Shown here: in pieces, positions 1 to 64,000 of the stretch
Layout: each line of letters opens with the position of its first letter
Numbering within the stretch: the first letter of the stretch is position 1
Source: Pseudomonadota bacterium
Lineage (GTDB): Bacteria; Pseudomonadota; Gammaproteobacteria; Burkholderiales; Casimicrobiaceae
DNA length: 64,000 nucleotides
Reading direction: 5' to 3'
NCBI GenBank assembly: GCA_018241785.1
Contig: JAFEDF010000054.1
Location: 1 to 64,000, forward strand
Program-made: the position numbers and the translations under genes
Notes under the pieces: generated by a model
What the model saw: only the letters and a program-made list of their open reading frames with translations
The model's database searches: none
Told to the model about the DNA's origin: nothing

Positions 1-882
1 GCGCGCCGCCACGGCGTCGACGTGCGCGCGCCCGATGTCGCGGCGAGCGACTGGGACTGCACGCTCGAGCGCCCGGATCGTCCGCGGTATCCGGCCACCC
101 GGCTCGCTGCCTCCGACGCTACCTCCGACGCTACCTCCGACGCTGCCTCCGACGCTGCCTCCGACGCCGCCTCCGGCCCCATCCTGCGTCTCGGCCTGCG
201 CATGGTCGGCGGGCTCTCCGAGCACGGCGCGCAGCGAATCGTCGCCGCACGCCGCGAGCGGACGTTCGCGAACGTCGCCGATCTCGCTGCGCGAGCGAGG
301 CTCGATGCGCGCGACCTCACTGCGCTCGCCGACGCGGACGCGCTTGCGTCGATCGCGGGCGACCGTCACGCCGCCGCGTGGAGCGCTGCCGGCGTCGAGC
401 GGCTGCCGCCGCTTCTCGCCGGTGCAACGATCGACGAGATCGCGCCTGCGCTGCCGACACCGACCGAGGGCCAGGACATCGTCGCCGACTATCGTCGGAT
501 TGGCCTGACGCTGCGCCGGCACCCGCTCGCGCTGCTCCGCGACCGTTTGCGCCGGCGCCGTCTCGCCCCCGCCGATGAGATCGTCGCTGCCCCGCACGGC
601 CGCCTCGTGCGCACCGCTGGCATCGTCATCGGCCGCCAGCGACCCGACACCGCGAGCGGCGTCGTGTTCGTCACGCTCGAAGACGAGACCGGCACGACCA
701 ACGTGATCGTCTGGCGCAGCCTCGGCGAGCGTCAGCGCCGCGAGCTCCTCCACGCGCGGCTGCTCGCCGTCTACGGGCGCGTCGAACGCGAAGGCGCGGT
801 CGTGCACGTGCTTGCCGGCCGCCTCGTCGATCTCACGCCGCTCCTCGGAGAGCTTCCGACGCGCTCGCGCGATTTCCACTGA
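1..882 (+). CDS. dnaE2: Error-prone DNA polymerase DnaE2, C-terminal part (5' end outside window)
   Basis: The frame is open from base 1 and ends at TGA 880-882, giving the last 293 residues of a C-family polymerase. The first residues (RRHGVDVRAPDVAASDWDC) match the end of the DnaE2 polymerase domain. They are followed by a helix-hairpin-helix-like segment (GGLSEHGAQRIVAAR) and a C-terminal OB-fold region (LVRTAGIVIGRQRPDTASG, VVFVTLEDETGTTNVIVW). DnaE2 normally acts with ImuA and ImuB in SOS-induced mutagenic translesion synthesis; those genes would lie upstream, outside the window. A tract of 12-bp repeats (109-177) lengthens the linker after DCTLERPDRPRYPATRL. The next gene is convergent and separated by a 551-bp repeat-rich gap. 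Identity is confident; the N-terminal catalytic residues cannot be seen. Confidence 0.9.
   Translation, partial: ARRHGVDVRAPDVAASDWDCTLERPDRPRYPATRLAASDATSDATSDAASDAASDAASGPILRLGLRMVGGLSEHGAQRIVAARRERTFANVADLAARARLDARDLTALADADALASIAGDRHAAAWSAAGVERLPPLLAGATIDEIAPALPTPTEGQDIVADYRRIGLTLRRHPLALLRDRLRRRRLAPADEIVAAPHGRLVRTAGIVIGRQRPDTASGVVFVTLEDETGTTNVIVWRSLGERQRRELLHARLLAVYGRVEREGAVVHVLAGRLVDLTPLLGELPTRSRDFH
109..177 (+). repeat. In-frame 12-bp tandem repeat inside dnaE2
   Basis: Units of (G/A)CCTCCGACGC(T/C) begin at 109, 121, 133, 145 and 157, with a partial sixth at 169-177. They encode an (A/T)-S-D-A repeat in the dnaE2 linker. The period is a multiple of three, so copy-number change keeps the frame. 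Confidence 0.9.
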
Positions 883-912
883 GCGAATGCGTGACTCAGG
901 GCTGGGCTCGGG

Positions 913-1053
913 GTGTGGCACCGCGCTCTACACCGGCCGCGTACCGCGACCGAACTCGTGCCTCTGGGCGAGGCTCGAGGTGTGGCGCCGCGCTCTACAC
1001 CGGCCGCGTACCGCGGCCGAACTCGCGCGGCCGCCACGCCTCGAGCCTCGCCC
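913..1053. repeat. Palindromic element P0a with an adjacent extra core copy
   Basis: Arms at about 966-992 (GGGCGAGGCTCGAGG...) and 1025-1053 (...CCTCGAGCCTCGCCC) are inverted complements. They flank a core containing GCGCTCTACACCGGCCGCG at 990-1008 and CCGCGGCCGAACTCGCGC at 1010-1027. A second copy of the core lies 67 bp upstream: GTGTGGC at 913-919 recurs at 980-986, and the CTCTACACCGGCCGCGTACCGCG block is repeated. The region lies between the convergent ends of dnaE2 and the XdhC-like gene. The core is the reverse complement of the one at 1228-1322 and is shared with the large palindromes at 12.7 and 47.7 kb. Confidence 0.8.
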
Positions 1054-1227
1054 GTATGCCGCACGTCCAGAACGCTGCCGGCTGCGGAATCGCACACGAC
1101 ATCGCGCGCGTGCCGTACCTCTGCCCCACCCGGTGCGCAGTCGTTGCAGAACGTTCGCGCGAGCGCGGGGAGTCTGGGCACGATCGATGCGCACGCGCGG
1201 GGCAGTCAGGGTGCGCCGGACGCACGA

Positions 1228-1322
1228 GTTCGGGGGAAGCCGGGGTGCGGCCGACGCGCGAGTTCGGCCGCGACGCGGCCGGTGCAGAGCGCGTCGGCCG
1301 CACCCCGGCTCCGCCCCCGAAC
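1228..1322. repeat. Palindromic element P0b
   Basis: The left arm 1228-1259 (GTTCGGGGGAAGCCGGGG...) is the near-perfect inverted complement of 1289-1322. The centre holds the family core: GCGCGAGTTCGGCCGCG, then CGCGGCCGGTGCAGAGCGCG, with a perfect inner hairpin at 1266-1280. The arm sequence is unrelated to that of P0a or of the larger copies; only the core is shared. No coding potential is supported. Confidence 0.8.
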
Positions 1323-1408
1323 GAGCGCCTCGCGAACGAGCGCCTCGCGAACGAGCGCCTCGTGAACGAGCGCCCCGCGAACGAGCACCTCGCGAACGAG
1401 CGCCCTCG
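1319..1408. repeat. 15-bp tandem repeat, about six units
   Basis: The unit GAACGAGCGCCTCGC starts at 1319, 1334 and 1349, with variants at 1364 and 1379 and a degenerate sixth at 1394. The array begins inside the right arm end of P0b and stops 25 bp before the stop codon of the convergent XdhC-like gene. There are no unique spacers, so it is not a CRISPR array. Confidence 0.85.
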
Positions 1409-1433
1409 AATCAGCGCCGCCGTCGCCGCGACG

Positions 1434-2450
1434 TCACAGCGCGTTGCTGCACACCGGCGACTGCTCGAAGCGCTCCTTGGCCGTCGCGACCGGCATGATC
1501 TCCGCGAGGGGGACACCGTTGCGCACCGCGGTGATCTCCGCGAGGATCGAGATCGCGATCTCGGGCGGAGTGCGGCTGCCGATGTAGAGCCCGATTGGCC
1601 CGTGCAGGCGTGCGATCTGCTCCGCAGTGAGGTCGAATTCGCGCAGGCGCTCGCGCCGCTTCGCGTTGTTCGCCCGAGAGCCGAGTGCGCCCACGTAGAA
1701 TGCCGGCGACTTAAGCGCCTCGAGGAGCGCAAGGTCGTCGAGCTTCGGATCGTGCGTGAGCGCGACGACCGCGCAGCGCTCGTCGAGGCGCATCGCCTGC
1801 ACGGTGTCGTCCGGCATCGTGCGCACGAGCGTCACGCCGGAAACGTCCCACGTGTCGGTATATTCCTCGCGCGGATCGCACACGGTAACGTGGTAGTCGA
1901 GGCCAACGGCGATCTGCGCGAGATAACGCGAAAGCTGCGAGGCGCCGATCACCAGCATCCGGTAGCGCGGGCCGTGGACCGTCGCGAGCACTTCACCATC
2001 GAACGTGAGGCCGGCTGCAGCCGTCGCCCTGCGCAGCGACCACGCGCCGTCGGCGAGCGTGAGCCGGCGTTCGGTGAGGCGCCCCGCCTCGACCTCGGTG
2101 AGGAGCGCGCGCATCCCCGATTCGCGTGTCAGCGGCTCGAGCACGAGGCGGATCGTGCCCCCGCACGGGAGGCCGAAGCGTCTCGCATCGTCGGCCGATA
2201 CGCCGTAGGTGACGACCTCGCAGCGCGCCGCCTGCATGCCCTCGCGCCGCGTGCGATCGATGATGTCGTCCTCGATGCACCCGCCCGACACCGAGCCAGC
2301 GACGAGCCCGTCGTCGCGAACCGCAAGCATCGCGCCTTCCGGCCGCGGTGAGCTGCCCCAGGTCTTGACCACGGTGACGAGGAGCACGCGATGCCCGCCG
2401 TCCAACCAGTCGGCACTCTTCTTCAGGACTTCGAGATCGACGCTGTCCAT
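1434..2450 (-). CDS. XdhC/CoxF-family molybdenum cofactor maturation protein
   Basis: This 338-residue protein has the two-part XdhC/CoxI layout. The N-terminal domain carries the GSSPRPEGAMLAV and SGGCIEDD motifs. The C-terminal Rossmann-like domain starts near residue 180 (YRMLVIGASQLSRYLA) and includes a GALGSRANNAKRRERL segment and IGLYIGSRTPPEIAISI. In related systems such proteins bind and sulfurate the molybdenum cofactor and load it into xanthine-dehydrogenase-family hydroxylases. It is the last gene of the leftward cox cluster, 43 bp after coxG, so it most likely matures the CoxL homologue at 6157-8529. ATG start at 2450. Confidence 0.88.
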   Translation of the reverse strand: MDSVDLEVLKKSADWLDGGHRVLLVTVVKTWGSSPRPEGAMLAVRDDGLVAGSVSGGCIEDDIIDRTRREGMQAARCEVVTYGVSADDARRFGLPCGGTIRLVLEPLTRESGMRALLTEVEAGRLTERRLTLADGAWSLRRATAAAGLTFDGEVLATVHGPRYRMLVIGASQLSRYLAQIAVGLDYHVTVCDPREEYTDTWDVSGVTLVRTMPDDTVQAMRLDERCAVVALTHDPKLDDLALLEALKSPAFYVGALGSRANNAKRRERLREFDLTAEQIARLHGPIGLYIGSRTPPEIAISILAEITAVRNGVPLAEIMPVATAKERFEQSPVCSNAL

Positions 2451-2493
2451 GGTGGTGGCTCCTTGCGATGCCGCGCTTCGCTCGCCCCGCGGC

Positions 2494-3108
2494 TCAGCGC
2501 GAATTGTGCAGGTAGAGGAGGATCAGCAGGATCACGATGACGGCGATCGCCGCATAGCGGATCCAGGACCTCCCGCCGGCGGAGGCGACCTGCATCGGGC
2601 CCGCCGCGGACGGTGCCTGCACCGATTCCTCCGTCGGCGCGCCTTCCGTGCCGTCCGCGCCTGACGCGACGCCGAAGTGAGCCGCAAAGCGCGCGAAGAA
2701 GTCGTCGGCCATTTTCGCCGCTGCGCCGTCGATCAGCCGCGAACCGATCTGCGCGAGCTTGCCGCCGACCTGCGCCTTGGCGACATAGGTGAGCGCCGTC
2801 TCTGCAGCTCCCGACGAGGCGAGCGATACCCGCGCCTCGCCCTTGGCGAATCCGGCCGCGCCACCCTGCCCTTCGAAGTGCAGCGTGTAGGCGCTCGGTG
2901 GCTCGACGTCGGTCATCGTCATCCGGCCATTGAAGCGTGCCGACACGGGACCCACGCGCGCGGCGATCGTGACCTTGAACCCTCCGTCGTCGGTGCGATC
3001 GAACGACTCGCATCCCGGCAGGCACGCCTTGAGCACGGCGGGATCGTTGAGCGCTTCCCAGACGGCGGCGGGTGGGGCAGGCACGACACGCGTATTCGAC
3101 AGGTCCAT
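2494..3108 (-). CDS. coxG: CoxG-like SRPBCC protein with C-terminal membrane anchor
   Basis: The ATG at 3106-3108 gives 204 residues. The N-terminal 150 residues have the carbon monoxide dehydrogenase subunit G pattern (MDLSNTRVVPAPPAAVW, LKACLPGCESF, KGEARVSL). A low-complexity linker and one hydrophobic segment near the C terminus (IRYAAIAVIVILLILLYLH) follow, suggesting a cytoplasmic domain tethered to the inner membrane. CoxG proteins are encoded with form I and form II CODH-like enzymes and are thought to help membrane attachment. The reading frame stays open far upstream, but that extension is an antisense shadow of the VWA gene and lacks family similarity. Confidence 0.88.
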   Translation of the reverse strand: MDLSNTRVVPAPPAAVWEALNDPAVLKACLPGCESFDRTDDGGFKVTIAARVGPVSARFNGRMTMTDVEPPSAYTLHFEGQGGAAGFAKGEARVSLASSGAAETALTYVAKAQVGGKLAQIGSRLIDGAAAKMADDFFARFAAHFGVASGADGTEGAPTEESVQAPSAAGPMQVASAGGRSWIRYAAIAVIVILLILLYLHNSR

Positions 3109-3182
3109 GGCGTAGGGGTTCGGATCGGCGGATCGGGATGTCGGCGAAATGAGTTGCCGGGGCGGAGGCTGCGTCGCTGACC

Positions 3183-4400
3183 TCAATGACGGGTCGCGGC
3201 GGTCGCGGCGCGCGCCTGCGGCCGCGTCAGCGCGCGGCTGAGATCCCGCAGCGACTCCAGATTGTGCACCGGCAGGAAGTCGTCGACGTACGGCAAGAGC
3301 GCGCGAATGCCGGCGGGGCGCGCCTCGAAGCCGGCGTAGCGCAGGAGCGGATTGAGCCAGACGAGCCGCGTGCACGATTTCGCCAGGCGCTCGGCCTCGA
3401 AGGCGAGGCCATCGCCGGCATCGGCATCGAGCCCATCGCTGATCAGCAGCACGACCGCGTTCTGGCCGAGGAGCCTGCGCGACCAGCGGCGGTTGAATTC
3501 GGCGAGGCAGCGCCCGATGCGCGTGCCGCCGGCCCAGTCCTCGACTGCATCGGAGACCCGCGCGAGGGCGACGTCGACGTCGTGGTGGCGGAGCTGGCGA
3601 GTGATGTTGGTGAGGCGCGTGCCGAAGGTCAGCACCTGCACGCGGTGCCGGTCGTTGGCGAGCGCGTGGACGAAATGGAGCAGCATCCGCGCATACCTGT
3701 CCATCGAACCCGAGATGTCGCACAGCACGACGAGCGGCGGCGGGCGCCTGCGGCGCTCGCGAAAGCGCAGCGGCGCCAGGGTCCCCGTCGCTCCGGTGCT
3801 GCGCCGCAGGCTCGCGCGAAGATCGATGCGGTGGCCGCGGGCCGCCGGCCGCGTACGGCGCACGCGGCGCTCGGGAAGCGGCAGGTCGAGCCGGCGCATG
3901 ATCGCGCGCACCTCGTCGAGCTCCTCGCGCGACATCGTCGCAAAGTCCTTCTTCTGCAGCACCTCGTGCGCCGAGAACGTGAACGTCGCGTCGAGGTCGG
4001 TCTGCTGCACTTCGTTGTCGTCGGGGGCCGGTGGCGGCGGCAACAGCGCCTGCGCGAGCCGCGCCGGGAGCCCGTCGCGGGGATCTGCGGCGGGGCCGTG
4101 CACCTTCGGCAACAGCTCGGCCATCATTTTTTCGATGAGACGCGGGTTGCGCCAGAACACGTCGAAAGCCTGCTCGAAGATGGCGAGGTGCTCGCGGCGC
4201 GAAACGAGCACCGCGGCGAGCGCCTCGCGGAAATCGGTCCGCTGCGCGACCCCGACCGCCTCCACCGCGGCGAGCGCGTCGATCACCTTCGCCGGGCCGA
4301 CCGGAAGTCCCGCGGCACGGAGCACGCGGACGAAATGGAGGACGTTGTCGGCGAGGCGCGGCCTCCGCGGGATCGCGTCCGGGCTAGACCGTCCGGACAT
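3183..4400 (-). CDS. coxE: CoxE-like von Willebrand factor A domain protein
   Basis: The chosen start is ATG 4398-4400, giving 405 residues that begin just before the conserved LADNVLHFVRVLRAAGLPVG segment. It overlaps the end of coxD by 17 bp. The C-terminal half is a VWA domain with an intact MIDAS motif (LCDISGSMDRYARMLLHF) and a downstream DGLDADAGDG segment. CoxE works with the MoxR-type ATPase CoxD in post-translational insertion or rearrangement of the Cu/Mo centre of CO dehydrogenase; for form II enzymes the role is presumed to be similar cofactor maturation. The open frame upstream to 4745 lies in the coxD antiframe and was not used. Confidence 0.88.
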   Translation of the reverse strand: MSGRSSPDAIPRRPRLADNVLHFVRVLRAAGLPVGPAKVIDALAAVEAVGVAQRTDFREALAAVLVSRREHLAIFEQAFDVFWRNPRLIEKMMAELLPKVHGPAADPRDGLPARLAQALLPPPPAPDDNEVQQTDLDATFTFSAHEVLQKKDFATMSREELDEVRAIMRRLDLPLPERRVRRTRPAARGHRIDLRASLRRSTGATGTLAPLRFRERRRRPPPLVVLCDISGSMDRYARMLLHFVHALANDRHRVQVLTFGTRLTNITRQLRHHDVDVALARVSDAVEDWAGGTRIGRCLAEFNRRWSRRLLGQNAVVLLISDGLDADAGDGLAFEAERLAKSCTRLVWLNPLLRYAGFEARPAGIRALLPYVDDFLPVHNLESLRDLSRALTRPQARAATAATRH

Positions 4401-5334
4401 CGCCGGTCTCCGCTGCCGTGGCCTCGCGTGCAAGCCGGGCCGCAACCTCGGGGGTGATCGCCGCAACGTCGTCCTGGTACTTGAGAAGCGTGCCAAGCGT
4501 GTCGGCGAGCGTCTGCTGGTCGAGCGCGATGCGGTCGAGCGCCACCAGCGCCTCGGCCCAGTCGAGCGTCTCGGCGATCCCCGGGGCCTTGAACAGATCG
4601 AGGTGGCGCAATCGCTGGGTGACCGCGACGACCTGCCGGGCAAGCGTTTCCGGTGCCTGCGGGCACTTGCGGCGCACGATTTCGAGCTCGCGCCCAGCGT
4701 CCGGATAATCGACCCAGTGATACAGGCAGCGGCGCTTGATCGCATCGTGGATCTCGCGCGTGCGGTTCGACGTGATGATCACGACCGGAGGCGTCGCCGC
4801 GCGGATCGTGCCGAGCTCGGGAATGGTCACCTGGTAGTCGGATAGCACTTCGAGCAGGTACGCCTCGAACGGCTCGTCGGCACGATCGAGCTCGTCGATC
4901 AGCAGCACCGGTGCGATGCCGTCGGCGGGCGCCAGCGCTTCGAGCAGCGGACGGCGCAGCAGGAAGCGCTCGCTGAAGATGTCGGCGGCAAGCTGCGACC
5001 GATCCTCGGCCCCCGCCGCGTGCGCGGGTCGCGACGCCTCGGCAAGGCGGATCTCGATCATCTGCCGCGGGTAGTTCCACTCGTAGACCGCCGACGACGC
5101 GTCGAGACCCTCGTAGCACTGCAGGCGCACGAGGCGGCGTCCGAGGCCCGCGGCGAGGACCTTGGCGATCTCGGTCTTGCCGACGCCGGCCTCGCCTTCC
5201 AGGAACAGCGGGCGCCCGAGTCTCAGCGCAAGAAACACCGCCGTCGCGAGGCGCCGATCGGCGACGTAGCGCTCGCCCTCGAGGAGCGCCAGCGTCGCAT
5301 CGACGTCGGCGGGCAACGTATTCGCGCCCCTCAA
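4384..5334 (-). CDS. coxD: CoxD-like MoxR-family AAA+ ATPase
   Basis: The 316-residue MoxR ATPase has a Walker A motif (GEAGVGKTE, residues about 46-54), Walker B (PVLLIDELDRADEPFEAYLLE), sensor 1 (VVIITSNRTREIHDA) and an RRCLYHWVDYP segment. MoxR proteins pair with VWA proteins as chaperones that remodel or load cofactors, and here the VWA partner CoxE follows with a 17-bp overlap. The start ATG at 5334 overlaps the coxM stop (coxM ends at 5331). The protein is probably cytoplasmic and needed for activation of the hydroxylase encoded upstream. Confidence 0.92.
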   Translation of the reverse strand: MRGANTLPADVDATLALLEGERYVADRRLATAVFLALRLGRPLFLEGEAGVGKTEIAKVLAAGLGRRLVRLQCYEGLDASSAVYEWNYPRQMIEIRLAEASRPAHAAGAEDRSQLAADIFSERFLLRRPLLEALAPADGIAPVLLIDELDRADEPFEAYLLEVLSDYQVTIPELGTIRAATPPVVIITSNRTREIHDAIKRRCLYHWVDYPDAGRELEIVRRKCPQAPETLARQVVAVTQRLRHLDLFKAPGIAETLDWAEALVALDRIALDQQTLADTLGTLLKYQDDVAAITPEVAARLAREATAAETGDVRTV

Positions 5335-6122
5335 GCGGCTGCGACCGCGCGCGCTGCGATCACCGGGATGAGATGCGCCCGATAGGCCGCCGAGGCGTGA
5401 AGGTCGCTGCTGAGCCCGGCCGCATCGACGTGGGCCGCCTTCGCCGCATCCGGAGTGAACGCCTTCGCAAGCGCAGCCTCGACCGACGCCGCGCGAAACA
5501 CCGACGGCGCGGCGCCCGTCACCGCAACGCGCGCGCTGCCATCGGCGAGCTGGGCGACGAACACGCCGACGAGCGCGAAGCGCGATGCCGGATTGGGAAA
5601 CTTCACGTAGGCCGCCTTGCGCGGCACCGGGAACGAGACCGCGGTGATGATCTCATCCGCTGCGAGCGCAGTCTCGTACATTCCCTTGAAGAAGTCGCTG
5701 GCGCCAATCCGGCGCTGGTGGGTGATCACCGTCGCGCCCAGTGCGAGCACCGCCGCAGGCCAGTCGGCAGCCGGATCGTTGTTGGCGAGCGAGCCGCCGA
5801 TCGTACCCATGTTGCGCACCTGGCGATCGCCGATGCCCTCGGCGAGCGCAGCGAGCGCGGGAATGGTCCGCTTCACATCGGCCGATCCGGCGACGTCGGC
5901 GTGGCGCGTCATCGCGCCGATCGAGAGCGTTCCACTCTCGACGCGGATGCCGGCGAGCTCGGGGATGCCTGCAAGATCGACGAGCGTTCCCGGCTGCGCG
6001 AGCCGCAGCTTCATCGCTCCGATGAGGCTTTGCCCTCCGGCGAGCGCCCTGCCGCCCGACTTCGCGATCAGGCCCGACGCGTCGGCCGCCGACTTCGCCT
6101 TCTGATATTCGACTGCATACAT
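5331..6122 (-). CDS. coxM: CoxM-like FAD-binding medium subunit
   Basis: The protein has 263 residues from ATG 6120-6122. It shows the FAD-binding motifs of the molybdopterin dehydrogenase medium subunit: AGGQSLIGAMKLRLAQP near residue 33 and the TIGGSLANNDPAADWP motif near residue 109. The C-terminal CODH_C domain covers residues about 165-260. It passes electrons from the molybdenum and Fe-S subunits to quinone or another acceptor. It lies 34 bp downstream of coxL and overlaps coxD by 4 bp, so subunit production is probably coupled. Confidence 0.92.
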   Translation of the reverse strand: MYAVEYQKAKSAADASGLIAKSGGRALAGGQSLIGAMKLRLAQPGTLVDLAGIPELAGIRVESGTLSIGAMTRHADVAGSADVKRTIPALAALAEGIGDRQVRNMGTIGGSLANNDPAADWPAAVLALGATVITHQRRIGASDFFKGMYETALAADEIITAVSFPVPRKAAYVKFPNPASRFALVGVFVAQLADGSARVAVTGAAPSVFRAASVEAALAKAFTPDAAKAAHVDAAGLSSDLHASAAYRAHLIPVIAARAVAAA

Positions 6123-6156
6123 GATCGTATTCTCCGTGTTCGCCGCGGACGGCCGC

Positions 6157-8529
<2,373 letters not shown>

Positions 8530-8540
8530 GACCCGCTCCT

Positions 8541-9011
8541 TCACCGGCTCATCGCGGCGGCGCCCTGCTGCACCGCCTTGACGATGTTGTGATACCCGGT
8601 GCAGCGGCACAGATTGCCTTCGAGCTGCGCCCGGATCGTCGCCTCGTCCGCATTCGGATGACGCTGGACAAGATCGATCGCGCTCATCACCATTCCCGGA
8701 GTGCAGAACCCGCACTGCAGGCCGTGGCATTCCTTGAACGCCGCCTGCATCGGGTGCAGTTCGCCGCTTCCGGCAAGCCCCTCGATCGTCGTGACCCTGG
8801 CGCCGTTCGCCTGCAGCGCGAGAACGTTGCACGACTTCACCGCACGGCCGTCGAGGTGGATCGTACAGGCACCGCACTGCGCCGTGTCACAGCCGACGTG
8901 GGTGCCGGTGAGCCCGAGATTGACCCGCAGGAAGTCGACCAGCAGTGTGCGCGGGTCGATCTCCGCGCTGACCGCCGCACCGTTGACCGTCATCGAAATC
9001 GCAATGCCCAT
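8541..9011 (-). CDS. coxS: CoxS-like 2Fe-2S small subunit
   Basis: The start chosen is ATG 9009-9011, preceded by GGAG nine bases upstream, giving 156 residues. An in-frame ATG at 9024-9026 has no clear ribosome site. The protein carries both [2Fe-2S] clusters of the family: the plant-type set (CDTAQCGAC plus the following Cys in AVKSCN) and the helical-domain set (CGFCTPGM and [11 protein letters not shown]). It transfers electrons between the Mo centre of CoxL and the FAD of CoxM. It is the first gene of the cluster, 11 bp ahead of coxL, so the promoter should lie in 9012-9178. Confidence 0.93.
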
Positions 9012-9178
9012 GACCGCTCGCTCCATTCTGCGTGGATGGGTGAACCCGCGCGTGTCGTGCTGCGCGCGCTGCGCCCGCGGGTTCCGGATGGCCTAGCCGT
9101 ACGCGACGATGTTACCGATCCGCCGATCGGTCAGCAACCTCTCGGGGTCGCCATTTCGCGGCGGGTCCCGGCGACGCC
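9012..9178. promoter_or_regulatory. Gap between cytochrome c gene and coxS: presumed cox promoter plus hairpins
   Basis: This 167-bp spacer separates the alcohol dehydrogenase/cytochrome unit from the cox cluster, both leftward. It contains a perfect 7-bp hairpin, ACCGATC-CGCC-GATCGGT at 9114-9131. A wider pair, GAACCCGCG near 9042 and CGCGGGTTC near 9076, could also form a stem. Neither is followed by a T run, so intrinsic termination is uncertain. No clear -35/-10 pair stands out. Confidence 0.3.
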
Positions 9179-9784
9179 TCAGTTCAGGTTCGCGACGTAC
9201 TGGGCAAGGTTGTCGATCTCGGCGTCGGTGAGCGTCGCCGCGACGCTCGTCATGTTGCCGCCGTCATTGGTGCGGCGCTTGGCGCGAAAGTCGTCGAGTT
9301 GCTTCCTGATGTAGGCGTAGTGCTGCCCGGCGACTCGCGGAATCTCGTTCTGGCCGCTGAAGTTCCCGAGGTGGCACATCGAGCAGAGATCGGCCTCGGC
9401 CTTCTTGCGTCCTGCGTCGACCTTCGCAGGGTCGGGCGTGAAGCCGTTCGGCATCGGCTTCTGCTTTGAGAACCATTCGGCGAGCGCCAGCATGTCTTCC
9501 GGCGACAGCGTGGCCGCGATCGGGTCCATCGACGGGTCGTGCCGACGCCCTGCCTTGAAGTCCTTGAGCTGGAGATACAGATAGCGTGCGGTCTGGCCGG
9601 CGAGGATCGGATACATCGGATTGGTCGAGTTGCCGGTCGCCGTGTGGCACGCGGCACAGATCGCGACCTGCGCCGGCGCACCGGCAGGTGGCGCGGATTG
9701 CGCATCGGCGCGTGCAGCGCAGAGCACAACGGTGACGGCGAGCGCGACGATGACCGCCGGCTTCACGAATGATCGATCGGGCAT
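9179..9784 (-). CDS. Periplasmic diheme cytochrome c (c4-like)
   Basis: This 201-residue exported protein has a signal peptide with a hydrophobic core at residues 9-24 and cleavage probably after ARADA. Two heme c sites are visible, CAACH at 43-47 and CSMCH at 134-138, each followed by about 80 residues of class I cytochrome fold. Methionines such as those in GNMTSVAAT could be distal ligands. It follows the PQQ alcohol dehydrogenase gene after 134 bp and is the likely periplasmic electron acceptor for that enzyme, passing electrons to a terminal oxidase. ATG start at 9784; the ribosome site is weak. Confidence 0.85.
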   Translation of the reverse strand: MPDRSFVKPAVIVALAVTVVLCAARADAQSAPPAGAPAQVAICAACHTATGNSTNPMYPILAGQTARYLYLQLKDFKAGRRHDPSMDPIAATLSPEDMLALAEWFSKQKPMPNGFTPDPAKVDAGRKKAEADLCSMCHLGNFSGQNEIPRVAGQHYAYIRKQLDDFRAKRRTNDGGNMTSVAATLTDAEIDNLAQYVANLN

Positions 9785-9864
9785 GAAGGCACTTTCTGCG
9801 CTCGGATGATACGCGTTGACCGCTTGCCGAGAACGTTGCCGCTTGCGGCGACGTCCTGGAATGA

Positions 9865-9900
9865 CGCCGGGGCTGCCCCGATGCGGTGGCAGCCCCGGCG
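9865..9900 (-). terminator. Strong intercistronic hairpin after the PQQ dehydrogenase gene
   Basis: A perfect 13-bp stem (CGCCGGGGCTGCC at 9865-9877, GGCAGCCCCGGCG at 9888-9900) with a 10-base loop begins 18 bp after the dehydrogenase stop codon. No U tract follows on the transcribed strand. It may be a partial terminator or an mRNA-stabilising stem setting the ratio of dehydrogenase to cytochrome rather than a full stop. Confidence 0.5.
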
Positions 9901-9918
9901 GCGAAAACTGCGCGGCGA

Positions 9919-11634
9919 CTACAGCGCGAACACGTACACGCTGTTGCCGCGCTTGGCGTCGATCTGGTTGTTTCCGCCGGCAGCGACCGCGATGTATTGC
10001 TTGCCGCCGACCATGTACGACACCGCGGGCGCGTTGACGCCGGCACCGCAATTGAACTTCCAGAGCTCCTTGCCGTTGCGCGCGTCGTAGGCCTTGAACC
10101 AGCCGTTCGCCTCGCCGTTGAAGACGAGGTCGCCAGCAGTCGCCAGGACGCCGCCGATCAGCGGCTGCGGGGTCTTGACGCCCCAAGCGACCTTGCCCGT
10201 GTCGATGTTCACGGCGACGAGGCGGCCCCACTGCGCCTCACCCTCGATCGTCTTGAATGCCCCGCCGAGCCACAGCTTGCCGCCCGGATACGCCGCGTCG
10301 GTGACCTGGTAGGTCATCGGCTGATGCAGGTTCGCCGCATAGGCCATGCGGAGCTTCGGGATCACCGCCATCGGCGACCACTCGACGCCGCCGTTCGCGC
10401 CGGGAAGCATCCGCGCACCGGTCGCCGTCGGCAGAGTCCACATGTTCTCCTGCGGGATCATCGCCTCCGAGAAGCGGATCAAGTGCCCGGTCGCGCGGTC
10501 GTTCACGTAGACGTGGCCGGTCTTGCCGCCGTGGATCGCAACGTCGACCATCTTTCCGTGCTCGTCCTTCGCCTGCGTGAGGATCACCGGGCTCACCGCG
10601 TCGAGGTCCCACACGTCGTGCGCGATGTACTGGTAGTGCCACTTGTAGGTACCCTTGTCGAGGTCGACGGCGACCATCGAGTCGGTGTAGAGGTTGTCGC
10701 CGGGCCGGATCGCGCCGTAGAGATCGGGCGACGGGTTGCCGACGACGAAGATCACCGTGCGCGTCTTGAGATCGACTGCAGGCGCCATCCACACGCCGCC
10801 GCCGAGGCGCTCGTAGAACGTATTGTCCTTGGCAAGCGCGGCCTTCTCGGCCTCGATGTCGCGGTGCATGTCGCGCCCGGTGGCATCCTTGGTCGCCCAC
10901 ACGCCTTCCTGCCCCTTGTCCGGAATCGTGTGGAACGTCCACAGAAGCTTGCCGTCGGCCTGGCTGTAGGCCTTGACGAAGCCGCGGATGCCGTATTCGC
11001 CGCCGTTGGTGCCGATCAGGATCTTGCCGTCCACCGCAACCGGGGCCATCGTTTCCGAATAGCCCTTGTCGGGATCGGCGATCTGCGTCTCCCACAGCAC
11101 CTTTCCGCTCTTTGCATCGAGGGCGACCAGCTTCGCGTCGAGCGTGCCGAGGAAGAGGCGGTCGCCGGCGATCGCGACGCCGCGGTTGTTCGGACCGCAG
11201 CAATAAGTCGTGATCGGACCCATCTTGTGCTTGTATTCCCAGTACTCCTCACCGGTCGTCGCGTTGATCGCGAACACGTGGTCATACGAGGTCGTGATGA
11301 ACATCACGCCGTCGACGACGATCGGTGCCGTCTCCATCGACTCCAGCATGTCGGTCTGGAAGACGAACGCAGGACGCAGCTTCGACACGTTGCGCGTGTT
11401 GATCGCCGCACCGGGGTAGTAGCGCGTCTGTGCGTAACTGCCGTTCGAGTGCAGCCAGTCGCGTGTGTCGGTGCCGGCGTTGGTCAGCATGGCGTCGGAC
11501 ACCGGGGCGAGCTTCGCCGACATGGGGGCGACCGACGTCGTCGCGCTGCCGCCAACCTCCTGCGAGCCCGCCGGACCGGCGAGCGCCAGGCCGGCGAGTG
11601 CGACGCAAAACACAATGCCTCTCCCGTACGACAT
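9919..11634 (-). CDS. PQQ-dependent alcohol dehydrogenase, lanthanide-type signature
   Basis: The start is ATG 11632-11634 with GAGGAG about nine bases upstream, giving 571 residues. A signal peptide spans residues 1-24. The protein has the eight-bladed quinoprotein layout: the vicinal disulfide C145-C146 (TTYCCGPNN) stacking on [11 protein letters not shown] near 310-317, and the catalytic region [11 protein letters not shown]. The catalytic base is D343, and the residue two places later is D345. In characterised methanol/ethanol dehydrogenases an Asp at this second place coordinates lanthanides, while Ca enzymes carry Ala or Ser. There is no C-terminal heme domain, so a separate cytochrome, probably the next gene, takes the electrons. 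Substrate range cannot be read from sequence. Confidence 0.9.
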
Positions 11635-11826
11635 GATGGATGCTCCTCGTTGAGATGGTTGGCCGCCGGCTCCCGGCTCCATCGGGCCACCGGCCGCCTC
11701 TGCTGGTTCGGATGCGCAGCAGGAGGTTTATAGTGCGTTTCCGAAGGCGTGGCAATCGGTGCGCGTGTTGCATTGCAGCATCCGGTTGAAAGATCGCACG
11801 CGCGACGCAATCCTGGAGGTTTCGCG
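11635..11826. promoter_or_regulatory. Divergent promoter region, PQQ dehydrogenase / ankyrin protein
   Basis: These 192 bp separate two divergently transcribed genes and must carry both promoters. Strong ribosome sites flank it (GAGGAG for the leftward gene near 11644; GGAGGT at 11814-11819 for the rightward gene). An AT-richer patch (GAGGTTTATAGTG) lies around 11724-11736. No operator was recognised. Confidence 0.4.
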
Positions 11827-12633
11827 ATGTCCTGGTTATCGACCCTGTTCATGCTGCGCACGCCCCAACCTGCCCGGGCGGCTGACGCTGCGGCGCTCTG
11901 CGCGGCCGCGATTGTCGCCGGCGGGCTCGTCTTGCCCTGCACCGCTGCCGCCGGCACCGCGATCACCGCCTCGCCGCCCGCGTCGACGACAGCGTCGACT
12001 CCCGCGGTCCCGGCCGCAGGCATCGCGGCGACGCCCTCGGGCGATGCGTTTGCATCCAACCTGCGCCTGCTTGCAGCGGTCCGCCGCGAGGATGCCGCGG
12101 CGATCGCGCAGGCGCTTCACGAAGGCGCCTCGATCGACTTTCGCAATCGTCTCGGCGAGACCCCGCTCCTCGCGCTGCTGAAGAAGAACCGGCCCGATCT
12201 CGCGGTGACGCTGCTCGCGTCCGGCGCCGACGTGAATCTCGCCGCGATCAACGGCGTGACCCCGCTGATGGCGGCTGCCTACCACGGCGATACGGCGATC
12301 GTCCGGGCGCTCCTCGACAAGGGAGCGGCGATCGCGGCTATCGATCGCACGGGCAAGAACGCGATGACCTACGCCGCCGGCGAGGGACACACCGACATCG
12401 TTCGGCTGCTGATCGCGCACGGGGTCGACCCGAATGCCGTCTACCGCAATCACCTCACTGCGCTGATGTGGGCGGCGGGCTATGGCCACACCGAGACCGT
12501 TCGCGCGCTGATCGCCGCCGGCGCGCACTCGGACGCGGCCGACGATCGCGGCAAGACCGCTGCCGACATCGCGCGCGACGGAGGCTACACCGAGACCGTG
12601 GCCGCGCTCGCCACGTCCGGCCGCGCGCACTGA
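11827..12633 (+). CDS. Exported ankyrin-repeat protein
   Basis: ATG 11827 is preceded by GGAGGT at a good spacing and gives 268 residues. The N terminus has a hydrophobic segment (about residues 20-42, ALCAAAIVAGGLVLPCTAAA) that can act as a signal peptide, then an Ala/Thr/Pro-rich linker. From residue about 75 to the end there are roughly five ankyrin repeats with the typical pattern (GVTPLMAAAYHGDTAIVRAL, LTALMWAAGYGHTETVRALI). It is probably periplasmic or membrane-anchored and mediates protein binding; the partner is unknown. It is convergent with the TonB receptor, with palindrome P1 in between. Confidence 0.85.
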   Translation: MSWLSTLFMLRTPQPARAADAAALCAAAIVAGGLVLPCTAAAGTAITASPPASTTASTPAVPAAGIAATPSGDAFASNLRLLAAVRREDAAAIAQALHEGASIDFRNRLGETPLLALLKKNRPDLAVTLLASGADVNLAAINGVTPLMAAAYHGDTAIVRALLDKGAAIAAIDRTGKNAMTYAAGEGHTDIVRLLIAHGVDPNAVYRNHLTALMWAAGYGHTETVRALIAAGAHSDAADDRGKTAADIARDGGYTETVAALATSGRAH

Positions 12634-12696
12634 GTCCATCGCGGCTCCCCGTGCAGTCGTCGCGCCGCGGCTCGGGCGCCGGCGGGGTGCGCGCCC

Positions 12697-12978
12697 AGGG
12701 AAGCTCTGCGAAACGGGAACGGACCCTGTGTCCGCGATCGGCCGCGCCGGGAAGCGGCGGCGATGCCGCGGCGCGCGAGTTCGACCGCGATGGCCGAGGG
12801 AGCGGGGTACCGTGACGCGCGAGTTCGGCTGCGGAACGCAGCCGGTGTCTGAGCCCGTCACGGTACCCCGCTCTCTCGGCCTCCACGGTCGGTGTAGAGC
12901 GCGCCGCGGCATCGCCGCCGCTTCCCGGCGCGGCCGATCGCGGACACAGGGTCCGTTCCCGTTGCGCAGAGCTTCCCT
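12697..12978. repeat. Large nested palindrome P1 (282 bp)
   Basis: The left arm from 12697 (AGGGAAGCTCTGCG...) and the right arm ending at 12978 (...GCAGAGCTTCCCT) are inverted complements over about 80 bp with essentially one mismatch. A second, inner palindrome of 90 bp (12792-12881, arms GGCCGAGGGAGCGGGGTACC) sits in the middle. Its centre is the hairpin GGCTGCG-GAA-CGCAGCC. Both units carry the family core (GAGTTCG... / ...CGGTGT). It fills the gap between the convergent ankyrin gene and TonB-receptor gene. The receptor's TAG stop (complement of 12977-12979) is made by the element end. It may act as a bidirectional RNA hairpin terminator or be a non-autonomous mobile element. Confidence 0.92.
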
Positions 12979-15106
12979 AGAGCGGGATCGTCACGGCCGC
13001 GCCGACGAACCAGTTGCGGCCCGGCGCCGGCTCGAAGTAGCGCTTGTTGCTGTCGTTGACGATCACCGAGCCCGAGTAGTGGCGATCGAACAGATTGTTG
13101 ATGCGGGCAAACGCTGTGAGCGTCGAACTGCCGACCTTGGCGCCGTAGCCGATTCGCGCGTTGACCGCGGCGTAGCTCGGGGCCGTGTCGGTATTCTGCT
13201 CGTTCACGTAGAGCTTGTCGGCATACTGCGCCTCGAGCGCCGCGTTGAAGCCGAGCCTGCCCTGCGGCGCCCAGTCGAGCTCCGCCCATGCCTCGCGCGA
13301 CGGAACGCCGGGCAGGCGTGAGCCGGCAGCAACCGCGGCGGGCGGGGTCCCCGAGAAGTATGCGTCGGCAAACACCGCGCGCAACCAGGTGAGCGCGACG
13401 CGCCCATGCAGCCCGTGGCCGAGGGCTGCATCCCACAGCGCTTCCGCGCCCTGCCGGTGCGTCGCGCTCGCGTTCTTGTAGGTCGTGCGTCCTCCGGTCG
13501 CCTGGTCGACGACGATCTCGTCGCGTGTGTCGGTGTCGAACCATGCGAGGTTCAGCCGTTGTCCGTCACCCGACAGGAATTTCGCGCCGACCTCGTACGC
13601 GCGGCTGGTCGCCGGCTGTAATGCGAAATTGAGTCCGGTGCCGCTGTTGCGGTACGCGATCTCGGTGAAGGTCGGCGTCTCGAATCCTTCACCGTAGCTC
13701 GTGTACAGGTTGAGGCTGTCGGTCGCGTGGAACACGATGCCCGCCACCGGGCTCGTGTTGCTGAAATCGCGGCTGCCGCTGTCGTTGCCGTTGGCTGCGG
13801 TCACGTAGTGATCGTCAGACGTGTAGCGGACGCTGCTCGTGCGCACGCCTGCGGTCGCCGACCAGCGCGGGGCGAACTCCCACTCGGCTTGCGCAAACGC
13901 GTCGGTGCCGCTCACGTCGTCGGTCTCGTCGCGCCGCAAGTCACCCATCGCGCCGAATTGGTTGACGTAGCCGCGCCGCAACTGGTCCTGCCGGTTCCAG
14001 TCGCCGCCGACGGTGAGCGTCAGCGGGCGGCCGAGTGCGGCAGCGCGCCACACGAGCCGCGCACCGACGCCGCCGAAGTTGCCGTCGAGGTCGGTGATCC
14101 CACCCGATGACGACCCGCTCGAACCGGTGAACGCGAGGTACTGCCGCACGAGGCGTCGCCCGCCGTACGCATCGACGTGAAGGTTGAGCCCGTCGGAAAG
14201 CGCGTGATCGAGCGCGAGTCCGCCCTGCGCCTGGTTGATCGTCTTGCGGGTGTCGAAGAGGATCGCCGCGTGGTCGACGCCCCGCGGATCATTCTGCCAC
14301 TCGCTGCGGGTCAGCCCCAGCGGATCCTCGGTCTCGGGCTGATACTGCGTGTTGCCGATCACCGTGATGCGCGTCGAGGAGTCGACGCTCAGCACGAGCT
14401 TTGCATTGGTGACGTCGCGCCGCGTGCGTGAGTGATCGCGATAGCCGCTCGTCTGGAATTCGTTTCCGGCGACGACGTAGCCGAGGCGGTCGTGCATGCC
14501 GGAGAACTTGGTGCCGAAGGTCCATTGCCCATAGCTCCCCCCGCCGCCAGTCACGCTGGCGATCGGCTCGGCTGATGGATCCTCGGTGAAGACCGAGATC
14601 ACGCCTCCGGATGCGTTGCCGTAGAGCGCCGAGAACGGGCCGCGCAGCACTTCGATGCTCTTCGCCGAGAGCAGGCTGAAGCTGCCGGTCTGGCCCTGCC
14701 CATCGGGCATCGTCGCGGGAATCCCGTCCTGGTAGATGCGCACCCCGCGCACGCCGAAGGTCGCCCGGGCGCCGAAGCCGCGCGAGCTGATCTGCAGGTC
14801 CTGCGCGTAGTTTTGGCGATTGGCCGCGAACACTCCGGGGATCTTCGCCAGCGATTCGGCCAGGCTCACCTGGGGCTCGCCGCCGCGAATGGTCGCACCG
14901 CCGATCACGTCGACCGACGCCGGCACGTCGAAGATGTTCTCGGAGTGGCGCGTCGCGGTCACGGTCAGCGTCGGGAGCGTGCCGGGCGTCGCCGCCACCG
15001 TCGCGCCCGCCGCCTGGCCCGCGGCGGGAAATGGTACGAGCGCGAGCACCGCCAGCGCGATCGCTGGCAGCCCGACGGATGTTGCGCTGAAGCGTCGATC
15101 GATCAT
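12977..15106 (-). CDS. TonB-dependent outer-membrane receptor
   Basis: The start ATG 15104-15106 gives 709 residues with a signal peptide (about residues 1-30) and a TonB-box-like PTLTVTATRHSE. The plug domain (DVPASVDVIGGATIRG, SARGF-type ISSRGFGARATFGVRG, GPFSALYGNASGGVI) spans to about residue 180, followed by a 22-strand-type barrel. It lies 19 bp after the norSY-senC-orf1 cluster on the same strand and may be co-transcribed; a copper or copper-chelate ligand would fit that context but is only an inference. The C terminus ends VGAAVTIPL rather than with the usual aromatic residue, and its stop codon lies in palindrome P1. Confidence 0.9.
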   Translation of the reverse strand: MIDRRFSATSVGLPAIALAVLALVPFPAAGQAAGATVAATPGTLPTLTVTATRHSENIFDVPASVDVIGGATIRGGEPQVSLAESLAKIPGVFAANRQNYAQDLQISSRGFGARATFGVRGVRIYQDGIPATMPDGQGQTGSFSLLSAKSIEVLRGPFSALYGNASGGVISVFTEDPSAEPIASVTGGGGSYGQWTFGTKFSGMHDRLGYVVAGNEFQTSGYRDHSRTRRDVTNAKLVLSVDSSTRITVIGNTQYQPETEDPLGLTRSEWQNDPRGVDHAAILFDTRKTINQAQGGLALDHALSDGLNLHVDAYGGRRLVRQYLAFTGSSGSSSGGITDLDGNFGGVGARLVWRAAALGRPLTLTVGGDWNRQDQLRRGYVNQFGAMGDLRRDETDDVSGTDAFAQAEWEFAPRWSATAGVRTSSVRYTSDDHYVTAANGNDSGSRDFSNTSPVAGIVFHATDSLNLYTSYGEGFETPTFTEIAYRNSGTGLNFALQPATSRAYEVGAKFLSGDGQRLNLAWFDTDTRDEIVVDQATGGRTTYKNASATHRQGAEALWDAALGHGLHGRVALTWLRAVFADAYFSGTPPAAVAAGSRLPGVPSREAWAELDWAPQGRLGFNAALEAQYADKLYVNEQNTDTAPSYAAVNARIGYGAKVGSSTLTAFARINNLFDRHYSGSVIVNDSNKRYFEPAPGRNWFVGAAVTIPL

Positions 15107-15125
15107 CGGTCGCACGAGGCGCCGA

Positions 15126-15839
15126 TTACGCGATGGCGCCGTCGCGCCGATCGGCCTTGGCCGCGGGCTTGCCGCCGCCGAGGCCACCGAACAGTGGCCG
15201 CCACGCGACGACAACCGCCCAGGCGAGCGCTGCCGCGACGAGCAGCATCCCGGCACGCTCCTGATCGCCCTGCAGGTACGACGCGCAGAGCCGCTCGTCG
15301 GCGGCGGCAAAGCCCCAGCCGAAGCGTGCAAGCGTCGCGATCACCTCGACGTGGATCACCGCACGCGCGATCGGCGGGCAGCGCACCCACGACCACGCGA
15401 CCGGCAGCCCGAGACCGAAGGCGAGCGAAGCGAACTTGAGCGCATCGATGCCGAAACTGAGCCGCGCCGCGTCGAGGCTTCGCGGCAGCATCCACAGGAT
15501 CATCGTGAAGCTCGCGATCACGATGCCGGTCGCGCCTGCGCGGTTGAACGAGTCGGCGAAGCTGCGTAGGCGCGCCGCCCTGCTCCCCTCCGGAGCACGG
15601 ACCCACGCGCGCCCGGCGCACCATCCGGCGAGCACGATCAGCGGCATCTGCACGAGCATCTGCCGCACCATCGTTGCCTCGCCGAAAGCCCGCAGCGGAG
15701 GCAGCAGCAGGAGTACCGCGAGCAGCAGCGAAACGAGCGGGAGCCGACGCGTCAGACTCGCCGCAGCCCGCACCACCGCCCGCAACCGATCGAGGTGCAC
15801 CATCATCGCGCGCCCGTCACACACGCATCGCACGCTCAC
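15126..15839 (-). CDS. Multi-spanning membrane protein, orf1 of the norSY-senC cluster
   Basis: The GTG start at 15837-15839 overlaps the senC stop by 4 bp and gives 237 residues; ATG 15804-15806 is an alternative. About five to six hydrophobic segments are visible (LPLVSLLLAVLLLLPP, MLVQMPLIVLAGWCAG, ATGIVIASFTMILWML, LKFASLAFGLGLPVAW, AGMLLVAAALAWAVVVAW). I recognise no enzymatic motif. Its value is positional: a CuA subunit, a heme-copper subunit, SenC and then a membrane protein is the order called norSY-senC-orf1 in ammonia-oxidising betaproteobacteria. A role in assembly or stability of the complex is plausible but unproven. Confidence 0.7.
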   Translation of the reverse strand: MSVRCVCDGRAMMVHLDRLRAVVRAAASLTRRLPLVSLLLAVLLLLPPLRAFGEATMVRQMLVQMPLIVLAGWCAGRAWVRAPEGSRAARLRSFADSFNRAGATGIVIASFTMILWMLPRSLDAARLSFGIDALKFASLAFGLGLPVAWSWVRCPPIARAVIHVEVIATLARFGWGFAAADERLCASYLQGDQERAGMLLVAAALAWAVVVAWRPLFGGLGGGKPAAKADRRDGAIA

Positions 15840-16441
15840 CAGCGTACGCGCAGCGCGGCGACCGCGGCTTCCGGATCGCCGGCATCGATCAGCGCGACCA
15901 GCCGACGGTCGGGATCGACGATACCGATCGCCTCGTTATGCGCGTAACCACCCGCGCCATCGTCGATCACGACGACGCCGAAGGCATCGAGCCAGCGCGC
16001 AACATCCTGCGTGGCGGCGGGCGCTGCCGCGAGGCGTCCGGGCGGTGCGGCACCGTCGCGGGCGATGAACGCGCGCAGCGCGGCCGGATCGTCGTGATCC
16101 GGATCGAAGGAAATCGACACGAGCGCGACCCTCCCCTGAGCGGCCTCGGACGCGAGAAGCTCCATCGTCCTCGCGTCGGCCGATCCCTGGGCGAGACACA
16201 GCGAGGTGCAGCGCGTGTAGACGAAATCGACCAGCAGCCACTGCTCCGGCAGATCGGCGAGACGGCGCAGCTGCCCGTCGGCGAAGCGCAGCGGCAGAGC
16301 CGGCACCGGCGCCGGATGGGCGAGCGCCGCCGCGCGGCGCGCCGTCTCGAGCGTGAAGGCGGTGAATCCGTCGGTCGCCGCCCAGGTGACGGCGAGCCCC
16401 GCCGCAAGCGCGACGAGGCTCGCCCCGAGGGTCCGCGCCAT
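15836..16441 (-). CDS. senC: SCO1/SenC-family copper chaperone
   Basis: ATG 16439-16441 gives 201 residues with an N-terminal hydrophobic anchor (ASLVALAAGLAVTWAA) and a thioredoxin-like fold. The copper-binding CxxxC motif is present as C78-T-S-L-C82 (VDFVYTRCTSLC), with the distal ligand H168 (GGYAHNEAIGI). DPDHDDP at about 113-119 matches the Sco family. Sco proteins deliver copper to the CuA site of subunit II; the CuA protein NorS is encoded two genes upstream. The gene lies 25 bp downstream of norY and overlaps the next gene by 4 bp. Confidence 0.9.
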   Translation of the reverse strand: MARTLGASLVALAAGLAVTWAATDGFTAFTLETARRAAALAHPAPVPALPLRFADGQLRRLADLPEQWLLVDFVYTRCTSLCLAQGSADARTMELLASEAAQGRVALVSISFDPDHDDPAALRAFIARDGAAPPGRLAAAPAATQDVARWLDAFGVVVIDDGAGGYAHNEAIGIVDPDRRLVALIDAGDPEAAVAALRVRW

Positions 16442-16466
16442 ACCCACCACGCACGCTCCGCGGCCG

Positions 16467-17939
16467 CTACGCGGCGAGCGACGCACGCGGCAATCGCGCG
16501 AGGATGCGGCCGCCGAGGAACAGGACGCAGACGAGCACGACCGTGCCGGCGACCGCGCCCGCCTGCGCATAGCCGATCCACGGCGCATCGTAGGTCGCGA
16601 AGCGGCGCGCGATGCCGTGAACGCCGCTGTCGAGGAAGACCCCGCAGAACAGCACTCCGGCGATCGCGTAGCCCCAGAACACGAGCTTGTCCAGCGGAGC
16701 GCTCGCGCGCCCCTCCCGCGTGCACGCATACAGGAGCGTTCCCAGCACCATCGGAAGCATCCCGAGCAGCAGGTAGAAGTGGAAATGGCCGGGCACCCAC
16801 AGCGTGTTGTGCATCACGAGGTTGACGCGGATCGTGGCGTCGACGATCGCCGGAATCACCCCCGCCGCCCAGCCGAACACGCCGAGCACGACGAGTCGCA
16901 GCGGCGTATCCCACTTCGCCCCGCTCCGATGGAGATTGACGAGCGCACCCCATGCGGTGACCAGGATGACCGGGATCCCCGACAGGTACGAGACGATCTG
17001 TCCCATCGCGGCGGCCCACCGCGGCATCGCGTAATCCATCAGCAGGTGGTGCGGATAGACCGACAGCACGAGCAGCACGACGGCTGCCCACGAGCCGAGG
17101 AACGCGCGGTTGACCTTCCATGGCCGGCCGGTGTAGCGGGGGATGATCTCGTACACGCCGATCACCGCCATGTAGATCGTCACGTTGATGAACACGTGCC
17201 CGAAGAAATAGATCAGGTTCTTCATCAGCAGCGGGTCCATCGCGATGCCCGGCTCGTAGAGGGCAACGAGCGTCATGACGAGCACGATTGCGCCGCCGAG
17301 GATGCCGAGCACGTTGACGATCACTGCCATCGTGCTCGCGACGACGGCTGCCGGGTGCGCGGGATCCACCTTCCCGGAGATGAGCTGGTCGAGCCCGAGT
17401 CCGCGCGCGAGGCTTCCGTAGCGGCGGATGATCGCGAGCGCGCAGTCGGCGTAGAAAACGAGGAAGCCGACGCCGATGGCGAGGTAGCCGATCATGAAGG
17501 TGGCCGCCGCACCGGTTCCCCACAGGCCCATGCCGTGCCCGGGCAGCGGGTACAGGAACGTCCACGCTCCGGCGAATCCGCCGAGGCCAATCGACAGCAG
17601 GATCAGCACGACGCCGACGAGCGACAGCCCCATCATCGCGAGGAACGCGCCGTTGGACAGCTCGACGTAGCGGCGCAGGAAATACCACATGACTGCCGCT
17701 CCCGCGAGGCCCGCGGTGCCCACCATCCCGGCACCGTGCAGCGTCAGCACCTCGTAGAAGTAATTCGGCGGAATGCCGAGCCAGGCGCCCTGGCCGGCGC
17801 GCATGATGACGCCCGCGACCATCATCAGCAGGAACACCGAGATCCCGACGGCGGCGTAGAGCTGGAAGGCGAACTTCGCCCGCGGCGTATCGGGAGTCAC
17901 GAAAGGCGCGGGCTTCACGGAAGCAGCGTAGGCTGACAT
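16467..17939 (-). CDS. norY: Heme-copper subunit I with Asn in place of the active-site Tyr: sNOR-type NO reductase NorY
   Basis: The protein has 490 residues and about 12 or more membrane spans. All six heme/Cu histidines can be placed: H68 (LTLHGAG), H248 (FFGHVFIN), H297-H298 (YPHH), H385 and H387 (GHFHFY). In oxygen-reducing A- and B-family enzymes the helix VI motif is H-P-x-V-Y, whose Tyr is covalently linked to the His. Here it reads H248-V-F-I-N252, so Tyr is replaced by Asn. With the CuA partner upstream and SenC and orf1 downstream, this fits the norSY-senC-orf1 NO reductase (sNOR) rather than a cytochrome oxidase. Activity is inferred. ATG start 17937-17939. Confidence 0.8.
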   Translation of the reverse strand: MSAYAASVKPAPFVTPDTPRAKFAFQLYAAVGISVFLLMMVAGVIMRAGQGAWLGIPPNYFYEVLTLHGAGMVGTAGLAGAAVMWYFLRRYVELSNGAFLAMMGLSLVGVVLILLSIGLGGFAGAWTFLYPLPGHGMGLWGTGAAATFMIGYLAIGVGFLVFYADCALAIIRRYGSLARGLGLDQLISGKVDPAHPAAVVASTMAVIVNVLGILGGAIVLVMTLVALYEPGIAMDPLLMKNLIYFFGHVFINVTIYMAVIGVYEIIPRYTGRPWKVNRAFLGSWAAVVLLVLSVYPHHLLMDYAMPRWAAAMGQIVSYLSGIPVILVTAWGALVNLHRSGAKWDTPLRLVVLGVFGWAAGVIPAIVDATIRVNLVMHNTLWVPGHFHFYLLLGMLPMVLGTLLYACTREGRASAPLDKLVFWGYAIAGVLFCGVFLDSGVHGIARRFATYDAPWIGYAQAGAVAGTVVLVCVLFLGGRILARLPRASLAA

Positions 17940-17952
17940 GGCGGCGTTCTCC

Positions 17953-18483
17953 TCAGGATCCGGCGACGACCTTGACCACGGCGCGCATGTTCGCATGCGC
18001 GATGCCGCAGTACTCGAGGCACAGCACCTGGTACTCGCCCGGCTGGTCGAAGCGCACGCGCAGGCGATTGACGTAGCCAGGCATAACCTGCGCCTGGGCG
18101 ACCACGTGCGTCGCGTCGCGATAGAGCGCGAACCCGTGGTTGACGTCGGTGCTGTGAAGCTGGAATTCGACGGTCTTGCCGGCCGGAACGGTATCCGGAA
18201 CGATGTCCCAGCTCCACTGACGCGCCGTCGCCTGCACGACGACATCGGGTGCGCCCGCGTCACGCGCGTAGGCGGGCAGCGGCCAATGCCGAAGGGTCCC
18301 GATGGCGATCACCACTCCCGCGACGAGCGCCACCCAGACGAGGGGACCGCGCCATCGGTAGCCGCGCGCGGAAACCGTCGCCGCATCGACCGGCGCACCC
18401 CCCGACCTCGCGCACACCCACAGAAAGACGATTCCGACCAGCGCCATCAGAACCAGCGACAGTTCCCATGCGACCTGTTGCAT
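17953..18483 (-). CDS. norS: CuA-containing subunit II of the heme-copper NO reductase (NorS)
   Basis: The protein has 176 residues with two N-terminal membrane spans (residues about 8-24 and 48-64) and a periplasmic cupredoxin domain. A complete binuclear CuA site is visible: H116 (VNHGF), then C155-L-E157-Y-C159-G-I-A-H163-A-N-M166. Subunit II takes electrons from a soluble cytochrome and passes them to NorY. The gene is first in the cluster, 13 bp ahead of norY. ATG 18481-18483 follows a purine-rich GAGGAGGGGG ribosome site. A canonical cytochrome oxidase subunit II is the alternative reading, judged less likely from the partner's active site. Confidence 0.82.
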   Translation of the reverse strand: MQQVAWELSLVLMALVGIVFLWVCARSGGAPVDAATVSARGYRWRGPLVWVALVAGVVIAIGTLRHWPLPAYARDAGAPDVVVQATARQWSWDIVPDTVPAGKTVEFQLHSTDVNHGFALYRDATHVVAQAQVMPGYVNRLRVRFDQPGEYQVLCLEYCGIAHANMRAVVKVVAGS

Positions 18484-18509
18484 ATGTCCCCCTCCTCGAT
18501 GACGACGAC

Positions 18510-18520
18510 GTCAACTTGAC
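18510..18520. promoter_or_regulatory. Perfect 11-bp inverted repeat upstream of norS
   Basis: GTCAA-C-TTGAC lies 27-37 bp upstream of the norS start, within the likely promoter. It is a perfect palindrome, but in everted order relative to the FNR/DNR consensus (TTGAT-N4-ATCAA), and it does not resemble known NsrR sites. It is a candidate operator only. Confidence 0.25.
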
Positions 18521-18592
18521 TACCGCGTCCTTACCCCACCCCTCTCCTTCGCAGGCCCAGGCCCCCTCGCGCCGGCGTTTTCGAATGATGCC

Positions 18593-19804
18593 TCACAACG
18601 GGGCCCGGTCGATCGCCGGCGCCTGCTCGTCGAGCCCCACGCCGGTCGATCGCGGGAGCAGCATCACGATGCCCAGCGTGACCATGGCGGTCCCGGCCAT
18701 CAGCAGCAGGAGCGTGCGGAATCCAGCGGCCTTGACGAGCGGACCGAGAATCCACACCGCGAGCGAACTCACCCCGAACGCCACGGTGAGGCGCATGCCC
18801 GAGACACGCGAGCGCATCGTGTCGTCGACGTAGCGCACGATCAGTGCGTCGGTGAACGGAATCGCGCCGAAGACCGCGATCATGAAGGCGACCATCAGCG
18901 CGTACAGCGCCCAGCCCTGTGCCGACATGGCGGCGGCGAAGAAGGGGACTTGCATCGCGACGATCGCCGCGTAGAGGAGCTTCACCGGTACGCGATCGAG
19001 CAGCGTCCCCACGGCGAGCTGTGCAAGGGCTCCCGCAACGTACACGGCAGCGAGCAGCGCGCCAAGAAGCGCAGGATCCTCGACGATGCCATGGAAGCGT
19101 TCGCGCAGCAGCTCGGCGTTGCCGTTGGTCGTGAAGTTGTAGAGCATGCTCCCCGAGATCGACGCCACGGTGATGACCGCGAACACGTGGGCGAGCGCGT
19201 GCTTCGGCAGCATCGATCGCGTCACCTCGCGCCGTGCCGGCGCCATCGCCTCGGGCGGGGCGGCCCGCGCAAACGCGATCCCGCAGGCGATCGACACCAG
19301 CGCGGGGATGGCGAAGGCAGCGCGCCAGCCGACGTACTTGACGATGAACCCGGTCACCACGGCCGACAGCGCGACGCCGATGTTGCCGGCAAGCCCGTTG
19401 ACGCCGATGACGAATCCCGGCCGGGGTGCGCCGCGCACGAGCATCGGGATGCCGACCGGATGATAGACCGCAGCAACCGCGCCCAGCACCGTCAGCGCCG
19501 CCGCGAGCTGCCACGCGCTCCGCGTGCATGCGACGAGGAGCGCGGCGAGTCCCATGCCGAAGAAGAAGATCAGCATCATCCGCCGCCTGCCCCAGAGGTC
19601 GCCGAGACGCCCCGCCGGCAGTGAGCCGATGCCGAACAGCGCGAAGGCGCCCGCACCCCACGGCATCAGGTCCTCCCAGCGCGCGAAGCCGAGCTCCGCG
19701 GCGATCGGCCCCACCGCCGATGCAAAGATCAGCAGGAACATGTGGTCGATCGCGTGGCCCAGGTTGAGGAGCAGGCCCACCGCGCGTGTCGGACGCAGGC
19801 TCAT
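18593..19804 (-). CDS. MFS transporter
   Basis: The protein has 403 residues and 12 predicted membrane spans. The major-facilitator signature between spans 2 and 3 is present (GRLGDLWGRRRMMLI). The central loop (PEAMAPARREVTRSMLPKHALAH) separates two six-helix halves. The start ATG 19802-19804 lies 5 bp after the stop of the 2-hydroxyacid dehydrogenase gene, so it is the last gene of the operon beginning at 24846. Its location with an ABC importer suggests product export or a second uptake route, but the substrate is not readable. Confidence 0.85.
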   Translation of the reverse strand: MSLRPTRAVGLLLNLGHAIDHMFLLIFASAVGPIAAELGFARWEDLMPWGAGAFALFGIGSLPAGRLGDLWGRRRMMLIFFFGMGLAALLVACTRSAWQLAAALTVLGAVAAVYHPVGIPMLVRGAPRPGFVIGVNGLAGNIGVALSAVVTGFIVKYVGWRAAFAIPALVSIACGIAFARAAPPEAMAPARREVTRSMLPKHALAHVFAVITVASISGSMLYNFTTNGNAELLRERFHGIVEDPALLGALLAAVYVAGALAQLAVGTLLDRVPVKLLYAAIVAMQVPFFAAAMSAQGWALYALMVAFMIAVFGAIPFTDALIVRYVDDTMRSRVSGMRLTVAFGVSSLAVWILGPLVKAAGFRTLLLLMAGTAMVTLGIVMLLPRSTGVGLDEQAPAIDRAPL

Positions 19805-19809
19805 CGTGA

Positions 19810-20721
19810 TCAGGCGCTTCGCTCGAGCGCGCGCGTGACGGCGTCGGCGACCATGCCCGACACGCGCAGGTCGGATTCGTCCGTCCGCCCGGCGATGTGG
19901 GGGGTGAGGACGAGCCGCGGGCATCCTGCGAGTGGCGAACGTGCCGGCAAGGGCTCGATCCCGAATACATCGAGTGCGGCGCCACGAAGCCGTCCGCCCG
20001 CGAGCGCTGCGGCGAGCGCCGGCTCATCGACGATCCCGCCGCGCGAAGTGTTGATCAGAATGGCACCCTCGCGCAGCAGCCCGATGCGGCGCGCGTCGAT
20101 GAGCCCGCGGGTGGCCACAGTGAGCGGCAGATGCAGGCTCACGACGTCGGCCCGTCGCAGAAGCTCATCGAGCACGCAGGACTCGGTGTCTGACTCGGCC
20201 CAGACGGGATCGTCGGAGCCGACCGCGGGATCGTGCGCGATGGCACGCATGCCCGCGGCGCGCGCGAGTGCGCCGGTCGTCCGGCCGATGCTGCCGAAGC
20301 CGACGAGGCCGATGATCCGCCCGCCGATCTCGTGCCCGTCGGCGAGTTCGTCGCGCGGCCAGCGGCCGTCGGCGACCGCCGCGGTCGACATGAATGCACC
20401 CCGCAGCAGGATGAGGGCCGCCGCGAGCACGTACTCGGCGACCGCGCGCGCGTTTGCCCCGATCGCCGGGAACACCCCGATGCTGCGCGCAGCGCAGGCC
20501 GCGAGGTCGATGTTGTCGAGCCCGACGCCGAGCCGCCCGACGACGGCGAGCCGCGGCGCCGCGGCGATGAGCGCGGCATCGACCTGCGTCGCATTGCGCA
20601 CGATCAGCGCGTCGGCGGCGCCCACCGCCTCGCGCAACGCCGCGGGCGCGGCAGCGAGGGCCGGCTCGTAGCGCACGCCGAAGCGCCCCGCGAGGCGTGC
20701 GACCGCACCCTCGTCCATCAC
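19810..20721 (-). CDS. D-isomer-specific 2-hydroxyacid dehydrogenase
   Basis: The protein has about 303 residues. The NAD-binding motif GLVGFGSIGRTTGALAR lies near residue 139, and the catalytic residues of the family are present: R in NTSRGGIVDEPALAAAL, E in DVFGIEPLP and H in LTPHIAGRTDES. It resembles phosphoglycerate or hydroxypyruvate reductase-like enzymes. The start is uncertain. GTG 20721 or ATG 20718 are the first usual codons, but the frame upstream (KHIVISE) looks like the first beta strand and is preceded only by a CTG, 4 bp from the VOC gene's stop. It probably reduces a 2-oxoacid made by the dehydratase encoded in the same operon. Confidence 0.85.
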   Translation of the reverse strand: MMDEGAVARLAGRFGVRYEPALAAAPAALREAVGAADALIVRNATQVDAALIAAAPRLAVVGRLGVGLDNIDLAACAARSIGVFPAIGANARAVAEYVLAAALILLRGAFMSTAAVADGRWPRDELADGHEIGGRIIGLVGFGSIGRTTGALARAAGMRAIAHDPAVGSDDPVWAESDTESCVLDELLRRADVVSLHLPLTVATRGLIDARRIGLLREGAILINTSRGGIVDEPALAAALAGGRLRGAALDVFGIEPLPARSPLAGCPRLVLTPHIAGRTDESDLRVSGMVADAVTRALERSA

Positions 20722-20741
20722 CTCGCTGATGACGATGTGCT

Positions 20742-21176
20742 TCAGGTGGCGAACAGCTGGTCGATGTCGGCGAACGCCTTGAACTCGAGTGCGTTGCCGA
20801 ACGGGTCGAGGAAGAACATCGTTGCCTGCTCACCGGCCTCGCCGCGGAAGCGCACGTAGGGCTCGATCACGAAACTGACCCCGGACGTGCGGAAACGGTC
20901 GGCGAGCCGGTCCCAGGTCGCGCGATCGGTGACGACCCCGAAATGGCGCACGGGCACCGCGTGCCCATCGACGTCGCTCGTCGCCTCCTGCATGGCGGCC
21001 CGCTCGACCTTGTGGGCGACGATCTGGTGGCCGAAGAAGTCGAAGTCGACCCACGAATCGCTGCTGCGGCCCTCGGCGCAGCCGAGGAAATCGCCGTAGA
21101 AGCGCCGCGCCTCGGCGAGGTCGGTCACCGGAAAGGCGAGGTGGAAGCGCGGGTAGTTCGGGGTCGGTCGATGCAC
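20742..21176 (-). CDS. VOC-family (glyoxalase/dioxygenase-like) protein
   Basis: This 144-residue protein has the vicinal oxygen chelate pattern. An N-terminal beta strand carries a metal-ligand His ([20 protein letters not shown]). A second metal His is in VPVRHFGVV, and the C-terminal [15 protein letters not shown] strand carries the Glu ligand. This sequence type is common among uncharacterised VOC proteins annotated as glyoxalase-like. It sits 13 bp downstream of the ABC permease and just upstream of the 2-hydroxyacid dehydrogenase, all leftward. A specific reaction cannot be assigned. Confidence 0.8.
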
Positions 21177-21189
21177 GATCGCAGTGGGG

Positions 21190-22068
21190 TCAGTTCTGCA
21201 GGCCCCATTTTCGCACGGTGCGTGCCTCGAGCGTGCGGAAGATCACGTTCTCGACGATGAGGCCGATCACGATGACGGTGAACAGGCCGGCGAATACGCT
21301 CGGGATCTCGAGCTGGTTCTTGTTCTCGTAGATGTACCACCCGAGCCCGCCCGAGCCCGACGACACTCCGAATACGAGCTCGGCGGCGATCAGCGTGCGC
21401 CACGCGAATGCCCAGCCGATCTTGAGTCCTGTGAGGATGCTCGGGAAGGCCGCCGGAATCAGGATCCGGGCGACATAGGGCAGCCCGCGCAGGCCGTAGT
21501 TGCGCCCGACCATCCGCAGCGTGTTCGATACCGACAGGAAGCCCGAGTGCGTGTTGAGCGACACCGCCCACAGGACCGAGTGGATGATCACGAAGATGAT
21601 GCTTCCCTCGCCGAGCCCGAACCAGATCAGCGCGAGCGGCAGGAGCGCGATCGCCGGCAACGGATTGAACATCGACGTGAGAAGCTCGAGGAGGTCGGTG
21701 CCGATGCGCGTGCCGACCGCGAGCACCGTCAGTACCGCCGCGCAGACGATTCCCGCCGCATAGCCCTTCAGCAGCACCTTGACCGAGGTCATCGCCTTGA
21801 TGAAGAGGTCACCTCCGAGCATGCCGTGGACGAAAGCCTGCACGGTCGCCGAGAACGTCGGGAAGAGCAGCGGGTTGTGGAGCTCTCGCGCGTAGAGCTC
21901 CCACGCCGCCGCGAGGATGACGATCAGCGTGAACTTGCGCACGGCGCCGACGTTCGTGATGCGCTCACGCGCCGACAACGGCTTTTGCACGATGCCGAAG
22001 GCACCCGCGGCGACCGGCTCACGGACGATCTCGGGCCGCTGCAGCGGGATGATGGTCGAAGCGTTCAT
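21190..22068 (-). CDS. ABC transporter permease (SsuC/TauC type)
   Basis: ATG 22066-22068 has a strong GGAGGAG ribosome site and gives 292 residues. Six membrane spans follow a cytoplasmic N terminus. The ATPase-contact EAA-like loop is visible in the last third ([35 protein letters not shown]). The sequence matches the nitrate/sulfonate/taurine permease subfamily. It overlaps the ATPase gene by 4 bp (ATG/TGA), and the binding protein is encoded two genes upstream. Confidence 0.88.
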
Positions 22069-22865
22069 CGATGCTCCTCCTGCTGGGTGGTGGACTCGAT
22101 CGCATCGGCGAAGAGCATCGCATGGATGCGCTTCTCGAGCGCACCGACGGCAGCGTCGTCTGCGCCGTGCGCGAGGCTGTCGAGCTCGGCCTTGACCTGG
22201 CCGGGATGCGGCGACAGGAGCAGGATCCGGCTGCCGACCCTGATCGCCTCGGGAATCGAGTGGGTGACGAAGAGGACGGTGAAGCGCGTGCCTTCCCACA
22301 GCGCAAGGAGCTCGTCCTGCATGCGCCGCCTCGTCAGCGCGTCGAGTGCGGCGAAGGGCTCGTCCATCAGCAGGATCGCGGGCTCCATCGCCATGCCGCG
22401 CGCGATCGCCACACGCTGCTTCATGCCGCCCGACAGCGTGTGCGGATAGCTGTCGGCGAAGCGGCTGAGGTTCACCTTGGCGATGTACTCGAGCGCCTTC
22501 TCCTCCGCCTCGCGCCGCCGCATCCGCCCGCCCGAGCGCAGCGGGAACATCACGTTCTCCTTCACGGTCCGCCACGGCAGGAGCTGGTCGAACTCCTGGA
22601 ACACCATCATGCGGTCAGGTCCCGGCCGGCGCACGATCTCACCCTTCAGCCTGATCTCACCTTCGACCGGCTGCAGGTAGCCGCCGACCGCCTTGAGGAG
22701 CGTCGACTTGCCGCAGCCGGAGGGTCCGAGCAGGATGAAACGGTCGGCGGGGTAGACGTCGAAGTCGACTCGGTAGGTCGCGGTGACGAGGCGATCGCGC
22801 GTCTTGTACTGCAGCGTGACGCCGCTGACGGCGAGGAGCGGGTCCGGTGCGGCGGGCGGCGTCAC
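22065..22865 (-). CDS. ABC transporter ATP-binding protein (SsuB/TauB type)
   Basis: GTG 22863-22865 overlaps the stop of the dehydratase gene by 4 bp and gives 266 residues. Walker A (LLGPSGCGKSTLLKAV), Q-loop (VFQEFDQLLPW), signature (LSGGMKQRVAIARGMA), Walker B (PAILLMDEPFAALDAL) and the H-loop (LFVTHSIPEAI) are all intact. The longer open frame upstream to 23453 is the antiframe of the dehydratase and was rejected. Confidence 0.93.
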   Translation of the reverse strand: MTPPAAPDPLLAVSGVTLQYKTRDRLVTATYRVDFDVYPADRFILLGPSGCGKSTLLKAVGGYLQPVEGEIRLKGEIVRRPGPDRMMVFQEFDQLLPWRTVKENVMFPLRSGGRMRRREAEEKALEYIAKVNLSRFADSYPHTLSGGMKQRVAIARGMAMEPAILLMDEPFAALDALTRRRMQDELLALWEGTRFTVLFVTHSIPEAIRVGSRILLLSPHPGQVKAELDSLAHGADDAAVGALEKRIHAMLFADAIESTTQQEEHR

Positions 22866-23836
22866 GCGACCCGCCACGGAAGGCTGTCGAGCCCGACGTT
22901 GCCGCCCGAGACGATGACGCCGACCCGCAGCCCGGCGAAGCGCGAACGATGCTCGAGCAGGCACGCGAGCGGCACCGCCCCGGAAGGCTCGACGACCTGC
23001 TTCGCGCGCTCGAACAGCATTCGCATCGCCGCCACGATCGCCTCCTCGCTGCACGTCACGACGGCCTCGACGTGCGCGCGGATCGCAGCGAGGGTGCGCG
23101 GCGACAGCGTCGTGCGCAGGCCGTCGGCGATCGTCACCGTCGGCGCGAGCGCTTCGACGCGCCCGCTCGCGAAGCTTCGCGCGGCGTCGTCGGCGCGGGC
23201 CGGCTCGGCGCCGAACACGCGCACCCGCGGCGCGAGCGCCCGCGTGGCGATCGCCGTGCCCGACAACAGCCCGCCGCCGCCGCACGGGGCGATGACGGCG
23301 TCGAGTTCGGGAACGTCCTCGACGAGCTCGAGTGCAGCGGTCCCCTGCCCCGCGATGACGCGCGGATCGTCGAACGGATGGATCAGCGTCGCGCCGCACT
23401 CGCGGGCGACCTCCGCGCACGCCGATTCGCGCGCCGCAACCGTCGCCGCGCACAGGCGCACGGTCGCCCCGAAGCGCCGCACGTTCGCCTGCTTGACCGC
23501 CGGTGCATTCTCGGGCATCACGACCCAGGCCGGGATGCCGCGCTTCGCCGCGGCATACGCGAGCGCGGCGCCGTGGTTGCCCGACGAGTGGGTGACAACG
23601 CCGCGCACGGCCTCGCCCGCATCGAGCGAGAGCACCGCGTTGCAGGCGCCGCGCGCCTTGAACGCGCCGGTCTTCTGCAGGTGCTCGGCCTTGAAGTGCA
23701 GCAATGCCCCGGCTTCGCCGTCGATCGACGCCGAGCTCAGCACCGGCGTGCGGTGCACGAAGCCGGCGATCCGCCGCTGTGCCGCCCGGATCGCCGCGAG
23801 ATCCGGCAGCGCGAGCGCGTCGCCGGCGGCGGCCAT
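22862..23836 (-). CDS. PLP-dependent threonine/serine dehydratase-like enzyme (fold type II)
   Basis: The protein has 324 residues. The PLP lysine lies in FKAEHLQKTGAFKARGACNA, the phosphate-binding SSGNHGAALAYAAA follows, and the glycine loop CGGGGLLSG is near residue 180. The C-terminal ACT regulatory domain of biosynthetic IlvA is absent, so it is catabolic: threonine ammonia-lyase, serine dehydratase/racemase or threo-3-hydroxyaspartate ammonia-lyase are the candidates. The start (ATG 23834-23836) shares a base with the stop of the binding-protein gene. Being placed inside an ABC operon suggests that it acts on the imported substrate. Confidence 0.88.
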   Translation of the reverse strand: MAAAGDALALPDLAAIRAAQRRIAGFVHRTPVLSSASIDGEAGALLHFKAEHLQKTGAFKARGACNAVLSLDAGEAVRGVVTHSSGNHGAALAYAAAKRGIPAWVVMPENAPAVKQANVRRFGATVRLCAATVAARESACAEVARECGATLIHPFDDPRVIAGQGTAALELVEDVPELDAVIAPCGGGGLLSGTAIATRALAPRVRVFGAEPARADDAARSFASGRVEALAPTVTIADGLRTTLSPRTLAAIRAHVEAVVTCSEEAIVAAMRMLFERAKQVVEPSGAVPLACLLEHRSRFAGLRVGVIVSGGNVGLDSLPWRVA

Positions 23837-24846
23837 CAACTCCCCGGGAGGCCCTGCGCGTTGGGGAAGAACATCTCCTTCCACGACTCGGGCTTCACCT
23901 TGATCGAGTGGATCTTGTACATGAAGTCGACGTACTTCATCACGTTGTGCGGTGTCGTCGTGTACGAAATCTCCGGATCGTTCAGCATCTTCAGGATGAA
24001 GTCGACGCCGCTCTTGTCCTTCGAGATCCGGAGGTAGGTCTCCGCCGCGGCGCGCTTGTCGCGGTTGATAGTCGCGGTGGCCTCGTCGAGCGCAGCGACG
24101 AACGCCGCGTAGACCTTCGGGTTCTCGTCGTGGAACTTCGACGTCGTCCAGACGACGTTGAAGGTCGCCGGTCCGCCGAGCACGTCGAAGGAGCTGAACA
24201 CCTTGTGCATGCCCGGACGTTCGAGCTCCTCGTACTGGAACGGCGGCGAGCTCAAGTGCGCGGTGACTTCGGATTTGCCCGAGAGCAGCGCCGTCAATCC
24301 GTCGGGATGCGCCATCGACACGGTCAGGTGGTCGAGCTTGAACTGCTGGCCGGGGCCGAACGCCTGCTCGGCCGCCATCTGCAGCGTGACGGCCTGGATC
24401 GACACCTTGACCGCGGGAAGCGCGATCCTGTCCTTGTCGGTGAAGTCCTTCACCGTCTTCACGTTCGGGTTGCTGGTGACGAGAAAGAGCGGCATCGAGT
24501 TGATCGCCGCGACCGCCTTGACGTCGAGATTGCCGCGCGTCTTCGCCCACAGCGTGGTGAAGGGGCCGACGCCGCCCGAGGCGAACTGCAGGTTGCCCGA
24601 CAGCAGGGCGTCGTTCATCACCGCGCCGCTCGCAAATTTCGACCAGTCGACCTTCAGGTCGATGCCGGAAGCCTTCGCGTGCTTCTCGATCAGCTTCTGG
24701 TCCTCCATGATCATCAGCGGCAGGTAGCTGATTCCGTATTGCCGTGAAACGTGAATCTCGCTCACCTCTCCGCAGACCGGTCCCGCCGCGAGCGCAACCA
24801 TCGCGGCGAGAACGAGCGCTGCTGCACGTACCATCCGGTCATTCAT
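23836..24846 (-). CDS. ABC transporter periplasmic substrate-binding protein (NMT1/SsuA-like)
   Basis: The protein has 336 residues with a signal peptide (AALVLAAMVALAAGPVCGE). The mature part has the two-lobed NMT1/SsuA pattern (HVSRQYGISYLPLMIMEDQK, DALLSGNLQFASGGVGPFTT, YAAFVAALDEATATINRD). Relatives bind sulfonates, nitrate analogues, pyrimidines or other small anions; the ligand here is unknown. It is the first gene of the operon (binding protein, dehydratase, ATPase, permease, VOC, 2-hydroxyacid dehydrogenase, MFS). It lies 84 bp after rnhB, so its promoter must be in 24847-24930 or further upstream. Confidence 0.88.
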   Translation of the reverse strand: MNDRMVRAAALVLAAMVALAAGPVCGEVSEIHVSRQYGISYLPLMIMEDQKLIEKHAKASGIDLKVDWSKFASGAVMNDALLSGNLQFASGGVGPFTTLWAKTRGNLDVKAVAAINSMPLFLVTSNPNVKTVKDFTDKDRIALPAVKVSIQAVTLQMAAEQAFGPGQQFKLDHLTVSMAHPDGLTALLSGKSEVTAHLSSPPFQYEELERPGMHKVFSSFDVLGGPATFNVVWTTSKFHDENPKVYAAFVAALDEATATINRDKRAAAETYLRISKDKSGVDFILKMLNDPEISYTTTPHNVMKYVDFMYKIHSIKVKPESWKEMFFPNAQGLPGS

Positions 24847-24930
24847 CGACTGCCCCTCCTCCGCGTGGACTCCGCGTGGATCCTAGTGGTTCGCGCAGGC
24901 AGCGTCAAACCCCGGCCCGCGCATTCAGCG

Positions 24931-25524
24931 CTATGGAGCGAGGTCGAGGCCTGCCTGCACGACCGGCGCGAACGAGCGCCGGTGCGCCGCGCACGGTCCG
25001 TGGCGGGCGAGCGCGGCGAGGTGTTCGCGCGTACCGTAGCCCTTGTGGCGCGCGAACCCGTAGGCCGGGAACCTCCGGTCGAGGTCGACCAGCATCGCGT
25101 CGCGCGCGGTCTTGGCGAGGATCGACGCCGCCGAGATGGCGGGAACGTCGCGGTCACCCTTCACGATCGCCCGTGCCGGACAGCTGAGCGGCGGGCAGCG
25201 GTCGCCGTCGACGAGCGCCTCGTCGGGCTCGATCGCGAGCGCCTCGACCGCACGCCGCATGGCGAGCAACGTCGCCCGCAGGATGTTGAGCGCGTCGATC
25301 TCGGCGACGTCGCTCTTCGCGACCGCCCAGGCGAGCGCACGCTCGCGGATGCAGACGGCGAGTTCATCGCGCGCACGCGCGCTCAGCAGCTTCGAATCAC
25401 GCAGTCCCTCGATCGGCCGCGCGTCGTCGAGGATCACCGCCGCTGCCACGACCGGGCCGGCGAGGGGCCCGCGCCCGGCCTCGTCGATCCCGGCGACGCG
25501 TCGTGCAGTCGGCGAAGCCGTCAT
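24931..25524 (-). CDS. rnhB: Ribonuclease HII
   Basis: ATG 25522-25524 gives 197 residues. The catalytic acidic residues are in [19 protein letters not shown] (Asp and Glu), the following LVDGD motif, and the D of the [17 protein letters not shown] segment. [12 protein letters not shown], typical of the family, is also present. It cleaves ribonucleotides embedded in DNA. The gene is last in the lpxD-fabZ-lpxA-lpxB-rnhB run, 31 bp after lpxB. Confidence 0.95.
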
Positions 25525-25555
25525 GGGACGCGAAGACCGATCGGCCGCGATGCCC

Positions 25556-26764
25556 TCAGGCGGCACGCCGCGCGGGCCGATCTCGGCCCTGGCGCCGTCC
25601 GGCAGCGGCATCGAGTTCGGCGATCACCGCGTCGCCCGCGACCGCGCCGGTGTCGGCCGCGAGGCGGCGGCCGAAGTCGCCGAAGAGGTTCTCGAGGCGC
25701 CTGCGCGTCACCGTATCGTCGAACAGGTTGAGCGCCGCGCGCGCGAGGTTCGCCGGGTTCGCCTCCGCCTGCAGGAATTCGGGCACCACGAAGCGCCCGG
25801 CGAGCACGTTCGGCAGCCCGACCCACGGAACGATGAGCCTGCGCCGCACGATCGCCGCGGTGAGCGAGTTCACGCGATAGAAGATGATGTGCGGACAGCG
25901 CGCGAGCGCGGCCTCGAGGGTTGCCGTGCCGGAGGCGACCAGCGCGACGTCGGCCGCGCGCAGGGCGTCGCCGGCGTGGCCGTAGAGGATCGTCAGCGCG
26001 AGCCCCTGGTGACCGCTGCGGTGCTGGGCATCGACGAAGGCGTCGCGCGTGGTTCGCGAGACGACCGGAACGACGAAGCGCGCATCGGGGCGCGCGTCGG
26101 CGATGCGTGCCGCCGCGTCGAGCACGAGCCGCGCGTGCATCTCGATCTCCGAGAGCCTGCTCCCCGGCAGCAGCGCGAACAGCGGCGCCGCGCCCTTGTA
26201 CTGCAGCACGTCGCGAACCGCCCGGCGCGTGCCGGGCCCCGCCGCATCGGCGGCGAGCGGATGCCCGACGAAGGTGACCGGAATGCCGGCCTCCTCGTAG
26301 AGCGGAACCTCGAATGGAAACAGCGCAAGCATGCGGTCGACCGCGCGATCGATGTCGCGCAGCCGCTCGCTGCGCCACGCCCACACCGACGGACTGACGA
26401 AATGCACGGTACGCACGCCGTGGCGCTTGAGGCGGCGCTCCAGCCCGAGGTTGAAGTCCGGCGCGTCGACGCCGACGAAGACCGGAACACCCTCTGCGAT
26501 GAACCGCCGCGCAACCCGCCGGCGCAGCGCGAACAGCCCCGGAAGGTGCGCGAGCACCTCGACGAAGCCGCGCACGGCGAGGCGCTCCATCGGCGCCCAC
26601 ACCTCGCAGCCTTCGGCCTCCATGCGCGGACCGGCGATGCCGGCGAAGCGCACGTCGCCGCGGCGCGCGCGCACGCCGCGGATCAGCGCGGCGGCGAGCG
26701 CGTCGCCCGACGCCTCTCCGGCGACGATGCCGAGCGTGACGCCGGCTGCCCGGTCAGCGCACAA
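25556..26764 (-). CDS. lpxB: Lipid-A-disaccharide synthase
   Basis: The protein has 402 residues. It starts with [22 protein letters not shown], the LpxB N-terminal signature, and contains [28 protein letters not shown]-type [23 protein letters not shown] and [12 protein letters not shown]. It joins UDP-2,3-diacylglucosamine and lipid X at the inner membrane. No ATG or GTG is available near the N terminus. A TTG at 26762-26764 overlapping the lpxA stop by 11 bp is the most probable start. Confidence 0.95.
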
Positions 26765-27530
26765 TGCCGCGCCCTGGCCGCGCGAGGAACTCGACCAGCG
26801 GCGTCAGCAGCGGCGAGTCGGCCGCCGCGCGCGCAAGCTCTGCGCGCGCCTCGTCGAGTGAAAGGCCCGAGCGGTAGAGCGTCCGGTAGGCACGCCGCAC
26901 CGCCGCGATGTCCGCGGCGCTGAAGCCGCGCCGGCGCAGGCCCTCGTTGTTCGTTCCCGCGGGCTTCGCCGGATAGCCCGACGCGGTCACGAACGGGGGC
27001 ACGTCCTGCAGCACGATTGCCCCGGCGGCGATCATCGCGTGCGCGCCGATGCGGCAGAACTGGTGCACGCCGGCATAGGCGCCAAGCACCGCATGATCCC
27101 CGATGGCCACGTGCCCGGCGATCTGCGCATTGTTGGAGAAGGTCGTCGCGTTGCCGACGACGCAGTCGTGCGCGACGTGCGCATAGGCGAGGAACAGGTT
27201 GCCGTCGCCGATCGCCGTATCGCCGCGATCCTGCGCCGTTCCGGCGTGGATCGAGACGTACTCGCGGATCACGTTGTCGTCGCCGATGGTCGTCGTCGTC
27301 GATTCGCCGCCGTACTTGCGGTCCTGCGGAATATCGCCGACCGAGGCAAACTGGAACACCCGGTTGCGCACGCCAATCGTCGTGCGCCCGACGATCACCG
27401 CGTGCGGCCCGATGCGCGTGCCGGCGCCGACGCGTACTTCAGCTCCGATGATCGAGTACGCGCCGATCGCGACGTCGTCGGCAAGCGAAGCGCCGGGTTC
27501 GACCAGCGCCGTCGGATGAACCGAGGCCAC
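26754..27530 (-). CDS. lpxA: UDP-N-acetylglucosamine O-acyltransferase
   Basis: GTG 27528-27530, one base after the fabZ stop, gives 258 residues, close to the usual 262. The left-handed beta-helix hexapeptide repeats run from the N terminus (VHPTALVEPGASLADDVAIG). The catalytic His region (HVAHDCVVGNATTFSNN) and GVHQFCRIGAHAMI are intact. A C-terminal helical domain follows (GLRRRGFSAADIAAVRRAYR). It performs the first acylation in lipid A synthesis. The upstream frame to 27767 is the fabZ antiframe and was excluded. Confidence 0.95.
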   Translation of the reverse strand: MASVHPTALVEPGASLADDVAIGAYSIIGAEVRVGAGTRIGPHAVIVGRTTIGVRNRVFQFASVGDIPQDRKYGGESTTTTIGDDNVIREYVSIHAGTAQDRGDTAIGDGNLFLAYAHVAHDCVVGNATTFSNNAQIAGHVAIGDHAVLGAYAGVHQFCRIGAHAMIAAGAIVLQDVPPFVTASGYPAKPAGTNNEGLRRRGFSAADIAAVRRAYRTLYRSGLSLDEARAELARAAADSPLLTPLVEFLARPGRGIVR

Positions 27531-27531
27531 G

Positions 27532-28002
27532 TCAATCCGCGGGAAGGCTGGGGGGCCGCGGCGCTTCGCGGATCGCCGCGAGCAGCGTTGCCTCGCAGAC
27601 GAGCTGGCCGCCGACGCTCGCTCGCGCATGGAAGCGCCCGACGCTGCGCACCGCGCGCTCGAGCTCGGCTTCGAGGAGCAGCGTATCGCCCGGGACCACC
27701 TGGCGCTTGAAGCGCGCCTTGTCGATCCCCGCGAAGAGGACGAGCTGGCTGCCGTCCTGCCGCGCAACGTCCGAGAGCATCGTGAGGAGCCCCGCGGCCT
27801 GCGCCAGCGACTCGATGACGAACACGCCCGGCATCACCGGATTGCCCGGGAAGTGCCCCTGGAAGAACGGCTCGTTGACGGTGACGTTCTTGATCCCCCG
27901 AATGAACTTCCCGGCCTCCCACTCGAGCACGCGGTCGACCAGCAGCATCGGGTAGCGATGCGGAAGCAGCCGCTCGATCATTGCGGCGTCGAGTTCACTC
28001 AC
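27532..28002 (-). CDS. fabZ: (3R)-hydroxyacyl-ACP dehydratase
   Basis: GTG 28000-28002 overlaps the lpxD stop by 4 bp and gives 156 residues; ATG 27979-27981 is an alternative that shortens it by 7. [14 protein letters not shown] and the catalytic His motif [20 protein letters not shown] are intact, with the Glu in the same hot-dog helix. It acts in type II fatty acid synthesis and shares the 3-hydroxyacyl-ACP pool with LpxA and LpxD, hence the conserved clustering. Confidence 0.95.
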
Positions 28003-29069
28003 CGTGACGTCCCCCCGTCGTTGGGCCCGCGATCGCGGCCGCGCGGCCGCTCGAGCGCGCGCACGCGCGCGACGAGCTCGCGCAGGTGCCGCACATTGGC
28101 GATGACGCGCTTCCAGTCGGCGTGCGCAAGCGCCGGAAACGCACCGGTATAGACGCCCGCGACCGCGATCGACTCGGAAACGAGCGTCGCCGCCGAGACG
28201 ACCGTCCCGGCGGCGATCTCGAGATGGCCCGAGATCATCGCGGCACCGCCGATCCGGCAATCATGCCCGATCCGGGCCGAGCCGGCGATCCCGACGCAGC
28301 CTGCGATCGCCGTGCGCGCGCCGATCACGCAGTTGTGCCCGATCTGGATCTGATTGTCGAGCTTCACGCCGTCCTCGATCACCGTGTCGCCGATCGCACC
28401 GCGATCGATCGTCGTGTTGGCGCCGATCTCCACGTCTGCGCCGACGACGACGCGTCCGACCTGCGGAATCTTGATCCAGCCTTCGGGTCCCGGGGCCAGC
28501 CCGAAGCCGTCGGCGCCGATCACCGCGCCGCTGTGGACGAGCGTGCGCGGGCCGATCGTGCAGCGCGGATAGACGCGCACGCCGGCGTCGAGCACGGCAT
28601 CGTCGCCGATCACCGCGTCCTCGCCGATCGAGCAATGGCTGCCGATCGACGCGCGCGCGCCGATCGAGGCACCGGCGCCGACCACCGCCAGGGGTCCGAT
28701 CGCAGCCGTCGCGGCGACCGTCGCCGCCGGATCGACGATCGCCGCCGGATGCCGGCCTGCAAGCGGCGCTTCGCGCGGATAGAGAACGCTCGCCGCCTTC
28801 GCATAGGCGACGTACGGGTCTGCCGCGACGAGCCGCGGCAGCGGCGTCAACTGCGCGGCCGCCGGAGCGACGATCACCGCCGATGCGCGGGTTGCGGCGA
28901 GCTGCGCCCGATAGCGCGGATTGGCGAGGAATGCGAGGTCGCCCGGACCCGCGCCCTCGAGCGTCGCAACGCGCTCGATCGGGGTCGCTCCGTCGCCTTC
29001 GACGCAGGCGCCGCAGGCCCGGGCCAGCTCGTCGAGGCGAATCGGCCCGCCCGGAGCGCGCCGCGTCAT
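27999..29069 (-). CDS. lpxD: UDP-3-O-(3-hydroxyacyl)glucosamine N-acyltransferase
   Basis: The protein has 356 residues. The N-terminal uridine-binding domain ([26 protein letters not shown]) is followed by a left-handed beta helix of hexapeptide repeats with the catalytic His in [18 protein letters not shown]-terminal helix contains the [20 protein letters not shown] segment. It performs the third step of lipid A synthesis. ATG 29067-29069 begins 4 bp after the skp stop, and the gene overlaps fabZ by 4 bp. Confidence 0.95.
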
Positions 29070-29073
29070 CGTG

Positions 29074-29580
29074 CTACTTGTCGGAGAGCGCCTTGATCAC
29101 CTTGTCGGTGATGTCGATGCGCTGGCTCGCGTAGACGACCGGATCCTGCAGGATGAGGTCGTATTTCTCGCTCGTGGCGATCTGCTGGATCACCTTGTTC
29201 GCGCGATCCTGCAGCGCCGAGATCTCCTCGTTCTTGCGCAGGTTGATGTCCTCGCGGAACTCGCGCTGCATCCGCTGCAGATCGCGCGACTGGTTGGCGA
29301 GGTCGCGCTCCTTGCTGCGCCGGTCGGCGTCGGACATCGTTGCGCCGTCGCGGTCGAGGCTTGCCTGCAAGTCGCGCACCTGCTTCGCGAGCTTCTGGAT
29401 CTCCGCGTCGCGCGCCGCGAACTCCTTCTCGATCTTCGCCTGCGCACGCTTGGCCGGCGCCGCCTCGCGGAACAGCCGCTCGGTGTTGACGAAGCCGATC
29501 TTGTAATCGGCCGCCGCGCTCGCCCCGGCCGCCGCCAGCAAGGCCACGGCCGCAGTCATCGTCATCCATCGCTTCAACAC
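29074..29580 (-). CDS. skp: Skp/OmpH periplasmic chaperone
   Basis: The protein has 168 residues: a signal peptide ([19 protein letters not shown]), then the Skp start motif [13 protein letters not shown] long charged coiled coil (about residues 45-130) is rich in K, R, D, E and Q. The C terminus returns to beta structure ([19 protein letters not shown]). Skp trimers hold unfolded outer-membrane proteins for delivery to BamA, which is encoded immediately upstream (36 bp). Confidence 0.93.
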
Positions 29581-29615
29581 TTGGAATCCTCCGCATCCAC
29601 GGCGCCTGCCGTGGG

Positions 29616-31928
29616 TCAGAACGCCGTGCCAGCCTGGAACTGGAAGCGCTGTTCGTGGTCGCCCGGCTTCTTGTTCACCGGAATGGCGTAGCTGAACTTG
29701 AGCGGACCGACCGGCGAATTCCAGGAGATCCCGGCACCCACCGAGTACCGGAACGACTCGAACTGCGGCTGGTGTCCGTTGGCCCAGATCTCGCCGGCGT
29801 CGGCGAACACGCTTGCGCGCACCGCCTTGTCGCCCTTCAGGATCGGATAGAACATCTCCGCGTTGCCGACGATCTTGCGCCTTCCGCCAAGCGCGTTGCC
29901 CTGGCTGTCCTGCGGGCCGAGCGATGCCACGTCGTAGCCGCGCACCGAGTTCGCGCCGCCGGCGAAGAACGCCTTGAAGAACGGCAGCGGCTTGCCGGAA
30001 AGCCCGTCTGCGTAGCCGACGTTGCCGCGAAGCATGAACACGAGGTCGCCGTAGATCGGCCAGTACTGCGACTGCGAGTACTCGCCCTTGTAGTAGGCGA
30101 GATCACCGAACGGCAATCCGACCTCGACCGTCGCGCTCTGCAATCGGCCCCGCGTCGGGAACTGGATGTCGTCGCGGGTGTCGCGCGACCATCCGGCCGA
30201 CGCGATGAAGGCGTTGGTATTGTTGCCGAACTCGTTCACGAACTGGTCGTAGACCGGCGGGCTGTTGCTGAACAACGTGATTTCGGTGTGCTCGACGCGA
30301 CCGCCGAAGTTGATCGTGTCGGTCTCCGTTATCGGTACACCGAAGCCGACTGCCGCACCCAACGTGTGCGACGAGTACTGCGAGATCGCGAGCCCGGTCG
30401 GGTCGAGGTTGCGCTGGTAGGCCTCGAGGGTCCTCGACACGCCGTCGACCGTGTAGTAGGGCTGCGTGAAGACCGCCGAGTAGGTGCGATCGTAGCGCCC
30501 GGTGTTGACGGCGAGGGTCAGGGCGTTGCCGGAACCGAAGATGTTCTGCTGCGAGATCGAGGCGTTGAGCACGACTCCCTCGTCGCTCGAGTAGCCGATG
30601 CCGGCGAGCAGGCTTCCGGTGTTGCGCTCGGTGACCGCGACGTCGACGTCGACCTGGTCCGACGTCCCCGGCACCGGAGGCGTCTCGATGTTGACGTCAT
30701 CGAAGTAGCCGAGGTGCTTGATGCGCTCCTTCGAGCGCTCGATGCGCGGGCCGTCGTACCACGCATCCTCGAGCTGGCGCATCTCGCGGCGGATCACGAC
30801 GTCACGGGTCTTGGCGTTGCCGCTGATGTTGATCCTGCGCACGTACGCGCGCCGGCCGGGATCGACGAAGAAGGTGAACGACGCCCGCGAGTCCTTGAGG
30901 TCGAGCTCGGGGACAGCGTTGACGTTGGCGAAGGCGTACCCGTCGGCCCCCAGCCGCTCGCTCATGTCCTTCGCCGACGCCTGCAGCTTCGCGCGCGAGA
31001 ACACGTCGCCCTTGTGCAGCTGGACGAGCTTCTCGAGCTCCGACGCGGGCACGACGAGGTCGCCGCCGATCCGGATGTCTCCGACGGTGAAGCGCGGACC
31101 TTCGGTGATGTTGACGGTGATGTGGATGTGCTCCTTGTCGGGGCCGATCGACACCTGCGTCGAGTCGATGTTCATCTCGAGATAGCCGCGGTCCTGGTAG
31201 AAGCTCCGCAGCTTCTCGAGGTCGCCCGACAGCTTCTGCTTCGAGTACTGGTCGTCCTTCGTGTACCAGGTGAACCAGCCGGGAGTGGTCAGCGTCATCT
31301 GCGACAGCAGCGTCTTCTCGCTGAACTGCTTCGCCCCGATGATGTTGATCCGCGCGATCTTGGCGGTGTCGCCCTCGCGGATCGTGAAGTTGATCGCCAC
31401 GCGGTTGCGCTCCTGTGGCGTCACCGTCGTCTGGACGTCGGCGGCGTACTTGCCGCGAGTGATGTACTGGCGCTTCAGTTCCTGCTCGGCGCGATCGAGG
31501 AGCGACCGGTCGAAGATGCGCGCCTCGGCGAGCCCGATCTCCTTCATCGCCTTCTTCAGCGTGTCGGTGTCGAACTCCTTGTTGCCGACGTAGGTGATCG
31601 AGCTGATCGTCGGGCGCTCGACGACGGCGACGATCAGCACGTTGCCCTGCTTCTCGAGGCGAACGTCGCGGAAGAAGCCGGTGGCGTAGAGCGCCTTGAC
31701 GGCGTCGGAGATCTTCTGGTCGTCGACGCGGTCGCCGACCTTGATCGGAAGGTAGTTGAACACCGTGCCGGGCTCGGTGCGCTGCACGCCCTCGACGCGG
31801 ATGTCGCGCACGACGAACGGCTCGATCGACCACGCCGCGATCGGCATCAGCGATGCGGCGGCGAGCAAGGCGGCCCGCGCCCAGGTGCGTATGCGGCTGG
31901 GCCGATCAGAACAGGCGCGAAACGTCAT
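29616..31928 (-). CDS. bamA: Outer membrane assembly factor BamA
   Basis: The protein has 770 residues. A signal peptide (AALLAAASLMPIAAWS) precedes five POTRA domains (residues about 35-430; FVVRDIRVEGVQRTEPGTV starts the first). The 16-strand barrel contains the loop 6 motif VRGYDVASLGPQD. The C terminus ends FQFQAGTAF, with the aromatic last residue required for barrel assembly. It is the core of the BAM complex. The start (ATG 31926-31928) lies within the rseP 3' end, a 23-bp overlap. Confidence 0.96.
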   Translation of the reverse strand: MTFRACSDRPSRIRTWARAALLAAASLMPIAAWSIEPFVVRDIRVEGVQRTEPGTVFNYLPIKVGDRVDDQKISDAVKALYATGFFRDVRLEKQGNVLIVAVVERPTISSITYVGNKEFDTDTLKKAMKEIGLAEARIFDRSLLDRAEQELKRQYITRGKYAADVQTTVTPQERNRVAINFTIREGDTAKIARINIIGAKQFSEKTLLSQMTLTTPGWFTWYTKDDQYSKQKLSGDLEKLRSFYQDRGYLEMNIDSTQVSIGPDKEHIHITVNITEGPRFTVGDIRIGGDLVVPASELEKLVQLHKGDVFSRAKLQASAKDMSERLGADGYAFANVNAVPELDLKDSRASFTFFVDPGRRAYVRRINISGNAKTRDVVIRREMRQLEDAWYDGPRIERSKERIKHLGYFDDVNIETPPVPGTSDQVDVDVAVTERNTGSLLAGIGYSSDEGVVLNASISQQNIFGSGNALTLAVNTGRYDRTYSAVFTQPYYTVDGVSRTLEAYQRNLDPTGLAISQYSSHTLGAAVGFGVPITETDTINFGGRVEHTEITLFSNSPPVYDQFVNEFGNNTNAFIASAGWSRDTRDDIQFPTRGRLQSATVEVGLPFGDLAYYKGEYSQSQYWPIYGDLVFMLRGNVGYADGLSGKPLPFFKAFFAGGANSVRGYDVASLGPQDSQGNALGGRRKIVGNAEMFYPILKGDKAVRASVFADAGEIWANGHQPQFESFRYSVGAGISWNSPVGPLKFSYAIPVNKKPGDHEQRFQFQAGTAF

Positions 31929-33264
31929 TGAAGAGAGCCAGGGCCATCAGCACCGCGAGCATTGCCATGCCGATGCGTTGACCGACCTCGATGGCGTGGT
32001 CGGAAACAGGACTGCCTTTGACAATTTCGGCGAGATAATACAGCAAATGCCCCCCATCCAACAGCGGGATGGGAAGCAGGTTGAGCACGCCCAGGCTGAT
32101 GCTGATGAGCGCGAGGTAGCCGAGGAACGCGAGGACGCCTGCCTGCGCCGATTCGCCGGCGATGTCGGCCATCGTGATCGGCCCGCTGATGTTGCGCAGC
32201 GATGCGCTGCCGGTGACGATCCGGCCGAGCATCCTGACCGTGAACAGCGACAGTTCGCCGGTCTTCCGGAAGCCCGCGCCGAGCGCGGCGAGCGGCCCGT
32301 AGCGCACGACGACGGCGAGTCGCGCGAGCGCCGTCGGGTCGACGCGCAGCCGTACGCCGGCGAGCCCGATCTTCCTGCCGCCCTCCTCGACCGCCTCGGG
32401 CGTCAGCGCAACATTGAGCTCGCGGCCGCCGCGCATCACGCGGTAGTCGAGCGCGGCCGCCGGATGCGCGTTGGTGACCTGCGCGACGTCGGCGGGAGAG
32501 TGCATCGGCACGCCGTCGACGGCGACGATGCGGTCTCCGGCTCGCAGGCCGGCCGCTTCGGCAGGCTTGCCGGGAAGCACCGAATCGACGATCGGCGGCC
32601 CGAGGTCGACGTGCAGGCCGAGCTTCGTCAGCGGATCAGCCTCCCAGTCGGCGTCGGTCAGCGCGCCGAGGGAGAGCTCGCGCTCGACGGGCTCGGACGC
32701 GACGTTGCCGCGGACGAGCGACAGGCTCACCGACGGCGCGCCCTGCTCGCGCAACAGGCGCCAGCGCAACTCCTGGACGCTGCGCACGGGGTCGCCGTCG
32801 ACTGCAGTCACGATGTCGCCTCCGCGCACGCCGGCTGCCGCTGCCGCGCTCTGCGGCGGAGGAGCGGCGAGCAGCGGCCGCTGCCCGGGAACGCCCGCCA
32901 TGTACGTCGCCGCGAAGAAGAAGCCGGCCAGGACGAGGTTGGCGATCGGCCCCGCAGCGACGATCGCGATGCGCTTCGCCACCGGCTGGCGGTTGAACGC
33001 GCGCGGAAGATCGGCGCGCGTGACCGCAGCTTCCCGCTCGTCGGCCATGCGCACGTAGCCTCCGAGGGGGATCGCCGACAGCGCCCATTCGGTGCCGTCG
33101 CGGCCGAATCGGCGCGACCAGATCACGCGCCCGAAGCCGACCGAGAAGCGCAGCACCTTGACGCCGGCGAGCCGGGCGACCACGTAGTGCCCGAGCTCGT
33201 GGAACACGACGAGCACGCCGAGCGTGACCGCGAACGCGACGAGCTTGTAGAGGAAATCGGTCAC
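31906..33264 (-). CDS. rseP: RIP site-2 zinc metalloprotease RseP
   Basis: GTG 33262-33264 overlaps the dxr stop by 4 bp and gives 452 residues. The zinc-binding HExxH is in the first membrane span (VFHELGHYVVARL), two PDZ domains lie in the middle (VRGGDIVTAVDGDPV, LRAGDRIVAVDGVPM), and the third ligand motif is LNLLPIPLLDGGHLLYY. It cleaves anti-sigma factors such as RseA inside the inner membrane during envelope stress. Upstream extension to 33966 is the dxr antiframe. Confidence 0.95.
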   Translation of the reverse strand: MTDFLYKLVAFAVTLGVLVVFHELGHYVVARLAGVKVLRFSVGFGRVIWSRRFGRDGTEWALSAIPLGGYVRMADEREAAVTRADLPRAFNRQPVAKRIAIVAAGPIANLVLAGFFFAATYMAGVPGQRPLLAAPPPQSAAAAAGVRGGDIVTAVDGDPVRSVQELRWRLLREQGAPSVSLSLVRGNVASEPVERELSLGALTDADWEADPLTKLGLHVDLGPPIVDSVLPGKPAEAAGLRAGDRIVAVDGVPMHSPADVAQVTNAHPAAALDYRVMRGGRELNVALTPEAVEEGGRKIGLAGVRLRVDPTALARLAVVVRYGPLAALGAGFRKTGELSLFTVRMLGRIVTGSASLRNISGPITMADIAGESAQAGVLAFLGYLALISISLGVLNLLPIPLLDGGHLLYYLAEIVKGSPVSDHAIEVGQRIGMAMLAVLMALALFNDVSRLF

Positions 33265-34445
33265 CGGGCGATCCCCAGCTCGACGCGGCAGAGGGCGCGC
33301 GCGTCGGCGTCGGCGGCGAGCGCGTCGTCGAGCGAGCTGACCGGCCCCGCATGACGGCGCTCGAGCACTCCCGCGCACGCGCGCGGGATGTCGCTGAAGC
33401 GTGCGCTCCCGGCGAGGAATGCGTCGACGGCGACCTCGTTGGCGGCGTTGAGCGCGATGGGCGCCGATGCATCCGAGGCGAGCGCCGCATAGGCGAGATC
33501 GACGCAGGGGAAGCGCGCGGGATCGGGATGCTCGAAGGTGAGCCTGCCGATCGCCGCGAGATCGAGCGAGGCGACTCCGCTCTCGACGCGCCCGGGGGCC
33601 GCGAGCGCCTGCGCGATCGGCGTGCGCATGTCGGGATGGCCGAGCTGCGCGAGAACCGAGCCATCGACGTACTCGACGAGCGAATGGACGATGCTCTGCG
33701 GATGGACGACGACCTCGATGCGATCGGCGGGCGCGCCGAACAGCCAGTGCGCCTCGATCACCTCGAGACCCTTGTTCATCATCGTCGCCGAGTCCACCGA
33801 GATCTTGCGCCCCATCGCCCAGTTCGGGTGCCGGCAGGCCTCGTCCGGTGTCACCCGGTCGAAATCGGTGTCCGGCCGCTGGAAGAAGGGTCCGCCCGAC
33901 GCGGTCAGCACGATCCTGCGCACGCCGGCCGCCGCAGGATCGCGGGTGTACGGTGCCGGCAGGCACTGGTAGACCGCATTGTGCTCGCTGTCGATCGGCA
34001 CCAGCGTCGCGGCCCCCGCTTCGGCGGCTTCGATGAAAAGCGCACCGCCGATCACCAGCGCCTCCTTGTTGGCGAGCAGGATGCGCTTGCCCGCGCGCGC
34101 CGCGGCGAGCGTCGCGGGCAGCCCGGCCGCACCGACGATTGCGGCGAGCACGGTGCGCGCCTCCGGCAGCGTCGCGATCTCGGCGAGACCCTCGGCGCCG
34201 GCGACGACGCGCGTCGCAATGCCTTCGGCGGCGAGCGCGCGGGCGAGCGTAGCGGCGTGGGACCGGTCATACAGCGCGGCGAGCCGAGGCCGGTGGCGCC
34301 GGCAGAGCTCGAGCAGCCGGGCGTGGTTGCCGTGCGCGGCAAGCGCGACCACCTCGAAGCGATCGGGGTGGCGCGCGATCACGTCGAGCGCCGATGCTCC
34401 GATCGAGCCGGTCGCGCCGAGGATCGCGACACCTTCCGGGATCAC
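33261..34445 (-). CDS. dxr: 1-deoxy-D-xylulose 5-phosphate reductoisomerase
   Basis: GTG 34443-34445 overlaps the cdsA stop by 4 bp and gives 394 residues. The NADPH-binding motif is at the N terminus (VAILGATGSIGASALDVI). LLANKEALVIGG, the metal-binding DSEHNAVYQCL, the substrate loop region HPNWAMGRKISVDSATMMNKG and VHPQSIVHSLVEYVDGS are all present. It makes 2-C-methyl-D-erythritol 4-phosphate, the committed step of the MEP isoprenoid pathway, which supplies UppS. Confidence 0.96.
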   Translation of the reverse strand: MIPEGVAILGATGSIGASALDVIARHPDRFEVVALAAHGNHARLLELCRRHRPRLAALYDRSHAATLARALAAEGIATRVVAGAEGLAEIATLPEARTVLAAIVGAAGLPATLAAARAGKRILLANKEALVIGGALFIEAAEAGAATLVPIDSEHNAVYQCLPAPYTRDPAAAGVRRIVLTASGGPFFQRPDTDFDRVTPDEACRHPNWAMGRKISVDSATMMNKGLEVIEAHWLFGAPADRIEVVVHPQSIVHSLVEYVDGSVLAQLGHPDMRTPIAQALAAPGRVESGVASLDLAAIGRLTFEHPDPARFPCVDLAYAALASDASAPIALNAANEVAVDAFLAGSARFSDIPRACAGVLERRHAGPVSSLDDALAADADARALCRVELGIAR

Positions 34446-35326
34446 GGCCGGCCGAGGAAGAGGAGCGCCGCGATCGACGCGGGCGGCATCGCTGCGACGA
34501 GCGCGTCGATGCGATCGAGAATGCCGCCGTGGCCCGGGAGCAGGCGGCCGCTGTCCTTGACGCCGGCCTGGCGCTTCAACAGAGACTCGTAGAGGTCGCC
34601 GACGATCGAGATGCCGGCAAGCGCCAGCGCCAGCACGACCCAGAGCGCCAGCGCGGCCGGACCCGCCGCACCGCGGAACCCGGCCGCCGGCGCCAGCGGG
34701 GCGAGCGCCAGCGCATAGACGGCGACGCCGGCGAGCGCGCCCAGCACGCCTTCCCAGGTCTTGCCCGGGCTCACTTCGGGCGCAAGGCGGTGGCGGCCGA
34801 TCGCCCTGCCGGTGAAGTAGGCGGCCGTGTCGGCGATCCATACGACCGCCATCGCTGCGAGGACGAGCCATGGCGAGCGCGCCTGCATCGACACCAGCGC
34901 GACGAAGGCGCCGGTCAGCACGACCCAGCCCGCGATCGCGCGCAAGAGCGGTGACGCCGGATCCCAGCGCGCGAGCACCCACGGCGTCGCCACGATGAGC
35001 CAGAACACGCTCGCCACGCCGCACACGGCAAGCACGACGCCGGGCGGCCATCCGTCCTCGAAGCGCGCAGCCGGCGCGAAGACGAGCCAGGCGCCGATCG
35101 CGACCATGCCGGCGACAAAGAGGCCGCGCGACGCACCGCCGAGACGGGCGAGACGCGCCCACTCGGCGGCGGCCCCGATGACCGCCGCGAGCGTGACGAC
35201 CGCGAACCATCGCGGCGGCAGCGCGAACAGCGCAACGAGCACGAGCGCGAGCAGCCCGAGAGCGGTGACGACGCGGGTGGCCAGCGGGTGGCTCCGCGCC
35301 GGGCCGGACCCGGAGGCGGCGCTCAC
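34442..35326 (-). CDS. cdsA: Phosphatidate cytidylyltransferase
   Basis: GTG 35324-35326 overlaps the uppS stop by 4 bp and gives 294 residues with about eight hydrophobic spans. The CDP-alcohol-synthesis signature is near the C terminus ([21 protein letters not shown], then [18 protein letters not shown]), including the Asp residues that bind metal and [18 protein letters not shown] is also typical. It makes CDP-diacylglycerol for phospholipid synthesis at the inner membrane. Confidence 0.95.
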
Positions 35327-36084
35327 GCGACGTTCCCGTGAACCTGTTCGCCGGTCTGGCCGAAGCGGCGCTCGCGCGCCGCGAACGATTCGATCGCGGC
35401 ACCGAGCGCCGCCTCGTCGAAATCGGGCCACAGGAGGTCGGTGAAGTAGAACTCGGTGTAGGCGAGTTGCCACAGCAGGAAGTTCGAGATCCGCTGCTCG
35501 CCCCCGGTACGGATGAACAGGTCGGGCTCCGGCGCATAGGCCGTGGTGAGCCACGGCTCGATGGCCTCGGGCTCGAGCGCCGCGCCGTCGGCGAGCGCCT
35601 CCGGATGCGCGCGAAAGTAGGCGCGTGCGGCCTGCGCGATGTCCCAGCGGCCGCCGTAGTTGGCGGCGACCGTCAGCGTGAGCCGCGTGTTGCCTGCGGT
35701 CGTCGCCTCGCCTTCGGCGACGAGCTCGCGGATGCGCCGGTCGAAGCGCGACGTGTCGCCGACGACCCGGAAGCGGATGCCGCTAGCGTGGAGCTTCGCC
35801 ACCTCCTGCTCGAGGGCGCGCGCAAAGAGCTCCATCAGCAGCGTCACCTCGTCGGCGGGCCGGCGCCAGTTCTCGCTCGAGAACGCGAACAGCGTCAGGT
35901 ATTCGACTCCATGCCCGATCGCGGCGCGCACGGTCGCGCGCACCGCCTCGACGCCCTTGCGATGCCCGGCGACGCGCGGAAGCAGGCGCTTGTTCGCCCA
36001 GCGCCCGTTGCCGTCCATGATGATGGCGATGTGGCGCGGGACCCTGACCGGGTCGGGAACGGCGCGCGTCGAGCTGGTGAACAC
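35323..36084 (-). CDS. uppS: Undecaprenyl diphosphate synthase
   Basis: The protein has 253 residues. It has the cis-prenyltransferase motifs: [16 protein letters not shown] with catalytic Asp, [25 protein letters not shown], and the C-terminal [20 protein letters not shown] followed by [14 protein letters not shown]. It makes the C55 lipid carrier for peptidoglycan and O-antigen. The gene lies 25 bp after frr. Confidence 0.96.
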
Positions 36085-36109
36085 GGCGTCTCGCGACGAG
36101 GCGGCGACC

Positions 36110-36667
36110 TCAGATCGCCATCAGGTCGGCTTCCTTCTGCTGCAGCAGGCGATCGACCTCCGCGATCGAGTGGTCGGTCAGCTTCTGCAGTTCGTCGTGC
36201 GCGCGGCGCTCGTCGTCCTCCGAGCACTCCTTGTCCTTGAGCAGGCGTTTCAACTGCTCGTTGGCGTCGCGGCGAACGTTGCGCACGGCGACGCGGGCGG
36301 CCTCGGCTTCCTTGTGGACGACCTTGATGAGGTCGCGCCGCCGCTCCTCGGTGAGCGCGGGCATCGGCACCCGGATCAGCTCGCCCGACGTCGCCGGATT
36401 GAGGCCGAGGTCGGAATCGCGGATCGCCTTCTCGACCGCCGGGATCATCTTCTTCTCCCACGGCTGGACGGCGATCGTGCGCGGATCGGCGAGCGTCACG
36501 TTGGCGACCTGCGACAGCGGGACCGACGAGCCGTAGTAGTCAACGTGGATATGGTCGAGCAGGCCGGTGTGCGCGCGGCCGGTGCGCACCTTGGCGAGGT
36601 CAGCCTTCAACGTCTCGACCGATTTCGCCATCTTCTGCTCGGCCGCCTTCTTCACGTCGCTGATCAT
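36110..36667 (-). CDS. frr: Ribosome recycling factor
   Basis: ATG 36665-36667 has a good GGAGG site six bases upstream and gives 185 residues, the normal length. The three-helix-bundle domain ([35 protein letters not shown]) and the beta domain ([20 protein letters not shown]) are intact. It splits post-termination ribosomes with EF-G. It lies 14 bp after pyrH. Confidence 0.97.
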
Positions 36668-36681
36668 GGAACCTCCGCACT

Positions 36682-37455
36682 TCAACAGTGCACGAGCGTG
36701 CCCTCGTCCTCACCCATCACGACGCGCTTCAGCGCGCCCGGAACGAAGATCGAGAACACCTTGAGCTGCATGTTCTGGTCGCGGCACAGCGCGAGCGCGG
36801 TCGCGTCCATCACCTTGAGACGGCGCGCGATCGCCTCGTCGAAGGTCAGCGACTCGTAGCGCCGCGCTTGGCTGTCGACCTGCGGATCGGACGTGTAGAC
36901 ACCGTCGACCTTGGTCGCCTTCAACACGATGTCGACGCTCATCTCGCGGCCGCGCAGCGCAGCCGCCGTGTCGGTGGTGAAGAACGGGTTGCCGGTGCCT
37001 GCGGCGAAAATCACCACCCGCTTCAGCTCGAGGTGGCGCAGCGCGCGCCCCCGGATGTATGGTTCGGCGACCTGGTCGATCCGCAGCGCCGACTGCACGC
37101 GCGATTCGACCCCCGCGCGCCGCAGCGCATCCTGCAGCGCGAGCGCGTTCATCAGCGTCGCCAGCATGCCCATGTAGTCGGCGGTCGCGCGGTCCATGCC
37201 TGCTGCGCCCGGGGCGACGCCGCGGAAGATGTTGCCCCCGCCGATGACGATCGCCACCTGCACGCCCAGCCGCACGACCTCGCCGACTTCCGCGACGATG
37301 CGGTCGATCGTCTCGCGCTCGATCCCGTAGCTGTGGGCCCCCATCAGCGCCTCGCCGGAGAGCTTGAGCAGGATGCGCCGGTAGGCCGGGGAAGCGGCCG
37401 GCCGCGGCGCGAGCGTCGCGGCCGGTGCGGTGGCTGCGCTGTCGGGTGGGCTCAT
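36682..37455 (-). CDS. pyrH: Uridylate kinase
   Basis: The protein has 257 residues, slightly longer than usual because of an Ala/Pro-rich N-terminal tail of about 24 residues. The kinase core begins [15 protein letters not shown] and contains [19 protein letters not shown]-like [16 protein letters not shown], and [15 protein letters not shown] 37453-37455 is used; an internal start nearer to the core would remove the tail. The bacterial UMP kinase supplies UDP for nucleotide and cell-wall synthesis. It lies 58 bp after tsf. Confidence 0.96.
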
Positions 37456-37513
37456 CGCTTGCGCTCCGCGGTGGATGGAAACGGTGGCGCGCGTCGCGGC
37501 CGGGGTGGGCGCG

Positions 37514-38392
37514 TCAGGCGCGGCTCAACGCGGCGACCTCGGCCGCGAAGTCGTCCTTGCGCTTCTCGATGCCCTCGCCGACGACGTAGAGCACGAAGCC
37601 GTTGACGGTCGCACCCTGCGCCTTGACGAGGGAGGCGACCGTCTCCTTGTCGTTCTTGACGAACGGCTGCCCGAGCAGCGTCACCTCGGCGAGGAACTTC
37701 GCGACCGCGCCTTCGACCATCTTCGCGGCGATCGCCGGGGGCTTGCCCGACTCGGCAGCGCGTGCGGCGGCGATCGAGCGTTCGCGCTCGATCACCTCGG
37801 CTGCGACGTTCTCGCGCGCGACGGCGATCGGCTTGCTCGCGGCGATGTGCATCGCAAGGTCGCGTCCGAGCGCTGCAGCCCCGCCGCTGACGTCGACCAG
37901 CACGCCGATGCGCGTGCCATGCACGTAGGAGGCGATGCTTCCGCGCGCGTCGAGCCTCTCGAAGCGGCGGATGCCGATGTTCTCGCCAATCTTCTGTACC
38001 AGCGCGACACGGCGCGCCTCGACGATTTCGCCCGAAGCGAGAGCGAGCGCCGCAAGCGCCGCAGGATCGGCCGGTCGCCGCGTGCGGACGAGCGCGGCGA
38101 GCTCCGTCGCAAACGCCCGGAAATCGTCGTTGCGCGCGACGAAATCGGTCTCGCAGTTCACCTCGACGATCGCGGCACTGCTGCCGCCGTCGGCCACCGA
38201 TACGGCGATGACGCCCTCGGCCGCCACCCGGCCCGCCGACTTGCTCGCCTTGGCGCCGCTCCTGATGCGCAGGAGTTCCTCGGCTTTGACGAGATCGCCT
38301 GCCGCCTCGGTGAGCGCCTTCTTGCATTCCATCATGCCCAGCCCGGTGCGCTGGCGCAGTTCCATCACGGTCGTCGCGGAAATGTCCGCCAT
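37514..38392 (-). CDS. tsf: Elongation factor Ts
   Basis: Of three clustered in-frame ATGs, 38390-38392 is chosen because a GGAG lies six bases upstream and the protein then begins [19 protein letters not shown], as in orthologues. The length is 292 residues. The EF-Tu-contact motif TDFVARND and the N-terminal [18 protein letters not shown] are intact. It exchanges GDP on EF-Tu. rpsB lies upstream with a 103-bp spacer. Confidence 0.97.
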
Positions 38393-38495
38393 CATCTGCT
38401 CCACAGGTCAGCTCGTCCGCGGCCGGACAGCGCCAGCCGGGTCGATCGTTGCGCGGGAGTGCGGGTGCACGGCGTGCGCGCGCACCGCCGCCGCG

Positions 38496-39239
38496 TCAGG
38501 CCGAGGCTTCGTCGGCCACCTCGACGAACTCGTCGCCTCCCGACGCGATCTCCTGGATCGTGCTGCTGCGGCCCTCCAGCACGGCGTCGGCGACGCCGCG
38601 CGCGTACAGCCTGATTGCACGGCTGGAATCGTCGTTGCCGGGGATGACCCACGCGATCGGATCCGGATTGTGGTTGGTGTCGACCACCGCGACGATCGGG
38701 ATGCCGAGCTTCTTCGCCTCGGTGACGGCGATCTTGTGGTAGCCGACATCGATGATGAACACCGCATCGGGCAGCGCGTTCATGTCCTTGATCCCGCCGA
38801 GGCTCTTCTGCAGCTTGTCGAGCTCGCGCCGGTGCGACAGCGCTTCGCGCTTCGTCATCCGCTCGAAGGTGCCGTCCTCGGCCATCGTCTCCAGGTCCTT
38901 CAGCCGCTTGATCGACTGCTTGACGGTCTTGAAGTTCGACAGCATGCCGCCCAGCCAGCGGTTGTCGACGTACGGCATGCCGGCGCGCCTCGCCTCCTCG
39001 GCGATGATCTCGCGCGCCTGGCGCTTGGTGCCGACGAACAGGATGGTGCCGCGGTTCGCCGCCAGCTGGCGGACGTATTTCATCGCGTCGTTGTACATCG
39101 TCAGCGTCTTTTCGAGGTTGACGATGTGGATCTTGTTGCGCTGCCCGAAGATGTAGTCGGCCATCTTCGGATTCCAGTAGCGCGTCTGGTGGCCGAAGTG
39201 GACACCGGCCTCCAGCATCTGGCGCATCGTGACGGACAT
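38496..39239 (-). CDS. rpsB: 30S ribosomal protein S2
   Basis: The protein has 247 residues. Canonical motifs include [55 protein letters not shown] and [14 protein letters not shown]. The start has AAGGAG seven bases upstream. It is the first gene of the long leftward essential cluster; regulation probably involves the 5' leader in 39240-39548. Confidence 0.98.
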
Positions 39240-39548
39240 GCAGAACTCCTTCGCTCAGGGTTGGGCCTCCATCGGCGGAGCCGGTCCGGCGCGGCGCGAC
39301 GGACACCCTGAAACCGCCGATGTGCGTGATTGGCAGGCCTTCAGCCGGAACGTGCGCTCCGGCTGCAGAACCCGCTCGTCTTCAAGCCGCTCGCGTCCCG
39401 GCACCCCTTGCCAAGGGCCCGCGCAGGCGCCATCTTCCTGATGTTCCTGCGCGCGCGGGTGGTGCAGCCGTTGCCTGTTCGACGGCAGCGGCTGCGCGAG
39501 GCGCGTTGCGGCTAACTTGGAATTTTAGCACACAGACCGCCCCGATTC
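39240..39548 (-). promoter_or_regulatory. rpsB 5' leader and divergent rpsB/ygfZ promoter region
   Basis: This is a 309-bp gap between divergent genes. On the minus strand a -10-like TAAAAT lies near 39520-39525, which would leave a leader of about 270 nt. The leader can form three stems: 39465-39494 (11 bp with one mismatch), 39405-39417 (CCCTTG/CAAGGG) and 39343-39364 (AGCCGGA/TCCGGCT). S2 autoregulates its operon in other proteobacteria, so these may be the regulatory RNA. Promoter and RNA limits are unproven. Confidence 0.4.
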
Positions 39549-40577
39549 ATGAGCGAACCCTCCCCCCAAGCAAGCTTTCCGGCAGCGCCGCCCGGCGGCG
39601 CGCGCGCCCTCCTCTGCGCGGACCCCGGCCTCGGGCTGATCGACGTTTCGGGCGAGGACGCGGCTGCGTTCCTGCACGGCCAGCTGTCGAGCGACGTGCG
39701 CGCGCTCGAGCCGGGCCAGGCGCAGTACTCCTGCTACAACACCGCCAAGGGACGCGTGCTCGCGAACCTCGTCGTCGCGCGCCTGCCGGAGCAGGCTCGC
39801 CCGGCACGCTATGCGCTGGTGCTTGCGCACGAGCTTGCCGGAACCATTCGCGAACGCCTCGCCAAATACGTGATGCGCTCGAAGGTGGTGCTCGCCGACC
39901 GCAGCACCGAATGGGCGATGTTCGGGCTCGCAGGCGCCGGTGCGACCACGGTGCTCGCCGCGGCCGGAGTCGCGTTCTCGCCGCTGTCGCTCGCGCAAAG
40001 CGGCGGGGCCTGCGTGCTCGGTCTTCCGGATGGGCGCGCGCTGGCGTTCGGCACGCCCGCCGCGGTGGTGCCGCTGCGCGACGCCGTGGCGCAGCGCGCC
40101 GACGCAATCGACCGCGGCGTGTGGCTGCGCGCCGATGTCGATGCCGGTATCGCGTGGGTCGTCGCGGCGACCAGCGATCAGTTCGTCGCGCAGATGCTGA
40201 ACTGGGACCTCGTCGGCGGCATCAGCTTCCGCAAGGGCTGCTACCCCGGCCAGGAGATCGTCGCGAGAATGCACTACCTCGGCCGCGTCAAGGAACGCCT
40301 GCTCGCCTTCGAGACCGACGCCGAGGACGTTTCCGCAGGCGCCGCGCTGCGCTCGCAGGCCTTCGGCGACCAGTCGTGCGGAACGGTCGTCGTTGCGGCC
40401 CCCGGCCCGCGTGGCGGAACACGGCTGCTCGCGGTCGCTCAGCTCGCGGCGGCCGCCGCAGGCGACCTTGCGCTCGCCGGCCGCCCGAACGCCGCGCTCA
40501 CCCCGCTGCCGCTGCCCTACGCCGTGCCGCCGCCGGGTGCCGATGCGCGCGACCAGGTGCCTGCGGCAGGGGACTGA
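39549..40577 (+). CDS. ygfZ: YgfZ/GcvT-like folate-binding Fe-S cluster protein
   Basis: The protein has 342 residues. It has the aminomethyltransferase-like fold start (LIDVSGEDAAAFLHGQLSSD, CYNTAKGRVLANL) and the diagnostic YgfZ motif FRKGCYPGQEIVARMHYLG near residue 225, whose Cys is the conserved functional residue. YgfZ uses tetrahydrofolate to help assemble or repair certain Fe-S proteins such as MiaB. It is transcribed divergently from rpsB. Confidence 0.93.
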   Translation: MSEPSPQASFPAAPPGGARALLCADPGLGLIDVSGEDAAAFLHGQLSSDVRALEPGQAQYSCYNTAKGRVLANLVVARLPEQARPARYALVLAHELAGTIRERLAKYVMRSKVVLADRSTEWAMFGLAGAGATTVLAAAGVAFSPLSLAQSGGACVLGLPDGRALAFGTPAAVVPLRDAVAQRADAIDRGVWLRADVDAGIAWVVAATSDQFVAQMLNWDLVGGISFRKGCYPGQEIVARMHYLGRVKERLLAFETDAEDVSAGAALRSQAFGDQSCGTVVVAAPGPRGGTRLLAVAQLAAAAAGDLALAGRPNAALTPLPLPYAVPPPGADARDQVPAAGD

Positions 40578-40581
40578 AGCC

Positions 40582-41408
40582 GTGTGCCTCGCCGTCTTCG
40601 CCGTCGACGTCCATCCGCGCTACCGGCTCGTCATCGCGGCCAACCGCGACGAGCGCCACGACCGTCCGGCCGCGGCCGCGCACTGGTGGCGTGCACGAAA
40701 CGGCGCCTTGCTGCTCGGCGGGCGCGACCTCGAGGCCGGAGGCACGTGGCTCGGCGTGAACACCGCCGGACGCTGGGCGTTCGTCACCAACGTCCGCGAG
40801 CCGGGTCGACACGATCCGCGAGCACCGTCACGCGGTGAACTCGTTCCGTCGCTGATTGCCGATGCCGCCGACGCTGCGACGAGGATGCGTGACGCAGTCG
40901 CCGCGGCGCGGGCGTGCAACGGCTTCAACGCAGTCACCGGGGAGCCCGGCGGAGCCGCGTTCGGATCGAACCGGCAACCCGAAGTCGTTGCCCTGGCCAC
41001 GGGCATCCACGGCGTTTCGAACGCGACGCTCGATACGCCATGGCCCAAGCTCGTTCGGGCGCGCGAGCGCCTCGCGCGCTTCGCGACCCTCGGCCGCGAA
41101 GATCGGGCGCCGCTGTGGGAGCTCCTCGCCGACCGTGCGGCAGCACCCGATGCGATCCTTCCGCACACCGGCGTCGCGATCGAGGTCGAGCGGATGCTGT
41201 CGGCCGCGTTCATCGTCAGCCCGAACTATGGAACGCGTGCGTCGACGGTGCTGACGATCGACGTCGACGGCTGCGGCTGGCTCGGCGAGCGAAGCTTCGA
41301 TGCCGAGGGGAGGCTCACCGGGGAGGTGGCGTTCGACTTTCGCGTCGGCGTGCCCTCCGACCGGCAAGGCGCCGCGGACCGCCGGCAGCGCGGCGACGCC
41401 GCGCCCGC

Positions 41409-41421
<13 letters not shown>
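40582..41421 (+). CDS. NRDE/TANGO2-family protein
   Basis: The start is GTG 40582, 4 bp after the ygfZ stop, so that the protein begins VCLAVFAVDVHPRYRL with Cys at position 2, as is usual in this family. The length is 279 residues. The defining NRDE motif is present (VIAANRDERHDRP), as is GGTWLGVNTAGRWAFVTNVR. TANGO2-like proteins have an Ntn-hydrolase-like fold; proposed roles include heme or lipid handling, but the bacterial function is not settled. It converges with the LD-carboxypeptidase gene, the 3' ends overlapping by 13 bp. Confidence 0.88.
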
Positions 41422-45646
<4,225 letters not shown>

Positions 45647-45647
<1 letters not shown>

Positions 45648-47047
45648 TGGCGATCCGCGTGGTCAAGATGCCCGACATCGGCGAGGGGATCGCCGAAGTC
45701 GAGCTCGTCGCCTGGCACGTCCGCGAAGGTGACACGGTCGCCGAGGATCAGACGCTCGCCGACGTGATGACCGACAAGGCGAACGTCGAGATTCCATCGC
45801 CGGTCGCAGGCCGGATCATCGCGCTCGGAGGCGAGATCGGACAGACGATGGCCGTCGGATCCGAACTCGTGCGCATCGCGGTGGGAGAAGCTGCCGCGGA
45901 CGAGGGTCCGCACGCCGCGGCGCCACCGCCGGCGCCGGTGGTGCGACCCGTGCAGTCCCGGCGAGTTGCGCCGGCTCCTCAAGCCACACCTGCTCCGTCG
46001 GCCGCGCCAGTTCCGTCGGCCGCGCCAGTTCCTTCGGCCGCGCCAGTTCCCGCGGCCACACCGGCTCGGTCACCCGCACCAGGGCCCGCAACCGCGCCGG
46101 CGTCCTCGCCGGCCGAGCGTCCGATCGCCTCGCCATCGGTGCGGCGCCGCGCATGGGAGCTCGACATCGAGCTTTCCCGCGTGCGCGGCAGCGGCAGCGG
46201 CGGGCGGATCATGCACGGCGATCTCGACGCGTACGCTGCGCAGCGCGGGAGCCCGGCCAGGCCGGCACCGCGAGCGTCTGCCGCGGCAGCGACGCGGCCG
46301 CCACCGGCCGCAGCATCGGCTGCGGTGCCGGCGGGAATGGCCGAAGTCGAGGCAATCCGCGTCGTCGGCCTGCGGCGCCAGATCGCGCAGAAGATGCAGG
46401 AGTCGAAGCGCCGCATTCCGCATTTCACCTATGTCGAAGAGATCGACGTCACCCGCCTCGAGACGCTGCGCCGCGAGTTGAACGACCACTACGGCGCGTC
46501 GCGCGGGAAGCTGTCGCCGCTGCCGTTCGTGATGCGGGCGATCGTCTGGGCGGTGCGCGAGTTTCCGCAGGTCAATGCCCGCTTCGACGACGACGCCGGT
46601 GTCGTCACCCGCTATCGCGCAGTGCATCTCGGCATCGCGACCGATACGCCCCACGGACTGCTCGTGCCGGTCGTGCGCGACGCGCAGACGCTCGATCCGT
46701 GGCAATGCGCGGCCGAGGTCGCCCGGCTCGCCGAGGTTGCGCGCAGCGGGCACGCGACCCGCGAGCAGCTGACCGGCTCGACGATCACCATCACGAGCCT
46801 CGGACCGCTGGGAGGCATCGTGTCGACGCCGGTCATCAATCATCCCGAGGTGGCGATCGTCGGCGTCAACCGCGTCGTCGAGCGCCCGGCGATCGTCGAC
46901 GGCGCGGTCGTAGCGAGGAAGCTGATGAACCTCTCGTCTTCGTTCGACCATCGGGTCGTCGATGGCGCCGATGCCGCCAGGTTCATCCAGGCGCTGCGCG
47001 CGAAGCTCGAAGCCCCGGCGCTCCTGCTCCTCGAGCCCGGATCCTGA
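45647..47047 (+). CDS. bkdB: Branched-chain 2-oxoacid dehydrogenase E2 (dihydrolipoyl acyltransferase)
   Basis: The protein has 466 residues. A single lipoyl domain (residues 1-80) carries the lipoylated Lys in MTDKANVEIPSP. A long Ala/Pro linker (residues about 85-160) includes three 18-bp DNA repeats. The E1/E3-binding domain is SVRRRAWELDIELSRVRGSG, followed by the catalytic acyltransferase domain with the active-site SFDHRVVDGADAARF. Unlike many bkd operons, no lipoamide dehydrogenase (E3) gene follows, so E3 must be encoded elsewhere. Confidence 0.95.
45995..46048 (+). repeat. 18-bp tandem repeat in the bkdB linker
   Basis: The unit CC(G/T)TCGGCCGCGCCAGTT occurs at 45995, 46013 and 46031, encoding P-S-A-A-P-V. 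It expands the flexible Ala/Pro linker in frame. Copy-number variation between strains would not disturb the frame. Confidence 0.9.
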
Positions 47048-47082
47048 GCGCGCATGGCACGGCTTCCGCCCCCGTGAGTGCG

Positions 47083-47697
47083 ATGCCCCTGCCCGCCTTC
47101 TTTGCCGCGGCCCCGCGCATCGTCATGCGCGACCCGTTGGCCGAACTGCTCGGCGCCGCCGCAGGCGGGCTGATCGACTACGGCTATGCCGACGCCGTGC
47201 GCCTCGCCGGGCATTCGTGTCCGACGGTCGCGGGCGCCTACCTGATGGCGCGCGCCGGCCTGCGCGCGCTGTATGGCGATGAGCCCGCCGAGCGCGGCGG
47301 CGTCGCGGTGACGATGAGCGCGGCGGAAGCGGAGGGCACGACCGGCGTGATCGCCCAGGTGTTCACGCTGATCACCGGCGCAGCGGCGAACAACGGCTTC
47401 CACGGCATCGCCGGCCGCTTCGTACGGTATGGCCTCCTCGACTACAACGGCGGGGATCCGCGCAGCGTCGCGAGCCTTCGCCGCAACGATTCCGGCGACA
47501 CCGTGCACGTGTCGATGGATCTCTCCGACGTACCGCCGGCACCCGAGATGCGCACGCTGATGGGACGCGCACTCGCGCCCGGTGCCGCGGACGAGGACCG
47601 CGCCGGCTTTGCCGCGGCGTGGCAGGATCGCGTGCGCCGGCTGCTGCTCGAGCACGCCGACGACGCCCGCGTGATCCGCGTCGAGCGGCGCGCGTAG
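47083..47697 (+). CDS. FmdE-like domain protein
   Basis: ATG 47083 gives 204 residues; an in-frame GTG at 47074 is an alternative. The GHSCPTVAGAYLMARAGLRAL motif near residue 42 matches the FmdE family, first named from molybdenum formylmethanofuran dehydrogenase operons. Other conserved-looking stretches are GLIDYGYADAVRL and ITGAAANNGFHG. The Cys and His of the motif suggest metal binding; the function in betaproteobacteria is unknown. The gene lies 35 bp after bkdB on the same strand. Its TAG stop (47695-47697) is the first three bases of palindrome P2. Confidence 0.72.
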   Translation: MPLPAFFAAAPRIVMRDPLAELLGAAAGGLIDYGYADAVRLAGHSCPTVAGAYLMARAGLRALYGDEPAERGGVAVTMSAAEAEGTTGVIAQVFTLITGAAANNGFHGIAGRFVRYGLLDYNGGDPRSVASLRRNDSGDTVHVSMDLSDVPPAPEMRTLMGRALAPGAADEDRAGFAAAWQDRVRRLLLEHADDARVIRVERRA

Positions 47698-47980
47698 GGA
47701 AGCTCTGCGAAACGGGAGCGGACCGTGTTTCAGCGATCGGCCGCGCCGGGTCGAGCGGTGGGGATGCACAGGCGCGCTCTACACCGACCGTGGAGGCCGA
47801 GGGAGCGGGGTACCGTGACGCGCGAGTTCGGCTGCGGAACGCAGCCGGTGTTTGAGCCCGTTACGGTACCCCGCTCCCTCGGCCTTCGCGGTCGAACTCG
47901 CGCGCCGCGGCATCCCCGCCGCTTCCCGGCGTGGCCGATCGCTGAAACACGGTCCGTTCCCGTTTCGCAGAGCTTCCCTA
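47695..47980. repeat. Large nested palindrome P2 (286 bp)
   Basis: Ends TAGGGAAGCTCTGCG (47695) and CGCAGAGCTTCCCTA (ending 47980) are perfect inverted complements. The outer arms then match with a degenerate stretch around 47750-47775. An inner 90-bp palindrome (47795-47884) is nearly identical to that of P1, three differences in 90, and has the same GGCTGCG-GAA-CGCAGCC centre. The outer core half CTCTACACCGACC lies in the left arm here but in the right arm in P1, so the outer unit is inverted relative to the inner. It fills the convergent junction between the FmdE-like and DUF1993 genes. Confidence 0.92.
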
Positions 47981-47996
47981 GCTGTCGCGCAGGACG

Positions 47997-48503
47997 TCAG
48001 GGGTTGCCGAGGAAGTCGCGCTTGCCGATCGCCACGCCGTAGTGGCGCAAGATGTTGTACGCAGTCGTCACGTGGAAATAGACGTTCGGGAGCGAGTGGC
48101 CGAGCAGCAGCTGCATCCCGGTGTAGCGCGTCTCCCTGCCGGTGACCGGCAGCACGATCTCCCTGTCCTCGCTGCCGTCGATCCTCTCGGGGGGCACGCT
48201 GCGGATGAAAGCGACGCTCCTCGCAATCCGATCCTTCAGCTCGGCCGGCGTCTTCTCGTCGTCCTCGTACCAGGGTACTTCCATGCCGGCGAGCCGCGCG
48301 ACGACGCTTCGCGCCTTGTCGCAGGCGATCTGCACCTGCTTCGAGAATGGATACATGTCGAGCGAGAGCCGCGCATCCATCAGCGTCGCGACGTCGATGT
48401 TCCGTGCGTCGATATGGGCCTGCGCCTTGTCGAGAATCCGCGCCAGGTTCTCGAGGATGTTCGCGAGCCGCGGCACGCTCGCCTGATACATGGAGATGTT
48501 CAT
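47997..48503 (-). CDS. DUF1993 family protein
   Basis: The protein has 168 residues, the usual length of the DUF1993 family, and begins MNISMYQASVPRLANILENL. It appears all-helical, resembling a DinB-like four-helix bundle (AQAHIDARNIDVATLMDARL, HSLPNVYFHVTTAYNILRHY), with several His residues that might bind metal. It is cytoplasmic with no signal peptide. GGGAG precedes ATG 48501-48503. Function is unknown. It converges with the FmdE-like gene. Confidence 0.8.
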   Translation of the reverse strand: MNISMYQASVPRLANILENLARILDKAQAHIDARNIDVATLMDARLSLDMYPFSKQVQIACDKARSVVARLAGMEVPWYEDDEKTPAELKDRIARSVAFIRSVPPERIDGSEDREIVLPVTGRETRYTGMQLLLGHSLPNVYFHVTTAYNILRHYGVAIGKRDFLGNP

Positions 48504-48724
48504 CGGGCAGCTCCCACGAATACCGATACAAAATCACAATTGAAGCAATCTTAGCCCCTCCGCACGCCGTCGACGAGGCAGGGCCGGGGCGTCGCGCGAG
48601 GACCGGCGCCGCCGGGAACGCGGTGACGGACGCCCGCATCTATTGCGCCAGGACGACGGTGCGACACCGCAAAGCTGCGCCGGCCGGCCCCCTCGTTTCG
48701 TAGCCGACAACCAAGGAGATCATC
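48504..48724. promoter_or_regulatory. Divergent promoter region upstream of DUF1993 and the exported helical protein
   Basis: This is a 221-bp gap between divergent genes. The part next to DUF1993 (about 48519-48553) is notably AT-rich for this genome (ACAAAATCACAATTGAAGC), suggesting the leftward promoter. AAGGAG at about 48712-48717 is the ribosome site for the rightward gene. No specific operator was recognised. Confidence 0.35.
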
Positions 48725-49405
48725 ATGCCCGTTCCAGCCATTCCGCGGCGGCCAACTGTCGTTCGCCTTGCTCAGGCAACCGCGTTCGCCGTACTCGTGG
48801 GCTTTTCGCTCAATCCCGTGCACGCTCTCGCCCACAGCGCACAGCACGACGCGGTCGCCTGCAGTCCGAGCGCGAACTCGCTCCACGATGCGATGCGAGA
48901 GCTCTGGGCGCAACACATGGAGTGGACCTATGCGGCAGTCACGGCATTCGCGACCGAGGCGCCTGCCTTCAACGACACTGCTGCACATCTGATGCAAAAC
49001 CAGGTCGACATCGGCAACGCGATCAAGCCCTACTATGGCGACCAGGCGGGCGATGCCCTGACGAAGCTGCTGCAGCAACACATCCGCGACGCGGTCGAGA
49101 TCGTCAAGGACGCCAAGGCGGGTGACAAGGCGGCCCTCGACAAGGCCGTCACTGCCGCCTACGGCAACGCCCAGGAGATCGCCGATTTCCTGGCAGCGGC
49201 CAACCCGAACTGGCCGCGTGCGACGGTACGCGACATGCTGAAGGTCCACATCGACACGACGCTCGTCTACGCGACCGCGATCCTGCAAGGCAAGTACGCC
49301 GACGGAATCGCGGCATACGGCAAGGCGGAGGCACACATGATGATGCTCGCCGATGCGCTCACCAATGGACTCGTTGCCGCGTTCCCGGACCGCTTCAAGG
49401 GTTGA
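48725..49405 (+). CDS. Exported alpha-helical, His-rich protein of unknown function
   Basis: The protein has 226 residues with a signal peptide (residues about 14-36, [21 protein letters not shown]). The mature part is helical with regularly placed His, Gln and aromatic residues: [78 protein letters not shown]. The pattern suggests a four-helix bundle that could bind metal or a small ligand in the periplasm. I do not recognise a named family. An AAGGAG ribosome site precedes ATG 48725. It is followed after 54 bp by the patatin gene. Confidence 0.75.
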
Positions 49406-49459
49406 CGGGATTGCTGGAACGGCCGGGCGCGGAGCACCGCCGCCCGGCCTCAGCGCGCG

Positions 49460-50320
49460 ATGAGCCAACCCAAGACGGCGGTCGTTCTGAGCGGTGGGGG
49501 CAGCCTGGGTGCGGTCCAGGTCGGCATGCTGCACGTCCTCAGCCGCACTGCCTTTGCGCCCGACCTGGTGATCGGCGCCTCGGTCGGGGCACTCAACGGC
49601 GCCTTCTTCGCCGACGACCCCACGGCGGATGGGGTCGACCGGCTCGCCGAACTGTGGCGCGGGCTGCGTCGCGAAGATGTCTTTCCGTTGACGCTGGCGG
49701 CCGGAATCAAGGCGCTGCTGCTCGGACGCGATCACCTGGTCGACTCGCACGCGTTGCGTGCGATCGCCCGGCGTTCGCTGCGAATGCAGCGGATCGAGGA
49801 AGCCCGCGTTCCGCTACACATCGTGGCAACCGATGTCCTGAGCGGCGACGAAGTGCTGCTGTCATCGGGTGACGTCGAGACAGCGCTGATGGCGAGCACT
49901 GCGATCCCGGTTGTTTTCCCGCAGGTCGAGCTGGCAGGCCGCTACCTCGTCGACGGCGGCGTCGGAAACAACACCCCGATCGCCAGCGCGATCGCGTGCG
50001 GCGCCGAACGCATCGTCGTCCTGCCCACCGGTGTCAGTTGCGCGATGCGCGAGCCGCCGCGGAACATGGCCGCGCTGGCTCTTCACGTGCTCAGTCTTCA
50101 GAACATGCGCCAGATCGACCGCGACGTCGAGCGGTTCTCTGCGAAAGCAAGCATCACCATCGTGCCGCCACTGTGTCCACTCGCCACGTCCATGTTCGAC
50201 TTCTCGCAGACGGCATCCTTGATCGGCCGCGCGGCCGAGCAGACCCGCGACTGGCTGGAGGCGGACGGCCTCGCACGAACCGGACCGCTGCACGTCCCGC
50301 TCGCACACCACGACCATTGA
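49460..50320 (+). CDS. Patatin-like phospholipase
   Basis: The protein has 286 residues. It has the oxyanion-hole glycine loop VVLSGGGSLGAVQVGML, the nucleophile elbow GASVG with Ser41, and the catalytic Asp165 in YLVDGGVGNNTPI. This Ser-Asp dyad defines patatin-type acyl hydrolases of the RssA-like bacterial group. No signal peptide is seen, so it is cytoplasmic or peripheral. Substrate is unknown. The gene lies 12 bp before folE. Confidence 0.9.
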   Translation: MSQPKTAVVLSGGGSLGAVQVGMLHVLSRTAFAPDLVIGASVGALNGAFFADDPTADGVDRLAELWRGLRREDVFPLTLAAGIKALLLGRDHLVDSHALRAIARRSLRMQRIEEARVPLHIVATDVLSGDEVLLSSGDVETALMASTAIPVVFPQVELAGRYLVDGGVGNNTPIASAIACGAERIVVLPTGVSCAMREPPRNMAALALHVLSLQNMRQIDRDVERFSAKASITIVPPLCPLATSMFDFSQTASLIGRAAEQTRDWLEADGLARTGPLHVPLAHHDH

Positions 50321-50332
50321 CGGAGCCCAATC

Positions 50333-51064
50333 ATGATCTCCAACGTCGCAACCCCGGTCTTCCGCAAGGAAGGCGCGCCCGCCCGGCTCGCCGCATCGAG
50401 GCGCATTCGCGAGCGCCTGACGGAAGCGGGACGGCGCTTCCACGCCAACGACAACATCGCCGACATCCTGCGCCCCGGCGAGCTCGACGAGCTTCGGGCC
50501 GAGGTCGAGGCGCGGATGCACGAGGTGCTCGATGCACTGGTGATCGACACCTCGGGCGATCACAACACCGCCGAGACCGCTCGCCGTGTTGCGAAGATGT
50601 TCGTCGACGAAGTGTTCCGCGGCCGCTACGAGGCGCCGCCGGTGATCACGAGCTTTCCCAACGTCTCGCACCTGAACGAGCTGATGATCGTCGGCCCGAT
50701 CACCGTACGGAGCGCGTGCTCGCATCACTTCTGCCCGATCATCGGCAGGGTCTGGATCGGCATCCTGCCGAACGCGGCCTCCGAGCTCGTCGGCCTGTCG
50801 AAATACGCGCGGCTGTGCGACTGGATCATGAGCCGGCCACAGATCCAGGAGGAGGCCGTGGTGATGCTCGCCGACGAGCTCGAGCGCCGGATCCATCCCG
50901 ACGGGCTCGCCGTCGTGATGGAGGCGAACCACTTCTGCATGCACTGGCGTGGTGTCAAGGACGACCACTCGGTGATGACCAATTCGGTCATGCGCGGCGC
51001 CTTCCTGCAGGATGCGACGCTGCGGCGTGAATTCCTCGGGCTATTGAATCGCGGCACCGATTGA
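50333..51064 (+). CDS. folE: GTP cyclohydrolase I
   Basis: The protein has 243 residues. The zinc ligands are C129 and H132 (RSACSHHFCP) and C202 (EANHFCMHWRG). The substrate-binding segment ELVGLSKYARLCDWIMSRPQIQEE is intact. The first 70 residues form a longer N-terminal arm than in the E. coli enzyme. It converts GTP to dihydroneopterin triphosphate for folate or pterin synthesis. Confidence 0.9.
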   Translation: MISNVATPVFRKEGAPARLAASRRIRERLTEAGRRFHANDNIADILRPGELDELRAEVEARMHEVLDALVIDTSGDHNTAETARRVAKMFVDEVFRGRYEAPPVITSFPNVSHLNELMIVGPITVRSACSHHFCPIIGRVWIGILPNAASELVGLSKYARLCDWIMSRPQIQEEAVVMLADELERRIHPDGLAVVMEANHFCMHWRGVKDDHSVMTNSVMRGAFLQDATLRREFLGLLNRGTD

Positions 51065-51141
51065 TCTCTCGCTGGCGGCTGCGCTGCACCCGGGGCGTCC
51101 GGGGTATGCTGTCGGCGATCGGGACACCAGCGGGGGAGATC

Positions 51142-52089
51142 GTGAAAGCCACCAGCATTCGCGCGGCCGTAGTCCAGGCGGGAAGCATCCCTTTCGACAC
51201 CGCCGCCACCGTCGACAAGGCGCTCGGGCTCATCGCGAGCTGCGCGGAACGCGGCGTCGAGCTCGCGGTGTTTCCCGAGGCGTTCGTCGGCGGCTACCCG
51301 AAGGGAATCACCTTCGGCGCGGTCGTCGGCGCGCGCCGGCCCGAAGGCCGCGACTGGTTCACCCGCTACACCGCGAGCGCGATCGCGGTTCCCGGCCCCG
51401 AGACCGAGGCGCTCGGCAAGGCCTGCGCGCGTGCGCGGCTGCACATGGTGATCGGCGTCATCGAGCGCGACGGTGGGACGCTCTACTGCACTGCTCTCTT
51501 CTTCGGCGCAGACGGCACCCTGCTCGGCCGCCACCGCAAGCTGATGCCGACCGCCGCCGAGCGGCTCGTCTGGGGATATGGCGACGGGTCGACGCTGCCG
51601 GTATTCGACACGCCGCACGGGCGCGTCGGTGCGGTGATCTGCTGGGAGAACTACATGCCGATGCTGCGCATGGCGATGTACGCGAAGAACGTCGAGCTCT
51701 ACTGCGCGCCGACCGCCGACGATCGCGACACATGGCTGCCTTCGATGCAGATGGTCGCGCTCGAGGGGCGCTGCTTCGTGCTCTCGGCCTGCCAGTTCAT
51801 CACGCGCGGGGCCTACCCGGACGACTATCCGTGCGAGCTGTCGAGCGACCCGGCCTTCGTGCTGATGCGCGGCGGCTCGTGCATCGTCGCGCCGATGGGC
51901 CGGGTACTCGTAGCACCGCGCTTCGACGGCGAGACGATCCTCGAAGCCGAGCTCGATCCGCTGGACATCACGCGCGGCAAGTACGATTTCGACGTCGCCG
52001 GACATTACGCGCGCCCGGACGTATTCCGCCTTTCGGTCAACGAAGCGGTGCAGCCGCCGGTGTCGTTCGGCGGGCGCAACGCCGGCTGA
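51142..52089 (+). CDS. Nitrilase (carbon-nitrogen hydrolase superfamily)
   Basis: GTG 51142 has GGGGAG five bases upstream and gives 315 residues. The catalytic triad is visible as E46 (VFPEAFVGGYPKG), K133 (HRKLMPTAAER) and C167 (AVICWENYMPM). The CWE context is characteristic of true nitrilases rather than amidases. It hydrolyses an organic nitrile to the acid and ammonia; aliphatic or aryl preference is not readable. The frame is open upstream to the folE stop, but the first 27 codons lack family similarity. Confidence 0.9.
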   Translation: MKATSIRAAVVQAGSIPFDTAATVDKALGLIASCAERGVELAVFPEAFVGGYPKGITFGAVVGARRPEGRDWFTRYTASAIAVPGPETEALGKACARARLHMVIGVIERDGGTLYCTALFFGADGTLLGRHRKLMPTAAERLVWGYGDGSTLPVFDTPHGRVGAVICWENYMPMLRMAMYAKNVELYCAPTADDRDTWLPSMQMVALEGRCFVLSACQFITRGAYPDDYPCELSSDPAFVLMRGGSCIVAPMGRVLVAPRFDGETILEAELDPLDITRGKYDFDVAGHYARPDVFRLSVNEAVQPPVSFGGRNAG

Positions 52090-52123
52090 CGGCAAACTTC
52101 CGCCAACCGACCCGACGCTGATC

Positions 52124-52312
52124 GTGCTCGTGTTCAAGGTCCTCGGCGGATTGCTCGCCCTGTACGTGCTGCTCTCCCTCACGACGGGCACCGTGTACGC
52201 ACGATCGGGATTGCGGGGACGGACGTATCGCCGTGACGAGGATGCACCCGATTACTGGACGGCGATCGTGGGCTATGCCGTACTCACGCTCGCGCTGCTG
52301 TTCTGGTTCTGA
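52124..52312 (+). CDS. Small two-span membrane protein
   Basis: The protein has 62 residues starting at GTG 52124. Two hydrophobic stretches (VLGGLLALYVLLSLTTGTVY and YWTAIVGYAVLTLALLFWF) flank a polar loop with RTYRRDEDAPD, giving a helical hairpin. The ribosome site is weak. It lies between the nitrilase gene and a larger membrane protein gene, 13 bp before it. Function is unknown; coding potential is supported by the clean hydrophobic pattern. Confidence 0.55.
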   Translation: MLVFKVLGGLLALYVLLSLTTGTVYARSGLRGRTYRRDEDAPDYWTAIVGYAVLTLALLFWF

Positions 52313-52325
52313 GGACGCAGCGACG

Positions 52326-53075
52326 ATGAACGGAGGGAAAGGCCGAAGATGGCCCCCCGCCGAGCTCTGGTCGCTCAGCTTGGGCGTCGTCGGGTTCAGC
52401 GCGGGCTTCTTCGGTCCGATCGCGCTCAACCCCGACGCGAACCAGGGGCCGCTCCTCGGCATCTTCGTGACCGGACCCGGCGGCCTCTTGGGAGGCTACG
52501 TGCTGGGCGCGCTGTTTCGAGCCCTCCCCATCGCGAACGTGCGCCGCTGGCAGGCGCTGCTCGCGGCCAACGCCGCACTGCTGCTCGGTACGCTGTACGT
52601 CTGCCTTCCCCAACCTGCGCCCCACGGGCTGCTGATCCAGGGAACGCTCGCACGGTGCCAGTCGCCCGCCGAAGTCGCCCCCGAAGGCATCCGCTACTGG
52701 CAGGGTCGAATCGCTGGAGCGCCGTGGGCCAAAGTCCGTGACGGCTGGCAGAACGAGCTCCCCGACCTCATCGCACGCGAGCCCGGTGTCGTGCTGACCG
52801 TCAACGTGGAGCGCGAGAACACCATCGTGCGCCACCGCAAGCCGTGGAACGACGGCACGATCGATGCCACCGGTTGGCGCAGCAGCACCGAGACGCAGCG
52901 CTATTTCGCGAGCTACGCCGGCGCTTCCTGTGCTGATTACGCCATCGGGCTGCCGGTGCTCTTTGTCGGGTACGGCCAATCGTCCTCGGCGTGGCCGCCT
53001 GACGACCTTCCTGGCATGCTCCATCTCGCGCGAATCGAGCGCGCAGCGGGGCAATATCTGAAGATGGCGAATTAG
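52326..53075 (+). CDS. Hypothetical membrane protein
   Basis: ATG 52326 gives 249 residues. The N-terminal 95 residues hold three hydrophobic segments (LWSLSLGVVGFSAGFFGPIAL, IFVTGPGGLLGGYVLGALF, ALLAANAALLLGTLYVCL). They are followed by a soluble region with two Cys (TLARCQSP, ASCADYAI) that probably faces the periplasm. I recognise no domain. It is convergent with ogt, with only 28 bp between stops and no palindrome in the gap. Confidence 0.65.
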   Translation: MNGGKGRRWPPAELWSLSLGVVGFSAGFFGPIALNPDANQGPLLGIFVTGPGGLLGGYVLGALFRALPIANVRRWQALLAANAALLLGTLYVCLPQPAPHGLLIQGTLARCQSPAEVAPEGIRYWQGRIAGAPWAKVRDGWQNELPDLIAREPGVVLTVNVERENTIVRHRKPWNDGTIDATGWRSSTETQRYFASYAGASCADYAIGLPVLFVGYGQSSSAWPPDDLPGMLHLARIERAAGQYLKMAN

Positions 53076-53103
53076 CGCGGCGTATCGCCGGTGCGCCCGG
53101 GCA

Positions 53104-53622
53104 TCAGCCAGGCGGCGCGCCGGTGCGCTCGAGCGCGAGGAGCCACCGCTTGCGCGCGAGACCGCCGCCGTAACCGGTGAGGCTCCCGTCGCTGCCGATC
53201 ACGCGGTGGCACGGGACGATCACGCTGATCTTGTTGCGACCGTTGGCGGCGGCCACTGCGCGCACGGCGCTCGGGCGCCCGATTTGCCGCGCCTCCTCGG
53301 CGTAGCTTCGCGTCTCGCCGTAGGGGATCCCGAGGAGTGCCCGCCAGACCTCGATCTGAAACGGTGTCCCGACGAGGTCGAGCGGGATGTCGAACGAGCG
53401 ACGCCGCCCGCTGAAATACTCGGCGAGTTCGCCACCGAGACGGTCGGCCAGGGCGCTGGCGCCCGTGTGCGGCGGTCCGCCCCGCGCTGCCTCGACCTGC
53501 TTCCACTCGCGCGCAAGGCCATGCGTGCCGCGGTCGAATTCGAGCAGGCATAGGCCGTGCTCGGAGAAAAGCGCGGTCATGTCCCCCAGCGGCGTTGGAT
53601 AGGTGCGGCGGAGCAGCGGCAT
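53104..53622 (-). CDS. ogt: Methylated-DNA--protein-cysteine methyltransferase
   Basis: The protein has 172 residues. The acceptor cysteine lies in the invariant VIVPCHRVIGSDGSLTGYGG motif. The helix-turn-helix DNA-binding part is YGETRSYAEEARQIGRPSAV with RAVAAANGRN. The N-terminal domain is of the Ogt/AdaB type. It removes O6-alkylguanine lesions in a suicide reaction. Confidence 0.95.
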   Translation of the reverse strand: MPLLRRTYPTPLGDMTALFSEHGLCLLEFDRGTHGLAREWKQVEAARGGPPHTGASALADRLGGELAEYFSGRRRSFDIPLDLVGTPFQIEVWRALLGIPYGETRSYAEEARQIGRPSAVRAVAAANGRNKISVIVPCHRVIGSDGSLTGYGGGLARKRWLLALERTGAPPG

Positions 53623-53891
53623 CGCGTAACCTGCAATCTGGCACGGCAGAGTCTATCCGCAGTCTCCTGCGCTGCATCCCCGCATGGCTTGATCTTCGCG
53701 GCTGCCCTCGCGAACCCCGCCTTCACGACCTTGACGTCCTGGTCGTCCTGCAGGCACAGCCATCGACCCTCGGCAAGCCGGCGAACGCGACACGCCCTTG
53801 GGTCCGTGCTCGCCGTGATGGTACCCCTGCCGGTCACGATCCCGCCAACGGGCCGGACGGCTACGCTCGTCTCCTTTTGCAACGCGACCAT
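53577..53891 (-). CDS. Possible small hypothetical protein, weakly supported
   Basis: An open frame from ATG 53889-53891 would encode 104 residues (start MVALQKETSVAVRPVGG; internal CLQDDQDVKVVKAGFARAA). It overlaps the ogt start by 46 bp, lacks a clear ribosome site and uses rarer codons (AGG, AGA, TTG) than its neighbours. It may be a remnant or non-coding. Otherwise the 292-bp gap 53623-53914 shows nothing recognisable. Confidence 0.25.
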   Translation of the reverse strand: MVALQKETSVAVRPVGGIVTGRGTITASTDPRACRVRRLAEGRWLCLQDDQDVKVVKAGFARAAAKIKPCGDAAQETADRLCRARLQVTRCRCSAAPIQRRWGT

Positions 53892-53914
53892 CGACGACGA
53901 GTTCCGCCATTCGT

Positions 53915-54967
53915 TCAGCCGGCCTTCGCGTGCAGCGTGCGCACAAGGCTTCTCGCCACGCTGTGAACGAGCCCCGCGAACGTCACTGCCCACGCGAGCA
54001 AGGCGACGTAGACGAACGCGCGGGGGATGAAGAGCAGGAAATCGAGGTCCATCGCGCGCGCCATCTCGAAGGTCGATGACGTATACATGCCGAGCGGAAA
54101 CACCGCTCCCCAGTAGAGCGGATCGTATTTCAGCGGGAATCTCTTGTAGAGGTGCCGCCACACGCCGAGGATCAGGAGCATCGGAATCCACCACGTTCCG
54201 GTCGCCCAGAAGAAGATCGTGAACCCCTTGAGAAACGGAACCATCGTCTGCAAGAACCACGCATCGGCGGCGTTCTCGATCAAGAGCGAACCGGCGAGGG
54301 TCGAGATCGCCATCGCGCCCATGTTGATCCAGTACGGGGGCGCGAGGTCACCGGGCGCAAACGCGAAAAAGGTGTAGCGGTAGAAGATGAGCGAGATCAT
54401 CCAGATGTACATCATCCCGCCCCAGAGCCACATCGACAGCGCGATGAAGTTGATGTGCAGGCGCGCCGGTTGCGGGAAATGCTCGGCCAGGAGCGCGCTC
54501 AGGACCGCGATCGACTGCGTGGCAACGATCGCGAGCAGCCACGCCCCGGTAATGCCCTGATCGATCGTCGGCTTGGTCTGCTTGATCGTCAGCGTCGTGA
54601 AGATCGCGTAGGTGAGGACGATCCAGAGAACGAGGTCGACAATCCACAGCACGTAGGCGATGTCATGCGCGCGGATGAGGATGACCAGTTGATTGGCGAG
54701 CACCCCGGTGCCGGCGACCACCGTGAAGAAAGCCGGCCCCGATCGATGGTCGGTGAGATCCTCGACGAGTTCGCGGCGATAGCGAACGATCCGCCACACG
54801 GTGAGGATCCAGAGGAGCGCGTACTGCGCTACGTTCAGCCACAGCAGGGCGACCGCGATCGTTTCGAATCCCGCACGATGGGCGGCGATCGAGACGATTC
54901 CGGTCGCCATCACGAGGCCGAAATAGGCCGGTGACAGGGTGCGAACGCCCTCCCCGAGCCAACTCAT
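53915..54967 (-). CDS. TDT/SLAC1-family membrane transporter (TehA-like)
   Basis: ATG 54965-54967 with GGAG seven bases upstream gives 350 residues with about ten membrane spans. The family motif is at the N terminus ([20 protein letters not shown]), and conserved aromatic and Gly-rich spans follow ([40 protein letters not shown]). The family includes tellurite-resistance TehA, malate transporters and anion channels; the substrate is unknown. The amidase gene lies 31 bp upstream, so transport of an amide-derived anion is possible. Confidence 0.85.
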
Positions 54968-54998
54968 CGGCCGCTCCAACTTCCGGTGCGGCGGGTAA

Positions 54999-56327
54999 TC
55001 AGAGACCGTACTGCTGCCGCACGAGGTGCGCGATGCCGATCCGCTCGAGAACGGTCATCGGGCAGAGGAAGGTCACCCTGGCCACACCCGGAAGCCGCGC
55101 GATCTCGATCGAGCCGACGATCGTCGCGCGATTGAGAATCTCGTCGTAGGGCAGGCCGGTGACCTTCGCCGCACGGTCGAGCCCGTTCCTGGTGGCGTCG
55201 TTGATCGTCGGGCCCGAGCCGATGAAGGTGATCGGCCCGTTGTCCTCGAGTTCGAACGAGCCGTAGCGCTGCGCGAGGGCTTTCGCCTTGCTGCGAAGCT
55301 CCGGCGTGATCGGGCGAGCGAGCGGCGGGAGGTCCTCGAGGCGCTGCAGGAGAATCGGTCCATCGAGTGCGAGCCCCTTGATCACCTCGACGCCGAATTC
55401 GACCTCGCCGGCGACGTCGGTCGTGTGGACGGCGATCTCGCCGTTGCCCTGCTGCGCGTGCATGTCGCCCACGTACACGCCACCCCCGCGGACCTTGACC
55501 GGGCAGATGACGATCGAGCCGGCGCGAACCGAGTTCGCATCCATGTGCCCGTCGGTCTTGTGGCGGTCGAGCTCTTCCCGGCTCATCCCGTACTTGTGGG
55601 GCGCCCCGACCAGAAATGCGCCGAAGTCGCCGCAGTTGTGCGAGTCGGGCAGGTCGCGCGACGGCGTCGTTCCGATGTTGCCGACGAAGGGCTGCATCCG
55701 CGCAATCAGGCCCGGGACGTCGGCCTGCGCGAACGCGAGGATCGAATGCTGCTCGGACGCATCCGGCAGCCGTGCGAAGCTCGACGGATCGCGCGCGATG
55801 CGCTCGGCGATCTCCTTCGTCACCGTCACTGCTACCTGGTTCTCCTTGTCGAAGACGATCACGTAGCCGTTGGCCACGCGAAAGGGGCTCAGCTCCGCAC
55901 CGCAGGTGTCGCAGTGCACCGCCTGCTGGCCGATGCCTTCGAGGTGCGACGGCGGGCTCTTGGCGCCGCACTTCGGGCATAGCTTCGCGACGAATGGATC
56001 GCCGACATAGCGCCCGTCGACCGCCTGCATGACGCCCGACGCCGTCGCGAGCGAAGTGACTTCCACGCGCCGCAACTTGAGGGCGATTGCATCGCCGATC
56101 TCGGCGCCCGCCACCGCAACGGGCTGGGTGACCTCGTGCCCACCCTCGAATTTCGGGGTGATCATCGGCCCCCAGCAGCCCGGCGCGGTGCGCGCGGCAA
56201 TCGTCCAGCCGTCTTTCACCGGGCCCAGCATCGCCTGACTGGGACCAACGACGCCCCGCGTGAACCGCTCGACACGGACGACGTCCTGTGCCGCCTTCGA
56301 TGTCAGCTCGACTGTCTCGGCATGCAT
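54999..56327 (-). CDS. Acetamidase/formamidase family protein with an internal zinc-ribbon insert
   Basis: The protein has 442 residues. FmdA/AmdA-family stretches include [50 protein letters not shown] and a C-terminal [17 protein letters not shown]. Between residues about 115 and 150 there are two Cys pairs (KLCPKCGAK and [10 protein letters not shown]) spaced like a zinc ribbon. Members hydrolyse formamide or short amides to ammonia and acid in the cytoplasm. ATG 56325-56327. The 180-bp spacer upstream separates it from the mnh operon. Confidence 0.85.
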
Positions 56328-56507
56328 GGGAATTCCTCCCGCGAGTCACCGCCGCGGATCGGGCGACCGCGCTTCGGGACCTCGCCAAATCGTCGTCGAA
56401 TTCCCTTGCGCGCCAGTTGATGCCGATCAAGGAGGAGCCATCCGGCGCCCGTCGCCGGGACCCCCGGGATCGGTGCGCCATGGCTGCCGGGCGACCGCGC
56501 TTGCGCC
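56328..56507. other. Spacer between mnhG and the amidase gene
   Basis: These 180 bp contain a near-identical direct repeat, CGGGCGACCGCGCTT, at about 56360 and 56489. A short stem CCGGG/CCCGG lies around 56456-56468. It probably holds the end of the mnh transcript and the amidase promoter. No gene is visible. Confidence 0.3.
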
Positions 56508-56867
56508 TCAGTGATCCTTTCCATCCGGCGGCTCGCGGCCCCGGGCGCCCTCACCGAAACGGTCGCGCTGCAGGGCCGCGCGCATCAGCAGCATGAACGT
56601 CACCGGCGTGGTGAACGTCAGGAACACGCCGATCGCGATCTCGTGCAGCACGGGTCGCGACTCGAGCGCTGAAAACAGCACGATCGACGCGATCAGCACG
56701 CATCCGGAGCCGAGCGTCGAACCCATCGTCGGAGCATGGACGCGCTCGTAGAAGGTCTTCAGCCGCAGCAACCCGACCGCGCCGATCAGCGTGAGCGTCG
56801 CCCCGGCGAGCACCAGCACCGCAGTGACGACGGCGACGGCAAGCGAGGGTTCGGTGGCCTGGGTCAT
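56508..56867 (-). CDS. mnhG: Multisubunit Na+/H+ antiporter subunit G
   Basis: The protein has 119 residues with three membrane spans. The MnhG/PhaG signature is present (GAVGLLRLKTFYERVHAPTMGSTLG), followed by IAIGVFLTFTTPVTFMLLMR. It is the last gene of the seven-function mnh/mrp operon, 22 bp after mnhF, and is a required small subunit of the complex. Confidence 0.93.
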   Translation of the reverse strand: MTQATEPSLAVAVVTAVLVLAGATLTLIGAVGLLRLKTFYERVHAPTMGSTLGSGCVLIASIVLFSALESRPVLHEIAIGVFLTFTTPVTFMLLMRAALQRDRFGEGARGREPPDGKDH

Positions 56868-56889
56868 CGGCAGGCCTTCGCGAAGCGCT

Positions 56890-57171
56890 TCATTCGATCA
56901 CCTCCCCGCGCAGCAGGAACTTGGCGAGCGCCGCAGTCGAGACGAAGCCCAGCATGCCGATCACCAGCGCCGCATCGAAGAACAGCGTGCCGCCTCCGCG
57001 CATGCCGATCGTCAGCAGCACCAGCATGGCACTGACGTAAAGCGCGTCGAGCGCGAGCACCCGGTCCTCCGCACGCGGGCCGCGCAGCAGCCTGATCGCC
57101 GCGCAGGCCATGGCGAGCGTCAGCATCGCCTGGGCAACCAGCAGACTGCCGTTCAGCAGCATCACGCTCAT
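56890..57171 (-). CDS. mnhF: Multisubunit Na+/H+ antiporter subunit F
   Basis: ATG 57169-57171 overlaps the mnhE stop by 4 bp and gives 93 residues with three spans. The subunit F motif [20 protein letters not shown] is clear, followed by [24 protein letters not shown]. It is an inner-membrane component of the antiporter. Confidence 0.93.
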
Positions 57172-57668
57172 TCGAAGATCTCCCTCAGCCGGGTTTCGTA
57201 ACGATCCTTGATGACCTGTATCCACGCCGCCTCGTCGATCAGGTCGAGGATGTGCAAGGTGAGCACGCAGCGATCGGCGTCGTAACCTGCCCATGCGGTG
57301 CCCGGCGTCGCGGTGACGATGCAGGCGAGCGTCGCCAGGGCCAGCGGGTCGTGCAGGTCGATCGGAACGTCGAGGAACCCTGCGGTCCGTGCGCGGGTAC
57401 CTGGATCGAGGACGATGCGCGCCACGCCAGCGTTGGAACGCGCGATGTCGACCGCGACGTCGGCGAAGAGCCGCACCGCGGCACCCGCGCGCCGCCAGGG
57501 ACGCGAACGGGTGCCCCGACGCGCATCGAGCCGCCGGTACACGTGGCAGACGACCCAGGCGATCAGCGCTCCGAGCAGCAGATGCCCAACCGACAGTGTC
57601 TGGTTCAAGAGCAGCCACAGCGTGGTCAGCGACAGCCACAGCAACGGAAACGGCAGCCAGCGCCTCAC
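57168..57668 (-). CDS. mnhE: Multisubunit Na+/H+ antiporter subunit E
   Basis: GTG 57666-57668 overlaps the mnhD stop by 4 bp and gives 166 residues. Hydrophobic N-terminal spans ([35 protein letters not shown]) are followed by a cytoplasmic domain with the conserved pattern [17 protein letters not shown] and [20 protein letters not shown]. The upstream frame to 58025 is the mnhD antiframe. Confidence 0.92.
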
Positions 57669-59227
57669 CGGAGCACTCCATCGATGTAGCCCGAGGGCGC
57701 GTGCAGGGCCTGCGCTGCGGCGTCGAGGTAACGCATCACTCCACCGGCTTCGATGGCGAGTGCGATGCCGGCGCCGAGCAGGATCAGGATGGGCAGGATC
57801 TCGAACACGCCGACACGCGCCGACATCGGCCGCTCGGGTGTCCAGAAGATTCTCACTCCGGTCCGGCTGGCCGCGATCACGGTCGCCAGACCGGAGAACA
57901 TCAGCAGCGCAAGCAGCACCCACGTCGGCAACGCGATCGGCGCAATCCGCAGCAACGCGTCGAGCAATGCAAGCTTCGCTACGAAGCCCGGCAAGGGAGG
58001 CAGGCCCGCCAGAAGCAGCGCGCACGCGACGAACGACAGCCCGAGCACGGCCCAGGTGCCGGGGATCGCGACGCCGACCTCCTCGCGCTCCTCACCCTCC
58101 GGACTGCCGAATGCCTCCGCCGTGATCGCCAGCATGTCGGCGCCGGGCGCGCGGCTGCGCTCGACCAATTCGATCAGCAGGAAGAGCGCGCTCACACCGA
58201 GCGTCGACGCGATGAGGTAGTACAGCGCGGCGCCGCTGACCGCCGCCTGTCCTGCGCCGACCGCGGCGAGCACGGTACCGCACGACGCAATCAGGCTGAA
58301 CCCGGCGAGCCGCGAGAGTTCCTGGGCGCCAAACACCCCGATGGCGCCGTACGTCAGCGTGAGCAGCCCGCCGATCGTCAGCCATTCTCGCGCGAAGCTC
58401 GCGGGCTCGCCGCCCGCGGCCCCGAAGAACAGGGGAAGCACGCGCAGCACGGCGTAGATGCCGACCTTGGTCAGAATCGCGAAGAGTGCCGCCGCAGGGG
58501 CGCAGGCCGCACCGTAGCTGCGCGGCAGCCAGAAGCAAAGCGGCCAGGATCCGGCCTTGACGAGAAAGGCGACGGCGAGCATGCCAGCACCCGCTTCGGC
58601 GAGACCGCGGTCGGCTGCAGCGACTGCCGGGATGCGTACGCCGAGGTCGGCGAGGTTGAGCGTCCCGGTGACGCCGTAGATCAGCGCTGCGCCGATCAGG
58701 AACAGCAGCGAAGCGGTCAGGTTGACGACGATGTAGTGCAGGCTCGCCTGCACGCGCGCGGCCCCGGAACCATGCAGCGCGAGGCCGTAGGAAGCCGCGA
58801 GCAGGACCTCGAAGAAGACGAACAGGTTGAACAGGTCGCCCGTCAGGAACGCGCCGTCGACCCCCATCAGCAGGACCTGCAGCAGGCTGTGGAAGCGCGG
58901 ACCGGCGCGGTCCCAGTGCGTGCAGGCGAACAGAAACGCCGCGAGACCCAGCACGGCCGCCAGCAGGACCATCACCGCCGACAATCGGTCGGCCACCAGT
59001 ACGATGCCGAAGGGAGCGGGCCAGTCGCCGACGCGGTACACCGCCGGCGCGCCCTGGTCTGCCGCGCGAACCAGCGCCACGGCAGCGCCGAGGAGCGCCA
59101 GCAGGCAGACGAACGCGACCGAGCGCTTCAGCGCGCGGCGCCTTTCGTCGATCGCCAGCAGAACTGCCGCCGCGGCGAGCGGCAGCACCACCGGCACGAT
59201 GACGAGGTGCTGCTGCCAGGCATTCAT
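57665..59227 (-). CDS. mnhD: Multisubunit Na+/H+ antiporter subunit D
   Basis: ATG 59225-59227 overlaps the mnhC stop by 4 bp and gives 520 residues with about 14 spans. It is homologous to proton-pumping subunits of complex [21 protein letters not shown] carries the conserved Glu, and the discontinuous-helix Lys is in [15 protein letters not shown]. It is one of the two ion-translocating subunits. Confidence 0.94.
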
Positions 59228-59571
59228 CGCTCGTCCTCGCGCCCGTCCACATGGTCGGTACCGGAAAGGCCACGCGCCGCCAGCAGCACGATGACGAGCA
59301 ATGCAGTCATCGCAAAGCTGATCACGATGGCCGTCAGCACCAGCGCCTGCGGCAGCGGATCGGCGAGGAGCGCCGGGTCGGGTGGCGGACCGGCCGGCAC
59401 GAATGGCGCAGCGTGGCTGCGCAGGCCGCCCATGCAGAAGATGAACAGGTTGACTGCGTAGGAAAGCAGCGACAGGCCCATGACGACCTGAAACGTGCGC
59501 GGACGCAGCAGCAGCCACGTTCCGCAGCCTGCGAGCACGCCGATGGCAAGCGCGACGACGAGTTCGCTCAT
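59224..59571 (-). CDS. mnhC: Multisubunit Na+/H+ antiporter subunit C
   Basis: The protein has 115 residues with three spans and is related to NuoK. It has GTWLLLRPRTFQVVMGLSLL, SYAVNLFIFCMGGL and DPLPQALVLTAIVISFAMTA, all characteristic of MnhC. It lies 9 bp downstream of mnhAB and overlaps mnhD by 4 bp. Confidence 0.94.
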   Translation of the reverse strand: MSELVVALAIGVLAGCGTWLLLRPRTFQVVMGLSLLSYAVNLFIFCMGGLRSHAAPFVPAGPPPDPALLADPLPQALVLTAIVISFAMTALLVIVLLAARGLSGTDHVDGREDER

Positions 59572-59580
59572 GGCGATCCG

Positions 59581-62454
59581 TCAGAGGTTGCGCTGCTGGC
59601 GGTCGCCGCGCAGCGACTGGTGCGCGAGCGCGACCAGCATGAGAAGCGTCGCGCCGAGCACGAGTGCGAAGACACCGGCGTCGAACAGGAAGACGCTTGG
59701 CAGCTCCAGTTCGCCCAGCCCCGGGAGGAACAAATGCAGCACGTGCGAGGTGAGGAAGGGGTACCCGAACAGCCAGGCGCCGGCGCCGGTGGCTGCCGCC
59801 AGCAGCAGTCCGAAGGCCATCCACCGGATCGGCCGGACGTCGAAACGCGCTTCGAGCCAGCGCGTCCCGCCGGCCATGTACTGCACGATGAAGCCGATCG
59901 CCAGGGTGAGCCCGGCGACGAAGCCGCCGCCGGGAAGGTCATGACCGCGCAGCAGCAGGTACAGCGCGAGCACCGCGGTCACCGGGAACATCAGGCGCAT
60001 GATGACGCCCGGCACGCGCAGGTCGTTCGCAGCATCGGCCGGCGTGTGCCTGTGCTGCTGCGACGGCGGCGCCGCGCTCTCCGGTGACGGGCGGAAGCGG
60101 CGCAGCAGCGAGTACAGCGCCACGCCGGCCACTGCGAGCACCGTGATTTCGCCAAGCGTGTCGAAGCCGCGGAAGTCGACCAGGATCACGTTGACGACGT
60201 TGGTGCCGCCGCCCTCGCTGTAGGCGCGCTCGACGAAGAAGCGCGAGATGCTGTCCGCCAGCGGGCGCGTCATCGACGCATGAGCCAGGGCCGCCAGTCC
60301 ACCCCCCACCGCTGCAGCGAGTGCGAAGTCCATCCCGCGCCTGGGCAAGGCGGCGAGTGCTCCGCTCCGGGCCGGCGCGAAGGGAACGCGCTTCGGCAGC
60401 CAGCGCAGCCCGAGAAGCAGCAGCACGGTGGTCACGATTTCCACCAGGAGTTGCGTGAGGGCGAGATCGGGGGCCGAGAACCAGACGAAGGTGATGCATG
60501 TGACGAGCCCGGCACCACCGGCGAGTACGACCGCAGCAAGGCGGTGGAACTTCGCGGCGATCGCTGCAGCCACTGCGCAGCTCCCGCCAATCAGCCACGT
60601 CAATGCGAACATCGAGTCGTATGCGGTTGCTCGGAGTGGCTGCGCGCCGCTCCCCGGCCACCAGCCGTGGTGCAGAAACGAGACCGCTGCCGCAGCGACG
60701 GCGACCGCGACGATCCAGCGCAGTTGCGGTTGGAGCCGCCGCGTGCCGGCCCAGCCCTCCAGGCGGCGCGCGCCACGTCGCGCCGCGTCGAGCGTGCGCT
60801 CGAAGACGATGCCGCCATCGACCGGCGGCAGCAGCGGGACACGATCGACGCCGCTGGCGAGGCGCCAGCTCAGCACGCGGTAGAGCGCGATGCCGCCCAC
60901 GAGGGCGCCTGCACTCATCGCCAGCGGAATGTTGAAGCCATGCCAGAGCGCCAGTTCGTAGGACGGGGTGGCGGCGCCGAGCACGGCGTGCACCGCCGTG
61001 TCGAGGAGCGGCCGCACGGTGAGGTTGGGCACGACGCCGACCACGACGCAGATCAGGACGAGAAGCTCGATCGGGAACCGCATCCAGCGCGGCGGCTCGT
61101 GCGGCGTGCGCGGGAGGCCGGCCGGAGCGGGACCGAAGAACGCGCCGATGATGAATCGCAGCGAATAGGCGACGCCGAAGGCGCCGGCGCCGAGCGCCAC
61201 CCAGGGCAGCGCGCGATCGAGAAACGGCAGCGGCCCGCTGACGCCCAGCGCCTCGGCAAAGAACATCTCCTTCGACAGGAAGCCGTTCAAGAGCGGAACG
61301 CCAGCCATCGCCGACGCCGCAACGATTGCCGCGGTGGCCGTGATCGGCATGAAGCCGAACAGGCCAGACAGGCGCCGGATGTCGCGTGTTCCCGTCTCGT
61401 GATCGACGATTCCGGCAGCCATGAAAAGCGATGCCTTGAAGGTCGCATGGTTCAGCATGTGGAAGATCGCCGCGACGGTTGCGAGCGAGCTGTTGAGGCC
61501 CAGCAGCACGGTGATCAGTCCGAGGTGGCTGATCGTCGAGTAGGCGAGCAGCCCCTTCAGGTCGTGCTGGAAGATCGCGATGAATGCACCCAGCACGAAA
61601 GTCACCAGCCCGGCGAGGCCCACGGTCGCCATCCATGCATCGGTCCCGGCGAGCGCGGGCCACAGCCGCGCCAGCAGGAAGACTCCGAGCTTCACCATCG
61701 CAGCCGAGTGCAGGTAGGCCGACACCGGTGTCGGCGCGGCCATCGCGTGTGGCAACCAGAAATGGAACGGAAACTGGGCGCTCTTCGTGAGCGCGCCGAT
61801 CACGATCAGGATCATCGCCGGCAGGTAGAGCGGACTCGAACGGATCAAGTCGCCCGAGGCGAGCACCGAGTCGAGGTCGTAGCTGCCGACGATGCGGCCG
61901 AGCAGCAGTACGCCGGCAAGCAGTGCGAGCCCCCCGCTGGACGTGACGATCAGCGCCATGCGCGCGCCGCGGCGTGCGGCCGGATTGTGGTGCCAGTAGC
62001 CGATCAGCAGGAACGACACGAGGCTCGTCAACTCCCAGAACAGGACGAGCTCGATCAGGTTGCCCGCCAGCACCACGCCGAGCATGCAGGCCATGAACGC
62101 GAGAAAGAGCGCAAAGAAGCGCGGAACCGGGTCGCGTGCCGACATGTAGTAGCGCGCGTAGAGGACGACGAGGAAGCCGATGCCGGTGACCATCAGCGCG
62201 AACATCCACGCGAAGCCATCCATGCGCAGCGAGAACGACAGTCCGAGCGCCGGCATCCAGTCGAAATCGACCCCCACCACCGCGCCTTGCGACACCTGCG
62301 GAAAGAAGCCGAGAACGATCGCGAGCGCGGCCAGTGAGCAGGTCCCCGCCAGCCAGGCTTCGGCATTGCGCGCGTTGACGCGGAAGAACAAGGCGCCGGC
62401 GGCCCCGGCGATCGGCAGCGCAACGAGCAGCGGAAGAAGCGACGATCCGAACAT
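59581..62454 (-). CDS. mnhA: Multisubunit Na+/H+ antiporter, fused subunits A and B
   Basis: The protein has 957 residues and more than 20 spans. The NuoL-like MnhA part has LIELVLFWELTSLVSFLLIG, LTKSAQFPFHFWLPHAMAAP with its Lys and His, and VSAYLHSAAMVKLGVFLLAR. The MnhB part forms the C terminus from about residue 820 (RVPGVIMRLMFPVTAVLALY, GHDLPGGGFVAGLTLAIGF). Fusion of A and B is the arrangement of group 2 (PhaAB-like) systems in proteobacteria and explains the absence of a separate mnhB. It is the first gene of the operon. ATG 62452-62454. Confidence 0.94.
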   Translation of the reverse strand: MFGSSLLPLLVALPIAGAAGALFFRVNARNAEAWLAGTCSLAALAIVLGFFPQVSQGAVVGVDFDWMPALGLSFSLRMDGFAWMFALMVTGIGFLVVLYARYYMSARDPVPRFFALFLAFMACMLGVVLAGNLIELVLFWELTSLVSFLLIGYWHHNPAARRGARMALIVTSSGGLALLAGVLLLGRIVGSYDLDSVLASGDLIRSSPLYLPAMILIVIGALTKSAQFPFHFWLPHAMAAPTPVSAYLHSAAMVKLGVFLLARLWPALAGTDAWMATVGLAGLVTFVLGAFIAIFQHDLKGLLAYSTISHLGLITVLLGLNSSLATVAAIFHMLNHATFKASLFMAAGIVDHETGTRDIRRLSGLFGFMPITATAAIVAASAMAGVPLLNGFLSKEMFFAEALGVSGPLPFLDRALPWVALGAGAFGVAYSLRFIIGAFFGPAPAGLPRTPHEPPRWMRFPIELLVLICVVVGVVPNLTVRPLLDTAVHAVLGAATPSYELALWHGFNIPLAMSAGALVGGIALYRVLSWRLASGVDRVPLLPPVDGGIVFERTLDAARRGARRLEGWAGTRRLQPQLRWIVAVAVAAAAVSFLHHGWWPGSGAQPLRATAYDSMFALTWLIGGSCAVAAAIAAKFHRLAAVVLAGGAGLVTCITFVWFSAPDLALTQLLVEIVTTVLLLLGLRWLPKRVPFAPARSGALAALPRRGMDFALAAAVGGGLAALAHASMTRPLADSISRFFVERAYSEGGGTNVVNVILVDFRGFDTLGEITVLAVAGVALYSLLRRFRPSPESAAPPSQQHRHTPADAANDLRVPGVIMRLMFPVTAVLALYLLLRGHDLPGGGFVAGLTLAIGFIVQYMAGGTRWLEARFDVRPIRWMAFGLLLAAATGAGAWLFGYPFLTSHVLHLFLPGLGELELPSVFLFDAGVFALVLGATLLMLVALAHQSLRGDRQQRNL

Positions 62455-62700
62455 GCCCGGTCAGCGGCGATTGTCGGGCCGGCGAATGTTCAGCGTGCCG
62501 CGCGCAGCGATAGACGCCCACACGACGCCACTGCCTGTCCTTGCCTGACGATCGAGCACCGGATGATCCCTTCGGCGTTGGCTGGGCGGATAGGATAGCC
62601 CGGCCGCGGCCCAGGCGTCCGGCCGCGCGCTTGCAAACCCGAGGCCGGACATCTGCACGCGTTTGTGCGATTCTTGCGCGAATCGACGAAGGGAAACGCG
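62455..62700. promoter_or_regulatory. Divergent promoter region, mnhAB / DUF3422 gene
   Basis: This 246-bp gap between divergent genes must contain both promoters. AAGGGA near 62690-62695 is the ribosome site of the rightward gene. Motifs for known Na+ or pH regulators were not recognised. Confidence 0.35.
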
Positions 62701-63999
62701 ATGACGCTGCCCGACGACCACCCGGAGCGCTTGCAGCTCGCAAACGAAGTGCACGCACGGCCGCACGAGGCCCTGCGCGCCCCGGAGCGCGCATCGTACG
62801 TCGCCGTGCTGCTCGAGCCGGGCGAGCGTGCGCGCGACCACGCGCACGTCGCCGCACTGTGCGAGCGATACAGCGTGCACGCACCGCCTGCCGACGCCAT
62901 CCATTTTGCCGCGACGCTCGGCACCTTCCGCCTGCGCTGGGAACGCCATACCGAATTCTCGAGCTACGCCTTCTTCGTGCCGGGCCGCGGCGAACGGCCA
63001 TTCGCCGAGCCTGCCGCTGCCACGGTGCCTGCAGACTGGCTGGCGGCGATCCCGGGGCACACGGTGACCGCTGTGCACGCGGAGCTCGTCGAACGCACTG
63101 CACCGGTGCCAAACGCCTCGGAGATCGCCGCAGCCTTCGGCGGCAACTACGTCGTCGGCTCCGGAGTGGGAGACGGTGCGGGTGCAGTGTTCACCGATTT
63201 TCGCATCCACGCCGACGGCTTCGGACGCGTGCTCGCCTTCGATCGCGAGCTTTCGCGCTTGCAGGCCGGGCGCACGCTGCAGCGCCTGTTCGAGATCGAG
63301 ACCTACCGGATGATGGCCCTCCTCGCGCTGCCGGTCGCACGCCGCATCGCGCCGCGGCTCGTCGGGATGGAGCATGAGCTCGCGCAGGTCGCCGCAGCGC
63401 TCGCCGAGCGCGGCGGCGGCGAGGCGCTTCTCGAACAGCTCACGCACCTCGCCGCCAACGTCGAGAGCGCGATTGGCGAGTCCCGCTACCGCTTCGGCGC
63501 AACGCGCGCCTACCGTGACCTCGTCGAAAGCCGCATCGCCGAGCTGCGCGAGCGCCGGCTGCCCGGCACGCAGACGATCGGCGAGTTCATGTCGCGGCGC
63601 CTCACGCCGGCCATCGCCACCTGTGAATCCGCCGAGCGGCGCCTGCTCGAGCTTTCGGAGCGCGTGGCGCGCGCGAGCAGCCTGCTCTCGACGCGCGTGG
63701 GAGTCGCGCGCGAGCGGCAGAACCAGGAGCTGCTCGCTTCGATGAACCGGCGTGCGCGGCTCCAGCTGCGCATGCAGGAGACCGTCGAGGGCCTCTCGGT
63801 CGCAGCGATCACCTACTATGTCGTCGGCCTCGTCGGCTACGTCGCCAAGGCGCTCGAAGCGACAGGTGCGCGCATCGAGCCGGCGATCGTGACCGGTATT
63901 GCGATCCCGGTGGTGGCGGTGCTCGTGGCGCTCGGCGTGCGCTACGTGAGGCGGCAGATCGCGCGCTCCGAGCTCGGCGCGTCGCCGTTCGAGATGTGA
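62701..63999 (+). CDS. DUF3422 family membrane protein
   Basis: ATG 62701 gives 432 residues ending at TGA 63997-63999. The family opening motif LANEVHARPHEALRAPERAS is present. The middle part is soluble with a predicted helical region of about residues 195-350 (ARRIAPRLVGMEHELAQVAA, ATCESAERRLLELSERVAR). Two membrane spans lie at the C terminus (VAAITYYVVGLVGYVAKAL, IVTGIAIPVVAVLVALGVRY), giving a CorA-like outline without the GMN motif. Function is unknown; it is often encoded near Mrp-type antiporters or in isolation. Confidence 0.88.
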   Translation: MTLPDDHPERLQLANEVHARPHEALRAPERASYVAVLLEPGERARDHAHVAALCERYSVHAPPADAIHFAATLGTFRLRWERHTEFSSYAFFVPGRGERPFAEPAAATVPADWLAAIPGHTVTAVHAELVERTAPVPNASEIAAAFGGNYVVGSGVGDGAGAVFTDFRIHADGFGRVLAFDRELSRLQAGRTLQRLFEIETYRMMALLALPVARRIAPRLVGMEHELAQVAAALAERGGGEALLEQLTHLAANVESAIGESRYRFGATRAYRDLVESRIAELRERRLPGTQTIGEFMSRRLTPAIATCESAERRLLELSERVARASSLLSTRVGVARERQNQELLASMNRRARLQLRMQETVEGLSVAAITYYVVGLVGYVAKALEATGARIEPAIVTGIAIPVVAVLVALGVRYVRRQIARSELGASPFEM

Positions 64000-64000
64000 G

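Follow-up and report, generated by a model that had tools for sequence, protein, structure and literature searches.

A lineage-specific family of MITE-like palindromes in two Burkholderiales congeners, with mirrored arms that have evidently been copied from one another

RUP of Streptococcus pneumoniae and the Correia/NEMIS elements are small, non-coding, palindromic intergenic MITEs with terminal inverted repeats, TA ends and a TA target, RUP being attributed to IS630-Spn1, and the ERIC/IRU of enterobacteria are imperfect palindromes that lie between genes and end in TA (PMC2229807). The element family described here resembles RUP and Correia/NEMIS in its many intergenic copies, terminal inverted repeats and TA ends. 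Compared by description, however, those elements measure 107–155 bp whereas the present element is about 280 bp long and nested, with two asymmetric bulge pairs, and no partner IS with the same ends was found here to correspond to the IS630-Spn1 of RUP. ERIC/IRU are comparable as intergenic imperfect palindromes with TA termini but differ, again by description, in size, in lineage and in that the present element strongly prefers convergent-gene junctions. Likeness to REP/BIME with RAYT lies in intergenic hairpins, conserved non-paired bases and an arrangement in groups and tandem half-units; those systems, however, consist of a short hairpin and a Y1 transposase as opposed to a 280-bp TA-flanked element with terminal repeats in a genome (G000) with no Y1_Tnp.

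Template switching homogenises the arms of inverted repeats and inverts their spacers (PMC8604942), makes compensatory changes in a single event (PMC8794818) and in E. coli converts quasipalindromes to palindromes (PMC7202029). Quasipalindrome mutagenesis, as seen in E. coli thyA and lacZ reporters, yeast inverted repeats and RNA genes, has arm homogenisation, spacer inversion and paired changes in common with the family described here. In contrast with those reporters, the present case is a dispersed mobile family with 80–130-nt arms, and a reconstructed history takes the place of a measured mutation rate.

The DNA analysed (the window, 64,000 nucleotides) belongs to G000, a Burkholderiales MAG of a soil bacterium (3.49 Mb, 262 contigs), and was compared with G011, the congener nearest to G000 (XdhC 93%); both are fragmented MAGs, presumably from short reads. 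Family statistics were computed on fetched genome stretches (loci designated by L-numbers), and the locus comparison of G011 with G000 spanned approximately 1.25 Mb of G011. The features of the window locus (899–1404), its neighbours and the full-length copies P1 and P2 are as follows.

1–882, + strand: 3' part of a DnaE2-like error-prone DNA polymerase gene, the left neighbour, running towards the array (NCBIfam PRK05672, E 3.8e-85; Pfam HHH_6)
899–961, + strand: unit 1, left arm and core (925–958) without a right arm; no hairpin
966–1053, - strand: unit 2, full hairpin with core at 992–1025 and arms GGGCGAGGCTCGAGGYGTGGCG
992–1025, - strand: core of unit 2, CGAGTTCGGCCGCGGTACGCGGCCGGTGTAGAGC, a short stem with the asymmetric bulge GAGTTC opposite GTGTAGA
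1054–1198, no strand: spacer between units 2 and 3, missing at the orthologous G011 site
1199–1232, + strand: half unit, arm and GAGTTCG, in tandem with the left half of unit 3 (34-bp direct repeat, 82%)
1228–1322, + strand: unit 3, full hairpin with core at 1259–1290 and arms GTTCGGGGG(CGG)AGCCGGGGTGCGGCCGACGC
1319–1404, + strand: 15-bp tandem repeat GAACGAGCGCCTCGC, directly adjoining unit 3
1434–2450, - strand: XdhC-family gene, the right neighbour, convergent with the DnaE2-like gene (Pfam XdhC_C, E 2.1e-39; XdhC_CoxI, E 2.9e-21)
12698–12977, + strand: P1, full-length 280-bp element with terminal repeat GGGAAGCTCTGCGAAACGGGAACGG and outer and inner cores
47697–47978, - strand: P2, full-length 282-bp element with TA on both sides, its outer core inverted relative to P1

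The PRK05672 match falls under the full-length cut-off because the contig start cuts the DnaE2-like gene. This gene contains an in-frame 12-bp tandem repeat (105–187; SDAA/SDAT repeats), part of which may be missing from the shorter matches in G011 and G015. The 15-bp tandem repeat beside unit 3 (1319–1404) is absent in G011. Rfam gave no matches in the window at the gathering threshold.

Mirrored arms on a common core, claimed for 966–1053 and 1228–1322 in the original prediction, were confirmed by core-anchored arm alignment (25/28 positions complementary in unit 2 and 29/33 in unit 3), and repeat finding gave the same arms. Single-stranded DNA folding yielded -51 kcal/mol for unit 2 (z -10.2) and -54.3 kcal/mol for unit 3 (z -8.5), with none of 200 shuffles as good. 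With up to 3 mismatches allowed, the window contains four occurrences of the core pattern (expected 0). Units 2 and 3 are full hairpins, but the copy at 925–958 has neither right arm nor hairpin, the fold of unit 1 being no better than that of its shuffles (z +0.6). The array consists of repeated half-units, a 67-bp direct repeat (87%) linking unit 1 to unit 2 and the 34-bp one (82%) standing before unit 3. The arms had also been called completely different, which holds with respect to P1 and P2, similarity to their arms being weak or absent (shuffle p 0.035–0.24), but not otherwise, as units 1 and 2 have similar arms (score 18 versus a null of 5) and the arm of unit 3 closely resembles that of a copy at a different G011 locus (contig 102; score 13–17 versus a null of 4).

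Full-length copies of the family measure 260–298 bp. The main form, approximately 280 bp long, is a nested palindrome in which a conserved asymmetric core occupies the tip and the bulge pair occurs a second time further out. Both the inner and the outer pair consist of GAGTTC opposite GTGTAGA or a close variant of it, and P1 and P2 differ in how the outer bulges are oriented relative to the inner ones. A BLAST query with the core located approximately 40 places in G000. The 18-mer at the ends of P1 and P2 was counted 97 times in this genome, as opposed to 0 for the reversed control, at approximately 70 places, several of which are truncated where a contig ends; the family end common to these places, GGGAAGCTCTGCGAAACG, is mostly present as inverted pairs. 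TA was noted on both sides of 10 of 18 clean-ended copies, usually as CTA...TAG. According to a simple codon-composition classifier, convergent-gene junctions hold 25 of the 34 classifiable copies and divergent junctions none. In several copies (e.g., P2, L028 and L072), the flanking TA is followed by a G of the element, whose edge thus supplies the last base of a TAG stop codon to one of the genes or to both.

Within the genus, the core was found in G000 and G011 only, apart from an odd match in G004 that was rejected as a family member for want of a proper core stem. A search of 397 other Burkholderiales genomes for the core pattern gave nothing save one 51-base match without a core stem, and plasmid and phage collections held no match to the family. 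BLAST matches in other congeners, which might have indicated a wide distribution, appear to be coding DNA without the core. The family is confined, in the genomes searched, to G000 and G011. At a further locus (L004:1501–2410, G000 contig 120), a putative acetyltransferase gene is bracketed by two small-type hairpins, approximately 840 bp apart, whose arms are near-identical; the G011 sequence differs there, and the segment between them was possibly mobilised.

The element is short, non-coding and multi-copy, has terminal inverted repeats and is associated with TA target duplication and empty orthologous sites, all of which are features of MITEs. We call it MITE-like, the label being limited since no transposase source with matching ends was found: DDE_3, DDE_Tnp_1 and Y1 searches of G000 revealed no transposase with ends matching those of the palindrome (GGGAAGCTCTGCG). 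A resident IS5-like partner was rejected since DDE_Tnp_1 is absent from G000, a REP/RAYT system since Y1_Tnp (PF01797) had no match in G000 (the control was positive in 5 of 14 known genomes) and a resident IS630-like partner since the single full DDE_3 element has different ends (GTGTCGTGAGTTA). This IS630-type element, in L350 (G000 contig 187), is nevertheless also flanked by CTA...TAG, the same target as that of the palindromes. The TA or CTA...TAG pattern itself suggests an IS630-type transposase that would act in trans.

Comparison of orthologous loci identified empty G011 sites at five closely examined loci (L008, L012, L046, L062 and L072) and sites filled in both species at L007/L191, L014/L201, L017/L228 and the small-type pair L343/L348. 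At the window locus, one arm had been predicted to match the ancestral flank and the other to be absent. What G011 contains instead is a short, core-less hairpin, GTCtCGGGGcGCGG CGA CCGCaCCCCcGAC, with short versions of both outermost arms: one half matches the left arm of unit 1 (p 0.002) and the other the right arm of unit 3 (p 0.003), the two matches overlapping in mid-hairpin. The difference reflects either entry of the core into an older hairpin or loss of the centre in G011, and outgroups cannot polarise the change. The first of these possibilities, taken as a general account, would have the core insert at the tip of pre-existing hairpins, such as bidirectional terminators between convergent genes, so that the arms would be older than the core. 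The G011 hairpin is as expected from such insertion, and the nesting of P1 and P2 (bulge, arm, bulge) resembles a core within a core. Centre deletion, however, explains the G011 hairpin equally well and was seen in L046 and L066 (a centre-deleted form is also present at L068), while none of the five well-examined empty sites has a pre-existing hairpin that bears the arms of the element. We consider this account improbable.

The history of the arms was traced in 24 full-length copies, which were aligned and paired through a consensus fold; copies at contig ends were left out as fold-back artefacts, and 14 were kept. These 14 copies contained 39 complementary double changes, 2 non-complementary double changes and 57 single-arm changes. 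At the observed rate of change of about 4% per arm, independent changes would produce 2.8 doubles of any kind and approximately one complementary double. Shuffling of right arms among copies gave a mean of 10.4 complementary doubles and a maximum of 24, with none of 1000 shuffles reaching 39; copies share ancestry, and the 39 doubles, not all of them independent, represent 25 distinct changes. Larger changes were also mirrored. The same 10-bp deletion is present in both arms of L028 and in one arm of L033, L050 and L020, and in L228 (G011) the right arm mirrors the left (99%) and the outer bulge is symmetric whereas the G000 orthologue, L017, is asymmetric (72%). The centre is inverted between orthologues L007/L191 and L343/L348, and an outer arm segment was exchanged in L014/L201. 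Identity of outer arms was 0.84 within a locus as opposed to 0.69 between loci. The arms have evidently been recopied from each other, and paired changes, overwrites and inversions are what template switching between the arms of inverted repeats is known to produce.

Paired changes could in principle arise by ordinary compensatory mutation if selection maintained a base-paired hairpin in RNA or DNA, with no copying at all. Long stems in almost all copies and the conserved bulges of the core agree with such selection, and between convergent genes the element might plausibly serve in termination or RNA processing. Doubles (39) are nevertheless almost as frequent as singles (57) where independence would give approximately 3 of any kind, and there is no wobble excess: single changes (14 G-T, 22 A-C and 21 other) lean away from G-T and 18 of the 39 doubles are transversions, which is at odds with selection on RNA pairs by way of wobble. 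The mirrored 10-bp deletion, the overwriting of a whole arm in L228 with loss of bulge asymmetry and the inverted centres also argue against compensatory mutation, which we regard as an improbable source of the pairing.

Short-read assembly of palindromes might likewise make arms match, and is the main risk to the analysis since merging of near-identical arms by the assembler could create some of the paired changes. Its effect is visible at contig ends, where eight copies within approximately 100 bp of an end have exactly or nearly mirrored flanks; duplication of host flanks at these loci (L027, L033, L034, L040, L059, L312, L323 and L338) was rejected in favour of contig-end fold-back. Contigs that start or end in a mirrored palindrome flank (e.g., L034:1–60, L040:1–36 and L323:1–53) were noted in the same connection, and such fold-back could mislead annotation or studies of repeats. 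With contig-end copies excluded, however, interior copies have unmirrored flanks and keep many one-arm differences and the conserved asymmetric bulges. Side-specific sites also agree between the two independent assemblies (12 in L014/L201). The retention of single-arm differences and the arm-specific sites common to both species speak against assembly merging as a general effect, and it is quite unlikely that the matching of arms is an artefact of this kind.

Whether host DNA is also copied was judged from the flanks. According to the original prediction, host DNA next to the core hairpin would be copied by snap-back priming from it, every locus thus taking its arms from its own flank. Among 16 recent clean-ended copies, mirroring of flanks beyond the TA was absent (1.97 versus a null of 2.22 from flanks of different copies), and on this basis snap-back was largely rejected as the general origin of arms. 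A clear exception was noted at hemB, the only one among 18 older copies, where 34 of 39 nt of the 3' end of the gene are repeated in inverted orientation past the right-hand terminus of the element, in G000 and G011 alike (L014:1352–1694, G000 contig 258; L201:15272–15598, G011). The mirrored tail scores 21.5 as opposed to a null maximum of 8 and includes the LDAAAWLQRR codons and stop; since the HemB model extends to the last residues of this tail, hemB is the likely source of the inverted copy. An inverted tail at the same position is missing in most relatives. At hemB 3' ends of two other congeners (L364 and L367), tails match inverted downstream sequence, which looks like the work of other palindromic repeat families that supply the gene end.

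Thus, mirroring of host sequence occurs as predicted but is exceptional, and the part of the snap-back model that stands is the recopying of arms from each other as opposed to the mirroring of host flanks by the core on arrival. Moreover, the copies move together with their arms (approximately 70 places for the main form), both outermost arms of the window match the core-less G011 hairpin, and arms recur at unrelated loci, as that of unit 3 does in G011. Snap-back copying from each flank is accordingly a highly improbable account of the arms. Overshoot of copying into flanking host DNA probably does happen, rarely, hemB being one clear old locus. A related account, which is unlikely, is that mirror copying happens so often in these hairpins as to be the usual course of their evolution, with overshoot as at hemB slowly building new, locus-specific palindromes from host sequence and the conserved asymmetric core serving as start site or hairpin-stabilising signal.

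The window units are probably decayed and rearranged members of a lineage-specific family of MITE-like palindromes, with arms recopied after insertion. The full TA-flanked element often sits where the stop codons of convergent genes meet, and would insert through the presumed action in trans of an IS630-type transposase. After insertion, replication template switching may lead the polymerase to copy one arm with the other as template, such that one arm is rewritten as the mirror of the other and substitutions, indels and arm segments change pairwise; the same switching would sometimes invert the centre. Arms would in this way diverge among loci yet stay mirrored within a locus, with the core staying recognisable. 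Deletions of the centre between short direct repeats, together with local duplications, could then give short and partial units such as those at 899–1322. Descent of the short window units from the full element is suggested by the core and by intermediate units, on which it rests because the P1 and P2 arms show no clear homology to the short arms of units 2 and 3.

Mirror-arm copying error is known mainly from laboratory genes, and paired changes in stems are usually read as proof of selected RNA structure. The approximately 70 dispersed palindromes represent a natural, large-scale case in which paired changes, mirrored deletions and inversions look like arm copying, and provide a set of loci ready for the measurement of natural template switching. 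They also call for caution, in that covariation in palindromic repeats need not mean function. For the family itself, copying between arms explains how one mobile hairpin comes to have mirrored arms that seem unrelated at different loci.
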